Part shown: positions 1-64,000 of the stretch, one piece after another
Layout: each line of letters opens with the position of its first letter
How positions within the stretch are numbered: the stretch's first letter is position 1
DNA from: Clostridiaceae bacterium
Lineage (GTDB): Bacteria > Bacillota > Clostridia > Peptostreptococcales > T1SED10-28
NCBI GenBank assembly: GCA_003553525.1
Contig: PWEO01000068.1
Location: 1 to 64,000 of the forward strand
Reading direction: 5' to 3'
DNA length: 64,000 nucleotides
Program-made: the position numbers and the translations under genes
Notes under the pieces: model-generated
Database searches by the model: none
What the model was told of the DNA's origin: nothing
Seen by the model: the letters and a program-made list of their open reading frames with translations, nothing else

Positions 1-1479
1 GCAGTGAATGTTCCCGAGTGGCAAAAAGAAACCTGTATTCAATGTAACCAATGTGCCTATGTTTGTCCTCATGCAGCCATTCGTCCATTTATCTTAACGG
101 AAGAAGAGCGAAAGAACGCACCTCAGGAAATGGAAACCTTAAAAGCCATGGGCAAAGAATTTTCAGGATACGAATACAAGATTCAAGTGACCCCTCTGGA
201 TTGTACCGGATGTGGAAACTGTGCAGATATTTGTCCCGCACCTAAGGGCAAAGCACTAATTATGAAGCCTATGGAAGAGCAAGTGGCAAAAGAAAAACAA
301 AACTGGGACTATGCCATGAACCTGGAAAATCGAGCCCACTTAACCAATACGGAAAACTTGAAGGGATCACAATTTAAGCAGCCGTTGTTCGAATTCTCAG
401 GAGCTTGTGCCGGTTGTGGAGAAACCCCTTACGTGAAGTTAATCACTCAATTATTCGGTGATCGAATGGTTATTGCCAATGCCACCGGTTGTTCCTCAAT
501 TTATGGCGGCAGTGCACCTTCTGTACCTTTCTGTAAGAACGATGAAGGACAAGGACCTGCTTGGGCAAACTCCTTATTTGAAGATAATGCGGAATATGGT
601 TATGGAATGAAACTTGCAGCTCTGCAAATTCGAGATAAGATTGAAGATTTAATGAAGGAAGCAAATGTTTCCGACGAACTGGAAAAAGTCTTCCATAAGT
701 GGATAGAAAACAAGGATGAGGGCAAAGGTTCCAAGGAAGCCACCATCGAAATGCTTCCATTATTGGAAAAAGAAAAGAGTGTTCCGGAAGTAGCGGAAAT
801 TCTTGATAAGAAAAATTATTTAGTTAAAAATTCCCAGTGGATTCTTGGTGGAGACGGATGGGCCTATGACATTGGTTTCGGTGGACTGGACCATGTACTG
901 GCTTCCGGAGAAGACGTAAACGTTCTGGTTATGGATACGGAAGTGTACTCCAACACCGGAGGACAATCCTCTAAAGCGTCGCCTACGGCAGCGGTTGCCA
1001 AGTTTGCAGCTTCAGGCAAGAAGACCAAGAAGAAGGACCTGGGTATGATGATGACGAATTACGGTTATGTGTACGTAGCACAAATTGCTATGGGAGCCGA
1101 TAAAAATCAGGCTTTAAAAGCGATTAAAGAAGCGGAAGCCTATAAAGGACCTTCTGTAATTATTGCATACTCTCCATGTATTGCCCATGGAATCGCCAGC
1201 GGTATGGGAGCCACTCAAAGACAACAAAAAGAAGCAGTAGACGCAGGATACTGGCATTTATACCGATTCAACCCGCTTGTGAAGGATCAAGGAAAGAATC
1301 CTTTTGTACTGGATTCCAAGGAACCAACGAAATCCTTTAAAGACTTCTTAATGAGTGAGGTTCGATACGCATCCTTAACAAAGACCTTCCCCGAGGTTGC
1401 AGAAGATTTATTTAAACGCTCAGAGGAAGAAGCTGTGGAAAGATACGAAGGCTATAAAAGAATGGCGGAACAATATTAG
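1..1479 (+). CDS. nifJ: Pyruvate:ferredoxin (flavodoxin) oxidoreductase, C-terminal part (5' truncated by the window)
   Basis: Open frame runs to the window edge; two CxxCxxCxxxCP ferredoxin clusters and a TPP-binding region (GGDGWAYDIGFGGLDHV, DTEVYSNTGGQSSKA) typical of PFOR. Confidence 0.95.
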   Translation, partial: AVNVPEWQKETCIQCNQCAYVCPHAAIRPFILTEEERKNAPQEMETLKAMGKEFSGYEYKIQVTPLDCTGCGNCADICPAPKGKALIMKPMEEQVAKEKQNWDYAMNLENRAHLTNTENLKGSQFKQPLFEFSGACAGCGETPYVKLITQLFGDRMVIANATGCSSIYGGSAPSVPFCKNDEGQGPAWANSLFEDNAEYGYGMKLAALQIRDKIEDLMKEANVSDELEKVFHKWIENKDEGKGSKEATIEMLPLLEKEKSVPEVAEILDKKNYLVKNSQWILGGDGWAYDIGFGGLDHVLASGEDVNVLVMDTEVYSNTGGQSSKASPTAAVAKFAASGKKTKKKDLGMMMTNYGYVYVAQIAMGADKNQALKAIKEAEAYKGPSVIIAYSPCIAHGIASGMGATQRQQKEAVDAGYWHLYRFNPLVKDQGKNPFVLDSKEPTKSFKDFLMSEVRYASLTKTFPEVAEDLFKRSEEEAVERYEGYKRMAEQY

Positions 1480-1502
1480 GCAATACAACTAAATAACAAA
1501 GA

Positions 1503-1537
1503 AAAGGCAGGGACAGAAGTCTCTTGCCTTTTTTTTT
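1503..1537 (+). terminator. Intrinsic terminator after PFOR
   Basis: AAGGCAGGGACAGAAGTCTCTTGCCTT hairpin followed by a T run. Confidence 0.85.
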
Positions 1538-1589
1538 GATAAAGGATAAAATAGATTAATAACCTGAAAAATCTGAAAAGGAGCCAGCC

Positions 1590-2900
1590 ATGGGAAATGC
1601 AGAACGACATATGAATAAAAGAGTCGTAAAAGATATTTTATTGGTGGTGGTGCTGACGGTTTTTGCAGCCCAGCTTCGAGTTCATCCCTTTGATACCACC
1701 TTTCGCATCGGTCTTGGAGTGATTGTATTTGCTATGGGATGTCTTTATAAAAAAGATATTCCCGTGCTGTGGACGGGAGTGCTGGTCTCCATAGCCATAT
1801 TAGGATTTCGCACCTGGATCAGCCTGCGAGCGGGAGATGGATTACTGCCTGAAGCCATCCTGGATCATATTCCCGGTTCCTTATACTATACTTTTTTTGC
1901 GGTATTGGTTAAATACTCCAAGGTACTGTCCCTTGACAATCGTCCGACACACATGGGCTTTGCTCTGGGAGTAATTGACTTTTCATCCAATATTTTTGAA
2001 ATAATACTTCGTTTTATTATTGTGCAGGAGTTTATCCAAGGGACTTCGTTTTTCATCCATCTCCTAAGTCTGCTGATTGTTGGTTTGCTTCGGATGTTCT
2101 TTGTAACGGGACTGTACTCCACAACTCAGAACCAAGGCCTGCGATTGATGCGACAAGCGGAAAAAAAGAAGCTTGAAGAGTTGGTTTTGTTGACCAGTTC
2201 CCTGCAGGCGGAAGTCTTCTATCTCCAAAAGTCGGCTAAGGATATGGAACTGTTAACAAAGGAAAGCTATGAAATTTATAAGTCCTTAATGGAAAAGAAT
2301 GAGCGGGAATTAGGTAAAAAAGCCCTGCAGATCTCCAGAATGATGCACGAGGTGAAACATGATTACACCCGTATAAATACAGGCTTAAAAAAATTATTGA
2401 AGGCGCCGGAGCGAACAGAATATACTTTTTCGGAGATTCTGGAGTTATCGATAAAAGTACATCAAACCTATAGTGGTGAAACAGATAAACACGTTCACTT
2501 TACAAAAGACCTGGGGCTGGATTTTTACCCGAAGGATCCCTTAGCCTGGACATCCATCCTGAATAATATTATAGCCAATGGGGTTGAGGCTATACAAAAA
2601 CGGGGGAATATTCATGTGGAACTGATGAAACAGAACAAAGACTTAATTTTAAAAGTAAGTGATACGGGAAGGGGAATTTCTTCAAAGGATGTAAAGCATA
2701 TATTCGTTCCCGGCTTTTCCAATAAACTTGATGAGGTCTCCGGTTGTTATTCTAATGGCCTCGGGCTCTCTCACGTGGAAAATCTTGTGGAGTTTTTCAC
2801 AGGAAGTATCACCGTTAATAGTGAGGAAGGAAAAGGCAGCACTTTTGAAATTGTAGTACAGGAAAATAATGTGATTCGAGGTGAGTACAGTGAATTATGA
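1590..2900 (+). CDS. Membrane sensor histidine kinase, GlnK (YcbA)-like
   Basis: N-terminal TM segments, HATPase motifs (NNIIANGVEAI, DTGRGI, GLGLSHV); overlaps a YcbB-type response regulator. Confidence 0.8.
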   Translation: MGNAERHMNKRVVKDILLVVVLTVFAAQLRVHPFDTTFRIGLGVIVFAMGCLYKKDIPVLWTGVLVSIAILGFRTWISLRAGDGLLPEAILDHIPGSLYYTFFAVLVKYSKVLSLDNRPTHMGFALGVIDFSSNIFEIILRFIIVQEFIQGTSFFIHLLSLLIVGLLRMFFVTGLYSTTQNQGLRLMRQAEKKKLEELVLLTSSLQAEVFYLQKSAKDMELLTKESYEIYKSLMEKNERELGKKALQISRMMHEVKHDYTRINTGLKKLLKAPERTEYTFSEILELSIKVHQTYSGETDKHVHFTKDLGLDFYPKDPLAWTSILNNIIANGVEAIQKRGNIHVELMKQNKDLILKVSDTGRGISSKDVKHIFVPGFSNKLDEVSGCYSNGLGLSHVENLVEFFTGSITVNSEEGKGSTFEIVVQENNVIRGEYSEL

Positions 2901-3825
2901 AAATAAAATTCTCGTGGTGGATGATGATTCCGGGGTTCGAAGGATGATTTCCAATATTATTGAAGAGGAAGGTATCGGCCACGTGATCGGAGAAGCGGAG
3001 GATGGGTCCGAGGCTATTGATTTGGTCCTGGACTTACAGCCGGATCTGGTGATGATTGATCTTCTGATGCCTGAGCTTGACGGAATCGAAACCATTAAAA
3101 AACTTAGGAACTCCGCTTATAAAGGTTCCTTTATCCTGATCTCAAAGATCACGGATAAAATGATGGTGAGGGAGGCTTACCAGGCAGGGGTGGAGTTCTA
3201 CATCCATAAGCCGATCAATAAAGAAGAGGTCTCCCATGTGATTCGAAAAGTACTTCAATATAAGGGATTGGAAAAAACCTTTCAAAATCTGCAGTTGTTT
3301 ATTAATAACCAAGAGTACGGAAAAGCATCCTCGACGGTAATGAAATCATCTACGGGAGAATCCATAACAAAAAAAGAAAAAGCCTACACCCTTGCTGAAA
3401 ATATCGCTATGGACCTTGGAATCTTAAGTCAAAGCGGAAGTCGGGATATTCTGGAGGCCATGCATATCCTTGCCGCTATGGAATATCCAGAGGATGTTAA
3501 GCTTTTGCAAAATCTAAAGGTTCTTTATGAAAAAATCGGAGAGGGTTATGAAAAAAGAGGAAATCTCGATGTGGCCAGAAGTGAAAAAGCCATTGAAAGA
3601 AGAATGCGCAGAACCATTGAGTATGCTTTAAATAATCTGGGGAATTTGGGAATTGAAGATTATCATCATCCGAAGTTTGAGCGTTTCGGTCATCGTTTAT
3701 TTGATTTTGCCACTATTCGGGAAGAGATGTTAAGGATACAAAAAAAGTCAGATAAGAAGCCGAAAATTAATGTGAAACGTTTTTTAGAAGGGATGCTAAG
3801 AGAAATAAAGCAGGAATATTTATAG
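2881..3825 (+). CDS. Response regulator with YcbB/GlnL-type output domain
   Basis: Receiver domain (VVDDDSGVRRMI, MIDLLMPELDGIE, KP); C-terminal region resembles the YcbB domain; overlaps the kinase gene. Confidence 0.78.
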   Translation: MSTVNYENKILVVDDDSGVRRMISNIIEEEGIGHVIGEAEDGSEAIDLVLDLQPDLVMIDLLMPELDGIETIKKLRNSAYKGSFILISKITDKMMVREAYQAGVEFYIHKPINKEEVSHVIRKVLQYKGLEKTFQNLQLFINNQEYGKASSTVMKSSTGESITKKEKAYTLAENIAMDLGILSQSGSRDILEAMHILAAMEYPEDVKLLQNLKVLYEKIGEGYEKRGNLDVARSEKAIERRMRRTIEYALNNLGNLGIEDYHHPKFERFGHRLFDFATIREEMLRIQKKSDKKPKINVKRFLEGMLREIKQEYL

Positions 3826-3855
3826 AAAATGCCCTGTTTTTTACCGACTTATCAG

Positions 3856-3878
3856 ATAATTTAAACTTTTTAAATTAT
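3856..3878. promoter_or_regulatory. Perfect inverted repeat upstream of the TRAP operon, candidate operator
   Basis: ATAATTTAAA-CTT-TTTAAATTAT. Confidence 0.4.
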
Positions 3879-3987
3879 TAATGGGTAGGATTTTGTAGTT
3901 TTTCGTCGGTTTCATAAACTTCATCGATATAATAAAGAGGTATTATATGTTTTTGTGGGCAAGTAGAAATAATTTATCTAAGGAGGA

Positions 3988-5004
3988 ATGAAATTCATGA
4001 AAAAGAGAAGAATTTTTACCTTAATGTTAATCAGTATTCTGGTGTTATCCATATTCATGGTGGGATGTGGTAACGGTGACAATGGTGATAATGGTGACAA
4101 CGGTGATGTGGAAAACGGCGGGGAGAGCCCGGATCGAGTAGCGATTGCAACCGGTGGAACCACAGGGGTTTATTATCCTTTAGGAGGAGCCTTTGCCAAC
4201 ATTATTAATGATTACGTAGACGGAGTAACGGCCAACGCCGAATCTACGGGAGCCTCCGTAGAAAACGTTAACCTGTTAAATGACGGAGAAGTGGATTTTG
4301 CAATGGTTCAAAATGATATTTCTTATTATGCCTACGAAGGAATTGAAATGTTTGAAGCGGAAGAGCCCATGGAAAACCTAAGAGGTTTGGCTACCCTGTA
4401 TCCTGAAACAATTCAAATTGTTGCTGACGCCGGTGCAGGAATTGAGTCTATCGAAGACTTAGCAGGCAAGAGAGTTGCGGTAGGAGCTCCCGGAAGTGGT
4501 ACGGAAGCCAATGCACGACAAATTTTAGCGGCTCATGGAATCACCTACGACGATTTTACTCCGGACTACCTATCCTTTGGAGAAGCTTCGGATAATCTTC
4601 GGGACGGGAATGTAGATGCGGCTTTTGTAACTGCGGGAACCCCTACAGCTGCAATTACCGACCTTTCAACGCAGCATAGTGTAGTGTTGATTTCGATTTC
4701 CCAAGACAAGATCGACGAGATTATCGCAGAGTATCCGTACTATGCACAGGTAGTAATCGAAGCGGGAACTTACAGAAATCAAGATGAACCGGTGGATGCA
4801 GTAGCGGTAATGGCAATGTTGACCGTAAGAGCGGAATTATCCGATGACCTGGTATATGAGGTTACAAAAGCATTATTTGAAAACTTAAGCGATCTTGAAA
4901 GTGCCCATGCCCGAGGCGGGGATGTAAGCCTTGAAGGAGCCCTTGATGGAATGTCCTTAGAGCTTCACCCGGGAACTCAGCGTTACTTTGATGAAGTGGA
5001 ATAG
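3988..5004 (+). CDS. TAXI family TRAP transporter solute-binding lipoprotein
   Basis: Lipobox (IFMVGCG), TGGTTGVYYPLGGAFANII motif; followed by DUF1850 and fused TRAP permease genes. Confidence 0.92.
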   Translation: MKFMKKRRIFTLMLISILVLSIFMVGCGNGDNGDNGDNGDVENGGESPDRVAIATGGTTGVYYPLGGAFANIINDYVDGVTANAESTGASVENVNLLNDGEVDFAMVQNDISYYAYEGIEMFEAEEPMENLRGLATLYPETIQIVADAGAGIESIEDLAGKRVAVGAPGSGTEANARQILAAHGITYDDFTPDYLSFGEASDNLRDGNVDAAFVTAGTPTAAITDLSTQHSVVLISISQDKIDEIIAEYPYYAQVVIEAGTYRNQDEPVDAVAVMAMLTVRAELSDDLVYEVTKALFENLSDLESAHARGGDVSLEGALDGMSLELHPGTQRYFDEVE

Positions 5005-5554
5005 AATTACAACTGATTATGAACAGGATTTTAGCAGGGATAGGGTGCCTAAACAAAGGCGCCTTCCCCTGTTTTCTTTTAAAAGGGTAATTCCCATTAT
5101 TTTTTTGTTAATAATGATTTTGACACTCTTTCTAAGCTGGCCCGTAAAGGGACTAGTGATAAAATCAGAGGGAGAGGTACTATTATTTTTTCCAACGAAG
5201 GAGTTACAGGAATTTGCAATTATTTATGATCATTCTGTGATGAGAACCGAGGTAAAGGATGTTTTTACTTTAGAATCAGGAGAAGTGGTATTGCTTCGAA
5301 CGGAGTATGAGTCCTTCGGGGCGGGATTACCTACGGAAGCCTTTGAAAATTTTACAAAAGTTGACGGCCGTTATATTAATGAGGGCATCAATGTGCGATT
5401 ACCTCAAATCCGTCTCCGAACGGGAAAGACTACGGATCATCGTTTGATTTATAACGAAGAATCTACGGTTTCTTTTGACGACATTGTTGAACCCGGTAGT
5501 TTGATATTGATTGAAGAAAAATCTATGACAACTTTGGAAAGTCTGTTTTATTGA
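4988..5554 (+). CDS. DUF1850 domain-containing protein
   Basis: Position between TAXI SBP and TRAP permease; H-S-V-x-(R/K)-T-x-V-x-(D/E) style motif (YDHSVMRTEVKDVF). Confidence 0.75.
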   Translation: MMKWNRITTDYEQDFSRDRVPKQRRLPLFSFKRVIPIIFLLIMILTLFLSWPVKGLVIKSEGEVLLFFPTKELQEFAIIYDHSVMRTEVKDVFTLESGEVVLLRTEYESFGAGLPTEAFENFTKVDGRYINEGINVRLPQIRLRTGKTTDHRLIYNEESTVSFDDIVEPGSLILIEEKSMTTLESLFY

Positions 5555-7533
5555 GAGGAGGAAATCCATTGCCTAATGAAGAAAGAAAGAGCATACAAGA
5601 AGTAGAAGGTGTGGAAGTTAATGTAGATGAAAAACTGGCAGAATTTGATGTTTCATCAAATGTACGAAAATTAGCAGGAAAGCTGGGATTAGCGGTTGCA
5701 ATCATTGCCATCGCCATGTCCTTATTTCACTTATACACTGCTGGATTCGGAATCCTTTTGGCCATGAAGCAACGGGCCGTGCATCTAATGTTTGTTTTGG
5801 TATTAGGATTTTTACTATATCCTGCCAGTAAACGCTTTGATAAAACAAAAATTCAATTTTTTGATTGGTTATTTGCGGGAGCAGGCATCATGGTGACCGG
5901 ATATATTTTACTTATGTTTGATCAGCTTGTACTGAGAATGGGGCGCCCCACTTCCTTGGATATGCTCATGGGAGTTATTGCAATTATATTGGTCCTTGAA
6001 GTGACAAGAAGAAGTATTGGACCGCAACTTCCGATTATTGCGATCATTTTTTTAATCTACACCTATGTAGGTCCTTATATACCCGGGATGTTAGGTCATC
6101 GAGGATATTCAGTACAGCGTATCGTTAATCAGATGTATATGACTACGGAGGGGATTTTCGGAACACCCCTGGGGGTTTCCGCGACTTTTGTGTTTATGTT
6201 TATCCTCTTCGGTTCTTTTCTGGAGATCACAGGGGTAGGACAATTCTTTATTGATATTGCCTTCGCCGGTGCGGGAACCAGAAAAGGAGGACCGGCAAAA
6301 GCCGCAGTTATCGCCAGCGGATTTATGGGATCCATTTCCGGAAGTTCTATAGCAAATACCGTAACCACCGGGGCTTTTACCATCCCCCTAATGAAAAAAG
6401 TAGGATATCAGCCCACCTTTGCAGGAGCAGTGGAAGCCGCAGCCTCCACAGGAGGACAGATCTTACCCCCTATTATGGGAGCCGCTGCTTTTATCATGTC
6501 GGAGTTTACGGGCATTCCCTATATTCAAATCGTAATCAGTGCCGTTGTGCCTGCACTGCTTTATTACCTTGGAGTAATTACCATGGTGCACCTTCAAGCA
6601 TCCAAAAAGGGCTTGAAGGGTATGAAAAAAGAAGACTTGCCGGACTTTAAAAAAGGGCTTAAAGACGGCTTTCATCTGTTCATTCCTTTAATTGCCGTGG
6701 TTTTTCTATTAGTACGATTCTCACCCTTAAGAGCAGCCTATTGGAGTATTATCATCGCCTTAGTGGTCAGTATGTTTCGAAAACATACAAGAGTTAACAT
6801 TCCAAAAATTCTTCATGCGCTGCAGGACGGAGCGAAAAAAGCCATCGGTGTGGCTGCAGCCTGTGCCTGCGCCGGGATCATTGTAGGCGTGGTTACCTTA
6901 ACCGGCTTAGGACTGACCTTTGCCAACTTAATCGTTGGATTAGCCGGAGGAATGTTGCTTCCGACGCTGTTCTTAACGATGATCGCTTCCATTATACTGG
7001 GTCTTGGTCTGCCGACCACAGCAAAGTATATTGTTCTTGCCACCATGGCCGTACCGGCCTTGCTGGAACTGGGCGTTCCTTTACTTGCCGCCCATTTATT
7101 TGTACTGTATTTCGGAGTAATTGCGGATGTAACACCGCCGGTAGCATTGGCCGCTTATGCAGGTGCGGGCATCGCCGGAGGGGATTCCTTTAAAACCGGA
7201 TTGGCCGCATTAAAACTGGCTTCTGCAGGGTTTTTAATTCCCTATATTTTCGCCATGAGTCCGGAGTTATTACTGATTGATGTTACCTTCTTTGAGGCGA
7301 CCTTGGCGATTATCACCGCCTGTCTTGGAATTGTGGCCTTTGGAGCAGCGGTACAAGGATATCTTTTAACTAATACAAGGATTTATGAGCGGGTTATGTT
7401 TTTACTAGCTTCCCTGCTTTTGATTCATCCCAATAAATTAATCGACCTTGGTGGACTGGTGATATTAATAGCAGTAGTTGCACTACAAGTCGTGAGAAGT
7501 AGAGGAAGTAAGGCTGCGGTGCAGGAAACTTAG
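5551..7533 (+). CDS. TRAP transporter permease, 4TM/12TM fusion protein
   Basis: Multiple TM segments; GSISGSSIANTVTTGAFTIPLMKKVGY and GLGLPTTAKYIV motifs of DctM-type fused permeases. Confidence 0.93.
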   Translation: MRGGNPLPNEERKSIQEVEGVEVNVDEKLAEFDVSSNVRKLAGKLGLAVAIIAIAMSLFHLYTAGFGILLAMKQRAVHLMFVLVLGFLLYPASKRFDKTKIQFFDWLFAGAGIMVTGYILLMFDQLVLRMGRPTSLDMLMGVIAIILVLEVTRRSIGPQLPIIAIIFLIYTYVGPYIPGMLGHRGYSVQRIVNQMYMTTEGIFGTPLGVSATFVFMFILFGSFLEITGVGQFFIDIAFAGAGTRKGGPAKAAVIASGFMGSISGSSIANTVTTGAFTIPLMKKVGYQPTFAGAVEAAASTGGQILPPIMGAAAFIMSEFTGIPYIQIVISAVVPALLYYLGVITMVHLQASKKGLKGMKKEDLPDFKKGLKDGFHLFIPLIAVVFLLVRFSPLRAAYWSIIIALVVSMFRKHTRVNIPKILHALQDGAKKAIGVAAACACAGIIVGVVTLTGLGLTFANLIVGLAGGMLLPTLFLTMIASIILGLGLPTTAKYIVLATMAVPALLELGVPLLAAHLFVLYFGVIADVTPPVALAAYAGAGIAGGDSFKTGLAALKLASAGFLIPYIFAMSPELLLIDVTFFEATLAIITACLGIVAFGAAVQGYLLTNTRIYERVMFLLASLLLIHPNKLIDLGGLVILIAVVALQVVRSRGSKAAVQET

Positions 7534-7551
7534 TCTTTTCTTTTTCAAAAC

Positions 7552-7578
7552 AAAAGGGTCAGAAACTCTGACCCTTTT
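7552..7578 (+). terminator. Intrinsic terminator / hairpin after TRAP operon
   Basis: AAAAGGGTCAGAAACTCTGACCCTTTT. Confidence 0.75.
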
Positions 7579-7607
7579 ACTGATGATTCAGTTAACAAAA
7601 GGAGGGG

Positions 7608-8507
7608 TTGAACATGAGGGCCTTATCCCTTACAGAAGTGCCTTTTCGTGAGATTGAAGAAATCATTACGGAAGATGAAGGAAAAAGAGGAATTTCTAAG
7701 CGCCTAAACCTCTATGAAGATTACTACAATGGACTGCATTCTCTCTATCAGGGAAAGAAGATTCTAATCTTAACGGGATTTACGGTTCCCGAGTGCCATG
7801 CAGGAGAAAGCGATGGTCCCCTGGGTTCTGTTGCCTTGGCTAAAGCCCTGGAGGATTTAGGCAAAGAGGTTTTGATTGTAACGGACAGGTATTCGAAAAA
7901 TATCCTGGAAGGTTTAAGAAAAATCAAGGAAATCAGCGGAAGTATTTATTCGGTTCCGATTAATGTGAATAAAATAGAGCTGCAAGGGATATTGAATGGC
8001 TTTGAACCCACCCATATGATTGCCATCGAGCGACCGGGTAAGGGCATTGACGGTAAGTATCACTCCATGAGGGGAGAAGACATCAGCGCCTATGTGGGAG
8101 ACCTGGATCCTTTAATGGAGATGGCGAAAAAACATAAAATCATCACACTGGCCATCGGGGACGGGGGAAATGAAATGGGCATGGGAAAGGTTCGGGACAC
8201 GGGCATTTCCTATGTGGATCAGGGAGAGAAAATATTTGCCACCTCTTCCGCGGATTATTTAATTCTTGCGGGGGTTTCCAACTGGGGAGCCTATGGTCTT
8301 GTGGCGGGGCTTTCGATTCTTAGTGATATGGATTTATTACAGGAGGAAAAAGAAGAAGTCCGCTTACTGAAAACATTAACAGAACTTGGAGGTGTGGACG
8401 GATGCAGCAAACGAAGAGCCATGACCGTCGACGGCTTAAGTTTGGGAACTAATTTAAATCAGCTGTTGAGATTAAAAAAGATCATTCAAAAGAACCTTTC
8501 GGACTAA
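7608..8507 (+). CDS. DUF4392 domain protein (D-glutamate cyclase C-terminal domain-like)
   Basis: AIERPGKGIDGKYHSMRGEDISAYVGDLD, IGDGGNEMGMGKV motifs. Confidence 0.78.
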   Translation: MNMRALSLTEVPFREIEEIITEDEGKRGISKRLNLYEDYYNGLHSLYQGKKILILTGFTVPECHAGESDGPLGSVALAKALEDLGKEVLIVTDRYSKNILEGLRKIKEISGSIYSVPINVNKIELQGILNGFEPTHMIAIERPGKGIDGKYHSMRGEDISAYVGDLDPLMEMAKKHKIITLAIGDGGNEMGMGKVRDTGISYVDQGEKIFATSSADYLILAGVSNWGAYGLVAGLSILSDMDLLQEEKEEVRLLKTLTELGGVDGCSKRRAMTVDGLSLGTNLNQLLRLKKIIQKNLSD

Positions 8508-8519
8508 GAAAGGTTTTTT
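8493..8519 (+). terminator. Intrinsic terminator overlapping end of DUF4392 gene
   Basis: AACCTTTCGGACTAAGAAAGGTTTTTT. Confidence 0.75.
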
Positions 8520-8620
8520 CTTTGTGCAATTGTGCAGTTAATGGGTATAGATTACAAAGAACAGCAAAGAAATATGAAAGAATAATCAAGAAAGCATAAT
8601 CAAGAAAGAAGGGGAGAAAG

Positions 8621-9844
8621 ATGTTAGGACTAGCCTTAGAGGGTGGAGGGGCAAAGGGCTCATATCAGTTTGGTGCCTGGAAGGCTTTTCGAGAGTTGGG
8701 GATGGAATTTGAGGGCATTACCGGCACCTCTATAGGTGCTTTGAACGGTGCTTTGATGATTCAGGAAGACTATGAGAAAGCTTACGAAATATGGCATGAA
8801 ATTGCGCCGGAAAAAATTTTAAATGTGGACTCAAAGATTTATAATATGATTATGGAAACGGGAATAAAACCGGATCAAATTCAATTTATATTGGAGCAGG
8901 CCCAGCGATTTGTGAAGGATGCGGGACTGGATATCGGGCCGCTGGTCAGGATGATCCGAGAGGGAACCAAGGAAGATCTTATCCGAAATTCCAAAAAGGA
9001 TTTTGGATTCGTTACGGTATCACTGACGGACCTGAAGCCCCTGGAGTTGTTTAAAGAAGAGGTCCCGGAAGGGAAAATGGCGGATTATTTGCTGGCCTCC
9101 TCTTACCTTCCGATTTTCAAACCGGAAAAAATCGATGGCAAAACCTTCTTGGACGGGGGATTTTATAATAACCTTCCCATTAATATGCTCTATCAAAAGG
9201 GGTATAAAAAAGTGGTTGCGGTGAGACTGATGAGTAAAGGACGGATTAAAAAAGTTGATTTTGAAGACCTGGAAGTTACCTATATTCAGCCGAAGCATGA
9301 CTTAGGAAATATTTTGGATCTATCCAAGGAAAAAGCATTATTTAATATTAACCTCGGTTATTATGATACGCTGAAGGTGTTTCGAAATTTATATGGTGAG
9401 AACTACTATTTAAAAGAAGGGATCAATGACTTAGAGGGAATCGAATTTTTACAGGGGCTAAAACAGGAAACCATTGAAAAAATCAGCAGTCTTTTAGGGC
9501 TTACCACGGCCCTTCCCAAGAATCGCTTAGTGCTTGAGGAACTTGTACCTAAACTGATTCAGCTGTTAGGCTGTAGACAGGAGGTATCCTACGGGGAGAT
9601 CGTTTTAAAACTGCTTGAAGAAATCGCCGCTCACGAGAAGCTGGAGCTGTTTAAGATTTACAGCCTTCAAGAATTTATCCGGGAGATTAATAACCGTGAG
9701 GTCACCATGAATAAAAGTACGGATACTTTATTTCTAAGCGGTGCATTGCTTCTTCGTTTCAACAAAGACAGAGTGTTGGAGAGGCTTATTAAAACAATCT
9801 TATCATCAGAGGAGAAAATTCACTTGAAAAAACGAAGCAGTTAA
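8621..9844 (+). CDS. Patatin-like phospholipase family protein
   Basis: GGGAKGSYQFG oxyanion motif, GTSIGALNG (GxSxG), DGGFYNNLP (DGG) dyad. Confidence 0.92.
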   Translation: MLGLALEGGGAKGSYQFGAWKAFRELGMEFEGITGTSIGALNGALMIQEDYEKAYEIWHEIAPEKILNVDSKIYNMIMETGIKPDQIQFILEQAQRFVKDAGLDIGPLVRMIREGTKEDLIRNSKKDFGFVTVSLTDLKPLELFKEEVPEGKMADYLLASSYLPIFKPEKIDGKTFLDGGFYNNLPINMLYQKGYKKVVAVRLMSKGRIKKVDFEDLEVTYIQPKHDLGNILDLSKEKALFNINLGYYDTLKVFRNLYGENYYLKEGINDLEGIEFLQGLKQETIEKISSLLGLTTALPKNRLVLEELVPKLIQLLGCRQEVSYGEIVLKLLEEIAAHEKLELFKIYSLQEFIREINNREVTMNKSTDTLFLSGALLLRFNKDRVLERLIKTILSSEEKIHLKKRSS

Positions 9845-9850
9845 AAGGGG

Positions 9851-11299
9851 ATGGCTCGTATGATGTATCTGGGAATACTTATAGGCGTTTATGCTGTGAC
9901 GGTAATTGTGCTTAGTGTCATTATCATACTGGAAAATCGGAACCCTACCCGAACCATGGCCTGGATTTTAGTATTGATATTTCTGCCCTTGGTGGGGATT
10001 TTTCTATATTTATATATCGGACAGAATCATCGGAAGAAAAAAACATTTATTAAAAAAAGAAAACAGGATTATCGAGTGCTAAAAAGACTGTTGGATACCC
10101 AAATTACCTTTACCCAATTCGGTAGGTATTTTAAGAAAAATTTCAATGATGCCCGGGCAAAAATGGTTCCCTTAATTCTTCGGAACGGAGACTCTCCCAT
10201 CACCTTTAACAATGAGGTGAAAATATTAAAAAACGGAGCCCAAACCTTTACGGAAATGTTAAAAGTCATTGAAAAAGCCCAAGACCATATTCATATGGAA
10301 TACTTTATTATTAAGGACAGTGAAATCGGAAGGAAATTTCAACGGGCCCTGATTCGCAAAGCGAAAGAAGGCGTCGAGGTTCGACTGATCTATGATGCAG
10401 TAGGCTCCTGGGAACTTAAAAAAGATTATCTGGACCCCCTGAGAAAAGCCGGGGTACAAGTAGAAGTTTTTTTACCCGTAACCCTTCCTTTTTTTGAAAG
10501 TCGCTTAAACTATCGAAATCATCGTAAAATTTTAGTGGTAGACGGAAAAGTGGGATTTACAGGAGGAATCAATATCGGAGATGAATATCTGGGTCGTGAT
10601 AAAAAGTTGGGTTTTTGGCGGGACACCCATGTAAAAATTTTAGGGGAAGCGAATTACGTTCTCCAAACCATCTTTCTAAAGGATTGGTATTTTGTAAGTA
10701 ACGAAGAGCTGGATGATCCCCGTTATTTTCCAAGACAGGGATACCAAGGGGAAAAGGGCGTACAAATCCTTTCCAGTGGTCCCGATATGTACTGGCATAC
10801 CATTCAACAGGCCTATTTTACCGCCATTACCGCAGCGCGAAAAAGTGTTTATATTACCACCCCTTATTTGGTTCCCGATGAAGGAATCTTAACTGCCCTA
10901 AAGACCGCAGGTCTCCGCGGGGTGGACGTTCGAATCCTCCTGCCCAGTGTAGCGGATCACCGTACGGTTTTTTGGGCATCCCAATCCCATTTTAAAGAAC
11001 TGTTGGATGCAGGCGTAAAAATCTATCAGTACCAAAAGGGTTTTGTCCACAGCAAGATCATCATGACCGATGATCAGGTGACATCCATTGGTACGGCAAA
11101 CTTTGATAATCGAAGTCTGGAACTGAATTTTGAAGTAAATGCCTTTATTTATGATGAAAAGATTACAAAGCGGGTAAAAGGAGATTTCTTTGAAGATCTC
11201 CGGGAGAGCAAAAGAATTCATTTGGAAGAATACGAGAAGCGTCCCACCATGAGTCGGTTAAAAGAGTCGGTCGCCCGCTTATTATCACCGATCCTGTAA
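9851..11299 (+). CDS. cls: Cardiolipin synthase (PLD superfamily)
   Basis: Two HKD motifs (HRKILVVDGKVGFTGGIN; HSKIIMTDDQVTSIGTANFD), N-terminal PLDc_N TM region. Confidence 0.93.
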   Translation: MARMMYLGILIGVYAVTVIVLSVIIILENRNPTRTMAWILVLIFLPLVGIFLYLYIGQNHRKKKTFIKKRKQDYRVLKRLLDTQITFTQFGRYFKKNFNDARAKMVPLILRNGDSPITFNNEVKILKNGAQTFTEMLKVIEKAQDHIHMEYFIIKDSEIGRKFQRALIRKAKEGVEVRLIYDAVGSWELKKDYLDPLRKAGVQVEVFLPVTLPFFESRLNYRNHRKILVVDGKVGFTGGINIGDEYLGRDKKLGFWRDTHVKILGEANYVLQTIFLKDWYFVSNEELDDPRYFPRQGYQGEKGVQILSSGPDMYWHTIQQAYFTAITAARKSVYITTPYLVPDEGILTALKTAGLRGVDVRILLPSVADHRTVFWASQSHFKELLDAGVKIYQYQKGFVHSKIIMTDDQVTSIGTANFDNRSLELNFEVNAFIYDEKITKRVKGDFFEDLRESKRIHLEEYEKRPTMSRLKESVARLLSPIL

Positions 11300-11359
11300 T
11301 AAAAGGGAAAAGCCCTCTTCGTGCAGAGAACTTTACTCTCTTGAAAAATCAGTAAAGTA

Positions 11360-11385
11360 AAAGGAGATGCCGAGGCATCTCCTTT
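11360..11385. terminator. Hairpin terminator between cls and the convergent SORL gene
   Basis: AAAGGAGATGCCGAGGCATCTCCTTT followed by ATTTT. Confidence 0.75.
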
Positions 11386-11424
11386 ATTTTGCTCTTTTAC
11401 AAGTTTTCATGTTGAAAAAATCGA

Positions 11425-11799
11425 TTATTCCACTTCGATTTTTTGGCTATTTATCCATAAGCCATGGATATTACAGTAACTAAGCGCATAAACCGTTCCG
11501 GATTTTTGAAGTTTTACCGAGGTAAGTCCCGTAGGCTCTGTGAAAATGTCGCTTTCCCCATGGGCAGCAAAATCAAAACTTGCCAGTTCAATAGGGAATT
11601 TTGCTCCATCGGGATGAAACATAAGCTTAAACCAGGAAATGTAATGCTCGAAAGTGTTGGGATGCCCGACAGCATCACCGATTGACATTTTTAGTTCGAA
11701 CTGCTCTCCTGCTTTTACCTTTTCCGGAGCGTGAATAACCGGTACGTGCTTTTCGCCTTTCCAATCACCTGTTTGAAAAAAAGTTCCGAATCCTTCCAT
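11425..11799 (-). CDS. Class II superoxide reductase (neelaredoxin/SORL domain)
   Basis: EKHVPVIHAPEKVKAGEQFELKMSIG, HPNTFEHYISW, YCNIHGLW metal ligands. Confidence 0.92.
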   Translation of the reverse strand: MEGFGTFFQTGDWKGEKHVPVIHAPEKVKAGEQFELKMSIGDAVGHPNTFEHYISWFKLMFHPDGAKFPIELASFDFAAHGESDIFTEPTGLTSVKLQKSGTVYALSYCNIHGLWINSQKIEVE

Positions 11800-11909
11800 A
11801 AAATAAACCCTCCTATTAATCTAAATTTTGGTGCTTCATTAAAAGAAGCCTTAGGGTATATATAACCAAAAATAAGAGAAGTTAACAGGAATCATCAAAA
11901 ATATAGGAA

Positions 11910-12566
11910 TTAGTTGGAAAGAAGGGTGCCTCTTCGCATCTGTTTTAATAGGGACTGTACCTGGGGGACTTGAAGCAGTAAAATAATGATGAAAATTTCA
12001 ACGCCAATAAAGGAACCGTTATAGACAATGGAATAAATGTAATCGTTCCACCCGTCGGGGGTAAATTCCCGAAAGAAAATAATACCGGATAGAAAACTCA
12101 TGGAGAGTCGTCCCAGCCCACCGATAAGAGCGCTAATACCCAGGTTTTTTCTATAGATTCCCGCCAGTCCCAGGGCTCCGTAGGCTAAGGGATAGTCTAA
12201 GAAAATTTGCATCCAGTGTACAATATAGGGATCCTGAATAAGATTTAGCAGACCTAAGGAAAAGCCTGCTAAAATTCCGGGCAGGGGACCGAAGGCGACG
12301 GCAAAAATAATAATCGGAAGCATACCGGCTAAGGTGACACTGCCTCCTTGAGGCATTCGAAAGAGACGGATATAGGAGAGTAAAAAGGATAAAGCAACAC
12401 AAAGACTGCCATAAACCATCACCTTGGTTTGCAGTAACCGGCCTCCCTGGCTTTTCCGGCTGCGATGGAAAAGTAACAGCATGATGGGAAGAAGGATCAT
12501 CACGCCAAGGATCACCCATACCTCTAAAGATAACTGATGTAATCGAATTTCAAAGTTTTCGAACAT
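11910..12566 (-). CDS. thiT: Energy-coupled thiamine transporter ThiT
   Basis: Six-TM ECF S-component (GGSVTLAGMLPIIIFAVAFGP, QDPYIVHWMQIFLDYPLAYGALGLAG); TPP riboswitch upstream. Start moved to the ATG at 12566 because the track start (12641) lies in the terminator hairpin. Confidence 0.9.
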   Translation of the reverse strand: MFENFEIRLHQLSLEVWVILGVMILLPIMLLLFHRSRKSQGGRLLQTKVMVYGSLCVALSFLLSYIRLFRMPQGGSVTLAGMLPIIIFAVAFGPLPGILAGFSLGLLNLIQDPYIVHWMQIFLDYPLAYGALGLAGIYRKNLGISALIGGLGRLSMSFLSGIIFFREFTPDGWNDYIYSIVYNGSFIGVEIFIIILLLQVPQVQSLLKQMRRGTLLSN

Positions 12567-12605
12567 AAAAAAACACATCCTTTCAAAATTATTAAATACA
12601 TTATC

Positions 12606-12642
12606 CCCAGGATGCAAAAAAGAGTGAATAGAAGCACTCACT
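12606..12642 (-). terminator. Riboswitch expression-platform terminator
   Basis: Minus strand GAGTGAGTGCTTCTATTCACTCTTTTTTGC directly after the TPP aptamer. Confidence 0.85.
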
Positions 12643-12644
12643 CA

Positions 12645-12735
12645 AAATTGAGCTTCCCTACGCAGGTACTAACCTACAGGTTTAAAGGGTTGGAGAAAAT
12701 CCTCTCAGCCAACGGCACCCCTAGCGATGATATTT
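12645..12735 (-). ncRNA. TPP riboswitch (THI element)
   Basis: Reverse complement reads AGGGGTGCCGTTGGCTGAGAGG...ACCCTTTAAACCTGTAGGTTAGTACCTGCGTAGGGAAGC, matching the TPP aptamer. Confidence 0.95.
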
Positions 12736-12824
12736 AATTATAAAGAGAGTATAACATAGCGTACAAAAAAAAGGAACCTGATCCTATAGGGAGGAAGGAA
12801 ATGAATATCCATCCCCCTAGGGAT

Positions 12825-14243
12825 TTAAGAGGCATAGGCTTTCTTTGAAGACTCTTCTTCTATTTCCAGTTCTTCCTCTTCATCAATGATTTTTTCCTCC
12901 CAGTTTCCTTTTAGATAAATTCCCATCCCGATCACACAGATTAAGAAATTGCTCGTTACCATGGAGTACCAGATAGCATCGGCACCGAGGTCTGTGAGGC
13001 GTCCTAAGAGATAGATCATGGGGATTCTAAGGCCCCACAGTCTAAACATGTTGATAAACATGGAATACATGGTGTGGCCGGAGCCTTGAAAAGTCCCGTT
13101 GAGTATCTGAAAAACCCCCATTAATGGTATTGAAAGGGAAATTAACTGAAGATAATCCGTACCCAGGGCAATTACCTGGGGATCCCCACTGGCAAAAACA
13201 CTGATGATGGATTCGGAGAACCAAAAAGCGATCAGTCCACCCGCAGCCATAAATACGGTGGACATCAGGATGCTGGTTTTAAAAGTAGACCGTGCCCGGG
13301 GAATCTGATCCGCCCCCAGATTTTGACCGATAATCGGGGCAATAGCATTTCCGATTCCCATGGCGGGCATCATGACTACACTGTTGATCCGGTTTCCGAT
13401 TCCGAAGGCCGCCAGTGCGGATTCGCCGTAACTTAGGACGAACATATTTAAAATAATAAAACCGAAGGCCGCGGCGGACTGGCCGATGGAAGCGGGAAGA
13501 CCTATTTTAATGATTTTTTTCAAGACCTTGGGATCGGGAAGAATATATTTTTTTCGAATATTGATTCCGTCTTTTCGGATAAACAGCGTATAGATTCCAT
13601 AACTTACAAAGATTGCCCGAGAAATCAGAGTAGCCACGGCAGCCCCTTGAATGCCCATAAAAGGAATCGGGCCAAGGCCAAAAATGAAAACCGGAGACAA
13701 CACCACATTTAGCAAAGACCCTGCAACATTTAAAATCATAGGGGTAAAGGTATTTCCCTGTCCCTGCATGATGGCATTGTAGACGATAAACATGAAAATA
13801 ACCGGCATCTCTAAAAACATGATGCTAAGGTATTGGGAGCCGTAGAGCAGAACATTTCCCTGGCCGCCCATAAGGCTGACAATGGTGGGGGTTAAAAAAA
13901 AGCCCCCTAGTCCGAGAATGGTTGATAAGACCAATAGAAATGAGAAAAGCTGGGAAGCTACTTTCTCCGCCCGCTGTTCTTGATTAGCACCGATATACTG
14001 AGAGATTAACGAAGTCCCCGCCATATTCATGCCCATGGCAACGGAAAGTATTAAAAAGATCACGGGAAACACCAAGGTCATGGCAGCGACCTCGTCGGAT
14101 CCTAACTGGCTGACCCAATAAGTATCGGAAAGGTTATATAGGGTTTGAATAAAATTATTGAACATGATGGGAGCCGCCAGGGCTATAATGATTTTATGGA
14201 TCTTTCCCGATAAAATCATTTCTTTTTTTTCTGCAAAATTCAT
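12825..14243 (-). CDS. MATE family efflux transporter
   Basis: 12-TM, LAAPIMFNNFIQTLYNLSDTYWVSQLGSDEVAAMTL start typical of DinF/NorM MATE proteins. Confidence 0.93.
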   Translation of the reverse strand: MNFAEKKEMILSGKIHKIIIALAAPIMFNNFIQTLYNLSDTYWVSQLGSDEVAAMTLVFPVIFLILSVAMGMNMAGTSLISQYIGANQEQRAEKVASQLFSFLLVLSTILGLGGFFLTPTIVSLMGGQGNVLLYGSQYLSIMFLEMPVIFMFIVYNAIMQGQGNTFTPMILNVAGSLLNVVLSPVFIFGLGPIPFMGIQGAAVATLISRAIFVSYGIYTLFIRKDGINIRKKYILPDPKVLKKIIKIGLPASIGQSAAAFGFIILNMFVLSYGESALAAFGIGNRINSVVMMPAMGIGNAIAPIIGQNLGADQIPRARSTFKTSILMSTVFMAAGGLIAFWFSESIISVFASGDPQVIALGTDYLQLISLSIPLMGVFQILNGTFQGSGHTMYSMFINMFRLWGLRIPMIYLLGRLTDLGADAIWYSMVTSNFLICVIGMGIYLKGNWEEKIIDEEEELEIEEESSKKAYAS

Positions 14244-14312
14244 GGGACATCGCTCCTAAAGTGGTTACTGTTAAGGAATAATAGATTGTCAAATTAATTC
14301 GTAAGGCTAAAT

Positions 14313-14341
14313 ATATTATAGCATTATTTATTTGAAATACA
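14313..14341 (-). promoter_or_regulatory. Putative sigma-A promoter of the MATE gene
   Basis: Minus strand TTGTAT-N16-TATAAT. Confidence 0.55.
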
Positions 14342-14374
14342 AAGAAAAAAGCACCAATCTGTAGAAAGATTTTG

Positions 14375-14447
14375 TTATACACAACATCTTGTGTATACTG
14401 GGGATAAAATTTCTAAACAACTACTATTTTCCGAGAAGTTATCCACA
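14375..14447. promoter_or_regulatory. DnaA-box-like cluster (TTATACACA, inverted near-match, TTATCCACA)
   Basis: TTATACACA at 14375-14383, TTGTGTATAC on the other arm of a 9-bp inverted repeat, exact TTATCCACA at 14439-14447. Confidence 0.5.
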
Positions 14448-14454
14448 ATCGGCA

Positions 14455-14490
14455 TAAAAAAAGCATCTGCTCCGAAGAACAGATGCTTCC
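14455..14490 (-). terminator. Intrinsic terminator of the MCP gene
   Basis: Minus strand AAGCATCTGTTCTTCGGAGCAGATGCTTTTTTT. Confidence 0.9.
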
Positions 14491-14506
14491 ATAGGGTGTT
14501 TAATAA

Positions 14507-16705
14507 TTAGTGAAGTTCAGATGCTTTAATGGATTCAGTCTCCGGTCCAGCTTCCGGGAAAGAAGGAGAGACGTTTTCACCCTTATCTACTTTAAACTGA
14601 TCGATTTCTTTGTTAAGTTCATGGGCTAAGGAAATTAAATGTTCCGAGGTCTTTTCAATTTCCGTTAAGGTAGAGGCGGTTTGTTCCATGGAAGCGGTTA
14701 CTTCCTCTGATGACGCTGCGGTTTGTTGTGATACCGCAGAAATGTTGGCAATAACCGATACGATTTCGTTACTGTCTTCCGTCATTGCATCGATGGATCC
14801 GTTAATTTCCTGTATCTTTGTTGTGATGGTTTTAGTGGCTGTGGAAATATCTTCAAAAGAGTTGTTCACCCCGCCGATAGCTTCTGACTGCTCAAGGTTT
14901 GCTACCTTTACATCCTTCATGATGTTTACGGTTTGGTTACTTTCCTCCGTGATGTCGGAAATAATACCGCCGATCTGGTCCGTGGACTTTGAAGTCTGTT
15001 CCGCAAGTTTTCGAATCTCCTCTGCAACTACGGCAAAACCTCTTCCCGCTTCACCGGCTCTTGCAGCTTCAATTGCGGCGTTTAAGGCTAATAAATTGGT
15101 TTGCTCCGAAATGGCGCTGATGCTGTCTAAAATAGCACCGATGGAGGTGGTCTTTTTATTTAACTGTTTTACGGCATTTTCGATATTATCAATAGCCCCC
15201 TTGTTTTCGTCGGCCTTGGTGTTGAGGTTCTCTAATGTAGCAACCCCTTTGCTGTTGGCATTAAGAACGGACTCGGAAGCATGGAGCATTTCGCCGGAAT
15301 TTGCTTTGAGCTCCTGGAATTTACCGGAAAGCTTTTCCGTCATGGCGGACCCTTTTTCCGCTTCGCTCGCCTGTTCCGTAGCACCGTTTGCGATTTCTTC
15401 CACGGCACGGGTGACTTCCTGGGAGGAACTGCTGGTGGACTCAATACTATGGTTTAGGGTATCCGCATAATCCAAAACATTTTTCGATGCATTCTGGATA
15501 TTTCGTATTAATCCGCAAAGGGAAGTGGTCACCTGGTTAAGAGTTTTTGCAACTTCTCCCACTTCTCCATGGGTGGGTATGGAGGACTGGGTGGTAAAGT
15601 CTCCCCCTCCGACTTTGGTCATATCGGAAACCAAAACTTTTAATGGTTTGGTTATACTGATCGAGATTAATATACCTGCCAGTAATGCAATAAGTAAAGT
15701 AATTCCGGTGCTCATCAGGGTTCCCGTCAGGATCCCCTGGGTAACCGCATCGATTTCACCGTAGTTCATAATTCCGATCAGCTTCCATTCCGTGCCGGGA
15801 ATGGTGTCGAAAACTGCGAAATACTGGTCATCTTCCCGGTCAAAATCATAATCTCCCGAAGCATTTCCCACTAAAGTACCTGTAAAATCAGGAATGGTCT
15901 CGGAGATATCCATAGAAATCAAGGATTCGTCTTCGTGGGCAATGATTTCCCCTTCGGAGTTCGTAAGGATTAAGTATCCGCTTTCTCCCAGCTGCACATC
16001 GGCCAGAAGGGTCTGTAAGGCGTTAAGATTTAAGTCAATGGCACTTACCCCGACAAAATTATTATTATCCGGGTTATAAACCGGTTTTGCCAGGGAAACC
16101 ACCAGGTCTCCGGAACCGGCGTCCTCATAGGGATCAGTCCAGGTAAGGGTTCCGCTCTCTTCGGATTCTATGTACCAGGGTCGCTGCCTAGGGTCAAAGC
16201 CTTCGGGTAGATCAATGCTTGGAGAAACATACATATCTCCAAGGTCCGTACCGATATAAGCGTGAAAAACATTTTCATGGTTTTCTACAATCGTATCCAG
16301 ACGATGGATTACCCGGGAGAGGTAGTTATTGCTTACAGGAGCCGGTACACTCTCTGGGGCTTCATCCTCTCCGTCGATAAGGTCCTCGTCGTCAGCAGTT
16401 TCTTCCTCGTCGGTAGCAGCGGGAGGCGTTGCCGGTGGGGTGAGGTCTGGATTCGCTTCAGGATCGGTCAGAATTCGCTGAAGATGATAATCCTCGCTTA
16501 AGGAGTTTACCAGCTCCTCCTGAGCGGTTAAGAAAAAGTGAAAAGCGCTCCGAACGTTTTCGATGGTATCTCCGGTAGAAGTTTTAAACTCGGTTTCTAA
16601 GAGGTCTTGCGAGTTTTGGTAGTTCACATAACCGGTAATTAAAGCGGGCAAAGAAATAAAAATGATTAGTGTTATGATGACTTTCATACGGATGGATAGT
16701 TTCAT
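14507..16705 (-). CDS. Methyl-accepting chemotaxis protein with extracellular Cache-type sensor domain
   Basis: N-terminal TM, Cache motifs ([35 protein letters not shown]), HAMP, signalling hairpin ([40 protein letters not shown]). Confidence 0.96.
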
Positions 16706-16753
16706 GAAATGCCTCCTTCTAGTTTTTACCTAATAAATTTTAGGACGTACAAT

Positions 16754-16782
16754 ATATTCGGCATAACCGGGGAAGAACTTTA
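16754..16782 (-). promoter_or_regulatory. Sigma-D/sigma-28-like promoter upstream of MCP
   Basis: Minus strand TAAA-N16-GCCGAATAT, close to the flagellar sigma consensus TAAA-N15-GCCGATAT. Confidence 0.5.
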
Positions 16783-16964
16783 ATAGATATACTTAAAAAC
16801 AATAATTTTTCTTAATTATCCCCGTAAAAAGCCTTTGAGAAACAGCATAATATTTAGAGTATGAAAATATATCTAGCAAGAATTCACGGTGTAAGGTACA
16901 ATAGAATGGGTAGAAGTATCATTACAGACTAAGCTGGACTACCGAGGAAAATATAGAAGTTGAG

Positions 16965-18263
16965 GTGTATGCATTGAATAAGGAAGCGGTTAAAAAACAA
17001 TTGATGAGTATACTAAGAAACGGAGAAAAGTCTTTGGAGGATGTGAAACTGGGCATTGAAATCGAACACCTTGTGGTGAGACAAAAAGATTTTCAATCCG
17101 TTACTTATTATGAAACCTTGGGAATTGAAACCATACTGAAAAAGCTGGAGAAGAAAAACTATAAAGGAAACTATGAAGGGGATTACTTAGTGGGGTTAAC
17201 CAAGGAGGAGATGGATATTACCTTAGAACCGGGAGGGCAACTGGAGTTTTCCACCCGTCCCTGCATTCATCTTTCCCATATTCAAGAGGTTTATGAAAAT
17301 TTTTTAGGAGATGTACTTCCGATTATTGAAGAACAAAACCAGTATTTACTGGGGGTAGGGTATCACCCCCAGAGCAAAATAAAGGATATTCCCTTTAATC
17401 CGAAGAAACGGTATGAGTATATGTCCGAGTATCTGCAACAAACCGGAAAATATGCACTCAACATGATGAAGGGCACAGCATCGGTGCAAGTGGCCATTGA
17501 TTATGTGTCGGAGAAGGATTTTATAAAGAAATTTCGTGTAGCCAGTTTTCTAACGCCTTTTTTATATTTGATTACGGACAATGCTCCGATTTTTGAAGGG
17601 GAAATTTATGAAAAATTCAGTGTACGCAGCTTAATATGGGAAAATACGGATCCCCAGCGCAGTGGAATTATTGAGGGTTCTCTGGATAAAAACTTCGATT
17701 ATCAAGATTATGCGGAGTATCTACTACATAGTAAGCCTATTTGTGCTTTGGAAAACGGTGAGTTAAAACCCTTGGGAGACCAACCCCTATGGAAGGCCTA
17801 TGAAAAAAAGGGAAAACTGTCAAAGGAAGAAATGGAGCACCTGTACACCATGGTATTTCCCGATGTTCGAGGGAAAAATTACATTGAGATTCGAATGGCG
17901 GATTCCATGCCCCCGGAGTTGAGTATGGCGTATTTAGCCATGGTTAAAGGATTATTTTACAATGAAAAGAATGTAGAAGAACTCTACTATTTATCCCGGG
18001 ATTATCGGGACAAAGATATCAAAGTCCTAAAGGACGCCGTAATTAATCAAGGGTTTGAGGCTCCCTTTCAAGGGGAGGATCTTGGAGAATTCGGTAAAAA
18101 AGTGATCCGAATGGCGGAGGAAGGGCTGGAAAAAGAAGAGCGATCCATGCTTCAGCCCTTAAAAGAGTTGATTTTAAACAGAGAAACCTACGGTCAACGG
18201 ATAAAAAAAATGTATAAAAAAGATGGAATCAATGGATTATTAGACCTGAGAGTTACAAAATAA
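16965..18263 (+). CDS. Glutamate-cysteine ligase family (GCS2-like) protein
   Basis: GIEIEHLVV, LEPGGQLEFSTRP, KGTASVQVAIDY, YIEIRMADSMP motifs of the GCS2/glutamine synthetase-like ligase fold. Confidence 0.82.
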   Translation: MYALNKEAVKKQLMSILRNGEKSLEDVKLGIEIEHLVVRQKDFQSVTYYETLGIETILKKLEKKNYKGNYEGDYLVGLTKEEMDITLEPGGQLEFSTRPCIHLSHIQEVYENFLGDVLPIIEEQNQYLLGVGYHPQSKIKDIPFNPKKRYEYMSEYLQQTGKYALNMMKGTASVQVAIDYVSEKDFIKKFRVASFLTPFLYLITDNAPIFEGEIYEKFSVRSLIWENTDPQRSGIIEGSLDKNFDYQDYAEYLLHSKPICALENGELKPLGDQPLWKAYEKKGKLSKEEMEHLYTMVFPDVRGKNYIEIRMADSMPPELSMAYLAMVKGLFYNEKNVEELYYLSRDYRDKDIKVLKDAVINQGFEAPFQGEDLGEFGKKVIRMAEEGLEKEERSMLQPLKELILNRETYGQRIKKMYKKDGINGLLDLRVTK

Positions 18264-18281
18264 CCTAAAGGAGGTAAGGAT

Positions 18282-19610
18282 ATGATACAGCATGATTTGT
18301 TTCAACAATATAAAGAAGACGTTTTACGGGAGCCGGAACGATATATCCGGGAATACCACAAGGTAAAACAACGGGTAAATTTCTCGCCGGCGATTTATAA
18401 AGGGGAACCGGTAAAGTTTTTATACCAACCCTTTTTTTTCTCGGATCAGGACATTAAGCGGTTTAGAGTGTTGGTAAAAACCCTGGGAGGGATTTTAGAG
18501 AAGGTCATTCAACAATATCTGAGGGAACCGAATTTCCGAAAACATTTTGCTTTCTCTCCCTTTCTACAAGATCTGATTTTAGCGGATCCCGGATATCGAC
18601 ATCCCTTTCCCATGGGCCGGTTTGATGTTTTCTACCATAAAGACGGTTCTTTTCAATTCTGTGAACTCAATGCCGACGGTTCTTCAGGAATGGTGGAGTC
18701 CAGAGAGTTGGATCAAATCATTTATAATTCCTTAGCCTTGGACCGGTATAAAAAAGACTATGATTTTCATACCTTTGAATTATTCGATTCATGGATCGAT
18801 GCATTGGTCCATAACTATCGCCAATTCAGTAATACAAAAAAATCCCCGCAAGTGGCCATTGTGGATTTTATGGAAGATAAACCGCCCAGTGAGTTTATTG
18901 AATTTCAGAAGGCTTTCGAAAAGAGAGGGTACTCTACAATCATAGCGGATCCCAGAGACTTGGAACTTAAGGGAGAGCATCTGTACTGCAAGGATTTTCG
19001 AATTGATTGTATTTACCGACGGACAGTAACCTGGGAAGTGGAGAAGCATCAGGAAGAGGTGCAGGATTTTATTGAGGCTTACCTTCAAGGAAAAGTTTGT
19101 GTTGTGGGATCTTTTCGTTCTCAAATCATTCATAATAAAATTATTTTTTCCGTGCTCCATGATGAAGAAGCCACAGACTTTCTAACCCAAGAAGAGCGGC
19201 AGTTTATCAACAATCATATTCCCTATACCCTGCCCTTTAATCGAAAGGAGCCCCGTCTCTTGGAAATGATTCTGGAAAATAAGGACCGATACGTTCTAAA
19301 ACCTTCGGATAAATATGCGTGTCTTGGGGTTTCGGTTGGGAAGGACTATTTAAGTGAGCAGTGGCGGCGGTTCGCAGAGGAAGAACTGGGGGAGGAGTAC
19401 TTAATTCAAGAGTATTGCAATGTCCCTTCCATGGAAATGGCGATTTTCTCGAAGGATAAGGTTGAATTTCAACAGTGCAACTACATTACCGGGCTTTACG
19501 TTTATAACGGAGAGTTTCAAGGGATTTATCATCGGGCAGGAAGAGAAAATATAATTGGAAGCCTTGTCGAGGGCTTTTCTCTGCCCAATTACCTGGTACG
19601 AAAAAAATAA
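18282..19610 (+). CDS. Glutathionylspermidine synthase/circularly permuted ATP-grasp-like protein
   Basis: GRFDVFYHKDGSFQFCELNADGSSGMVESRELD, VLKPSDKYACLGVSVGKDY, YLIQEYCNVP. Confidence 0.72.
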   Translation: MIQHDLFQQYKEDVLREPERYIREYHKVKQRVNFSPAIYKGEPVKFLYQPFFFSDQDIKRFRVLVKTLGGILEKVIQQYLREPNFRKHFAFSPFLQDLILADPGYRHPFPMGRFDVFYHKDGSFQFCELNADGSSGMVESRELDQIIYNSLALDRYKKDYDFHTFELFDSWIDALVHNYRQFSNTKKSPQVAIVDFMEDKPPSEFIEFQKAFEKRGYSTIIADPRDLELKGEHLYCKDFRIDCIYRRTVTWEVEKHQEEVQDFIEAYLQGKVCVVGSFRSQIIHNKIIFSVLHDEEATDFLTQEERQFINNHIPYTLPFNRKEPRLLEMILENKDRYVLKPSDKYACLGVSVGKDYLSEQWRRFAEEELGEEYLIQEYCNVPSMEMAIFSKDKVEFQQCNYITGLYVYNGEFQGIYHRAGRENIIGSLVEGFSLPNYLVRKK

Positions 19611-19700
19611 AAAAGATCGGACAATGCCCCCTTAAAGGACTAGAAGCATCGGTGCAGGTGGGTTATAATAAGAAGTAGCAGATGTTGGGGGAGGGATACG

Positions 19701-20933
19701 ATGAAAATTAAACTGGACCGAAGGCTGTTGAAATATGCTTTTCACGCTTTTTTGGTAATAAGCATGGCTATCGTGGTCTATCAGATTTTGGAGAATATGG
19801 GATATTTCAGTGGGCAATTAATGGTTCTTTGGAAGTGGATTCGAAGAATCCTCAGTCCTTTCATCATCGGAATTTTTGCAGCCTATATTCTTAATCCCGG
19901 GGTTCGAAGGTTCGAGGAAAGTGTTTATGGGCGGATCAAACTACTCAATAATAATACCCGAACGAAGCGGATGTTAAGTATCAGCAGCATGTTTTTGATT
20001 GTGATCCTCTTCTTTGTTATGATCTTTGTGGTGGTCACCCCCCGGGTGATAACCAGTATATCCGATATTGTGCGTAATTTTCCGGAATACATGGATAATA
20101 CCATTGCCTTTGTGGAAAATTTAGAGGTCAGCCTCAGGGCTCAAAATTTGGATGCTTTTTTTCAGGAATTTCAGATCATCGAAGAAATAGAAGACTGGCT
20201 TGAAAACGGGTTCCAGTACATAAGGGAATCCCTGGATGAAATTATCGATATGATTTTTTTCCAAATCACCAATATCACTTCGGGAATTCTGAACTTTCTG
20301 ATCGGTATGATCATGGCATTTTACCTGCTTTATGACAAAAATCTGATAAAGAAAAATATCAACAAAGTTTTGTATACGATATTTTCAAAGGAAATGGTCT
20401 ATAAAATCAATGATTTCGGCCGGGATGCCGACGATCTTTTCGGCCGCTATATTGTGGGAAGATCCATCGACTCCTTTATCATCGGGGTGATTGCCTTTAT
20501 CGGGCTTAGTATATTAGGGATCCCTTACCGAATGCTCTTTAGTATCATTATCGGGGTTACCAATATGATTCCCTATTTCGGCCCCTATTTAGGTGGCATA
20601 CCCGTTATTATTGTGACCATGTTTTCTTCCTTTCAGGAAGCTTTATGGGTGGCGCTGTTTATATTAGCCTTGCAGCAGTTTGACGGTTTGGTTCTGGGAC
20701 CGAAAATCTTAGGGGACAGTGTAGGGATTCGACCGATTTGGATCATTCTCTCCATTTATGTGGGGGGAAGGATTTTCGGAATCCTTGGAATGTTTTTGGG
20801 AGTACCGGTATTTGCGGTAATCGTCATGTTTTTAGAAAGGCTGATTGCAAGAAGATTGGAAAAGCGGGGAATCAGCCAGGGGGAAGCGGAAAGTGCCCCC
20901 CATCGACGGGAAAATGCCCTTAAGGATGGATAA
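19701..20933 (+). CDS. AI-2E family transporter (YtvI/PerM-like)
   Basis: Multiple TM segments; GVTNMIPYFGPYLGGIPVIIVTM and GPKILGDSVGIRPIWIILSIYVGG motifs. Confidence 0.9.
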   Translation: MKIKLDRRLLKYAFHAFLVISMAIVVYQILENMGYFSGQLMVLWKWIRRILSPFIIGIFAAYILNPGVRRFEESVYGRIKLLNNNTRTKRMLSISSMFLIVILFFVMIFVVVTPRVITSISDIVRNFPEYMDNTIAFVENLEVSLRAQNLDAFFQEFQIIEEIEDWLENGFQYIRESLDEIIDMIFFQITNITSGILNFLIGMIMAFYLLYDKNLIKKNINKVLYTIFSKEMVYKINDFGRDADDLFGRYIVGRSIDSFIIGVIAFIGLSILGIPYRMLFSIIIGVTNMIPYFGPYLGGIPVIIVTMFSSFQEALWVALFILALQQFDGLVLGPKILGDSVGIRPIWIILSIYVGGRIFGILGMFLGVPVFAVIVMFLERLIARRLEKRGISQGEAESAPHRRENALKDG

Positions 20934-21012
20934 AGCCATCAAAGTACTAAAAATTAAATGAAAAAAAGGACTAAAGCATTAATATTTAATGTTAAACAGG
21001 TATTAATATAAT

Positions 21013-21092
21013 AAAAAAGACCTTTTTAAGGCACGTCCCATGCTGTTGTTAAAAACAATCTAAGGGGGTTCCTATAGGAAGAGTCTTTTTTT
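21013..21092 (+). other. Compact multi-hairpin element closed by an AAAAAAGAC/GTCTTTTTT stem (terminator or structured RNA)
   Basis: AAAAAAGAC...GTCTTTTTTT outer stem with internal mini-hairpins CCTTTTTAAGG, GCACGTCCCATGC, TTGTTAAAAACAA, TTCCTATAGGAA. Confidence 0.4.
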
Positions 21093-21138
21093 GTGGAAAA
21101 CAAAACGGGCATTCAAACTTTGTGAAAAAAAATACTAC

Positions 21139-21167
21139 TTGCAAACCGTTATCACTTAAGCTATAAT
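21139..21167 (+). promoter_or_regulatory. Sigma-A promoter of the iron ABC transporter operon
   Basis: TTGCAA-N17-TATAAT. Confidence 0.75.
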
Positions 21168-21249
21168 ATCAAGTACAGTGATATGGAAGCCCCTTACATA
21201 AAGGGGGGGGGTCATTGAAATAATACCATTGAAAGAGGGAGAGGAAAAA

Positions 21250-22296
21250 ATGAACGTACTTAACCACAAGAAAAAATTGATCCTTATAGGATTGTTAATT
21301 GCAATCATTGCTTTAGCCGGATGTAACGAAGCCACGGGGGATGAAGACGCCGGAGAACTGGTAGTATACTCCGCAAGAAATGAAAACTTTGTGGACGCTT
21401 TACTCCAGAAGTTCCATGAAGATACGGGAATTGAAGTGCAAGCCCTTCATGGTGGGGATACCGTTGTAAATCGGGTAAAGGAAGAATCCAATAATGTACA
21501 GGGAGATATTTTTATTTCCAATGATGTGGGCGCTTTAGAGCATTTACGAATCGAAGGACTCTTAGAGCCCATTGAGCGGGAAGATTTTCCCGGTATTGAT
21601 GAACAGTACCGCGGGGAAGACAACTCCTGGGTAGCTCTTTCTGCAAGAACCCGGGTACTGATGTACAACAAAGACTTAATCACCGAAGAGGAAATGCCCA
21701 AAAACATCTGGGATCTGACAGATCCTCAGTATGAAGGAGCCTTCGCCATCACCCGGGGAGGAAACGGAGGAATGATCGGCCACGTATCTGCCCTTCGAAA
21801 TGAATGGGGAGACCAGCGGACCATGGAGTGGATTGAAGGCGTAAAGGACAATGCCGGCGGAATTCTGCAGGGCCATGGAGATATTCGACGGGCCGTAGGT
21901 GCGGGAGAATTTAAGTTCGGACTGGTTAACAATTATTATTTCCATCAGCAGTTACAAGAACCTTCCAATAACAATGTAGATGTCATTTACCCGGACCAGG
22001 GGGATGATGAAATGGGGGCTGTTGTCAACGCCGCCGGATTCGGAAGAATCAAAGAGGGACCGAACGCAAAGAGCGTAAATGTTTTTGTGGATTGGATTTT
22101 AGAGGCGGAAAATCAGCAAATGTTTTCCAATGCATCCTTGGAAGTTCCGATAAATCCCGATATTGAAGTTATTGAAGGTGCAAGAGCGATTTCTGAGTAT
22201 AAGGTTCAGGGAATGTCTCTTCGGGAGCTTGGCGACGTATGGGAAGATACCCGACGTTTGATTGAAGAATCAGGACTGGATCTGGAAATTCGATAA
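21250..22296 (+). CDS. Fe(3+)-type ABC transporter substrate-binding lipoprotein
   Basis: Lipobox (IIALAGCN), VVYSARNENFVDALLQKFHEDTGIEV; RBS GAGAGGAAAA before ATG 21250 (track start 21229 is a TTG). Confidence 0.88.
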   Translation: MNVLNHKKKLILIGLLIAIIALAGCNEATGDEDAGELVVYSARNENFVDALLQKFHEDTGIEVQALHGGDTVVNRVKEESNNVQGDIFISNDVGALEHLRIEGLLEPIEREDFPGIDEQYRGEDNSWVALSARTRVLMYNKDLITEEEMPKNIWDLTDPQYEGAFAITRGGNGGMIGHVSALRNEWGDQRTMEWIEGVKDNAGGILQGHGDIRRAVGAGEFKFGLVNNYYFHQQLQEPSNNNVDVIYPDQGDDEMGAVVNAAGFGRIKEGPNAKSVNVFVDWILEAENQQMFSNASLEVPINPDIEVIEGARAISEYKVQGMSLRELGDVWEDTRRLIEESGLDLEIR

Positions 22297-22405
22297 CGAA
22301 AAGTATAAAGTATTAAGAATAAAATATAAAGTTTAAAGCATATAGAATCGGAAGAAGCCTCAAAGCTTGACTTTGTCAGGCTTTTTCCCTGTTAGGAGAG
22401 TACTT

Positions 22406-23977
22406 ATGATTAGAAGAGCACCGTTGAAAAAAAGAAAAATCAGCTCGTTCATGGGACGGGTACCGCCGAATCCCTTGTTAACTGTAATCAGTATACTTGT
22501 TGCACTGTTTATGAGTATTCCCATAATTTATGTAGGATTTCGGGGCATCTTCGCCGGAAGTGAGCGGTGGCTTCGACTGTTGGACGGTCGGATTCCTCAA
22601 CTTTTACTCAACACTTTGGGGCTTACCGCCGTGGTGGTGTTTTTTTCAACGGTGATCGGTGTCAGTCTTGCAATTGCCGTAACTCGATGTAATGTGCCGG
22701 GAAGAAAGATTTTTTCCTGGCTATTGGTGTTGCCCTTAATTATCCCCCCTTATGTAGGGGCGGTAACCTATATCATGATTTTTGGGCCTATGGGTCCCCT
22801 GGGAAGCTGGTTTCAAATTTATTCTTTTTCCGGCGTGGCCTTTGTACTGACGATCTTTACGTATCCCTACGTGTTTTTAGTGGTGCGTTCCGCCTTAAAG
22901 CGGATGAATCGAAACTTGGAGGAGGCGGGAAGATCCCTGGGACTGGATAATCTGGGGGTGTTTTTAAAGGTGAATCTGCCTCTTCTTCGACCTTCCATAG
23001 GAGCAGGAGCCATTCTGGTTGCCCTGTATGTATTATCGGACTTCGGAGCGATCTCCATGCTTCGCTATAATACTTTTACCTCTGCAATCTACTATCAAAT
23101 GGGAGGGTACGACAATGTATCCGCTACGATATTAAGTCTGGTGTTAATTATTTTAACCGTGGGGGTCTTATGGTTGGAGGCCAGGGTAGGCCGAAAAACA
23201 GCGTACTTTCAAGCGGACAGTTCTTACCGAACCCTGGAAATTTTAGATATCGGGAAATGGCGTTATCCCTTAGTGGGAGTGATTCTTCTGGTCATTGGTG
23301 TAACCATCATTATTCCCCTGGGAGTAATCCTTTACTGGTCTTGGATCGGGATTGCCCGGGGAGCTCTTGACGGAAGATTTTGGGGTTACTTAATGAACAG
23401 CCTTCAAGTTTCCCTGCTGGCGGGAGGCCTTTCCATGGTCTTTGCTTTTCCCATTGTGTACTTAAAATCCCGGTACCCGTCGAAATTCACCACGATTTTA
23501 CAACGGCTGAGCTACTCCGGTTATGCACTGCCCGGGGTGATTGTAGCCCTTGGAATCATCTTTTTGTTTAACCGGTACATCCCTGTGCTTTATGGAAGCT
23601 CATTTGTCATCGTCATTGCGTACCTGATTCGGTTTTTACCGCAGTCCATGCAGTCCAGCAGTGCTTCCCTGGAAATGATCCCTCCGAAAATCGATGAAGC
23701 CGCAAGGAACCTGGGAGAACCCTTTTGGAAAGTGATTTTCAAGGTGATCCTTCCCTTGATGCTTCCGGGACTGTTTGCGGGAGGGGCCCTGGTTTTTGTC
23801 AGCTCCATGAAGGAACTGCCCGCAACCCTATTGCTGCGTCCGCCGAATTTCGATACCTTGGCCGTAAGGGTTTGGGTAGAGGCCAGTGAGGCCGTGTATC
23901 ATATGGCTGCGCCGGCAGCGCTGATCATCATTATTGTATCGATTGTTCCGATTAAGTTTTTACTGGATAAATATTAA
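22406..23977 (+). CDS. Iron ABC transporter permease (FbpB-type, two fused permease domains)
   Basis: Two EAA-like loops (EEAGRSLGLDNLGVFLKVNLPLLRPS; DEAARNLGEPFWKVIFKVILPLMLPG); RBS TTAGGAGAG before ATG 22406. Confidence 0.9.
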   Translation: MIRRAPLKKRKISSFMGRVPPNPLLTVISILVALFMSIPIIYVGFRGIFAGSERWLRLLDGRIPQLLLNTLGLTAVVVFFSTVIGVSLAIAVTRCNVPGRKIFSWLLVLPLIIPPYVGAVTYIMIFGPMGPLGSWFQIYSFSGVAFVLTIFTYPYVFLVVRSALKRMNRNLEEAGRSLGLDNLGVFLKVNLPLLRPSIGAGAILVALYVLSDFGAISMLRYNTFTSAIYYQMGGYDNVSATILSLVLIILTVGVLWLEARVGRKTAYFQADSSYRTLEILDIGKWRYPLVGVILLVIGVTIIIPLGVILYWSWIGIARGALDGRFWGYLMNSLQVSLLAGGLSMVFAFPIVYLKSRYPSKFTTILQRLSYSGYALPGVIVALGIIFLFNRYIPVLYGSSFVIVIAYLIRFLPQSMQSSSASLEMIPPKIDEAARNLGEPFWKVIFKVILPLMLPGLFAGGALVFVSSMKELPATLLLRPPNFDTLAVRVWVEASEAVYHMAAPAALIIIIVSIVPIKFLLDKY

Positions 23978-23992
23978 GGGAGGGGTGGAAAA

Positions 23993-25048
23993 GTGGAAAC
24001 GGCCATTGAATTAAAAGGAATTACGAAGACCTATAAAGGGGAACGACAGGCGGCGGTTTGCAATGTCAGCCTAAAGGTCAAAAAAGGAAGCATCATCACG
24101 CTGTTGGGACCCAGCGGCTGTGGGAAAACCACAACCCTTCGTTTGATTGCCGGATTTGAACGACCGGAATCCGGCGAAATATCTATCGGGGGAAAACTTA
24201 TGGCCGGAGAGAAAACCTGGGTTTCTGCGGAAAAAAGAAAAATCGGTATGGTTTTTCAGGATTATGCCCTGTTTCCCCATTTAAACGTGGAAGAAAATAT
24301 CGGCTTCGGCTATCGGGGAAAGGATAAAAAGGAGCGGGTACAAGAGGTTCTGGAAATGGTAAATCTTCTTGGATTTGAGCATAAAGGAGTACATCATTTG
24401 TCCGGGGGGCAGCAGCAGCGGGTGGCTTTGGCCCGGGCCCTGGCAAAACGGCCGGAAGTAATATTACTTGATGAACCCTTTAGTAATTTGGATACCAATC
24501 TGAAACAGACCATGAGAAACGAAGTTAGAAGAATTCTAAAGAAAGCCAATGCCACAGGAATACTGGTCAGTCACGATCAAAAAGACGCCCTGGCCATATC
24601 CGATGAAATTGTAGTGATGAAAGGCGGCATCATTCAGCAAAAAGGAAGCCCGAGAAAAATCTATCAGTTTCCCAACAATGCTTTTGTTGCCGGATTTGTA
24701 GGGGAATCCAACATGATGGAGGGGACGGTTGAACCGGGAAAACGGTGGATCAGAACGGATATCGGTCGAATTCCCTGTAATCAGTATCATATTATATCCG
24801 AAGGAGAAAAGATTTTAATATCTCTTAGACCCAACGGATTTCAACTGGCCGAGGACGGAGAGATCGAAGGAAACGTGGAGACCTACAGCTATGTAGGGGA
24901 GTACCTGGAAGCGAGAATCAGTGTAACCACTCAGAAAAAAGAAAAAACCTCCCTGCTGGTATACCTTCATCCCAATGAAACGGTACAACAGGGAGATCTG
25001 TTAAAATTTCGGGTTTCAGCAAATTTTGTTTCCGTAGTCAAAAATTAA
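23993..25048 (+). CDS. ABC transporter ATP-binding protein (FbpC/PotA type)
   Basis: Walker A GPSGCGKTT, signature LSGGQQQRVALARAL, Walker B VILLDEPFSNLD, C-terminal TOBE-like region. Confidence 0.94.
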   Translation: METAIELKGITKTYKGERQAAVCNVSLKVKKGSIITLLGPSGCGKTTTLRLIAGFERPESGEISIGGKLMAGEKTWVSAEKRKIGMVFQDYALFPHLNVEENIGFGYRGKDKKERVQEVLEMVNLLGFEHKGVHHLSGGQQQRVALARALAKRPEVILLDEPFSNLDTNLKQTMRNEVRRILKKANATGILVSHDQKDALAISDEIVVMKGGIIQQKGSPRKIYQFPNNAFVAGFVGESNMMEGTVEPGKRWIRTDIGRIPCNQYHIISEGEKILISLRPNGFQLAEDGEIEGNVETYSYVGEYLEARISVTTQKKEKTSLLVYLHPNETVQQGDLLKFRVSANFVSVVKN

Positions 25049-25073
25049 GAGGTAATGGTAAGCCCTGAAAGGT

Positions 25074-25742
25074 CTAAAAGTCAAAGGAATCTCCGGGAGA
25101 CAAGACTTTACCCAGGGCTTTTTCTACGCCCTCCACAAATGCTTTCGGTGAGGCTTCAATAACGGGGAAGGTATTGTAATGCATGGGAATTGCAATTTTC
25201 GGTTCGATAAAGTCCACCGCCCGAAGGGCATCTTCCACGTCCATGGTGAAATTTCCCCCGATGGGCAGTAAAGCCACATCCACTTCCTCAATCTGCAGCA
25301 GTTTCATATCATAGGTAAGTCCCGTATCCCCGGCATGATAGAGTTTTTTTCCTGCGGCTTCAATTAAAAAGCCTCCGGGGTTGCCGCCGTTTATGACGCC
25401 CTCCTCGGTTTGGATTCCCGAGCCGTGAAGGGCGGGAGTCATTTTTACTTTTCCGAAGGGAAAGGATGTGCGCCCTCCGATATGCATGGGGTGGCATTTC
25501 ACATCAAAGGCGGAGAGATAAATACAAATCTCATGATTTGCCACAACGGTTGCCCCGGATTTTTTGGCCAGCTCCACGGTACTGCCCAGATGGTCCCCAT
25601 GTCCATGGGTAAGGAAAATATAGTTCAACTCTTCAACCGTAAAGTCCTGTTTAAGATCTTCCTCCAAAAAGGGGTCAATTAAGGCTTTTAACTCTTCCTC
25701 TTCCACATAAAATGCGGAATGTCCTAAAAATTGAATTTTCAT
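25074..25742 (-). CDS. Metal-dependent hydrolase, UPF0173 / MBL fold (YtkL-like)
   Basis: [48 protein letters not shown]. Confidence 0.92.
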
Positions 25743-25891
25743 TGTTAAACCTCCTCATTAATGATTATATACTCTCAAAAATATTTTCCCTTATTACAAT
25801 ATATATCTAAAATTCTCTTTATTAATCAGAAAATTATGATAGAATGAATAGTTAAATCATGACAATCAAGAATAAATAAAGGAGCGATCAT

Positions 25892-26455
25892 ATGAAGCGA
25901 CAAGAAGCACTGTCTATTTTCAATGAATACGTTTTAAGTGAGCAACTGCTAAAACACACCCTGGCAGTGGAAGCCGGCATGCGGGGTTATGCAAAAAAGT
26001 TCGAGGAAGATGTGGAAAAATGGTCGGTCACCGCCTTGCTGCATGATTTGGATTATGAAAAATATCCGGAAGAACACCCGAAAAAAGGGGTGGAGATTTT
26101 ACAGGAGAGGGGTTTATCCCCGGATATTATTGAAGCCGTTAAAGGGCATGCGGATTATATGAATACCCCTAGAGAATCCTTAATGGCGAAAGCCCTTTAT
26201 GCCAGCGACGAGTTGGCAAGCTTTATTGTTGCCTGTGCCCTGGTGCGTCCTTCGAAAAGTTTTGAGGATTTGAAGTACAAGTCCGTGAAGAAAAAAATCA
26301 AGGACAAAGCCTTTGCGAAAGGGGTGGACCGTGAAATCCTAAAAAAAGGGGCGGAGGAATTAGGACTGTCTCTGGAAGAGCACATAGGAAATATGATCGA
26401 ATTTTTAAGGATAAGGGAACAAGAACTGCAGAGTGCTGATCAAAGTCTGCTCTAA
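25892..26455 (+). CDS. HD domain-containing protein
   Basis: EQLLKHTLAVEAGMRGYA, ALLHDLDYEKYPEEH, AVKGHADYMN. Confidence 0.85.
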   Translation: MKRQEALSIFNEYVLSEQLLKHTLAVEAGMRGYAKKFEEDVEKWSVTALLHDLDYEKYPEEHPKKGVEILQERGLSPDIIEAVKGHADYMNTPRESLMAKALYASDELASFIVACALVRPSKSFEDLKYKSVKKKIKDKAFAKGVDREILKKGAEELGLSLEEHIGNMIEFLRIREQELQSADQSLL

Positions 26456-26664
26456 TTTATAAGCGGGAAAGGAGATACAAAAATATTCAATATTTCTGTC
26501 ATCAGGATCGGTAGCAGAATAGAAGGCATACGGGCAAAGTAAGAGAGGTTACTAATCAATAATTGTTATTTTTTGTGTTTAAAAATTAACTAAGCTGTGT
26601 TATAATGTGTGGAGTGGAAAATTAAAATTCTAATAATAATACAATCAAAGAAAGGGTTGAAGAA

Positions 26665-27561
26665 ATGGATAAAAAACAAATAATTGCTGTGGTGGCTATG
26701 GTCATTATTGCCCTGGGCACCCTGGTGGGATACGATGCTTTACGGGATAATGTGGCCGCAGGAGCAGAAAGTTATGAAGTAACCGCAGAGGGATACGGCG
26801 GAGAAATCCGACTGCAGGTATTTATTGACGGAGAAGAAATCGTAGGGATTGAACTATTAGAGCATAACGAAACCCAAGGTCTTGGCGACGCTGCAATACT
26901 AGAAATTATTGAAGAGATGATCGAGACGAACTCCACGGATGTGGAAGTGGTTTCCGGGGCAACCATATCGTCTAACGCAGCAATTGCCGCAGTAGGTGAC
27001 GCATTAGCCCGGGCCGGTCTCGTTACGGGAGATGTGTATAATGTTACCGCCCAAGGTTATGGCGGAGATGTTGTGTTGGATGTGATCATTAACGATGGAG
27101 AAATTGTAGGGATCAATATTGTGGAGCACAGTGAAACCGAAGGTTTAGGAGACGCCGGTATGGAGGAAACCATCGAGGCGATTCTTGATGAACAGTCTGT
27201 TGAGGTGGACACGGTATCCGGAGCCACCGTATCCAGTGAGGCGGTTATTTCCGGTGTACGTCAAGCCCTGGAAGATGCGGGAATCGAACTTGGGGACGCA
27301 GACCATGAGCAACAGGGAGTACTTGGAACGGCCTCGGGTTATGGCGGAGATATTGTATTGGATGTTGTCTTTGACAATGGAGAAATTGTCGATATCTTTG
27401 TTGTGGAACAAAGCGAAACTCCCGGTTTTGGGGACGAAGCCATCGAGGAAATGATTGAAGACGTAATTGCGGCTCAATCAACCGAAGTGGATACAGTATC
27501 CGGCGCTACGGCATCCAGCAGAGGCGCCCTAGAAGCCATTAGAGACGCCTTAGGGCAGTAG
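26665..27561 (+). CDS. Membrane-anchored protein with three tandem FMN-binding domains
   Basis: N-terminal TM anchor then three GYGG(E/D)...LGD...VSGAT(I/V/A)SS repeats, each with the flavinylation-type SGATxSS motif. Confidence 0.92.
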   Translation: MDKKQIIAVVAMVIIALGTLVGYDALRDNVAAGAESYEVTAEGYGGEIRLQVFIDGEEIVGIELLEHNETQGLGDAAILEIIEEMIETNSTDVEVVSGATISSNAAIAAVGDALARAGLVTGDVYNVTAQGYGGDVVLDVIINDGEIVGINIVEHSETEGLGDAGMEETIEAILDEQSVEVDTVSGATVSSEAVISGVRQALEDAGIELGDADHEQQGVLGTASGYGGDIVLDVVFDNGEIVDIFVVEQSETPGFGDEAIEEMIEDVIAAQSTEVDTVSGATASSRGALEAIRDALGQ

Positions 27562-27650
27562 AAAATAAAGAAGTATTCAGTTATCCTAAACTAAATGAAT
27601 GCTAACATAACTAGAGTGGAACCCTTTATAAAGATCCGGTTTACAGGTTG

Positions 27651-27686
27651 AAAAAACCCCCGATGATTTCATCGGGGGGTTTTTTG
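27651..27686. terminator. Bidirectional intrinsic terminator
   Basis: AAAAAACCCCCGATGATTTCATCGGGGGGTTTTTT. Confidence 0.9.
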
Positions 27687-27766
27687 ATGGTAGTTCAATC
27701 AAAAAAAATAACCCTGGTAATGTATACACACCGTTTCGTATTCTCTTAGGGACTGATGTGCTCAAA

Positions 27767-28513
27767 TTATTTGAAGAGGTGTTCAATTTCTTCCTTTTTC
27801 TTTAAACCTTCAAGCACTTTTACAATATTTTTAAACTCTGAGTCCATCTCGAATACTTTTTTAAAATGATGTTTTGCCTGTTTTTGTTCATCCTTATGAT
27901 AATAAGCAATCCCCTGGTAATAGTGACTATATAATTTCATGTGAAATTCCTGATTTTTAGTCGCTTTTATTTTGTCTCCCAAAAAGATGGTCGTGTTCCA
28001 ATCTTCTTTGTCAATCGCTAAGTGCATGGCATTAACAAAATGTTTGTCAACAACTTCCGGATCAATTTTACCTTCACTGTCACTCATAATTGTCCGATGA
28101 TACAATTCAAATGCCTTATCATTCTCTCCCTTTCCCATGTAGGACTCTGCAAGCATTAACTTAAGATAGGGTTCATCGGGAAAATATTCCGTCAATTTGA
28201 TTAAATGGGGAATTGCTTTAGGATAACGCTTTTTACGATAGAGTGTTTTTGCCTGCTGTATATGATAATTTTCAGGACTTTCATTCTTTTTCCAATAGAT
28301 CCTTGCCACTAAAATCAGGGCACCGATAAAGAAATAAGAACTGTTGATGAAACTGAGAAAAATAAGAAAAACCCCTGTCAGACCAAGCAGGGTTTGTAAA
28401 TAATTGATAATCCGGTTTTTTGTTCCCGATCGCTCCCTTAAAGAATCAAACACCGATAAATTTTGGTCTAGTTCGCTGATTTTTATGTAGGGATTTTCAT
28501 GGTGTTCTGCCAT
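27767..28513 (-). CDS. Membrane-associated tetratricopeptide repeat protein
   Basis: Two TM segments then TPR-like repeats (AKTLYRKKRYPKAIPHLIKLTEYFPDEPYLKLMLAESYMGKGENDKAFELY). Confidence 0.75.
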   Translation of the reverse strand: MAEHHENPYIKISELDQNLSVFDSLRERSGTKNRIINYLQTLLGLTGVFLIFLSFINSSYFFIGALILVARIYWKKNESPENYHIQQAKTLYRKKRYPKAIPHLIKLTEYFPDEPYLKLMLAESYMGKGENDKAFELYHRTIMSDSEGKIDPEVVDKHFVNAMHLAIDKEDWNTTIFLGDKIKATKNQEFHMKLYSHYYQGIAYYHKDEQKQAKHHFKKVFEMDSEFKNIVKVLEGLKKKEEIEHLFK

Positions 28514-28590
28514 AAATGAGTCACATCCTTTTTATTAAAAGGAAGGCGCTTAAAGCACCTTCCTTAAGTTATAATGTTCATTAAATCATT

Positions 28591-29976
28591 CTACTCTGTG
28601 TCGAGCTTTTCAATTCTGAAGCCGATGTATGCATAAATCACATTAATTATCGGCACCGTGTAGTTAAAGACCGCAAACGGAGCATAGGCAAAGGGGTGTA
28701 CCCCGAGAACACTCCACATAAAGGCTCCACAGGTGTTCCATGGGATAAATGGAGAGGTTAAGGTACCTCCACCCTCCAGCGCTCGGGAAAGAACTCTTGG
28801 GCTGAGACCCCGTTCTTCGTAGGTCGTCTTGTACATTCTTCCAGGCACAACCAGTGCAAGATACTGGTCTCCGGAAACAAGGTTAATAAAAATACAGGAT
28901 AAAATTGTTGCAAGAACCAAGGAGCCGGTTCCTTTGGCAAACTTTAGAACGAAAGCACCGATGGCCTTGAGCATACCCGTACTTTCCATAATTCCACCTA
29001 GGGAAAGGGCTATGATAATCAGAGAAACCGTCCACATCATGTAGTCCAGTCCTCCACCATCAATTAGCTCGTCAACAACCTCAACACCAGTATCTACAGC
29101 ATAGCCATAATGAGCAGCATCGATAATCTCTGTCATTCCCGCTCCCTGGAATATTGCTGCAAAAATTCCCCCCAGGATGGTTCCTGCAAGAAGTCCGGGA
29201 ATTGCCGGCACTTTAAAAATGACAATGACAATAACCAGTAGCGGTGGAATTACAAGTAGGGGATTTAAATTAAATGCCCCGGAAAGAGCATCCTGAATTT
29301 CGATGATTCCACCTGGATCCAATGCTTCTGTCGTATAAGTAGCTCCTAGAACTCCAAAGAAAATTAAAGAGATGACATAGGCAGGAGCTGTTGTCCACAT
29401 CATATATTTGATGTGCGTAAATAGCTCTCCACCTGCCATGGCGGGAGATAAGTTGGTGGTATCGGAAAGCGGGGACATTTTGTCACCAAAATATGCCCCG
29501 GAAACCACGGCTCCGGCTACTGCACCTGCAGGGAGACCAAATCCCGTTCCGACTCCAATTAATGCAATACCGATGGTTGCAGCAGTTGTCCAGGAACTTC
29601 CGATTGAAAGTGCAACAATTGAACAGATTAAGAGGGTTGCAATCAGGAAAATTCCCGGAGCAAGAATTTCCAGCCCATAATAAATCAGGGTGGGAACCGT
29701 TCCGCTTAATAACCATGTTCCAACTAATGTACCGATAATCATAAGAATAAGTATTGCCTGCATGGCCAGTTTAATTCCGTCGATAATGCTTGATTCCACT
29801 TCTTCCCAAGTGTAATTAAGAGCAAAAATCGCAACTGCTCCAGCGACAATTACACCGACCAATAAAGGAATATGGGGGTCAGCACCGAAGGTAACGATCC
29901 CCAAAAAAAGTGAAGCAATGAGAACAATAATAGTAAATAAGGCATGTGACAGCGTAGCTTGCTTTTTTTCTTTCAT
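28591..29976 (-). CDS. Na+/H+ antiporter NhaC family transporter
   Basis: FGDKMSPLSDTTNLSPAMAGGELFTHIKYMMWTTAPAY motif typical of NhaC family. Confidence 0.92.
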   Translation of the reverse strand: MKEKKQATLSHALFTIIVLIASLFLGIVTFGADPHIPLLVGVIVAGAVAIFALNYTWEEVESSIIDGIKLAMQAILILMIIGTLVGTWLLSGTVPTLIYYGLEILAPGIFLIATLLICSIVALSIGSSWTTAATIGIALIGVGTGFGLPAGAVAGAVVSGAYFGDKMSPLSDTTNLSPAMAGGELFTHIKYMMWTTAPAYVISLIFFGVLGATYTTEALDPGGIIEIQDALSGAFNLNPLLVIPPLLVIVIVIFKVPAIPGLLAGTILGGIFAAIFQGAGMTEIIDAAHYGYAVDTGVEVVDELIDGGGLDYMMWTVSLIIIALSLGGIMESTGMLKAIGAFVLKFAKGTGSLVLATILSCIFINLVSGDQYLALVVPGRMYKTTYEERGLSPRVLSRALEGGGTLTSPFIPWNTCGAFMWSVLGVHPFAYAPFAVFNYTVPIINVIYAYIGFRIEKLDTE

Positions 29977-30379
29977 AGATATCCTCCTTTATTTGTACTG
30001 TATGTTTTTTCCTATTCTTTGATGCCTCCTTTCTTCTGGGTTTTAATATATTTATTGGGTTGCAGCAGGAACATGGGAAGACCATATTGCACTTTCTGCA
30101 AACCGCTCCCAATCAATCCGTATGATACACGCTTTAGTACATATTTATCCATACCCCCTTTTAGAAGTTTTAAAAGCAAAAGGATAATTATTTCACACCT
30201 GAGACTTAATGCAATCATACTATAAAACGTCTAAGAATTCAATTTATTTAAGCTACTCAGAATAATAAGAATATTCAAGGTGTGCCTTGGGTTTTGTTTC
30301 AGGAGTAAAGGGAAGGGTACAATGTTTTACCGGCGGAAAGAAAGGGTAATAATGGAACAGGGTAAAAAAATCACAGTGG

Positions 30380-30408
30380 TTGACTTTTTTTTATGAAGGG
30401 TTTATAAT
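30380..30408 (+). promoter_or_regulatory. Sigma-A promoter of the HesB-like selenoprotein gene
   Basis: TTGACT-N17-TATAAT. Confidence 0.75.
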
Positions 30409-30452
30409 AAAAGAAACCCCCTGGTACGGGGGTGTGAATAAGGAGGATTAAC

Positions 30453-30743
30453 ATGGATATAAAACTTACGGAAAAAGCAAAAGATGAACTGAAAAACCAA
30501 AATTCCGACGGTAAAGACTTAAGAATTTTTGTGCAAGGGGTCGGATGAGGCGGCCCAACTTTCGGAATGACTCTGGATGAGTCAAAAGAGGATGACAACA
30601 TCAAAGAAGTGGAAGGCTATCGATTTTTGGTGGAAAAAGAACTAGACCGACAAATCGATGGTGTTACCGTGGATTATAAGAGCGGGATGTTAAGAAAAGG
30701 TTTTGTAGTTTATATGTCCGCCGCCGGCGGTGGCAGTTGCTAA
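30453..30743 (+). CDS. HesB-like (IscA/HesB family) selenoprotein; in-frame UGA (Sec) at 30546-30548
   Basis: RBS AGGAGG, MDIKLTEKAKDELKNQNSDGKDLRIFVQGVG-U-GGPTFGMTLDESKEDDNIKEVEGYRFLVEKELDRQIDGVTVDYKSGMLRKGFVVYMSAAGGGSC; reading through TGA restores the full fold with C-terminal GGGSC. Confidence 0.88.
30569..30583 (+). promoter_or_regulatory. bSECIS-like hairpin
   Basis: GACTC-TGGAT-GAGTC, apical loop starts 26 nt after the UGA with G at loop position 2. Confidence 0.65.
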
Positions 30744-30773
30744 TAAAAAAACAATAGAAATATCAATTTTTTT

Positions 30774-30802
30774 GGGCCCGATAAATATTGGGTCTTTTTT
30801 TT
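30774..30802 (+). terminator. Intrinsic terminator after selenoprotein gene
   Basis: GGGCCCGATAAATATTGGGTCTTTTTTTT. Confidence 0.8.
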
Positions 30803-30927
30803 ATAATTCATTTGACAAATGAAGAAGATCGATGTAGAATATTAAGTTTACTTGTTTGACAAAACCCATAATATATGTTACGATATGAATGTAAATATGC
30901 GTTAATCATTTGAAAGAGGGTGATTCT

Positions 30928-31194
30928 TTGGCGAACGGTAATACGTTAGATCAAATCATAAAGAACATTACAGGTTATATCGGTCAAAAAGTTACGTTGA
31001 AAGCGGACAAAGGCCGAAAGAAAGTGATGGTGAAAGAAGGCGTATTAGAGAACACCTATCCGAGTATTTTTGTCGTTAAAATCGAAGGCGAGTTTGACGC
31101 AGACAGAAGAATTTGCTACAGCTATTCGGATGTATTGACTTCCACAGTGGAATTGACATTCAGCACTCAACACGACCCCATAGAGGTTAATTAA
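30928..31194 (+). CDS. veg: Veg family protein
   Basis: MANGNTLDQIIKNITGYIGQKVTLKADKGRKKVMVKEGVLENTYPSIFVVKI; TTG start at 30928 after GAGGGTG RBS. Confidence 0.92.
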   Translation: MANGNTLDQIIKNITGYIGQKVTLKADKGRKKVMVKEGVLENTYPSIFVVKIEGEFDADRRICYSYSDVLTSTVELTFSTQHDPIEVN

Positions 31195-31200
31195 TGCATA

Positions 31201-31230
31201 CCACCTATTATTGACAATAGGTGGTTTTTT
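31201..31230 (+). terminator. Intrinsic terminator after veg
   Basis: CCACCTATTATTGACAATAGGTGGTTTTTT. Confidence 0.92.
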
Positions 31231-31556
31231 CTTGGGAAAATATATTTTTAAAATTCAAAATTATTAATATGAGTTCCAGGTTATCTTTATTCATGATGTT
31301 TTAAATATAAAATCTTTAAAAACCTTATATATGCAATGGGAGGATTTTATAAGGCATGGAGGCTGTAAAAATATACAATGAATGCATAAAATGAATAGAA
31401 AGCTATAAAAATAGCCACTTGATTTATACATCAATGAAATATATACTGTAACTATGAAAGAAAAGCAAGGATACTTAAGCATGACAACAGAATGATAAGA
31501 ATGCATTTTCACCAAACATACCAAGTTCAAATCCTATGAGAGAAAGGAGCTTCACC

Positions 31557-32786
31557 GTGACAAATTCAAAAGGTTTTTTACATGTAACCTCAGAAATTGG
31601 AAAGCTGGAAGCCGTTATGCTTCATCGTCCGGGAAAAGAATTGGAAAGATTGACCCCTGCTTATTTAGAAGAACTTTTGTTTGATGATATTCCCTGGCTG
31701 CGTCAAATGCAAAATGAGCACGATGCCTTTGCAAAGGTGATGGAGGATCGGGGAACGAAGGTTTATTATTACGAGAAATTATTAGAAGAAGTTTTAAACG
31801 AGGAGAAGGTAAGGAAGGATTTCATCGATGAACTCATTGAAATCGCCGGAGCCGATAATGACCGTATCAACAAAGAGATTCGACAGTTCCTGCAGAAAAA
31901 AGAGCCTGGGCAATTGGTTGAAATCGCCATATCCGGACTGTTGAAGTCGGAGTTGGATGCGGGAGAGGAAAAACGCAGTCTTGGAGATTATATTCAACGG
32001 GATTATCCTTTCTATATCAATCCCATTCCGAATTTATATTTCACCCGGGATCCGGGAGCAGTGATTGGAGAGGGCTTAAGCATCAGCAAAATGAATACTC
32101 CTGCTCGAGACCGTGAAACCATGTTTTTACAATATGTTTATGAACATCATCCTTTAATTAAAAAAGAAGATACACCCCTTTGGTACGATTATAAGGAAAA
32201 AAGCAGTATCGAAGGAGGGGATGTCTTGGTTCTCAGCGATGAAGTGGTGGCTATCGGGGTAAGTGAAAGAACCTCGTCAAGAGCCGTGGAAATTATTGCT
32301 GAGCGGCTTTTCGACAAAGCTCCTGTAAAAAAGGTACTGGCCATACAGATTCCCTTTACCCGGGCTTATATGCACTTAGATACGGTGTTTACCATGGTGG
32401 ATTATGACAAGTTTACCATCTACCCTGGAATTGAAAAAGCCCTTAAGGCTTATGAAATTACTCCGGGAAAAAAGGGTCTGGCAGTAAAGGAAAAAGCCAG
32501 CTTAAAAGACGCCCTGCAGGATGTTTTAAATCTGCCTTCGGTAAACCTTATCCAGAGTGGGGGCGGGGATCCCATCACTGCCGCAAGGGAACAGTGGAAT
32601 GACAGTACCAATACCTTAGCCATTGCTCCGGGAGTTGTGGTAACCTATAATCGCAACGAAGTTTCCAACAAAACCCTTCGAAGCCATGGAATTGAAGTGG
32701 TGGAAATCGAAGGTTCGGAACTTGTAAGAGGTCGAGGCGGCCCGAGATGCATGTCCATGCCCTTAGTAAGAGAAGATTTAAAATAA
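31557..32786 (+). CDS. arcA: Arginine deiminase
   Basis: EIGKLEAVMLHRPGKELERLTP, NLYFTRDPGAVIGEG, MHLDTVFTMVDYDKF, RGRGGPRCMSMPL; GTG start after AGAAAGGAG. Confidence 0.96.
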   Translation: MTNSKGFLHVTSEIGKLEAVMLHRPGKELERLTPAYLEELLFDDIPWLRQMQNEHDAFAKVMEDRGTKVYYYEKLLEEVLNEEKVRKDFIDELIEIAGADNDRINKEIRQFLQKKEPGQLVEIAISGLLKSELDAGEEKRSLGDYIQRDYPFYINPIPNLYFTRDPGAVIGEGLSISKMNTPARDRETMFLQYVYEHHPLIKKEDTPLWYDYKEKSSIEGGDVLVLSDEVVAIGVSERTSSRAVEIIAERLFDKAPVKKVLAIQIPFTRAYMHLDTVFTMVDYDKFTIYPGIEKALKAYEITPGKKGLAVKEKASLKDALQDVLNLPSVNLIQSGGGDPITAAREQWNDSTNTLAIAPGVVVTYNRNEVSNKTLRSHGIEVVEIEGSELVRGRGGPRCMSMPLVREDLK

Positions 32787-32850
32787 GTGAATCAAATAAG
32801 CAAGGCTGTTTTCAAATATAACTATTTAAAAAAACAAGGAGGAATGAATC

Positions 32851-33846
32851 ATGCCAGTAAATTTAAAAGGAAGAAACTTTGTAACGTTGAAGGATTTTAC
32901 CCCGGAAGAAATTCAATACCTTTTGGATCTGTCTAAGGATCTGAAAGCCAAGAAACGAACCGGAAGTAAAGAAAAGGCCTTAGAGGGAAAAAATGTGGTA
33001 CTGCTGTTTCAAAAAGCCTCCACAAGAACCCGTTGCGCTTTTGAAGTTGCCGCATTAGATGAGGGAGCCCATGTAACATTCCTTGGTTCCAGCGACTCAC
33101 AAATGGGAAAAAAAGAATCTTTGGAAGATACAGCGAAAGTCCTTGGTCGCTTTTATGACGGCATGGAATTTCGAGGATTTAAGCAGGAAACCGTAGACAT
33201 TTTGGCAAAGCACGCGGGGATTCCTGTTTGGAACGGACTGACCGATCTATATCATCCGACCCAAATCCTTGCGGATTTGCTAACCATTACGGAGCATGTG
33301 GATAAGCCTCTTAATAAAGTGAAGTTTGCTTTCCTGGGGGATGCAAGAAATAATATGGGGAACTCCCTAATGATCGGTGCAGCAAAAATGGGAATGGACT
33401 TTAGAGCCGTAGCGCCGAAGGAATTATTCCCGGCAGAAGATTTAGTAAGTGAAATGCGGGAGCTGGCCAAGGAAACCGGCGGAAGCATTACCATCACCGA
33501 TGACGTTGCAGAAGGTGTGAAAGATGCGGATGTTATCTACACCGATGTATGGGTTTCCATGGGAGAAGAAGATCAATTTGAAGAACGAATCAAGCTATTA
33601 AAGGATTATCAGGTAAATATGGATATGGTTCGAAAAACAGGGAATGAAAACTTGGTTTTCATGCATTGTTTACCGGCTTTCCATGATCTGGAGACTGATG
33701 TGGGCAAAGAGATCCATGAGAAATTTGGTCTTACCGCAATGGAAGTTACCGATGAGGTATTCCGCTCGAAACACTCCGTGGTATTTGATGAAGCGGAAAA
33801 CCGAATGCATACCATTAAAGCGGTAATGGTAGCAACCATGGGTTAG
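32851..33846 (+). CDS. arcB: Ornithine carbamoyltransferase
   Basis: [37 protein letters not shown]. Confidence 0.96.
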
Positions 33847-33973
33847 GTTAGCCAACCCTGACAGCAACAAAGGATAAAAACAACCGGGAACACTTCTTGA
33901 TCGTAGGAAGTGTTTCCGTTTTAAAAATTGAGAAAAAAACTTATTGAATCGAGAAGGGAGGAAGCTGACAATT

Positions 33974-34954
33974 TTGTCAGCGCTTAATATGGTTAATCAA
34001 AACAGTAGAATTGTTATTGCTCTGGGGGGGAATGCTCTTCAGGCGGATCCGAAGGATACCACTGCAAAGGCGCAAATAAAAACAGCGAAGGAGACCGCAA
34101 AACCCATCGTCGATTTGATTCAGGACGGTCATGAGGTAATTATTGCCCATGGCAACGGTCCTCAGGTGGGACAACTGGTGGCGACCTACGAAGCCGCAAA
34201 AGCTATGAACAACGATTTACCCATCATGCCTTTTCCTGAATGCGGTGCCATGTCTCAAGGCTATATCGGGTACCATTTACAACAGGCCATCCGGGAAGAA
34301 ATGATACAGCGGGATATCAAAAAAGAAGTTGGAACCGTGGTAACCCAAGTGGTAGTGGATGAAAAAGATCCCGGTTTTCAAAATCCCACCAAGCCTGTAG
34401 GCTCTTTCTTTAACGAAGAGGATGCAAAAAATCTGGAAAAAGAAATGGGATTTGTGATGAAGGAAGACTCCGGTAGAGGATACCGAAGGGTCGTGGCATC
34501 TCCCGAGCCCGTAGACGTTGTGGAAGCACCGATCGTTCGAACCCTCGTGGATAACGGACATGTGGTTATCACCGTGGGCGGCGGCGGCGTTCCCGTTCTT
34601 GATCGAGGAAACGGCGTTCTGGAAGGGGTTCCTGCAGTAATCGACAAGGATTTTGCTTCGGAAAAAATTGCGGAAATCCTGGATGCGGATATGCTGATCA
34701 TTTTAACCGCCGTAGAAAAAGTTGCGATTAATTTCGGTACTCCCGAGGAAAAAGAGTTATCGGAAATTACCATCGAGGAAGCGAAAGGATATATGGAGGA
34801 AGGACACTTTGCTCCGGGATCCATGCTGCCTAAGGTAAAAGCTGCATTAAAGTTTGTGGAGTCCAAACCGGGACGAAAAACCTTAATCACTTCTTTGGAC
34901 AAAGCAAAGGAAGGCATTGAAGGCAAAACCGGAACCGTAATCGTAAGCAGATAG
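33974..34954 (+). CDS. arcC: Carbamate kinase
   Basis: IVIALGGNALQ, HGNGPQVGQL, PECGAMSQGYIGYHLQQ; RBS GGGAGG precedes TTG 33974 (ATG 33989 also possible). Confidence 0.96.
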   Translation: MSALNMVNQNSRIVIALGGNALQADPKDTTAKAQIKTAKETAKPIVDLIQDGHEVIIAHGNGPQVGQLVATYEAAKAMNNDLPIMPFPECGAMSQGYIGYHLQQAIREEMIQRDIKKEVGTVVTQVVVDEKDPGFQNPTKPVGSFFNEEDAKNLEKEMGFVMKEDSGRGYRRVVASPEPVDVVEAPIVRTLVDNGHVVITVGGGGVPVLDRGNGVLEGVPAVIDKDFASEKIAEILDADMLIILTAVEKVAINFGTPEEKELSEITIEEAKGYMEEGHFAPGSMLPKVKAALKFVESKPGRKTLITSLDKAKEGIEGKTGTVIVSR

Positions 34955-34972
34955 AAGATAAGGCAAAAAAGA

Positions 34973-35008
34973 AAGGCTCCCTTCCCTCTTTGGAGAAGGG
35001 AGCTTTTT
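34973..35008 (+). terminator. Intrinsic terminator after arcC
   Basis: GGCTCCCTTCCCTCTTTGGAGAAGGGAGCTTTTT. Confidence 0.88.
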
Positions 35009-35083
35009 AGATTTATTTTTACAAGTTCCCGGTTTTAAGTTATAATAAACATTAAATTCATGACGTAATGGGGGCTTTGGAAG

Positions 35084-35947
35084 ATGGATAAAATAACAAT
35101 CAAAACCTACGGGAAAATCAATTTATATTTAGAGGTCATCAAAAAGCGGGATGACGGATATCATGAACTACAAATGGTTATGCAGAGCATCGGCCTATAC
35201 GATAGAGTAAGCCTTAAAGAAAGGGAAAAAGATGAAATTCTTCTATACACAAACTCTCCTTATATCCCCAGGGATGAGGGAAATATTGCGGTGCAAGCGG
35301 CAAATCTGATCAAAGAAGAATATGATATTGATAAAGGGGTCGAGATTACCATTGATAAAAATATTCCTGTCGCCGCAGGGCTAGCCGGGGGCAGTGCAAA
35401 TGCTGCCGGTGTTTTAAAGGGGCTCAATGAGCTTTGGAACCTTAACTTAAGTCAAGGAAAGCTTCGGGATCTGGGACTTCGTTTAGGCGCCGATGTACCT
35501 TTCTCTGTAATGGAGGGATCAGCCGTGGCTGAGGGAATCGGAGAGAGACTGACGCCGATTACTGGATTGAAAAACACCTGGATTGTCCTTTGTAAACCGG
35601 GGATTTCCGTATCAACACCGGAGGTATATAAAGAGCTGGACTTAACAGGCCTGGAGGCAAGACCCCTACCCAAAGAGTTTTTGACCGCTATCGAAAATAG
35701 GGATCTAAGGTTCATTAGCAGGACCATGTATAATGCTTTGGAAAGTGTAACCTTAAAAAAACATGAAGCCATTGAAGGAATTAAGAAAAAGATGATGCAG
35801 TACAATGCCATGGGAACCATGATGACCGGAAGCGGTCCTACGGTATTCGGTATTTTCAAAGATCAGGATAAGGCAAAAAAAGCGGCCCACAACTTAAGAA
35901 AATATCATCATCAAACCTATGTGGTCAATACCTATAACAAATCATAA
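35084..35947 (+). CDS. ispE: 4-diphosphocytidyl-2-C-methyl-D-erythritol kinase
   Basis: YGKINLYLEVIKKRDDGYHEL, NIPVAAGLAGGSANAAGVL, MTGSGPTVFGIF. Confidence 0.96.
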   Translation: MDKITIKTYGKINLYLEVIKKRDDGYHELQMVMQSIGLYDRVSLKEREKDEILLYTNSPYIPRDEGNIAVQAANLIKEEYDIDKGVEITIDKNIPVAAGLAGGSANAAGVLKGLNELWNLNLSQGKLRDLGLRLGADVPFSVMEGSAVAEGIGERLTPITGLKNTWIVLCKPGISVSTPEVYKELDLTGLEARPLPKEFLTAIENRDLRFISRTMYNALESVTLKKHEAIEGIKKKMMQYNAMGTMMTGSGPTVFGIFKDQDKAKKAAHNLRKYHHQTYVVNTYNKS

Positions 35948-36015
35948 ATGGAGATATCAGCTAATCTAAAGGGTGAGTAACCGATTATCGGAGCAAAGAA
36001 AGGAAGGGAAATACT

Positions 36016-37125
36016 TTGAAGAAAAACATACTGGTAGTTTTAGGAGGACAGTCCGGAGAACACGAAGTTTCTCTAATGTCCGCATTATCCGTGTTAAATG
36101 CAATCAATGAAAAAAAATATAAGGTTACTCCCGTGGGAATTTCTAAAGAAGGAACCTGGAAGTTCTTTGAGGAACCTTTGGATATTTTAAGAAAAAAAAG
36201 TTGGCAGGAACTTCAGGAATACTTAGCCAAGGAAGAAGGGCAGGACCTTTCTCTTCGCACCAATACGGGAAAAGATCCCAAGGGGAAAATGGTCCTGTGG
36301 AATCAGCATCGAAAAGAAGCGATTGACCTGGTTTTTCCTGTGCTCCATGGACCATTCGGAGAGGACGGTACCATTCAGGGAATGTGCGAGATGTTAAATA
36401 TCCCCTATGTAGGAGCCGGGGTTTTAGCTTCTTCTGCGGCCATGGATAAAGTGATGACGAAAAGAATTGTAAGCACCTTAGGCGTTCTTCAGGCAGATTT
36501 TCACGTAATTTTAAAAGAGCAGTATGGAAAAAGCCGGGAAGAAAAAATCAAGCACCAAGAGGAGATTGAAAAGCGATTTCCCTATCCGGTGTTTATTAAG
36601 CCGGCGAACCTCGGTTCCAGTGTGGGCATTACAAAGGCCCATAATCGTCAGGAACTGTGTGAAGGCATCGATTTAGCCCTGGGCTATGATCGAAAAGTCT
36701 TAGTGGAAGAATTTATTAATGCTCGGGAAATAGAATGCGGCATACTGGGAAATTACAGTCCCAAAGCATCCCTGCCCTCGGAAATTATTCCCCATAATGA
36801 GTTTTATGATTATCGGGATAAATATTTTGACGGAAAAAGCCAATATATTATTCCCGCTAAGCTTTCCGAAGAGCAAAGAGAGAAAATTCAAAGTCAGGGA
36901 AAAAAGATTTTTAGAGCTATGGAATGCACGGGACTTGCCCGGATTGACTTTTTCGTGGAGAAGACTACGGGGGAGATTTACTTCAATGAAATCAATACCA
37001 TGCCCGGATTTACCAAGATCAGTATGTATCCTAAAATGTGGGAAGCCACGGGAGTTTCCTATGAAGCTTTGGTGGATGAATTAATAGAACTGGGGTTTCA
37101 ACGTTTTCAAGGAGAAACACAATAA
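36016..37125 (+). CDS. ddl: D-alanine--D-alanine ligase
   Basis: GGQSGEHEVSLMSA, FPVLHGPFGEDGTIQGMCEMLNIPYVGAGVLAS, EINTMPGFT. Confidence 0.96.
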   Translation: MKKNILVVLGGQSGEHEVSLMSALSVLNAINEKKYKVTPVGISKEGTWKFFEEPLDILRKKSWQELQEYLAKEEGQDLSLRTNTGKDPKGKMVLWNQHRKEAIDLVFPVLHGPFGEDGTIQGMCEMLNIPYVGAGVLASSAAMDKVMTKRIVSTLGVLQADFHVILKEQYGKSREEKIKHQEEIEKRFPYPVFIKPANLGSSVGITKAHNRQELCEGIDLALGYDRKVLVEEFINAREIECGILGNYSPKASLPSEIIPHNEFYDYRDKYFDGKSQYIIPAKLSEEQREKIQSQGKKIFRAMECTGLARIDFFVEKTTGEIYFNEINTMPGFTKISMYPKMWEATGVSYEALVDELIELGFQRFQGETQ

Positions 37126-37154
37126 AAGGTAACAGCAAAGAAAGGAAAGATGAG

Positions 37155-37580
37155 ATGAAACAACAGGTACAGGTTAAAATTATCGGGACTCAAAAGGACG
37201 CTCAAGGGGAAGAGAATATCATTGAATTGGTAACCGAGGGCACTTTTTTCAAGAAAAATGATAAGTATTACGTGGTTTATGAAGAATCGGAATTATCGGG
37301 AATGGAAGGATCCACAACCACATTGAAAATCGAAGGAGAAGATCGGGTTAATATCCGGCGTTTCGGCAGTGCTAAAGCGGATATGATTTTTGAAAAAGGA
37401 AAGACTCATTCCACAGGGTATGAAACACCCTACGGCCTTGTAGAGATGAATATTACAACCCATCGTATTGCAGTTACTATAGAGGAAGAGGTTCCTAAAA
37501 TACACGTCAAGATTCAATACCGAATTAAGGTTATGGGAAGCGAGGATACCATGAATATTTTGGAAATCTCTATTGCTTAA
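37155..37580 (+). CDS. DUF1934 domain-containing protein (YwiB-like)
   Basis: GTFFKKNDKYYVVYEESELSGMEGSTTTLKIE ... beta-barrel lipocalin-like pattern. Confidence 0.82.
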   Translation: MKQQVQVKIIGTQKDAQGEENIIELVTEGTFFKKNDKYYVVYEESELSGMEGSTTTLKIEGEDRVNIRRFGSAKADMIFEKGKTHSTGYETPYGLVEMNITTHRIAVTIEEEVPKIHVKIQYRIKVMGSEDTMNILEISIA

Positions 37581-37592
37581 AGGAGGTATTTT

Positions 37593-38726
37593 ATGTCAGT
37601 TGGAATTAGTGAATTCTATATAAATGTTGGTGTGTTGGGAGAGTATTACCATTGGATTTATGCGCTGTTGGCTTTTCTAATAGTAAGCGGACTTCGAAAG
37701 CCCATTACAAAGTATGTAATGAAAATAATGCTGGCGGTAACCTCAAAGGCAAAGACCGATTTCCCGCGAAAAATGGTAAAATCCTTTGAAGGACCTTTTC
37801 GGGTTCTGGTGGGGTTTTCAGGGGTCTATATTGCCCTGAGACTGTTAAATCTTCCGCCGAATGTGGATGCTGTAAATCTTAATCTGTTTCGGTCCCTATT
37901 AATTATCCTGATCGCCTGGGGATTTATGAATTTATTCAATCAAACCTCGGGGGTTTTCGAAAGCCTTGCCAAGCGTTTTTCCGTGGAAGTCAATGATATC
38001 CTGATTCAGTTTATTGCAAAGGGCACTCGGATCATCATTATTGCCTTAGCTGTAAGTATCGTGGTTCAGGAATGGGGATACAATGTGAACAGCTTTGTGG
38101 CAGGGCTGGGCATCGGGGGATTGGCTTTTGCTTTGGCGGCCCAGGATACCCTGGCCAATCTTTTTGGAGGCATGGTTATTACCCTGGATAAACCCTTTAC
38201 CCTGGGGGATTGGATTGAAACACCCTCCGTAGAAGGGGTGGTGGAGGAAATATCCTTTAGAAGCACCCGGGTTCGAACCTTCGCCCAAGCCCTGGTTCAT
38301 GTTCCCAACGCAAGCATTGTGAAAGAACCCATAACCAATTGGAGTCGAATGGGAAAAAGACGGGTTATGTTTACCCTCGGAGTGATGTATTCTACTCCCA
38401 GGGAAAAGCTGGAGCGTTGTACCCGGTTGATCGAAGCGTTGCTTATTGATCATGAAGAAATTGATAACGAGTTTATTGTGGTGCGTTTTAATGAATTTAA
38501 TCAAAGCAGTTTGGATGTTTTCATTTACTGTTTTGCTCTGACCACCCAGTGGGCGGAATTTCTCAGAATTAAAGAGGATATAAACTTTAAAGCCATGGAT
38601 ATTTTAAAGGAACAAGGGGTATCCATAGCCTTTCCTTCCCGAAGTATCTATTTTGAAAATCAAAATTTTGATGAAATTCCGGGGGCACCAAACAGTAAAG
38701 AGATCTCTGAAGAAAGCACCCAATAA
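37593..38726 (+). CDS. Mechanosensitive ion channel family protein (MscS)
   Basis: GLGIGGLAFALAAQDTLANLFGGMVITLDKPFTLGDWIE pore/beta-domain motif. Confidence 0.95.
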   Translation: MSVGISEFYINVGVLGEYYHWIYALLAFLIVSGLRKPITKYVMKIMLAVTSKAKTDFPRKMVKSFEGPFRVLVGFSGVYIALRLLNLPPNVDAVNLNLFRSLLIILIAWGFMNLFNQTSGVFESLAKRFSVEVNDILIQFIAKGTRIIIIALAVSIVVQEWGYNVNSFVAGLGIGGLAFALAAQDTLANLFGGMVITLDKPFTLGDWIETPSVEGVVEEISFRSTRVRTFAQALVHVPNASIVKEPITNWSRMGKRRVMFTLGVMYSTPREKLERCTRLIEALLIDHEEIDNEFIVVRFNEFNQSSLDVFIYCFALTTQWAEFLRIKEDINFKAMDILKEQGVSIAFPSRSIYFENQNFDEIPGAPNSKEISEESTQ

Positions 38727-38744
38727 AATTATGGAGGTAGTTTG

Positions 38745-39887
38745 ATGGAAGATACCCGGATGGAAACATTACAAGAATCTAAAGAGTTTTTAAATTCCGT
38801 GATTAATCATGTGAATTCCCTAATATTTGTAGTGGACCAGAACCTGAAAATTAAACGGGTGAATAACGCTTTTGAAATGTCTGCCTATCGAAAAGAGAAA
38901 AAGATTTATGAGGAATACTTTGGGAATGTGATTGACTGTAGTAATACCGTTATTCAAAAGCAGGACTGCGGAAGTACAGCCCACTGTGAAATTTGCGTGT
39001 TCCGTCAAAGCATGTTAAGGGCCCTGCAGGGGGAGACCTTGAAAGAAAGGGCTACAAGAAAGATTTATATTGACGGAAAAAAAGTAAAAAAGCATTTTCA
39101 ATTTACCGCAAAACCCATCGAATATATGGATGAGGAAATGGCTCTTTTAATAATTGATGACATCACCGAAATGGAAGAACAAAAACAGAAGCTGAAACAA
39201 TTAAATGAAATCAAAAATCGGTTTTTGGGAACCGTATCCCATGATTTAAAAAATCCTATCGGAGCCATTCAGTCGTTAGCCTATGTTCTTTCTGAAGAGG
39301 AAAATCTGAAAGAAGAGCAACGCGGTTATGTGGATGAAATTTACAAAACCAGTGAATATATGATGCGTCTTGTGGAGGATTTTTTGGATATCTATAAAAT
39401 AGAAACCGGTAAAGATAAGCTTTGTCAGGAAATGCAGGACTACGCAGAAGTCATAAAAGAGGCCTTGAAATACAATCAGTTTGCCGCAAAGGAGAAGTCT
39501 GTAAACTTAAGGCTTGAAATACAAGAAAGAAGCCTTGAACTTTTAATCGATCGAAATAAAATCATTCAGGTGATCAGTAATTTAGTGGGAAACGCATTGA
39601 AATTTTCCCATGAGGGACAGGAAGTCTTACTGCGGGTATATAAAATTGATGGGGAGATCGTTACGGAAGTACAGGATCAGGGTCCGGGCATTGACCTGGA
39701 AGAGCAGGAGCGGATTTTTGAAGAGTTTTTCAAAGGGGAAGTACAGCCTGTATCTATGGAAAATACCAGTACCGGGTTGGGGCTGGCTATTTCAAAAAAA
39801 ATCATAGAAGCCCATGGAGGAACCATCGGAGTCAGGAGTGAGTCAAGCAAAGGAGCCTGTTTTTTCTTTTCCCTTCCGAGGGAATAA
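38745..39887 (+). CDS. PAS domain sensor histidine kinase
   Basis: H-box GTVSHDLKNPIGAIQSLAYVL; N-box NLVGNALKFSHEG; DQGPGIDLEEQERIFEEFF; GLGLAISKKIIEAHGG; RBS GGAGG before ATG 38745. Confidence 0.92.
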   Translation: MEDTRMETLQESKEFLNSVINHVNSLIFVVDQNLKIKRVNNAFEMSAYRKEKKIYEEYFGNVIDCSNTVIQKQDCGSTAHCEICVFRQSMLRALQGETLKERATRKIYIDGKKVKKHFQFTAKPIEYMDEEMALLIIDDITEMEEQKQKLKQLNEIKNRFLGTVSHDLKNPIGAIQSLAYVLSEEENLKEEQRGYVDEIYKTSEYMMRLVEDFLDIYKIETGKDKLCQEMQDYAEVIKEALKYNQFAAKEKSVNLRLEIQERSLELLIDRNKIIQVISNLVGNALKFSHEGQEVLLRVYKIDGEIVTEVQDQGPGIDLEEQERIFEEFFKGEVQPVSMENTSTGLGLAISKKIIEAHGGTIGVRSESSKGACFFFSLPRE

Positions 39888-39916
39888 AAATTGCATAGAT
39901 AAAACCATCTTACAAA

Positions 39917-39945
39917 TAAAAAACCCTCCGATTGGAGGGTTTTTG
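39917..39945. terminator. Bidirectional terminator between convergent genes
   Basis: AAAAAACCCTCCGATTGGAGGGTTTTTG. Confidence 0.88.
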
Positions 39946-39971
39946 TAATTCAATGTTTATGGAGCTGTTAA

Positions 39972-40727
39972 CTACAGATTCATTTCCACATTGAATTGTT
40001 CTTTGTACTCTTTAACTTTTTCTGTATAAAGAGCTTGTTGTTTTTGCATAAGCAAGTTTTGCATTAATTGTCCCTTTACTTCATCGAAGGACTTTACGGA
40101 AGCTTCGGTCTTTTCTTCCACTTTGATTAAATGTACACCAAACTGGGTTTTAACCGGAGCACTGATGGATCCTTCTTCCATGTTAAAAGCCGCTTCCTCA
40201 AATTCCGGCACCATTTTTCCTTTAGGGAATGCGCCAAGGTCTCCGCCTTGTTCTTTTGATGGGCACTTGGAATGTTCCTTTGCCGCATCTTCAAAACTGA
40301 TAGTACCAGCATCGATTTCGCCTTTTACTTTCGCCAAGGCTTCTTCATCATCCATAAGGATGTGCTTGCACGCAACTTTTTCAGGATCCTGGAACTGTTC
40401 CTTGTTGGTTTCATAGAAAACTTCCGCCTCTTCAGGCTTTACTTCCGCATCTTTAATGGTTTTATTGATGGCATACTGTTTTAAGAAGTTATCTTTGATT
40501 TTTTCAAGCTCCTGTTGAAATTCCTGATCTTCTTCCATGTTGTTTTCCTTAGCTTTTAAGAAAAACAGCTCCTGGTTTACCAGTTCCTCCACAAGAGTCT
40601 TCTTGCCTTCTTCTGATTGAAATTGCATGGCTCGTTGAGGATCTAAGGATCCTAATAAGGCGTCCACGTCCTGTTGGGTAATTTCTCGGCCTTCCACTAC
40701 GGCTAATACTTTGTTTTCTTTAGTCAT
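39972..40727 (-). CDS. PpiC-type (parvulin) peptidyl-prolyl isomerase without signal peptide
   Basis: ACKHILMDDEEALAKVKGEIDAGTISFEDAAKEHSKCPSKEQGGDLGAFPKGKMVPEFEEAAF. Confidence 0.92.
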   Translation of the reverse strand: MTKENKVLAVVEGREITQQDVDALLGSLDPQRAMQFQSEEGKKTLVEELVNQELFFLKAKENNMEEDQEFQQELEKIKDNFLKQYAINKTIKDAEVKPEEAEVFYETNKEQFQDPEKVACKHILMDDEEALAKVKGEIDAGTISFEDAAKEHSKCPSKEQGGDLGAFPKGKMVPEFEEAAFNMEEGSISAPVKTQFGVHLIKVEEKTEASVKSFDEVKGQLMQNLLMQKQQALYTEKVKEYKEQFNVEMNL

Positions 40728-40926
40728 AAAATTAAACGCTCCTTTATATTTATATTCTTAGTAAGCATAACAAAAAAAAAGGGTTCTGTCCAATTTTTGT
40801 AGGGTATTTCAAGGGTTATACTCTCCGCCTTAAGACGGAGAAAAAAACCGTCTCAAGGGTATTGGAGGAAAAGAGGATATGACGTATACTGAACGTACAA
40901 ACAAAAAAAAGAAAGGAGTGGAAAGG

Positions 40927-41991
40927 ATGAAGATGAATTTCGGGAAATCCTTTATGGGGATTTTATTAATAACTATAGGTGTTTTGTATCTACTGACGAA
41001 TATAGGGGTGATACCTGTAGGTCTTCGGGAGCTGATTACAACTTATTGGCCCACAGTCATCATACTTTGGGCGGCCTATCGACTGGTGGAAGGGTTATTT
41101 TTGAAAGTAAGCAATAGACGAAAATTCAATCGAATTTACTGGTCCTTAGGATTCATCATCATCGGCGGCGTGCTCTTAGAGAACCGCGCCCAATTTATTA
41201 CAACAGAGAGTATCGGTCTTTGGGGTATCGTATTTTCCATATTTATTATTTATGTAGGCCTGAGTATAGTGTTTTTCAAGTCCAATGCTATAGAATTTGA
41301 GTTCAACGGAAAAGAAGAACGGGAAGGATTTAGTGATAAGGACAACGACGAGTATCAGGAATTCCGGGAAGCGTTTGAGGATGAAAAAGTTTCATACAGT
41401 CAAAGCCATGAAGGGGAAGGATTTTCAAAGGATGAAATAAAAGAGCGGATCAAGCAAAAACAACAGGAAAAAAAATCGAAAATTAAGGAAAAATATGCGA
41501 AGGATTCTGGGAAATATGGGTATAAATCCACAAAGAGCAAGTATGGAAACGGTTCGAAGACGTATAGCTTCGAAGATTTAAAAGCCGGTAAGGAGCGATT
41601 CCACTTCGTGGGAGAAATTCGTTTAGGGGACCGACCCTGGGCATTGGAAAACAGCAGCTACAGTCTAGGGGTAGGGGAAGTTTATATGGACCTTACCACA
41701 GCTCTTTTGGAAGAAGGGGTAACCTATGTAAACCTTTCCGGATGGGTAGGCAGTGTGCAAATTATTGTTCCTGAAGATCTGGCTATTGATGTTTCCGCCG
41801 ATGTGAATATTGGCAGCGTGGAAATTTTTGGAGAGGAACAGGAGTTTTCAAGACATCACAAAAATCGTCGTTCCGGCGTATCTTCCAATTTACTGTGTTA
41901 TCGCAGCGAGGATTATGATGAGGCCCTTAAAAAAGTTCGAATCAACGCATCGGTAAATATCGGAGAGGTTTCTGTAAAAAGGGTGGGATAA
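40927..41991 (+). CDS. LiaF-like membrane protein (cell wall-active antibiotics response domain)
   Basis: N-terminal TM bundle; C-terminal LiaF-type repeat (GEVYMDLTTALLEEGVTYVNLSGWVGSVQIIVPEDLAIDVSADVNIGSVEIFG); next to NarL/LiaR-type TCS. Confidence 0.85.
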   Translation: MKMNFGKSFMGILLITIGVLYLLTNIGVIPVGLRELITTYWPTVIILWAAYRLVEGLFLKVSNRRKFNRIYWSLGFIIIGGVLLENRAQFITTESIGLWGIVFSIFIIYVGLSIVFFKSNAIEFEFNGKEEREGFSDKDNDEYQEFREAFEDEKVSYSQSHEGEGFSKDEIKERIKQKQQEKKSKIKEKYAKDSGKYGYKSTKSKYGNGSKTYSFEDLKAGKERFHFVGEIRLGDRPWALENSSYSLGVGEVYMDLTTALLEEGVTYVNLSGWVGSVQIIVPEDLAIDVSADVNIGSVEIFGEEQEFSRHHKNRRSGVSSNLLCYRSEDYDEALKKVRINASVNIGEVSVKRVG

Positions 41992-41992
41992 C

Positions 41993-43135
41993 ATGAAGTT
42001 TCTGAAAAATGTTTTTGTGCGTACCATGGAAGGAAAAAGCGTACAGTTTGATATTGTGAAAAAGTTCTGGATGAATGGATTGATCACTGTTATTTTTTCC
42101 CTGCTGGGAGTGTTGGTACTCAGTCTACTGCTTACGGAGGGAATGAGTAACAATTATCTGGAGGAACGTCTGGGAATTTCATTTTTATCCCGAGAATATT
42201 TCCGCTTTCTCTTCATTTTCGGAATCATCGGGTTATTCGCCTCCATAGGAGCCACCATAGTGGTTGGACTTCCCGTAGGAAGAACCCTTCGAAAATTACT
42301 GCACGTGATTCGGGACGCCAACGAAAAACTTTCCCGGGGAAAACTGGATTACCGCCTCAGGATTCGAGGATATATTGAACTTGAAGAAATCAGTAATCAA
42401 TTTAACCGTATGGCCCAGCGAACGGAAAAACAGGTGGAGTCCTTACAACGATTGATTAATCAAAATGAAGAATTGTTGGCCGGTGCCGAGGAAGCCGCCT
42501 CCTCGGAGGAACGAAGAAAGATTGCCCGAGAGCTCCATGACGCCATCAGCCAACAACTGTTCGCCATCAATACGACAGTGGCGGCAATTCCAAAATTAAT
42601 GGATAAGCGTCCCGAAGAGGCGAAAAAATACTTTAAAATGATCGAAAAGATGGTATCCATGGCCCAACAGGAACTCCGAGCCTTGATTATGCATCTTCGT
42701 CCCGTAAATTTGGAAGAACATTGTCTAAAAGAAGGAATTGAGAGGCTCCTTGACGAATTAGATAATAAGCATGAAAATATCGAAATTCATCAGGAACTGA
42801 ATAACATTGAAGGTTTAGCTCCCGGATTGGAAAATAATATTTTCAGAGTTACCCAGGAGGCCATTTCCAATATTCTTCGTCACTCTAAAGCCAGTAAGTT
42901 TACCGTGAAACTCTTTCAAAAAGAAAAGGTATTATCCCTAATTATTGAAGACAATGGAGTGGGCATTAAAAATTCAGAGAGCAAAAAATCCTCTTACGGA
43001 ATGGCCACCATGCGGGAGCGCATTGAAGAACTTGGGGGTCGTTTTGATGTGATTTCTTTTCCTGATAAAGGCACAAGAATTGAAGTTCGGGTTCCCGTGG
43101 GTTTACAAAGTACTTTCAAAAAAATCACGAAATGA
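41993..43135 (+). CDS. LiaS-like sensor histidine kinase (HisKA_3, HAMP)
   Basis: ERRKIARELHDAISQQLFAINTTVAAIP H-box, HAMP, HATPase motifs. Confidence 0.9.
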   Translation: MKFLKNVFVRTMEGKSVQFDIVKKFWMNGLITVIFSLLGVLVLSLLLTEGMSNNYLEERLGISFLSREYFRFLFIFGIIGLFASIGATIVVGLPVGRTLRKLLHVIRDANEKLSRGKLDYRLRIRGYIELEEISNQFNRMAQRTEKQVESLQRLINQNEELLAGAEEAASSEERRKIARELHDAISQQLFAINTTVAAIPKLMDKRPEEAKKYFKMIEKMVSMAQQELRALIMHLRPVNLEEHCLKEGIERLLDELDNKHENIEIHQELNNIEGLAPGLENNIFRVTQEAISNILRHSKASKFTVKLFQKEKVLSLIIEDNGVGIKNSESKKSSYGMATMRERIEELGGRFDVISFPDKGTRIEVRVPVGLQSTFKKITK

Positions 43136-43159
43136 TCCGGCAGGAATCTAAAAAAATGA

Positions 43160-43834
43160 ATGATGGGAGGGTCAGTTTTGGAAAAAAAAATCAAAGTAAT
43201 GCTTGTGGATGACCATGAAATGGTAAGGATGGGCCTCGGGGCATACATATCCACCGATGAAGCCATTGAAATCCTAGGGGAAGCCGGTAACGGAAAAGAA
43301 GGCGTGGAAATGGCACTTGAGAGAAAACCCGATGTTATTCTGATGGACCTGGTAATGGAAGGGATGAACGGAATTGAAGCCACCAAAGCGATAACCGAGG
43401 CTTTTCAGGAAAGAGGCTGGGAAGTTAAGATTATCGTGCTGACCAGTTTTATTGAGGAAGATAAAGTAATGCCCGCCTTAGAAGCGGGAGCTTTCAGTTA
43501 CTTACTGAAAACCACAAAAGCCGAGGATATTGTTCGGGCCATAAAAAAAGCCTATGAAGGAGAATCGGTTCTAGAGGGAAAAGTGAGCCAGGTTATGCTG
43601 AAAAGCAGCCGGAAAAAGGCGGAAAAACATGAAATTCTAACGGAAAGGGAATATGAAGTGCTTTTGGAACTGGGTCGTGGAAAAACCAACAAAGAAATAT
43701 CCGAGACCCTATTTATCGGCATTAAAACCGTAAAAACCCACGTGAGCAACATTCTATCAAAGTTGGAACTGGAAGACCGCACCAAGGCTGCGGTTTATGC
43801 AAACAAACATCATTTAGTGGATGATGAAAAATAA
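43160..43834 (+). CDS. LiaR-like response regulator (NarL/LuxR HTH)
   Basis: KVMLVDDHEMVRMGLGAYIS receiver; LTEREYEVLLELGRGKTNKEISETLFIGIKTVKTHVSNILSKLELEDRTKAAVYA HTH; alternative start at 43178. Confidence 0.93.
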   Translation: MMGGSVLEKKIKVMLVDDHEMVRMGLGAYISTDEAIEILGEAGNGKEGVEMALERKPDVILMDLVMEGMNGIEATKAITEAFQERGWEVKIIVLTSFIEEDKVMPALEAGAFSYLLKTTKAEDIVRAIKKAYEGESVLEGKVSQVMLKSSRKKAEKHEILTEREYEVLLELGRGKTNKEISETLFIGIKTVKTHVSNILSKLELEDRTKAAVYANKHHLVDDEK

Positions 43835-43850
43835 AAAAATAAAATACCTC

Positions 43851-43879
43851 TTTACAAGGAACGAACGTTCGAGTATAAT
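43851..43879 (+). promoter_or_regulatory. Sigma-A promoter of SOS-like microORF
   Basis: TTTACA-N17-TATAAT. Confidence 0.82.
43858..43871. promoter_or_regulatory. LexA (SOS/Cheo)-like box 1, inside the promoter spacer
   Basis: GGAACGAACGTTCG vs Gram-positive LexA consensus CGAAC-N4-GTTCG. Confidence 0.65.
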
Positions 43880-43888
43880 GAGAATACA

Positions 43889-43902
43889 AGAACAAACGTT
43901 TG
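43889..43902. promoter_or_regulatory. LexA (SOS/Cheo)-like box 2, at the start of the transcript
   Basis: AGAACAAACGTTTG; centre 31 bp from box 1. Confidence 0.6.
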
Positions 43903-43936
43903 ACTCGGCCAAGAGTCTATAAAAGGAGGAACCCCT

Positions 43937-44005
43937 ATGAAAGTATTTGTATTTTCCGGAACCATTAAAGATTTAAAAGCCTATCTAAAGGAATGGAAGA
44001 AATAA
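43937..44005 (+). CDS. 22-aa microprotein (MKVFVFSGTIKDLKAYLKEWKK), putative SOS-regulated
   Basis: Strong RBS AAAAGGAGGA 7 nt before ATG; flanked by strong promoter and terminator; not in the ORF track due to length. Confidence 0.65.
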   Translation: MKVFVFSGTIKDLKAYLKEWKK

Positions 44006-44008
44006 GCC

Positions 44009-44039
44009 GAAAAACCCTATAGAGGGTTTTTTTCTTTTT
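44009..44039 (+). terminator. Intrinsic terminator after microORF
   Basis: AAAACCCTATAGAGGGTTTTTTTCTTTTT. Confidence 0.88.
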
Positions 44040-44190
44040 GTTATAGTAATATTAAAATTCTTTGAGAAGAATAATTGTTTCTTTAATGAGTCAAGGGATA
44101 TATAATAAGGAAAGGACCTGTATCAAAAAAGAAAATTGCTTAAATAAAGGGTCGGTGTACAGACTACATCGCAAAAGTCTAAAGGGGATA

Positions 44191-44262
44191 GGGACGTCCC
44201 GAGAAACAATAGATTAAATGAGGATTTAAAATACCGGCATGGATGCCAAGGCTAAGGATGTG
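44191..44262 (+). ncRNA. c-di-GMP-II-like riboswitch upstream of GGDEF/EAL gene
   Basis: ACGTCCCGAGAAACAATAGATTAAATGAGGATTTAAAATACCGGCATGGATGCCAAGGCTAAGGATGT: P1 ACGTCC/GGATGT, conserved GAAACAAT...GGATTTAAAA core, P4 hairpin GGCA-TGGA-TGCC, pseudoknot CC/GG. Confidence 0.72.
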
Positions 44263-44267
44263 AACGA

Positions 44268-46355
44268 ATGGATAAGCATCAGGAATTTCAAAAAGCAAAT
44301 GAAGGTTTTTTTCAGAGGAACCAGGTTTTACGTCGGAAAACTCAAAACTTCCCAATAAGTGTAACTACGGTGTACCTGATAGCCGGATTTTTATGGATCG
44401 CCTTTTCTGATCAATTAGTCGATTATACCCTAAGGGGAACCCCTTATTTAACCATGGCCCAGACCGTTAAAGGGTGGGTGTATGTAGGGGTAACCGGTGT
44501 GTTGTTATACTGGTTCATTCGACGAAATACTGAGGCTATGAAGACCCTTTATGAAAAGCTTGCCGCAAATTACGAGGAGTTAGAGACCCTTCATGAGGAA
44601 CTGATTTCAACCGAGGAAGACCTGGAAGAAAAATATAAAACCTTAGAGGAGAATCAGGAGAATTTACGGGTATTAAAAGAGCGCTATCAACTGGCTCTGG
44701 AAGGTTCAAAGGACGGACTTTGGGACTGGAACGTAAAGACCGACCGGTTTCTTATTACGAAACCTCGGGAACTCCTTGGATACCAGGATGCTCAGGAAAT
44801 TCACAGTCAAAAGGACTGGTTTAATTTAATTCACCCGAAGGATGTTCCGAGAGTAAAAAAAGTATTAGATCAATACCTGGCAGGTGAAACCCAAAGCTAT
44901 GAATCGGAATACCGTATACGGAATCAAAAAGGGCAATACATATGGATCCTCAGCAAGGCGAAAGCTATTTGGGACAGCGACGGAACCCCCCTTAGAGTTT
45001 GTGGCTCCCATACCAATATTACGGAGGAAAGGATTCAGGAAGAAAAAATTCAAACCATGGCTTATTATGACAGCACCACAAAAGCACCAAACCGTTTTTG
45101 GTTGGGGGAATACCTGGAAGAGCAGATTAAAATGAATAGGGATAGCAAAGAAAAAATGGCGATTCTACTGATTGATTTAGATAATTTTAAGAAGGTCAAT
45201 GATATTCTTACCCATGAGATGGGAGATCGCTTTCTTAAGGAGATTGCCAAAAGAATACAGGAAAATTTAGAAGAGGGAGAGTCCCTTACAAGATTTGGCG
45301 GGGATGAATTTGTTGTGGTAAAAACCGGAAATCCAGATCGAAATAAGATTTATGAAACCGGCAATCGACTTTTGAATATACTAAAGGAGGAAAGTACGGT
45401 AAAGGGGTATCAATTTCTCATAACAGGAAGCATAGGGGTTGCCATTTTTCCCGACCATGGACAGGATAAGGATACCCTGTTAAAAAATGCCGATGCAGCC
45501 ATGTATGAAGCAAAGAATAATGGAAGAGACCGCATGCGTTTTTATTCCCGGGAAGTGAATGAGAAAATACGGGATAACATTATTCTTGAAAGTGATTTAC
45601 GAATGGCCTTGGAAAAAGAAGAATTTATGATACAGATTCAACCCCTGATCGAAGTAAAAACCGGACGGATTATCGGCGGAGAAGCCTTATTAAGGTGGAA
45701 CCATAAAATAAGGGGAAGAATTTCCCCGGGGGAATTTATTCCTGTGGCAGAGGAGACGGGTATTATTGTTCCCATTGGAGAGCGGGTATTGAAAGAGGTT
45801 TGTATATTTAATCAGAGGTTATTCGCTGAGGGGATACAACCTGTGCCGATTTCAGTAAATTTATCGGTTCCCCAGATTTTACATAACGGACTTCTGGACA
45901 ACATCAAAAAAGTAATGGAGGACTCGGGTTTTGAGAAACCATTACTGGAAGTGGAGATTACAGAAAGTGTAATTATGAATAATCTGGATTATGCCGTGAA
46001 AATCATGAACAGTATACGTTCCATGGGAGTGAAGGTGGCTTTAGACGATTTCGGAACGGGATATTCCTCTCTTAGTTACTTGAAAAGTTTACCGATTGAT
46101 AAGCTTAAAATTGATAAAAGTTTTATTGACGGTATTGTAAAAAATGATAGTGAACAGGCGATTGTAAAATCCGTAATTGATATGGCAAAAAGTCTCGGGA
46201 TCGAAACCGTGGCGGAAGGAATTGAGCAGAAAGAACAATGGGAAATCCTGAAAAAGTATGGCTGTGACGTGGGACAGGGATATTATATGTACCGGCCCAT
46301 GGATGTAGAGGATTTCAAAGGGATTTTACGTACCCAGCAGGCAAAAAAGACGTAA
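44268..46355 (+). CDS. Membrane PAS-GGDEF-EAL c-di-GMP turnover protein
   Basis: Two N-terminal TM segments, PAS/PAC, RFGGDEFVVV, IGGEALLRW, EITESVIM, DDFGTGYSSLSYL. Confidence 0.96.
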   Translation: MDKHQEFQKANEGFFQRNQVLRRKTQNFPISVTTVYLIAGFLWIAFSDQLVDYTLRGTPYLTMAQTVKGWVYVGVTGVLLYWFIRRNTEAMKTLYEKLAANYEELETLHEELISTEEDLEEKYKTLEENQENLRVLKERYQLALEGSKDGLWDWNVKTDRFLITKPRELLGYQDAQEIHSQKDWFNLIHPKDVPRVKKVLDQYLAGETQSYESEYRIRNQKGQYIWILSKAKAIWDSDGTPLRVCGSHTNITEERIQEEKIQTMAYYDSTTKAPNRFWLGEYLEEQIKMNRDSKEKMAILLIDLDNFKKVNDILTHEMGDRFLKEIAKRIQENLEEGESLTRFGGDEFVVVKTGNPDRNKIYETGNRLLNILKEESTVKGYQFLITGSIGVAIFPDHGQDKDTLLKNADAAMYEAKNNGRDRMRFYSREVNEKIRDNIILESDLRMALEKEEFMIQIQPLIEVKTGRIIGGEALLRWNHKIRGRISPGEFIPVAEETGIIVPIGERVLKEVCIFNQRLFAEGIQPVPISVNLSVPQILHNGLLDNIKKVMEDSGFEKPLLEVEITESVIMNNLDYAVKIMNSIRSMGVKVALDDFGTGYSSLSYLKSLPIDKLKIDKSFIDGIVKNDSEQAIVKSVIDMAKSLGIETVAEGIEQKEQWEILKKYGCDVGQGYYMYRPMDVEDFKGILRTQQAKKT

Positions 46356-46449
46356 AAAGAAAAGTTATTCATAAAAATCTATTTTTATACTTGACAGCGA
46401 CCGTGGAAGAGACTATAATACTATTAATTTAGAAAGATAATTTAGAGAA

Positions 46450-46735
46450 AATAAAGACTATGATGAGAAGAGTAAATATTCATCGGATTCACAGAGAATC
46501 GGGGAAGGTGAGAACCCGGTATGAAGAGGGTATTGAAAAACATCTCGGAGTTACTAACCCAAATGGTTTATCCAGAGTAGGCTTAGTCGGATCCTGCCGT
46601 TACACAGGGACTCTATCGATGACCAATCCGTAGAGATCATGAGTGGGCTTATTTGAGCCAATAAAGGTGGTACCGCGAAACTTGAACCTTTCGTCCTTTA
46701 AATTTATTTTAAAGGAGGAGAGGTTTTTTTATATA
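46450..46735 (+). ncRNA. T-box leader (Asn specifier AAC at 46539-46541) upstream of asnA
   Basis: CAGAGAATCGGGGAAGGTGAGAACCCGGTA stem I, GAAAAACATCTCGGAG specifier region, AAAGGTGGTACCGCGAAA...CCTTTCGTCCTTT T-box/antiterminator, terminator AAAGGAGGAGAGGTTTTTTT. Confidence 0.93.
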
Positions 46736-46842
46736 ACAAAGAGTAATTATTTCCAGATTAAAAAATTGCCGGGTAACTTATATAATGAGCATGACTTTGA
46801 AGTAATGGGATAAGTATAAAAAAAGCTAAAGGAGAGAGTAAA

Positions 46843-47862
46843 ATGAACGGAGAAAAAAGACTGATTTTACCAAAGGGCTATAAAACCCCCTTAGATATTC
46901 GGGAAACCGCCGTGGCGATAAAAAAAGTGAAGGATCATTTTGAACGAAGATTAGGAATGGCCTTAAACTTAACACGGGTATCGGCACCGCTATTTGTAAG
47001 TCCGGAAACGGGGCTGAACGATAACTTAAACGGGGTCGAACGGCCCGTGGCCTTTGATGTAAAGGATTTGGACCATGCACAGGTCGAAATTGTTCACTCC
47101 CTGGCAAAGTGGAAGCGAATGGCCCTGTACCGTTACGGTTTTCAGCCCGGAGAAGGGATCTATACGGATATGAATGCCATTCGAAGGGACGAAGTACTTG
47201 ATAACACTCACTCGGTGTATGTTGATCAGTGGGATTGGGAACGGATTTTAACAAAGCAGGAACGGTCAAAGGAAACCCTAAAAGAGATGGTCGAGAAGCT
47301 CTATCAAGTTTTCAAAGATACGGAAAAACTTGTGGCGGGCACCTACCCTGAACTAAAACCCACTCTTCCCGATAAGATAACGTTCATAACAACCCAGGAA
47401 CTGGAAGACCGTTATCCGGAACTTAGTCCGGGAGAACGGGAAGACGCCATAACAAAAGAGAAAGGTGCAGTATTTTTAATGGAGATCGGGAGAAAACTTA
47501 AAAGTGGAGAAAAACATGACGGCAGAGCAGCGGATTATGACGACTGGTCTTTAAACGGAGATATCCTGTTTTGGTTCGAGCCGCTGCAAGGAGCGTTAGA
47601 ACTTTCCTCTATGGGGATCCGGGTGGATGATAAAGCCTTAGCGCAACAGCTAAAGGAAAAGGACGAGCTGTGGAAGCAGGATTTGGAATATCATCGAAGG
47701 GTACTGGACAGCACCCTTCCCCTGACCATCGGCGGCGGTATCGGACAGTCCCGAATTTGTATGTTTTTTCTTCAAAAGGCTCATATCGGAGAAGTACAAG
47801 CAGGAATTTGGTCAAAGAATATGGTTGAAACCTGCGATATTCATGGGATATCCTTATTATAA
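46843..47862 (+). CDS. asnA: Aspartate--ammonia ligase (asparagine synthetase A)
   Basis: LNLTRVSAPLFVSPETGLNDNLNGVERPVAFDVK, HSVYVDQWDWE, TIGGGIGQSRICMFFL. Confidence 0.97.
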   Translation: MNGEKRLILPKGYKTPLDIRETAVAIKKVKDHFERRLGMALNLTRVSAPLFVSPETGLNDNLNGVERPVAFDVKDLDHAQVEIVHSLAKWKRMALYRYGFQPGEGIYTDMNAIRRDEVLDNTHSVYVDQWDWERILTKQERSKETLKEMVEKLYQVFKDTEKLVAGTYPELKPTLPDKITFITTQELEDRYPELSPGEREDAITKEKGAVFLMEIGRKLKSGEKHDGRAADYDDWSLNGDILFWFEPLQGALELSSMGIRVDDKALAQQLKEKDELWKQDLEYHRRVLDSTLPLTIGGGIGQSRICMFFLQKAHIGEVQAGIWSKNMVETCDIHGISLL

Positions 47863-47909
47863 AAAGAGAGATGGAAAAACCGAAGAATAAAAAAAACCAA
47901 AAACGAATC

Positions 47910-47944
47910 AAGCCCCCTCAAGCGCCATCTTGATCGGGGGCTTT
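47910..47944 (+). terminator. Intrinsic terminator after asnA
   Basis: AAGCCCCCTCAAGCGCCATCTTGATCGGGGGCTTT. Confidence 0.82.
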
Positions 47945-48038
47945 GTAGTTAATGCACAAAAGAATATTCTTTATCATACCTAATTATAATAACTGTTACA
48001 ACTGAATAACCAGTCTTTAATAGTTATTTTTTTAACAG

Positions 48039-48067
48039 TTGAATTATTCAGTCTTCTATACTATAAT
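48039..48067 (+). promoter_or_regulatory. Sigma-A promoter of gcv operon
   Basis: TTGAAT-N17-TATAAT. Confidence 0.72.
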
Positions 48068-48132
48068 CACAATTATAGAAAGGATTACCAGATCAATCTT
48101 TAAAGAGTTTACAGAAAGGAGTGTAATAAATT

Positions 48133-49224
48133 ATGGAAAATGCAAAAAAGACCCCCCTTTATGAAGAGCATATAAATGCCAAGGGAAAAGTAGTGGATTT
48201 TCATGGTTGGGCACTTCCCATAGAGTATGAAGGAATTTTACAGGAACATCAAGCTGTCAGGGAGCGAGCAGGTTTGTTTGATGTGTCCCATATGGGAGAA
48301 ATACGTATACGGGGACAAGAGGCCGAGGCTTTCGTACAGTATTTAATGACGAATGATATTAAGTCCCTGAAGGATCGCCAAATCATATACACTTTCATGT
48401 GTTATCCCGATGGAGGCGTGGTAGACGATTTATTAGTCTACAAGTATGACCAAGAGCATTACTATCTTGTGGTAAACGCCTCAAATATTGAAAAGGATTT
48501 TCAATGGATCAAGGACCATCAAAGCAATTACAATGTAGAGATTGAAAACGAATCCGATGAAGTTGCGGAAGTAGCTATTCAGGGACCGAAAGCGGAAGCC
48601 ATACTGCAAAAGCTTACGGATACTGACTTAAAAGAGATTACGTTTTTCACCTTCAAAGAGGGTGTTGAAATCAAGGGTAAAGACTGTCTGGTATCCAGAA
48701 CCGGCTATACGGGAGAAGACGGGTTTGAGGTTTATATGAAGCCGGAGGATGCCCGGGAACTATGGCGGGAGATTTTACATGCAGGAGAAGAGGAAGGCAT
48801 TAAACCCGCAGCACTAGGGGCTAGGGATACACTGAGATTCGAAGCCGGACTGCCTCTTTATGGAAACGAGCTATCCAAAGAGATTACCCCCCTGGAAGCA
48901 GGACTGGGATTTTTCGTGAAGTTTACCGAAGATAACTACATTGGAAAAGAAGCCCTTCAGAAACAAAAAGAAGAAGGACTCCAGCGAAAAATCGTTGGCT
49001 TTGAACTGATGAAAAAAGGAATTCCAAGAGAAGGATACGAAGTATTCAAAGGAGAGGAAAAGATCGGTTATGTAACCACGGGCTATCTGTCCCCTACCTT
49101 AGGAAAGAGCATCGGTAATGCATTAGTAGACATCGAACATAGCAAAATGGGAAGCACCATTGAAATCAAAGTTCGGAAACGTAAGATTGAGGCAACGATT
49201 ATTTCAAAAAGATTTTTAAAATAA
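48133..49224 (+). CDS. gcvT: Glycine cleavage system aminomethyltransferase T protein
   Basis: TPLYEEHINAKGKVVDFHGWALPIEY, GLFDVSHMGEI, SRTGYTGEDGFEVY. Confidence 0.97.
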   Translation: MENAKKTPLYEEHINAKGKVVDFHGWALPIEYEGILQEHQAVRERAGLFDVSHMGEIRIRGQEAEAFVQYLMTNDIKSLKDRQIIYTFMCYPDGGVVDDLLVYKYDQEHYYLVVNASNIEKDFQWIKDHQSNYNVEIENESDEVAEVAIQGPKAEAILQKLTDTDLKEITFFTFKEGVEIKGKDCLVSRTGYTGEDGFEVYMKPEDARELWREILHAGEEEGIKPAALGARDTLRFEAGLPLYGNELSKEITPLEAGLGFFVKFTEDNYIGKEALQKQKEEGLQRKIVGFELMKKGIPREGYEVFKGEEKIGYVTTGYLSPTLGKSIGNALVDIEHSKMGSTIEIKVRKRKIEATIISKRFLK

Positions 49225-49317
49225 GGATTGAATCCAATAGATTTGGATAAAAATACATTATAACTGTACCGGGGAGCAATCCCAATAATCAATTAAAAAT
49301 CAAAGGGAGGAATTTGA

Positions 49318-49689
49318 ATGAGTGAATTATTTTTTACGAAGAAACATGAATGGGTTAAGGTAGAAGGAGATCATGCAACAATCGGAATCAGTGATTATGC
49401 CCAGGAACAACTGGGTGATATCGTATTTATTGAGCTTCCCGAGGTTGACGAAGACTTCGAACAGGGAGACGATTTTGGGGTAGTAGAATCGGTAAAAGCT
49501 GCCTCGGATCTTTATATGCCCATCAGCGGAAAAATTCTGGAGGTCAATGAAGAGTTAGAGGATGCCCCGGAGCTGGTAAATGAAGATGCCATGGAAAATT
49601 GGATGATTAAAGTGGAAATTACCAACAAAAAAGAATTAGAGGACCTCTTATCAGAAGTTCAGTACAAAGACTTTATTGAGGAGGAGTAA
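49318..49689 (+). CDS. gcvH: Glycine cleavage system H protein
   Basis: [34 protein letters not shown]; lipoyl-Lys motif [15 protein letters not shown]. Confidence 0.97.
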
Positions 49690-49691
49690 AT

Positions 49692-51035
49692 ATGTTTCCT
49701 TATATAGCCAACACGCCCCAAGATGAAAAGGACATGCTTAAAGCCATCGGCTTTAATTCCATCGAAGAATTTTTTGAAGACATTCCAAAGGAACTTCGTT
49801 TGAACCGGGACTTAAACCTTAAACCCGCCATGACGGAGGCGGAAATTAAAGTACACATGGAAAAACTCGGAGGGAAAAACCAAGGGAAGGAACTGGTTAA
49901 CTTCCTTGGGGGCGGTGTATACGACCGACACATTCCTTCAGTGATCAACCATGTAATTTCAAGATCCGAGTTTTATACCGCATATACCCCCTACCAACCG
50001 GAAATCAGTCAGGGTACTTTACAGGTAATTTTCGAATACCAGACCCTAATTACCAACTTAACCGGAATGGATGTTTCCAATGCATCCTTATACGACGGGG
50101 CCAGTGCCGTGGCGGAAGCCGCATTTATGGCAGTGGATAAAACCCGAAATAAAGAGATTATTGTTCCCGACAATATTCATCCAAACACCTTAAGGGTACT
50201 GAAAACCTATCTACACTTTAAGGACTTAGAACTTGTGGTGGTTCCCACTAATGAAGGAACTTTCTCAAAGGCTGCCTTAGAAGAAAAAATCAGTGAAAAC
50301 ACTGCGGGAGTAGTCGTGCAAAACCCGAATTTTTTCGGTTTGGTAGAGGACGAAATTGAAGAAATCGTAGAACTGACCCATAAAAACAAAGCCTTACTGA
50401 TTATGAGTGTGGATCCTATCACCTTAGGGGTTTTGAAATCACCGGGAGATTACGGTGCGGACATCGCCGTAGGAGACGGTCAGTCCCTGGGTAACGGTCT
50501 AAACTTTGGCGGACCCTATTTCGGATTTTTAGCGGCAACGAAGAAGTTGATTCGTAAAATGCCCGGCCGAATTGCAGGACAAACCCTAGATAAAGACGGA
50601 AAAAGAGGATTTGTCTTAACCCTGCAAACAAGAGAGCAGCATATTCGAAGGGAAAAAGCCACTTCCAATATTTGTACCAATCAAGCCTTAAATGCCTTAG
50701 CAGCCAGTGTGTATATGGTAGCCCTCGGCAAAAAAGGCATTGCTGAGGTGGCAACCCAGAGTGCCCAAAAGGCCCATTATTTATACAATCAAATTTTAGA
50801 AAAAACGAACTTCAAGCCTGTATATGATAAGCCTTTCTTTATGGAATTCGGTATTACCAGTGATATTCCTGCGGCAAAGGGGAAAGAGGCTCTCCTAAAA
50901 GAAGGAATTCTTGGAGGCATTGAGCTTCGAATTTGCGGAGAACAATTTAAAAATGCTCTTTTAGTGGCAGTAACGGAAAAACGGACAAAAGAAGAAATGG
51001 ATCAATTTGTTCAGGTATTGGAGGGATTAAAATGA
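49692..51035 (+). CDS. gcvPA: Glycine dehydrogenase (decarboxylating) subunit 1
   Basis: [40 protein letters not shown]. Confidence 0.97.
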
Positions 51036-52492
51036 AAACATACGAAACGCTAATTTTTGAACTTTCGAACCCCGATCGTAGAGCTTTTGAAATCCCCAAA
51101 GTGGATGTGCCGGAAGAATCCTTAGAAAGCTTTTTGCCGAAGGGAGCCTTGCGGGGGGAAGCTCCGGAGCTTCCCCAGGTAAGTCAGGTGGATTTAATGC
51201 GACATTATACCAACCTTTCTAACCGGAACTATGGGTTGGATACCGGATTTTATCCTCTGGGTTCCTGCACCATGAAGTATAATCCGAAAATTAATGAAGA
51301 TATGGCAAGACTGCCGAATTTCACGGAAACCCATCCGATGCAGGATGATTCTCTAGTACAAGGGAATCTGGAACTGATGGATAATCTGGACCAAATGCTT
51401 TGTGAAATAACGGGGATGGATAAAATGACCCTGCAACCCATTGCGGGATCCCATGGTGAGATGCTTGGACTGATGTTGATGAAAGCCTACCATGCAGACA
51501 AGGGAGATCACAACAGAAAAAAAATCATCGTTCCCGATTCTTCACATGGTACAAATCCCGCCAGTGTGGCCATGGCAGGACTGGAAGTAGTAACCATCGA
51601 ATCGAAAGAAAACGGTGAAGGGGATCTGGATGCATTACAAGAGGCTATGGGCGATGATGTGGCGGGACTTATGCTTACAAACCCCAACACCTTAGGCCTG
51701 TTTGAAAAGCAGATTCAGGAAATTGCAAAAATGGTTCATGAGGCCGGCGGACTCCTTTATTATGACGGAGCCAATACCAATGCGATTATGGGAATAACAA
51801 GACCCGGGGATATGGGCTTTGATATTGTTCATCTTAACCTGCACAAAACCTTTACAACCCCCCATGGCGGCGGTGGTCCCGGAAGCGGTCCCGTAGGAGT
51901 GAAAGAGCGATTGATTCCTTATTTACCGGTACCTTTTGTAGAGAAGAAGGGAGCGGGTTATAAGTTAAGCTATGATGCTCCAAAATCCGTGGGTAAGATT
52001 TCAAATTACTACGGAAACTTTGGAATATATCTAAGAGCTTACGTCTATATCCTAAGTATGGGCTACAATGGATTAAAGCGGGCCAGCGAAGTGGCGGTCC
52101 TCAATGCGAACTATGTAATGTACTCTCTGAAGGATCACTTTAAACTGGCGGTGGACCGACCTTGCAAGCATGAATTTGTGCTCGCGGGAATTAATACGGA
52201 TATTGCAGAAATGCCGACGGTAAACATTGCGAAACGACTGTTGGATTATGGTCACCATCCACCAACCGTATACTTCCCCCTCATTGTGCATGAAGCGTTG
52301 ATGGTGGAGCCGACGGAAACCGAATCTAAAGAAATGCTCGATGACTTTATCGAAGCTATGAAGGCTATTGTGGAAGAATCTAAAAATGATCCGGAGCTTG
52401 TAAAAACCGCGCCTCATACCACGCCGGTAAGAAAGCTGGATGAAGTGGGCGCAGCAAGGAATCCTATCGTACGGTGGGAACCGGAAGAATAA
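51032..52492 (+). CDS. gcvPB: Glycine dehydrogenase (decarboxylating) subunit 2
   Basis: [55 protein letters not shown] (PLP Lys). Confidence 0.97.
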
Positions 52493-52504
52493 AATCATAA
52501 GGCG

Positions 52505-53929
52505 GTGTCAGTTTTAATGAAAGACTTGATTATAATTGGAGGGGGCCCCGGTGGTTATGTAGCGGCTATTCGTGCTGCCCAACTGGGTGCTTCTGTGACA
52601 GTAATAGAAAAAGAAAACCTGGGAGGCACTTGCCTAAACAAAGGTTGTATTCCTACCAAAGCGTTGTTTAAAAATGCGGAAATGATTCACTCGGTCAGTA
52701 CCATGCAAGAATTTGGAGTAAACCTCGAGGGTGGCTTTACCATAGATATCCCTCAGATTCATAAAAGAAAAGACGAAGTGGTCTTTAAGCTGGTGGATGG
52801 GGTAAGGAGAATTTTAAACTCCTACGAGGTTGAAACTATTTATGGAAATGCAGAAATAAAGGATCGAAGCACTGTTGTAGTAAAGAAACCTGATGGGGAG
52901 TTTGAAAGTCTTGAGACAAAAAATATCATCATTGCTACGGGAGCCACCCCCTTTATACCGGAAAATATGAAAAGTGAGCATCCCAGTATTATGACCAGCG
53001 ATGAGATTATTAATTTTGATCATATTCCCAAATCCCTTGTAATTATCGGGGGAGGCGTAATCGGCATGGAATTTGCCAACATCTTCCATGCTATGGGTAC
53101 CGAGATTCACGTGGTGGAACGCAACGATCGAATTCTCCACCGTTTGGACAGCGACTTATCCAAAAGATTGCAAGCCTATGTAAAAAAACAGGGAATGAAA
53201 ATCTATAATAATGCTTCCGTAAATGAGCTTAATGTTATGGAAGACGGCAGTATCGAAGTGGTCGGTGAGAAAAAAGGAAAAGAACTGATCCTTAATTGTG
53301 AAAAGGTATTGGTCGCCATAGGGCGAAGGCCCAATATCGAAGGAATGAACTTAGAAACCTTAGGGATCAATCACAGCCCAAGAGGGATTGAGGTCAATGA
53401 TAATTATGAGACCAATGTGGAAGGAATATTTGCTATTGGAGATGTGACCGGAGGCATTATGCTTGCCCATGAAGCCTCACATCATGGAATCATAGCTGCA
53501 GAGGCCGCAATGAATAAACGAATAACTCACAACGGTTCAGTAATTCCAAGTGCCATTTTCACTTCGCCGGAAGTGGCAACCGTTGGTCTTAGTGAAGAAG
53601 AAGCAAAAGCGAAAAAGCTGGACTATGTTACTTCCAAGTTTATGTTCGGAGGAAACGGAAAAGCCTTAGCCATGGGAGACACGCAAGGATTCATCAAAGT
53701 CATTGCCAATGGCGATACCATTGTAGGGGTTCACATTATGGGACTGAATGCATCGGATTTAATACACGAAGGCGTACTTGCCGTAAGTAAGGGTATGAGA
53801 ATCGATGACATTACCGGAACCGTACATGCCCACCCCACGATGAGTGAAGGTTTTGCAGAGGCGGTAATGGGTCTTAAAGGAGAATCCATACACGCTCTGG
53901 CTCCGAAGAAGAAAAACCCAAAAGAGTAA
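52505..53929 (+). CDS. lpdA: Dihydrolipoyl dehydrogenase
   Basis: IIGGGPGGYVAAIRAAQLGASVTVIEKENLGGTCLNKGCIPTKAL; ATG at 52517 is an alternative start. Confidence 0.96.
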   Translation: MSVLMKDLIIIGGGPGGYVAAIRAAQLGASVTVIEKENLGGTCLNKGCIPTKALFKNAEMIHSVSTMQEFGVNLEGGFTIDIPQIHKRKDEVVFKLVDGVRRILNSYEVETIYGNAEIKDRSTVVVKKPDGEFESLETKNIIIATGATPFIPENMKSEHPSIMTSDEIINFDHIPKSLVIIGGGVIGMEFANIFHAMGTEIHVVERNDRILHRLDSDLSKRLQAYVKKQGMKIYNNASVNELNVMEDGSIEVVGEKKGKELILNCEKVLVAIGRRPNIEGMNLETLGINHSPRGIEVNDNYETNVEGIFAIGDVTGGIMLAHEASHHGIIAAEAAMNKRITHNGSVIPSAIFTSPEVATVGLSEEEAKAKKLDYVTSKFMFGGNGKALAMGDTQGFIKVIANGDTIVGVHIMGLNASDLIHEGVLAVSKGMRIDDITGTVHAHPTMSEGFAEAVMGLKGESIHALAPKKKNPKE

Positions 53930-53962
53930 GAGATATCAAACGGTAAGAAGATATAGATTTAT

Positions 53963-54012
53963 AAAAACCCTGTGGATTACTCGTTGGTAGAGTACAACCC
54001 ACAGGGTTTATT
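53963..54012 (+). terminator. Terminator of gcv operon
   Basis: AAAAACCCTGTGG...CCACAGGGTTTATT. Confidence 0.8.
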
Positions 54013-54182
54013 ATATAAGTTCTTGGAGAATTCTCCTTTTTTATAGGAGACCATTGTATTGTTTGAATATTTGTTATAAAATGAAAAATATCATATAAAA
54101 AAAATTATATATACACCAGTACATTTTTATCAGAGGTGGAAACAGGAAAAATAAAGGGGGTGGGTCCTTAGGGACCAAAGAT

Positions 54183-55133
54183 ATGAGTATTGAAAAAGTA
54201 AAGAATTTTCGAGGTAAAGTTGTAGAAAATGTATCCAAGGTGATTATCGGAAAAGACGAAATCATTGAGCTTTTAACCGTGGCCTTCATTTGTGAAGGGC
54301 ATGTGCTGTTAGAAGACGCACCGGGCCTTGGAAAAACCAAGCTGGTACGTTCCTTTGCAAAAACCATCGGTTCAAAGTTTAAAAGAATCCAGTTCACGCC
54401 GGATTTACTGCCGTCGGATTTAACGGGAATTCATTTTTACAATCAAAAAACAAAGGATTTTGAATTTCGTAAAGGACCCATGTTTGCCAACGTAATCCTT
54501 GCGGACGAGATTAACCGTGCCACCCCAAGAACCCAGTCCAGTTTACTGGAAGCCATGGAAGAACAGCAAATTACCGTTGACGGCGAAACTCGAAAACTGG
54601 ATGATCCTTACATGGTGCTCGCTACCCAAAATCCAATCGAAACCCATGGGACTTTTCCTCTGCCCGAAGCGCAACTGGATCGATTTTTTATGCGGATTTC
54701 CATGGGATATCCCTCACGGGAGGACGAGCTGGACATTGTTGATCGAAACCTTAAAATGGATGTCCTGGAAACATTGGAGGCACGAATTGAAGAGGGAGAA
54801 ATCCATGAGCTTAGAGAAGCCTATAAAAAAGTGGCGGTATCGGAAGATGTACGAAACTATATAATGGACATTATTGAGAAAACCCGACAGGATCAAAGGC
54901 TTCTTTACGGCGTCAGCCCAAGGGGGACCATTGCCCTTTATAAAGGGGCTCAGGCCTATGCCGCCATTCAGGGAAGGGATTTTATGATTCCGGAAGATGT
55001 AAAAACCATGGCAAGGTATATTTTAAACCATCGGATAGGATATAAGGGCTCTTTTAAGAATCGTCATCTTTATGACGGCATTGAGAAAATCTTAATGGAT
55101 ATTGATACCCCGACGGAAAGCAAAGTAGGTTAG
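54183..55133 (+). CDS. MoxR family AAA ATPase
   Basis: VLLEDAPGLGKTKLVRSFA, NVILADEINRATPRTQSSLLEAMEE, VLATQNPIETHGTFPLPEAQLDRF. Confidence 0.95.
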   Translation: MSIEKVKNFRGKVVENVSKVIIGKDEIIELLTVAFICEGHVLLEDAPGLGKTKLVRSFAKTIGSKFKRIQFTPDLLPSDLTGIHFYNQKTKDFEFRKGPMFANVILADEINRATPRTQSSLLEAMEEQQITVDGETRKLDDPYMVLATQNPIETHGTFPLPEAQLDRFFMRISMGYPSREDELDIVDRNLKMDVLETLEARIEEGEIHELREAYKKVAVSEDVRNYIMDIIEKTRQDQRLLYGVSPRGTIALYKGAQAYAAIQGRDFMIPEDVKTMARYILNHRIGYKGSFKNRHLYDGIEKILMDIDTPTESKVG

Positions 55134-55144
55134 GGGGGGATTGG

Positions 55145-56266
55145 ATGATTCAATTACTGATTATTTTCATCATTCTAGGCTTAATATTCAATCAATATAC
55201 GAAAGAGTATAGTTTGGATAAGTTAGAGTTCCGAAGAGAAATTAAAGATTTGGTTTTAGAAATTGATGAACCTTTTTATGTAGACAGCATTGTGGAAAAT
55301 CAAAAATGGCTGCCCTTATCTTTCTTACAGGTAAAGGAAAAGGATCCGAAGCATTTTGATTTTGTTCATAAGAATAATGTTCAGGATATCGGTTTATCCA
55401 AGGTGCATACCATGACACTCAGCCTTATGCCCTACCAGCGAATCACAAGAAGCTACAAGTTGGTGGCTCATAAACGGGGAAGGCATTTTCTTCAAGAGGC
55501 CATATTGGTTTCGGGAGATTTTATCGGGCTTCAAACCGTTAATCGAATTTATGATCAGAACGATCAAGAAGTGGTGGTACTACCCAAGGCCGTTGCACTG
55601 GATGAGATATTGGAACCCTATGGGAATTATTATGGGGATATCTCCGTGAATCGCTGGATTATTGAAGACCCTATACTGAACCGGGGACTTCGGGAATATA
55701 CGGGAAATGAACCGGAAAAGCATATTCACTGGCCCTCAAGCCTTAAGACCGGAGACCTTTTGGTAAAAAACTTTGACTTTACTACGGACCATACCGCGGT
55801 GGTGGTGCTGAATACCGCCATGAGTAAGCATATTTGGGGAAACAAAGATCCGGAAAAAATCGAGACCTGCTTTTCCATTACCCGAAGTATTCTTGAAGAG
55901 TTTGAATCCACAGGGATACCCTACGGTTTGGCCACTAATGTAGCCACCATACACCAGTACTTTGGGAAAACCCTGACGGATATCGGTCATGGACCGGGAC
56001 ATCTACGGGGACTGTTGGAATCCTTAGGGAGAGCCGAGTATTTTTCCCGAAGCTCCTTTGGGAATTTATTGGAAGAATTGAAAGGGGCTCTCGATCGGAA
56101 TAGAACCTACGTACTGGTGACCCCTACTATCATAAAAGAAGATTTACCGGGCCTGGAAGAACTTCGGAGGAACTCCGGGAAGATTGTTTTGATTACCCTG
56201 AGTCACGATTACTTGAATGATGTGTCACCAAAAATAGAAACCTATAAGGTTTCAATAGAAGAGTAA
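55145..56266 (+). CDS. DUF58 domain-containing protein
   Basis: N-terminal TM; EYTGNEPEKHIHWPSSLKTGDLLVKNFDFT motif. Confidence 0.9.
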   Translation: MIQLLIIFIILGLIFNQYTKEYSLDKLEFRREIKDLVLEIDEPFYVDSIVENQKWLPLSFLQVKEKDPKHFDFVHKNNVQDIGLSKVHTMTLSLMPYQRITRSYKLVAHKRGRHFLQEAILVSGDFIGLQTVNRIYDQNDQEVVVLPKAVALDEILEPYGNYYGDISVNRWIIEDPILNRGLREYTGNEPEKHIHWPSSLKTGDLLVKNFDFTTDHTAVVVLNTAMSKHIWGNKDPEKIETCFSITRSILEEFESTGIPYGLATNVATIHQYFGKTLTDIGHGPGHLRGLLESLGRAEYFSRSSFGNLLEELKGALDRNRTYVLVTPTIIKEDLPGLEELRRNSGKIVLITLSHDYLNDVSPKIETYKVSIEE

Positions 56267-56277
56267 GGAGTATTTCT

Positions 56278-57546
56278 ATGGAAAAAATAAAAACCTTAAC
56301 CCTGCTCCATATAATGAATGTATTATCATTGGTCTTTATGGTAGGGAACGTTTTTCTCCGATTATTTTTTGAGGGCAATCATTACGGAGGCCTGTTTCTC
56401 TGGTCGGTGGTGATGAGCGTAGTGGCTTTGTTATTAAAAAAGAGAAGCGGACTTTTCGGCGGGGCACTGATTCCCTGGGTGCTGCTCCCCGCATTGGTGG
56501 AAGTTCCTCTATACCAGATGGGATACCTGCTTTTTGTAGGAATCTTCATGATTACTCTTTTTTATAAGAACAGAGAAGATCCTCACTATGATCGTGTGGA
56601 ATTCGAGTTTGGAGTAGGGATCGCTATCACATCGGTGCTGTTGTTCTTTACTGTGATTATGGGAGGTCTTAGGCTTTTTAATAATGTTGCAGCGGGATAT
56701 CTATTGATTTATCTTTTATCCGGAGTATTAATGCTCCGAAGCCTTCGCTATTTAGAGCATACGGGAGACGTTCAACAGCTGAAAAAAATTAATTTTCGAG
56801 CCATGGGAATTATTTTAATCCTCAGCATAACCTTAAGCACGGGCGTATTCACAAGATTTTATCAGCAACTGCGAAGCCTTCTTTGGATAGGCTATAATGT
56901 CTTGATAGATTTTGTATTATGGGTATTTTATTGGCCGATTTATTTTATCGGAAGTGTTATAAATTATATTATTACGACTTTGACAGATATGGGCGGAGAG
57001 CCTGAAGGCTTTGGAGAAGAAGGTTCAGGAGATGTTGTAGGAGATATGGAAGGAGTACATGACAGCTTACAGGGAAATGCCTTGTCAGATAGTCCGGTGT
57101 TTAGGATCTTACTGGGGATTTTAATCCTGGGACTCATATTTTTTGCACTATACAAGATTTATTCGCGAAAAGCGGTGACCCGAGGGGCTACTGAGACCTA
57201 TACAGAAAGAAAAGAAGTCATCCTGCCGAATAAAAATCGAAACCTGTGGAAGTCGATTAAAAATCTTTTAAAACCCAAGTCCAAGGAAGATCGAGTAAGG
57301 ATTTATTATCAAGAGTTTTTAATGGACCTAATGGAAAAAGGGATGGTTCTACTGCCTTCCGACACCACGGTAGATATTCTGCGAAAGGGAGCGTCCTATT
57401 ATTCTGAGGAAGAGCTTTCCATATTTCGAAATATATATATCAAGGTTCGGTATGGAGAAAAAGCAATTGATAATAAAACCTATAAAGAGGCAAAAAGAAT
57501 TTATGAAAGAATAATAAAAAAGAAAGAATCCCTTGATCTCAGATAA
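56278..57546 (+). CDS. Multi-TM membrane protein with DUF4129-like C-terminus
   Basis: Third gene of MoxR-DUF58 operon; C-terminal RVRIYYQEFLMDLMEKGMVLLPSDTTVDIL pattern. Confidence 0.6.
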   Translation: MEKIKTLTLLHIMNVLSLVFMVGNVFLRLFFEGNHYGGLFLWSVVMSVVALLLKKRSGLFGGALIPWVLLPALVEVPLYQMGYLLFVGIFMITLFYKNREDPHYDRVEFEFGVGIAITSVLLFFTVIMGGLRLFNNVAAGYLLIYLLSGVLMLRSLRYLEHTGDVQQLKKINFRAMGIILILSITLSTGVFTRFYQQLRSLLWIGYNVLIDFVLWVFYWPIYFIGSVINYIITTLTDMGGEPEGFGEEGSGDVVGDMEGVHDSLQGNALSDSPVFRILLGILILGLIFFALYKIYSRKAVTRGATETYTERKEVILPNKNRNLWKSIKNLLKPKSKEDRVRIYYQEFLMDLMEKGMVLLPSDTTVDILRKGASYYSEEELSIFRNIYIKVRYGEKAIDNKTYKEAKRIYERIIKKKESLDLR

Positions 57547-57563
57547 AAGTTTATAAAATCCGT

Positions 57564-57604
57564 AAAAACCCCGGAGTTCTGAAATTCAGAACTCCGGGGT
57601 TTTT
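57564..57604. terminator. Bidirectional terminator, long GC-rich perfect hairpin
   Basis: AAAAACCCCGGAGTTCTGAAATTCAGAACTCCGGGGTTTTT. Confidence 0.95.
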
Positions 57605-57683
57605 GAGCCTGCGGGCAAAGGGGAAAGGGGCATCATTGTTTTTCGATGGGCAGCCCTGTTGTTAAAAAAATAAGGATAAAAGA

Positions 57684-59048
57684 TTACAGCGGGTGGTTGA
57701 AATGCTCAAGGAAAACTTCCCGCGCTTCGCCGATCATGTACAATGATCCGATCCCTAAAATCATATCCGAAGGCCCGGTGATGGCCAGGGTTTCTAAGCA
57801 AGCCTTATAGATGGAGGGCTCTACGATGATGTCTAGGCCATAAGCGCGGATTTTTTCTTTTAGCTTCATGGGATTCAAGGCCCGGGGATTTAACGGTTTG
57901 GTAAGAACAACCCGGTCCACAAGGGGCATGATTTCCTGGAGGAAGCCATCCACGTCTTTATCTTCCAACATCCCAAGGAGAAGCGTAATGGAATATTGAC
58001 CGCAATGGGCTTTTAGGGTTTCCCTCAGGGATTTAACCGCCGGGACATTATGGGCTCCGTCAATAACGGTTAAAGGACGGAGATTCAAAACTTCAAATCG
58101 TCCCGGCCATTTTGTATCATAGAGGCCTTTGAGAAGATTCCCGGCGTTTATCGAAAGAGCAAGCTGTTTTTCAAGAATCCTTATGCCCAGTAACGCCGTA
58201 GCCGCATTAAGCACTTGATGTTTACCCGGTAGGCGGATTTTCACATCGGTGTAAGCAGTATTTTTAAGAAAATCAAGAGAAAAATCATTTCTCAGCGACG
58301 CACTAATTGCAGCGGCACTAAAGTCTACGGAGAAGCATTGCCCCTGCAAAGAACTGTGTTGAAGGATTACCTGCTCAGGATCAAAGGAGAAAAAAGGACT
58401 ATTTAAGTCCGATGCAATGCGTTGCAGTACCTCCTGAGATTCCTGTTCTTGAGGATAGACAATAACCGGGATTCCATCTTTTACAATGCCACCTTTGTGC
58501 TCGGCGATCTCTTTTAGGGTATTGCCGAGGAAACGGGTGTGATCGAGACCGATTTGAGAAATTACGGAAAGGACTGGTTTTTTAATAACGTTCGTGGCAT
58601 CTTCCCGACCCCCAAGCCCCACTTCCAAAACCAAAAAGTCGATGGTTACCCGGGCAAAATAATAAAAAGCTGCCGCCACATAAATTTCAAACTCCGTAGG
58701 ATGGGGATTTCCCTTTTGCACCATATTCTCAACGGCTTTTTCTAATACTTTCAAGGTTTTTCCAAAGTCCTTCTCGGAGATCCGGACCCCGTTGTGTTGA
58801 ATCATCTCCCGGGGGTCTTGGAAATAGGGGGAAGTGAAAAGTCCTGTTTGATAATTATTTTCCATGAGCATACCCTGAAAAAAAGAAGCGATAGACCCTT
58901 TGCCGTTGGTACCGGCAATATGAATAATCTGTAGCTTGTCCTGGGGATTGTCCAGTTCCCGCAGTAAGGCCTGAATCGTTTTAAGACCGAGAATACTGCC
59001 GTATTCCCGGGCCCGGCTAATAAGAGGGGGAATGTTTTGATTTTTCAT
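57684..59048 (-). CDS. folC: Folylpolyglutamate synthase/dihydrofolate synthase
   Basis: HIAGTNGKGSIASFFQGML, LEVGLGGREDATNVI, VIDGAHNVPA. Confidence 0.96.
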   Translation of the reverse strand: MKNQNIPPLISRAREYGSILGLKTIQALLRELDNPQDKLQIIHIAGTNGKGSIASFFQGMLMENNYQTGLFTSPYFQDPREMIQHNGVRISEKDFGKTLKVLEKAVENMVQKGNPHPTEFEIYVAAAFYYFARVTIDFLVLEVGLGGREDATNVIKKPVLSVISQIGLDHTRFLGNTLKEIAEHKGGIVKDGIPVIVYPQEQESQEVLQRIASDLNSPFFSFDPEQVILQHSSLQGQCFSVDFSAAAISASLRNDFSLDFLKNTAYTDVKIRLPGKHQVLNAATALLGIRILEKQLALSINAGNLLKGLYDTKWPGRFEVLNLRPLTVIDGAHNVPAVKSLRETLKAHCGQYSITLLLGMLEDKDVDGFLQEIMPLVDRVVLTKPLNPRALNPMKLKEKIRAYGLDIIVEPSIYKACLETLAITGPSDMILGIGSLYMIGEAREVFLEHFNHPL

Positions 59049-59135
59049 GGCAACCTCCTTTGTTACGAAATAGAGGAAAGCCCTCTGAAAACAGAGGACT
59101 TTCCTGAGGGTTTTGTTTCTGTGAGTAACACATGT

Positions 59136-59729
59136 TTAAAGCTTTAGTGTACTTTCCTTAAAGGATTCAAGCACACCGGACAGTGTTAAAATAACCACTG
59201 TGGTTATTACAGCAATAAGCCCGTAGATCGTTGCTCTAAGGGGAAGAAGCACTAAATAGGCATCTCCTAAAATGGTGGATGCCCAGTAAGTATCCAGGGT
59301 GAGGTTTACAAAAAGGAATACAAAAGCTGTGGATACTGCGGCATTAAACCAGGTAAAGGTTTGTTTCTTACCAAGCTTACTGCGAGTAAACCATACAACC
59401 ATTCCCGGAATCATACCCACTAATACCGCGCTTAAAGTAAATCCGGGGTGAAAGCCACCACCGATTAACATTACACCGACAATATCTTGAATAAAACCGG
59501 CTAAGGCCCCGGCAAAGGGTCCGAAAAGCATGCTGGCAATAACAATGGGGATTCGGGCGATGCCGATGCGCAGGGTGTGATTTGCAAAAATCATGGACAG
59601 CTGTCCGATGACCACGGACATGGAAACCAGTAAGGCTGAGGTCACTAAGGTTTTAATAGGAAGCCTTGCTCCGGAACCTCTGGAGACATCGGGCTTCTGT
59701 GATTTTTGGTTGTGAACCATTACGGCCAC
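59136..59729 (-). CDS. folT: Folate ECF transporter S component
   Basis: LRIGIARIPIVIASMLFGPFAGALAGFIQDIVGVMLIGGGFHPGFTLSAVLVGMIPG; THF riboswitch upstream, folC downstream. Confidence 0.92.
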   Translation of the reverse strand: MAVMVHNQKSQKPDVSRGSGARLPIKTLVTSALLVSMSVVIGQLSMIFANHTLRIGIARIPIVIASMLFGPFAGALAGFIQDIVGVMLIGGGFHPGFTLSAVLVGMIPGMVVWFTRSKLGKKQTFTWFNAAVSTAFVFLFVNLTLDTYWASTILGDAYLVLLPLRATIYGLIAVITTVVILTLSGVLESFKESTLKL

Positions 59730-59796
59730 CTCCTTTCTCTTAAGTTAGGCATGGAAGCTCCAACATTAAGAGAAATTTGATGAACTCTCCAATGGT

Positions 59797-59892
59797 GGAG
59801 CAGCGGAAGCGACGTTATAACGCGATAAGAATCTTCGTTTAGAAGCAACTTCCCATCTTCTAACACTTAACGCATAACGACTACTCTGCCCA
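59797..59892 (-). ncRNA. Tetrahydrofolate (THF) riboswitch
   Basis: Minus strand GGGCAGAGTAGTCGTTATGCGTTAAGTG...GATGGGAAGTTGC...ACGAAG...CGCGTTATAACGTCGCTTCCGCTGCTCC matches THF aptamer conserved blocks. Confidence 0.92.
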
Positions 59893-59978
59893 CATATTCA
59901 TCTTCATAATATCCCCTTGAGACAAAAAAGTAAAGGGATTATGAAAAAAAAACTGAGTAATCAAAAAAATGAAAGTAT

Positions 59979-61202
59979 TTAGCAGGGTGCGGTCTCCCCG
60001 CCCCGTTCGGCGATCAGTTTATCTGCCAGGGCATCCGCAATATTCGAACATTTCTCAAGATCTTCGTTTTTGGGGGAAGACTTTGCTTCCACAGAGTCAT
60101 CCACCAGTTCCCACTTGATATTCTCAGCAAAACTCATTAGGGAGGAAACACCGCCACCGCTCCAGGAGGCGGTTCCGAAAACCCCTAAATATCGATTCTT
60201 TAACTGAGAGTTTTCAATTTTATGAACCACCGTCTGCATAGCGGGGAACAGCCCGGTATTGTAGGCACAGCTTCCGAGAATAACCCCTTTAAATCGCCAA
60301 ATATCGCTAATAATATAGGATACATGGGTCTTGGATGCATCATAGATACGAATGTTTTTAATTCCCCGCTCGGAAAGTCTGCGGGCCATCAGATCCGCCA
60401 TTTTCTGGGTGTTTCCATACATGGATCCGTAAACGATTACCACCCCTTCTTCGGTTTCGGCCCTGGACCATCGATCATAATAGTTCACGATACAGCCCGG
60501 ATCTTTCCGCCACACCGGTCCGTGGGTAGAGGCGATCACATGCAGGGGAATTTCTGCGTCTTTTAGCTTTTTAATTGCCCGCTGGACCATGGGTCCAAAC
60601 TTCCCGACAATATTGGAATAGTAACGGCGAATTTCGTCCATGTAAAACTCCAAATTTACTTCATCATCAAAAATACCTCCGTCAAGGGAGCCAAAACCTC
60701 CGAAAGCATCGCCGGAGAATAAAATGCCCTGACGCATTTCATAGGTCATCATGGTTTCCGGCCAATGAACCATGGGTGTCATGAAAAATTTCAGTTCATG
60801 TTTTCCCAGGGATAAGGTATCCCCATCCTTGACTTCATGGTAGGGACTCAGGTCTCCGTAAAAGTTATCAATAAAGCCGAAAGTTTTGCTGTTCCCAACG
60901 ATTTTTACGTCGGGATAACGCTGGCGGATGTCCTTAATGGCTCCGGAATGATCCGGTTCCATATGGTTGATGATTAAATAATCAACCTCCCGGTCTCCAA
61001 GAATGCCTTCGATTTTTTTTATGAAGGCATCCATTTTTGTATTTTTCACGGTATCGAATAAAGCCACCTTTTCATCCACAATGAGATAAGAGTTATAAGA
61101 CACCCCTCGATCCAAGGGCCAGAGGTTCTCAAAAAGTCTGGTCTCCCGATCGTTTACACCCACAAAATATACATCTTTACAAATTTGATCCGTATGAATC
61201 AT
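59979..61202 (-). CDS. FprA family A-type flavoprotein (flavodiiron protein)
   Basis: NHMEPDHSGAI diiron motif, GDAFGGFG, flavodoxin domain VVIVYGSMYGNTQKMAD. Confidence 0.96.
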   Translation of the reverse strand: MIHTDQICKDVYFVGVNDRETRLFENLWPLDRGVSYNSYLIVDEKVALFDTVKNTKMDAFIKKIEGILGDREVDYLIINHMEPDHSGAIKDIRQRYPDVKIVGNSKTFGFIDNFYGDLSPYHEVKDGDTLSLGKHELKFFMTPMVHWPETMMTYEMRQGILFSGDAFGGFGSLDGGIFDDEVNLEFYMDEIRRYYSNIVGKFGPMVQRAIKKLKDAEIPLHVIASTHGPVWRKDPGCIVNYYDRWSRAETEEGVVIVYGSMYGNTQKMADLMARRLSERGIKNIRIYDASKTHVSYIISDIWRFKGVILGSCAYNTGLFPAMQTVVHKIENSQLKNRYLGVFGTASWSGGGVSSLMSFAENIKWELVDDSVEAKSSPKNEDLEKCSNIADALADKLIAERGGETAPC

Positions 61203-61384
61203 ATAATCCCTCCTTAATAATGTTGTTAATACCCTTTTTATAGTTTTTGTATCTTGTATTTATTATATCATGTTCTATTGCGATGAAAATATGTTTCCGA
61301 AGAAGATTTTTTGGTATAAATAACACAACACCCCAAAGAGTTGTTCAGTAGCAACCACTAATCTTAATAGCAGGAGGAATTATT

Positions 61385-61906
61385 ATGAAAACATTAATAG
61401 CCTTTGGAACTAAATATGGAACTACTCGTAAAGCTGCAGAAGAACTATCCAAAAGACTACCGGGAGAAGTAGACATCGTGAATCTTAAGGAAGAGAAAAG
61501 TCCCGATGTATGCGCCTATGATATCATTCTTATAGGAGCTTCCGTTTATGGGGGAAACATACAAAAAGAAGTGCGAGGTTTTTTAGACCAAGAAAAGCAT
61601 AATTTGATAGTCAAGCCCTATGGTCTTTTTATTGCAGCGGGTAATGATCTGGAAGTAGAACGAAATTACCGGGTGTATGTAGGGAAAACCATTTATGATC
61701 AAGCGGAAATTCGAGAATATATCGGTTACAGTTATGATTTTTCAAAAATGAATTTTTTCGAAAAAGCCATGATCAAAAAAGTGGCTAAGGTGACGGAAAA
61801 CACGGAAAAATTAAATCAAGAAGGACTTAATAATGTGGTTCAGTGGGTAAAGGAAGTGGAAAACAGACTGAACAAATCAACCGCGGACAGTACTGCTGAA
61901 CAGTAA
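61385..61906 (+). CDS. Flavodoxin domain-containing protein (HemG-like)
   Basis: LIAFGTKYGTTRKAAEELSKRL, ILIGASVYGGNIQKEVRGFLD. Confidence 0.9.
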   Translation: MKTLIAFGTKYGTTRKAAEELSKRLPGEVDIVNLKEEKSPDVCAYDIILIGASVYGGNIQKEVRGFLDQEKHNLIVKPYGLFIAAGNDLEVERNYRVYVGKTIYDQAEIREYIGYSYDFSKMNFFEKAMIKKVAKVTENTEKLNQEGLNNVVQWVKEVENRLNKSTADSTAEQ

Positions 61907-61960
61907 AACCGATGAGAGGACAGGAAAATGGGGAAAAAGAATAACTCGGTGCTAAATACA

Positions 61961-61988
61961 GACCGTCTCTTGGGTAAGAGGCGGTTTT
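61961..61988 (+). terminator. Intrinsic terminator
   Basis: ACCGTCTCTTGGGTAAGAGGCGGTTTT. Confidence 0.75.
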
Positions 61989-62055
61989 ATGTTTGCTTTA
62001 TCCCTTGGGGAAATTATGATAAAATGAATTATTATGAATGAGAGGAAGAAAAATT

Positions 62056-63633
62056 ATGAGATTAGAAGAAATCCTGGAAGGAATTGAATCTTCACAAAAT
62101 AAAAGCCGGAGCCCGGAGATTAATCGGGGTCAAAAGAGTATTGAAATTACAGGACTTAGTTATCATTCCGGACAGGTAGAACCGGGGGATCTGTTTTTTT
62201 GCATAAAAGGGTATGAAACCGATGGACACAAGTACTTACAAGCTGCACGAAACAAAGGGGCTGCAGCGGCCATAGTCGAAGATGTACAGTCGGAGATTCC
62301 AATCCTGCAAATACAAGTAAAAAACAGCCGCATTGCATTGGCTGAAATGGCAGCGAAGTTTTATCATGAGCCGTCAAAAAAGCTGCAGGTTATAGGGATT
62401 ACTGCAACAAACGGAAAAACCACCACTTCTTTCATGGCGCATAAAATATTAAAAGACCAGAACATTGAAGCGGGTATTATCGGTACCGTAATGGTTCAGT
62501 ATGGAGATAAAAAGATCCCGTCCCTGCTTACCACCCCGGAGTCTTTAGACCTTCAAAAACATTTTAACGGTATGGTAGAGGAAGGGGTTTCCCATGTGAC
62601 CATGGAGGTTTCCTCGTCGGCTCAGGAGCTTCATCGCGTAGATGCCGTGGATTTTGATATCGTAACCCTCAACAACATTTCCCGGGAACACATCGATTCC
62701 CATGGAAGTTTTGAACGGTACTTTCAAGTAAAATCCCGTCTGATTACCCGGGCGAAAAAAGACAGTGCAGCGGTGCTGAACTTAGACGATGCCTATTCAA
62801 AAGGATTAATTACCAAAACAAAGGCCAAGGTGTTTACCTTTGGGGTGGAGGACCACGGAGGAGATTTTTCCGTGAAACGCCTGGATCTTTCCACGGGAAG
62901 AGGGGTATTTACCCTGGTGGTGAATCGGGACCTTGAGCATAAAGGGGTTAACATCCCAAAGGGAGAAATCGAAATCAACCTTTCGGTACCGGGATTTCAC
63001 TCGGTATACAACAGCATAGTAGCCGCCATAATCGGTTTACTGTCGGGCGTGGATAAGGAAGGGATAAAAAAATCATTTAAAGAATTTCGTGGTGTGGAGC
63101 GCCGTTTTGAATTTCTATATGAGGACGACTTTACGGTTGTGGATGATCACTTTGCCAATGCCGGGAATATCCACATGACCCTTGGAACCTTAAAGGAAAT
63201 GAAATATAACAAACTTCATGTGCTCTACGGGATCCGAGGAAAACGAGGGATTGCGGTGAACCGGGAAAACGCTGAGGCTTTGGTGCAGTGGCTGCCTAAG
63301 CTAGGAGTTACAGAGCTATTAGCTACAGAAAGTGTCTCCCATGTAATGGAGAAGGATCGGGTAACCCAAGAGGAGCGAAAGGTTTTTGAGGAAGTAACCG
63401 AAGCCGCCGGAGTACCCACAACCATAGTTAAAGAACTGCCGGAAGCCATTGAAAGGGTAATGGAAAAGGCTAAGCCCGGGGACGTGGTACTATTAGCGGG
63501 ATGCCAGGGAATGGATTATGGTGGGGAAATAGCCTTGAAACTTCTTGTAAAAGGAAGAGCCAAAGAAGAGAAAGAAAGAATACTGGCCCCTCTGAAGGAC
63601 CGTGTGGCGGGAATTTCAGATGAAATGAAATAA
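62056..63633 (+). CDS. MurE-like Mur ligase family protein, atypical acceptor region
   Basis: LFFCIKGYETDGHKYLQAARNKGAAAAIVE, GITATNGKTTTSFMAHKIL, TTPESLDLQKHF, MEVSSSAQELHRV; ATG 62056 after GAGGAAGA. Confidence 0.85.
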   Translation: MRLEEILEGIESSQNKSRSPEINRGQKSIEITGLSYHSGQVEPGDLFFCIKGYETDGHKYLQAARNKGAAAAIVEDVQSEIPILQIQVKNSRIALAEMAAKFYHEPSKKLQVIGITATNGKTTTSFMAHKILKDQNIEAGIIGTVMVQYGDKKIPSLLTTPESLDLQKHFNGMVEEGVSHVTMEVSSSAQELHRVDAVDFDIVTLNNISREHIDSHGSFERYFQVKSRLITRAKKDSAAVLNLDDAYSKGLITKTKAKVFTFGVEDHGGDFSVKRLDLSTGRGVFTLVVNRDLEHKGVNIPKGEIEINLSVPGFHSVYNSIVAAIIGLLSGVDKEGIKKSFKEFRGVERRFEFLYEDDFTVVDDHFANAGNIHMTLGTLKEMKYNKLHVLYGIRGKRGIAVNRENAEALVQWLPKLGVTELLATESVSHVMEKDRVTQEERKVFEEVTEAAGVPTTIVKELPEAIERVMEKAKPGDVVLLAGCQGMDYGGEIALKLLVKGRAKEEKERILAPLKDRVAGISDEMK

Positions 63634-63658
63634 ACAACTAAATAAAAAAGATTAAATA

Positions 63659-63697
63659 AAAACCCCCCTATCCAACAGGATAGGGGGGTTGATTTTT
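63659..63697. terminator. Bidirectional terminator
   Basis: AAAACCCCCCTATCCAACAGGATAGGGGGGTTGATTTTT. Confidence 0.9.
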
Positions 63698-63707
63698 AAC
63701 TGCTTTA

Positions 63708-64000
63708 CTATTTTTGCATGCTTTCAATAAACCAAAGTTGCTTTTTGTAAAACTCCACATGTTCTTCGAACATGCCTACTGCAACGAAATCTCCCTTTTC
63801 ATCGGCTTCATTTCGAATTTCCACCGCAAGGGCGTTCATCAGTTCAAGATCTTCTTTTAAATGTTCAAGGACTTCCTGTGTTTTGTAGGAAGTTTCATTA
63901 AGCTCTTTCATGGTGGTCTTATCCAGGTAATCCGACAGTTTTGCTAAGGGCTCTCCACCGTTCATTTTAATATACTCTGCAACATCATCATATTTTTGGA
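63708..64000 (-). CDS. dps: Dps/ferritin-like family protein, C-terminal part (5' truncated by window)
   Basis: Frame open to window end (KYDDVAEYIKMNGGEPLAKLSDYLDKTTMKE...FVAVGMFEEHVEFYKKQLWFIESMQK). Confidence 0.88.
   Translation of the reverse strand, partial: QKYDDVAEYIKMNGGEPLAKLSDYLDKTTMKELNETSYKTQEVLEHLKEDLELMNALAVEIRNEADEKGDFVAVGMFEEHVEFYKKQLWFIESMQK

Follow-up and report, generated by a model that had tools for sequence, protein, structure and literature searches.

Organization of the transcription unit

A compact transcription unit lies at positions 43851-44040 on the plus strand of the window, by which we mean the whole 64,000-nucleotide stretch of DNA that was analysed. It begins with a sigma-A-type promoter, TTTACA-N17-TATAAT (43851-43879), in which the -35 hexamer TTTACA (43851-43856) and the -10 hexamer TATAAT (43874-43879) are separated by a 17-bp spacer. 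Box 1 of two LexA boxes, GGAACGAACGTTCG (43858-43871), is located within this spacer, and box 2, AGAACAAACGTTTG (43889-43902), directly past the expected start site. Each agrees with CGAACRNRYGTTYG at 13 of 14 positions, and their centres are 31 bp apart. A Shine-Dalgarno sequence, AGGAGG (43924-43929), precedes an open reading frame of 22 codons (43937-44005 including the stop codon; ATG at 43937, codons through 44002, TAA at 44003-44005) that encodes the peptide MKVFVFSGTIKDLKAYLKEWKK. The unit ends with an intrinsic terminator at about 44009-44040, made of the hairpin AAAACCCTATAGAGGGTTTT and a T run, which is supported by fold prediction as well as by direct reading. The sequence-only reading had described the same promoter, paired boxes, ribosome-binding site, frame and terminator, and each of these is seen when the DNA is read directly. 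The gene is far below the usual size limits of annotation, so automatic annotation is likely to miss it.

A short, minor hairpin without known function, GACTC-GGCCAA-GAGTC (43902-43918, plus strand), is predicted in the 5'-UTR between box 2 and the ribosome-binding site. It is also predicted in two relatives with changed sequence, and in two of the three sequences, including the UTR of the source genome itself, the fold is no better than that of shuffled sequences. The unit adjoins an upstream histidine kinase/response-regulator pair (41993-43834) and a downstream GGDEF/EAL-type gene (44268-46355). The possibility that it is the LexA-boxed leader of one fixed gene was rejected, as the genes downstream vary among relatives. 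The three-gene cluster directly 5' of the unit (40879-43834) is LiaFSR-like (envelope stress) in appearance, and at minimum its kinase and regulator are retained at the same place in relatives.

Conservation and selection

When 60 relatives were searched with the unit by BLAST, it was seen in four genomes of the same genus and one of the same family. These five relatives retain both boxes together with an almost unaltered peptide, and the promoter and both boxes are kept across the six genomes (source plus five relatives). Among the four closest sequences, all within the genus, pN is 0 while pS ranges from 0.24 to 0.47; with more distant sequences added, pS exceeds 1 and pN is at most 0.09. 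Since synonymous sites vary while amino acids do not, it is reasoned that the amino-acid sequence is under purifying selection. Conservation of the frame and boxes, together with this selection, favours the peptide over the RNA as the product, and the earlier suggestion that the RNA of about 130 nt is itself functional is accordingly disfavoured. The check proposed at the outset, conservation of the frame and boxes in related genomes, has a positive outcome in these five relatives and in the wider family described below.

A peptide family across the order

When 394 genomes of the order were searched with a profile, convincing homologues turned up in 27 of them, which belong to Natronincolaceae and two neighbouring families: six to the family of the source genome (f1), 19 to f3 and two to f7. 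A 28th match (G086) lies inside a 595-aa frame, is taken as chance and was excluded from the count. Named records with homologues are Alkaliphilus, Natronincola and Anaerovirgula (Natronincolaceae), in addition to metagenome-assembled genomes labelled Clostridiales or Clostridiaceae. The label "orphan", given to the unit from its sequence alone, must therefore be corrected: the microprotein belongs to a multi-lineage family and is a tiny, strongly conserved gene of soda-lake Clostridia.

The homologous peptides have 22-44 residues and the consensus MKxFxFxG[TK][VI]K[DE]LRxYLxxW, in which F6, G8, [DE]12, L13, [KR]14, Y16, L17 and W20 are invariant or almost so. Chromosomal copies form two groups, MKVFVFSG[TK][IV]KDLRxYLKEW and MKSMVFVGTVKELREYLxQWKK. 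In other families and in prophages the peptide is flanked by unrelated 5' and 3' sequences; prophage copies are found near regulators and replication-type genes, and one copy without a box lies on a viral contig, adjoining YopX and DUF2303 genes. The family profile finds no homologue in the wider class, where all matches beyond the order look like chance, and tblastn against plasmids and phages gives no significant homologue. Queried one at a time against Pfam, PHROGs and NCBIfam, the peptides give no match over the cut-off, and no paper describing the microprotein was found in the literature collection searched.

In three genomes (L079, L083 and L055, representing Anaerovirgula, Natronincola and a related genome), the group-2 microprotein gene is followed by an ORF that consists of a LexA DNA-binding domain only (81 aa; the L079 copy matches with E 1.5e-7). 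In L079 and L083 the next gene is an ORF of 81-88 aa without known family (MIDYxLxYSYxN...), and similar ORFs are also present near the microprotein copies in L063 and L068. It is possible that the group-2 microprotein, the LexA-domain ORF and the 81-88-aa ORF constitute an SOS operon.

LexA boxes and SOS control

Single boxes of this quality are not unusual by themselves. In the 64-kb window, 14 boxes with at most two mismatches are found against 16.9 expected, a number not above chance, and the 2.69-Mb genome contains only eight sites with at most one mismatch from CGAACRNRYGTTYG against 15 for a reversed-pattern control, again without excess. Two of these eight sites are the boxes of the unit, 31 bp from one another. 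That both are conserved in the five relatives settles that they are not accidental. The same genome encodes lexA (G000:C37, E 1.1e-23), and boxes are present in the promoters of lexA (AGAACTAATGTTTG) and recA (AGAACATTCGTTCG); the boxes of the unit thus fit the local operator. Both also overlap the promoter and fit the Firmicutes LexA consensus CGAACRNRYGTTYC/G (PMC2248561). With lexA in the genome, boxes overlapping the promoter and boxes conserved alongside the gene in relatives, these points of SOS-regulon membership are met.

The association extends to the family as a whole. A LexA box matching at least 12 of 14 positions is found within 220 bp upstream of 28 of the 40 microprotein copies examined across three families (shuffle p <=0.03 each), and in 18 of the 28 boxed copies there is a pair of boxes 27-32 bp apart. 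No LexA box accompanies four of the chromosomal paralogues or a further eight copies, most of which are in prophage-like loci. In a BLAST search the dual-box promoter matches yneA promoters of other families. LexA control of the microprotein gene, as the sequence-only reading had proposed, is therefore well supported by the joint conservation of boxes and frame, with the qualification that LexA binding and induction are inferred from sequence and not from measurements.

Distribution of YneA

The SOS response of Bacillota usually includes a division inhibitor, and YneA is the usual one. A YneA-like LysM membrane protein is encoded in 258 of the 394 genomes of the order. In families f2, f6, f9 and f11, yneA and lexA are divergently arranged and yneA has a two-box promoter; in f1, f3 and f7 no yneA is found beside lexA. 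Only one of the 27 microprotein genomes (G117) has a YneA-like protein, whereas 257 of the 367 others do. A Fisher test of peptide against YneA gives p 3e-12, which cannot be used as proof of many events, as the microprotein genomes are nearly one clade. A LexA tree groups the microprotein families in a single clade with support 96/91, and nested inside it is f5, a family with neither gene. Replacement of YneA amounts to about one event; the distribution is therefore suggestive and not a statistical proof. To that extent, the presence of the peptide where YneA is missing favours a role as a division inhibitor. In f5 genomes, and in many of f4, LexA is present and neither the microprotein nor YneA was detected.

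Resemblance to MciZ

MciZ of B. subtilis (PF13072; PDB 4u39 and 2mrw) is, like the microprotein, a very short cytosolic peptide with a strand followed by a helix. It is an FtsZ-capping peptide, reported to be a mother cell inhibitor of FtsZ expressed under sigma-E in sporulation (PMC5045927), in contrast to the LexA boxes of the microprotein gene. Comparison of the family profile with MciZ, whose sequence was confirmed from PDB 2mrw/4u39 and PMC5045927, yields an ungapped alignment of 21 columns to MciZ residues 8-28 (E 0.0016), a score that is reached by three of 600 shuffled MciZ sequences. The aligned part spans b2, H1 and R20. In the family, MciZ residues G14, E18, I19, R20, L23, K24, E25 and Y26 are matched or conservatively replaced, and position 14 of the peptide, corresponding to R20, is K or R in 33 of 33 members. 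The motif [FLIVMYW]xGxxx[DE][LIVM][KR]xx[LIVM]xx[WYF] is present in MciZ and does not occur once in 185,456 control residues.

Library searches give a weaker signal. The Pfam MciZ family is matched by five of the 33 members (best E 0.031; 14.5 bits, where the cut-off is 22.2), and the 22-aa peptide of the source genome itself has no Pfam match. In two column-permuted control sets, no Pfam family is matched by more than one member. The only family ahead of MciZ is the eukaryotic SAP domain, which is matched by more members and better (eight; best E 0.0059); SAP_RNF34 was dropped as a candidate, the listed match spanning only nine helix residues with the second helix of the domain absent. When the family profile was searched against PDB sequences, MciZ was not recovered.

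MciZ has 40 residues against the 22 of the microprotein, in which the first hairpin strand of MciZ and its C-terminal third have no counterpart. What is present, according to the ungapped alignment, is the FtsZ-contacting strand and helix with a basic equivalent of R20. In the MciZ-FtsZ complex, R20 forms a salt bridge with FtsZ D280, b2 is hydrogen-bonded to FtsZ b9, and H1 packs on H10 (PMC10089256). As the microprotein scores below the Pfam cut-off and is without two parts of MciZ, we do not file it as a member of the MciZ family. Although every MciZ score is weak and FtsZ binding is inferred, we somewhat favour the view that its mode of action resembles that of the FtsZ-binding core of MciZ.

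Predicted structure and host FtsZ

AlphaFold2 predicts an extended start followed by a helix from about residue 9-10 (strand plus helix, pLDDT ~90 in one model). The peptide has no hydrophobic span; a charged amphipathic helix follows the short strand. When the first model is compared by Foldseek with 350,542 PDB chains, the single match at E<=10 is 4u39_P, which is MciZ bound to FtsZ. The match is weak (E 9.6, TM 0.71 on target), and a second predicted model finds no match in the PDB.

The source genome encodes two FtsZ paralogues (G000:C15:81-563 and G000:C86:31636-32118; L144 and L145). Around position 280 both run collinear with the FtsZ of B. subtilis, and both have E280. This position is acidic in 14 of 14 FtsZ proteins examined, including those of yneA genomes, and was therefore rejected as a discriminator. 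Two FtsZ proteins are also encoded in both f1 relatives checked, and one in the f3, f7 and yneA-bearing genomes checked.

Proposed function and alternatives

Based on these observations, it appears that the best explanation of the unit, to which we give a probability of roughly 60%, is a LexA-controlled, MciZ-like inhibitor of FtsZ, a Gram-positive counterpart of SulA. It is preferred because items that are individually weak combine with LexA control. Among the options once listed for the peptide, division inhibitor, toxin or modulator, the first is favoured by the missing YneA and by the MciZ resemblance. FtsZ is a good hypothesis for the target, with binding inferred, and it is likely, again by inference, that the peptide stops division during DNA damage. 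In an undamaged cell, LexA would keep the gene off by occupying both boxes, of which one lies inside the promoter and the other at the start site; upon DNA damage, RecA would be activated, LexA cleaved and the peptide made. Residues 2-8 would form an extended strand and residues 9-22 a helix, a layout like that of b2 and H1 in MciZ 8-28. The strand may add to the C-terminal sheet of FtsZ while the helix lies against H10 and K/R14 is paired with the acidic residue at position 280 of FtsZ. Filaments would thus be capped and the Z-ring blocked, and division would be delayed until repair. For the further reading that these peptides are a family of the smallest known FtsZ inhibitors, the case is evenly balanced: a 22-residue strand-helix element, like MciZ by kinship or by convergence, may have been put under LexA in one Peptostreptococcales clade, taken over the SOS division checkpoint from membrane-bound YneA, been duplicated and entered prophages.

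LexA control and the conservation of the peptide do not depend on the MciZ link, which leaves room for an SOS microprotein that acts as a plugged-in strand-plus-helix on a partner other than FtsZ, such as RecA, LexA, a replication initiator, a polymerase or the late divisome. The paralogues that share an operon with the LexA-domain protein and the 81-aa protein without known family point in that direction, as do the prophage copies close to regulators and replication-type genes. However, no comparable full-length match exists in Pfam, PHROGs or NCBIfam, and the lineage lacks YneA; we consider such a partner rather unlikely, though it deserves to be kept in mind.

The other readings carry far less weight. 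Small size, LexA control and no need for an antitoxin gene would suit a TisB-like type I toxin that is induced in the SOS response and acts on the membrane, but the absence of a hydrophobic span and the charged amphipathic helix, apparent both in the sequence and in the predicted strand-helix model, make it very improbable. Slightly less credible still is a LexA-controlled small RNA in which the short transcript is the product and the frame is incidental or a leader: the compactness of the unit, the promoter and terminator that it has to itself, and a 5'-UTR hairpin that pairs in some relatives would be in keeping with it, yet amino acids are fixed where synonymous sites vary, the same peptide is carried on unrelated flanks in other families and prophages, an Rfam scan gives no match, and the UTR fold does not surpass shuffles. 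A chance frame next to boxes without LexA function has in its favour that single boxes this good are expected by chance in 64 kb; it is refuted by the fact that many genomes, from three families, have kept both the frame and the boxes.

Relation to known division inhibitors

The MciZ-like FtsZ inhibitor proposed here would belong to a known kind, the SOS division inhibitors, and its mechanism would be one that is not known to serve this role among Gram-positive bacteria. SulA, which inhibits division in the SOS response of E. coli, binds to FtsZ; it is a folded protein several times larger than the microprotein. The two are alike in LexA control and in the proposed role as a cytosolic FtsZ antagonist, but no sequence relation between them is seen. 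The Gram-positive SOS division inhibitors known so far are membrane proteins; YneA, ChiZ, SosA and DivS each have a membrane segment, and most of them also a LysM domain (PMC6851548). They have the role proposed for the microprotein, and the yneA promoters of the same order share its dual-box layout, whereas the microprotein has neither a membrane segment nor a LysM domain (no Pfam match). SidA of Caulobacter is likewise a very small SOS-induced division inhibitor, but it is membrane-anchored and targets late division proteins, not FtsZ (PMC6851548).

If the proposal is true, it explains how division halts on DNA damage in bacteria without SulA and YneA, and the microprotein is, among Gram-positive bacteria, the first SOS division inhibitor known to be cytosolic and directed at FtsZ. 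A 22-residue FtsZ-binding peptide would represent a checkpoint design different from that of the membrane-protein inhibitors. It would also be a natural minimal FtsZ-capping peptide. As synthetic MciZ supplied externally makes B. subtilis filament (PMC5045927), such a peptide could serve as a probe or lead.

A search of the class for the MciZ family itself gives no match over the cut-off, and tblastn of MciZ homologues in plasmids and phages returns none that is useful. One genome of the same class (L091, G407) contains a 46-aa ORF with a ribosome-binding site, MTQFVFKQSVIICGKSSEIVKYIKNLATQFATVKELIDSKMKILKQ, that resembles full-length MciZ, under the Pfam cut-off; it is possibly a clostridial MciZ.
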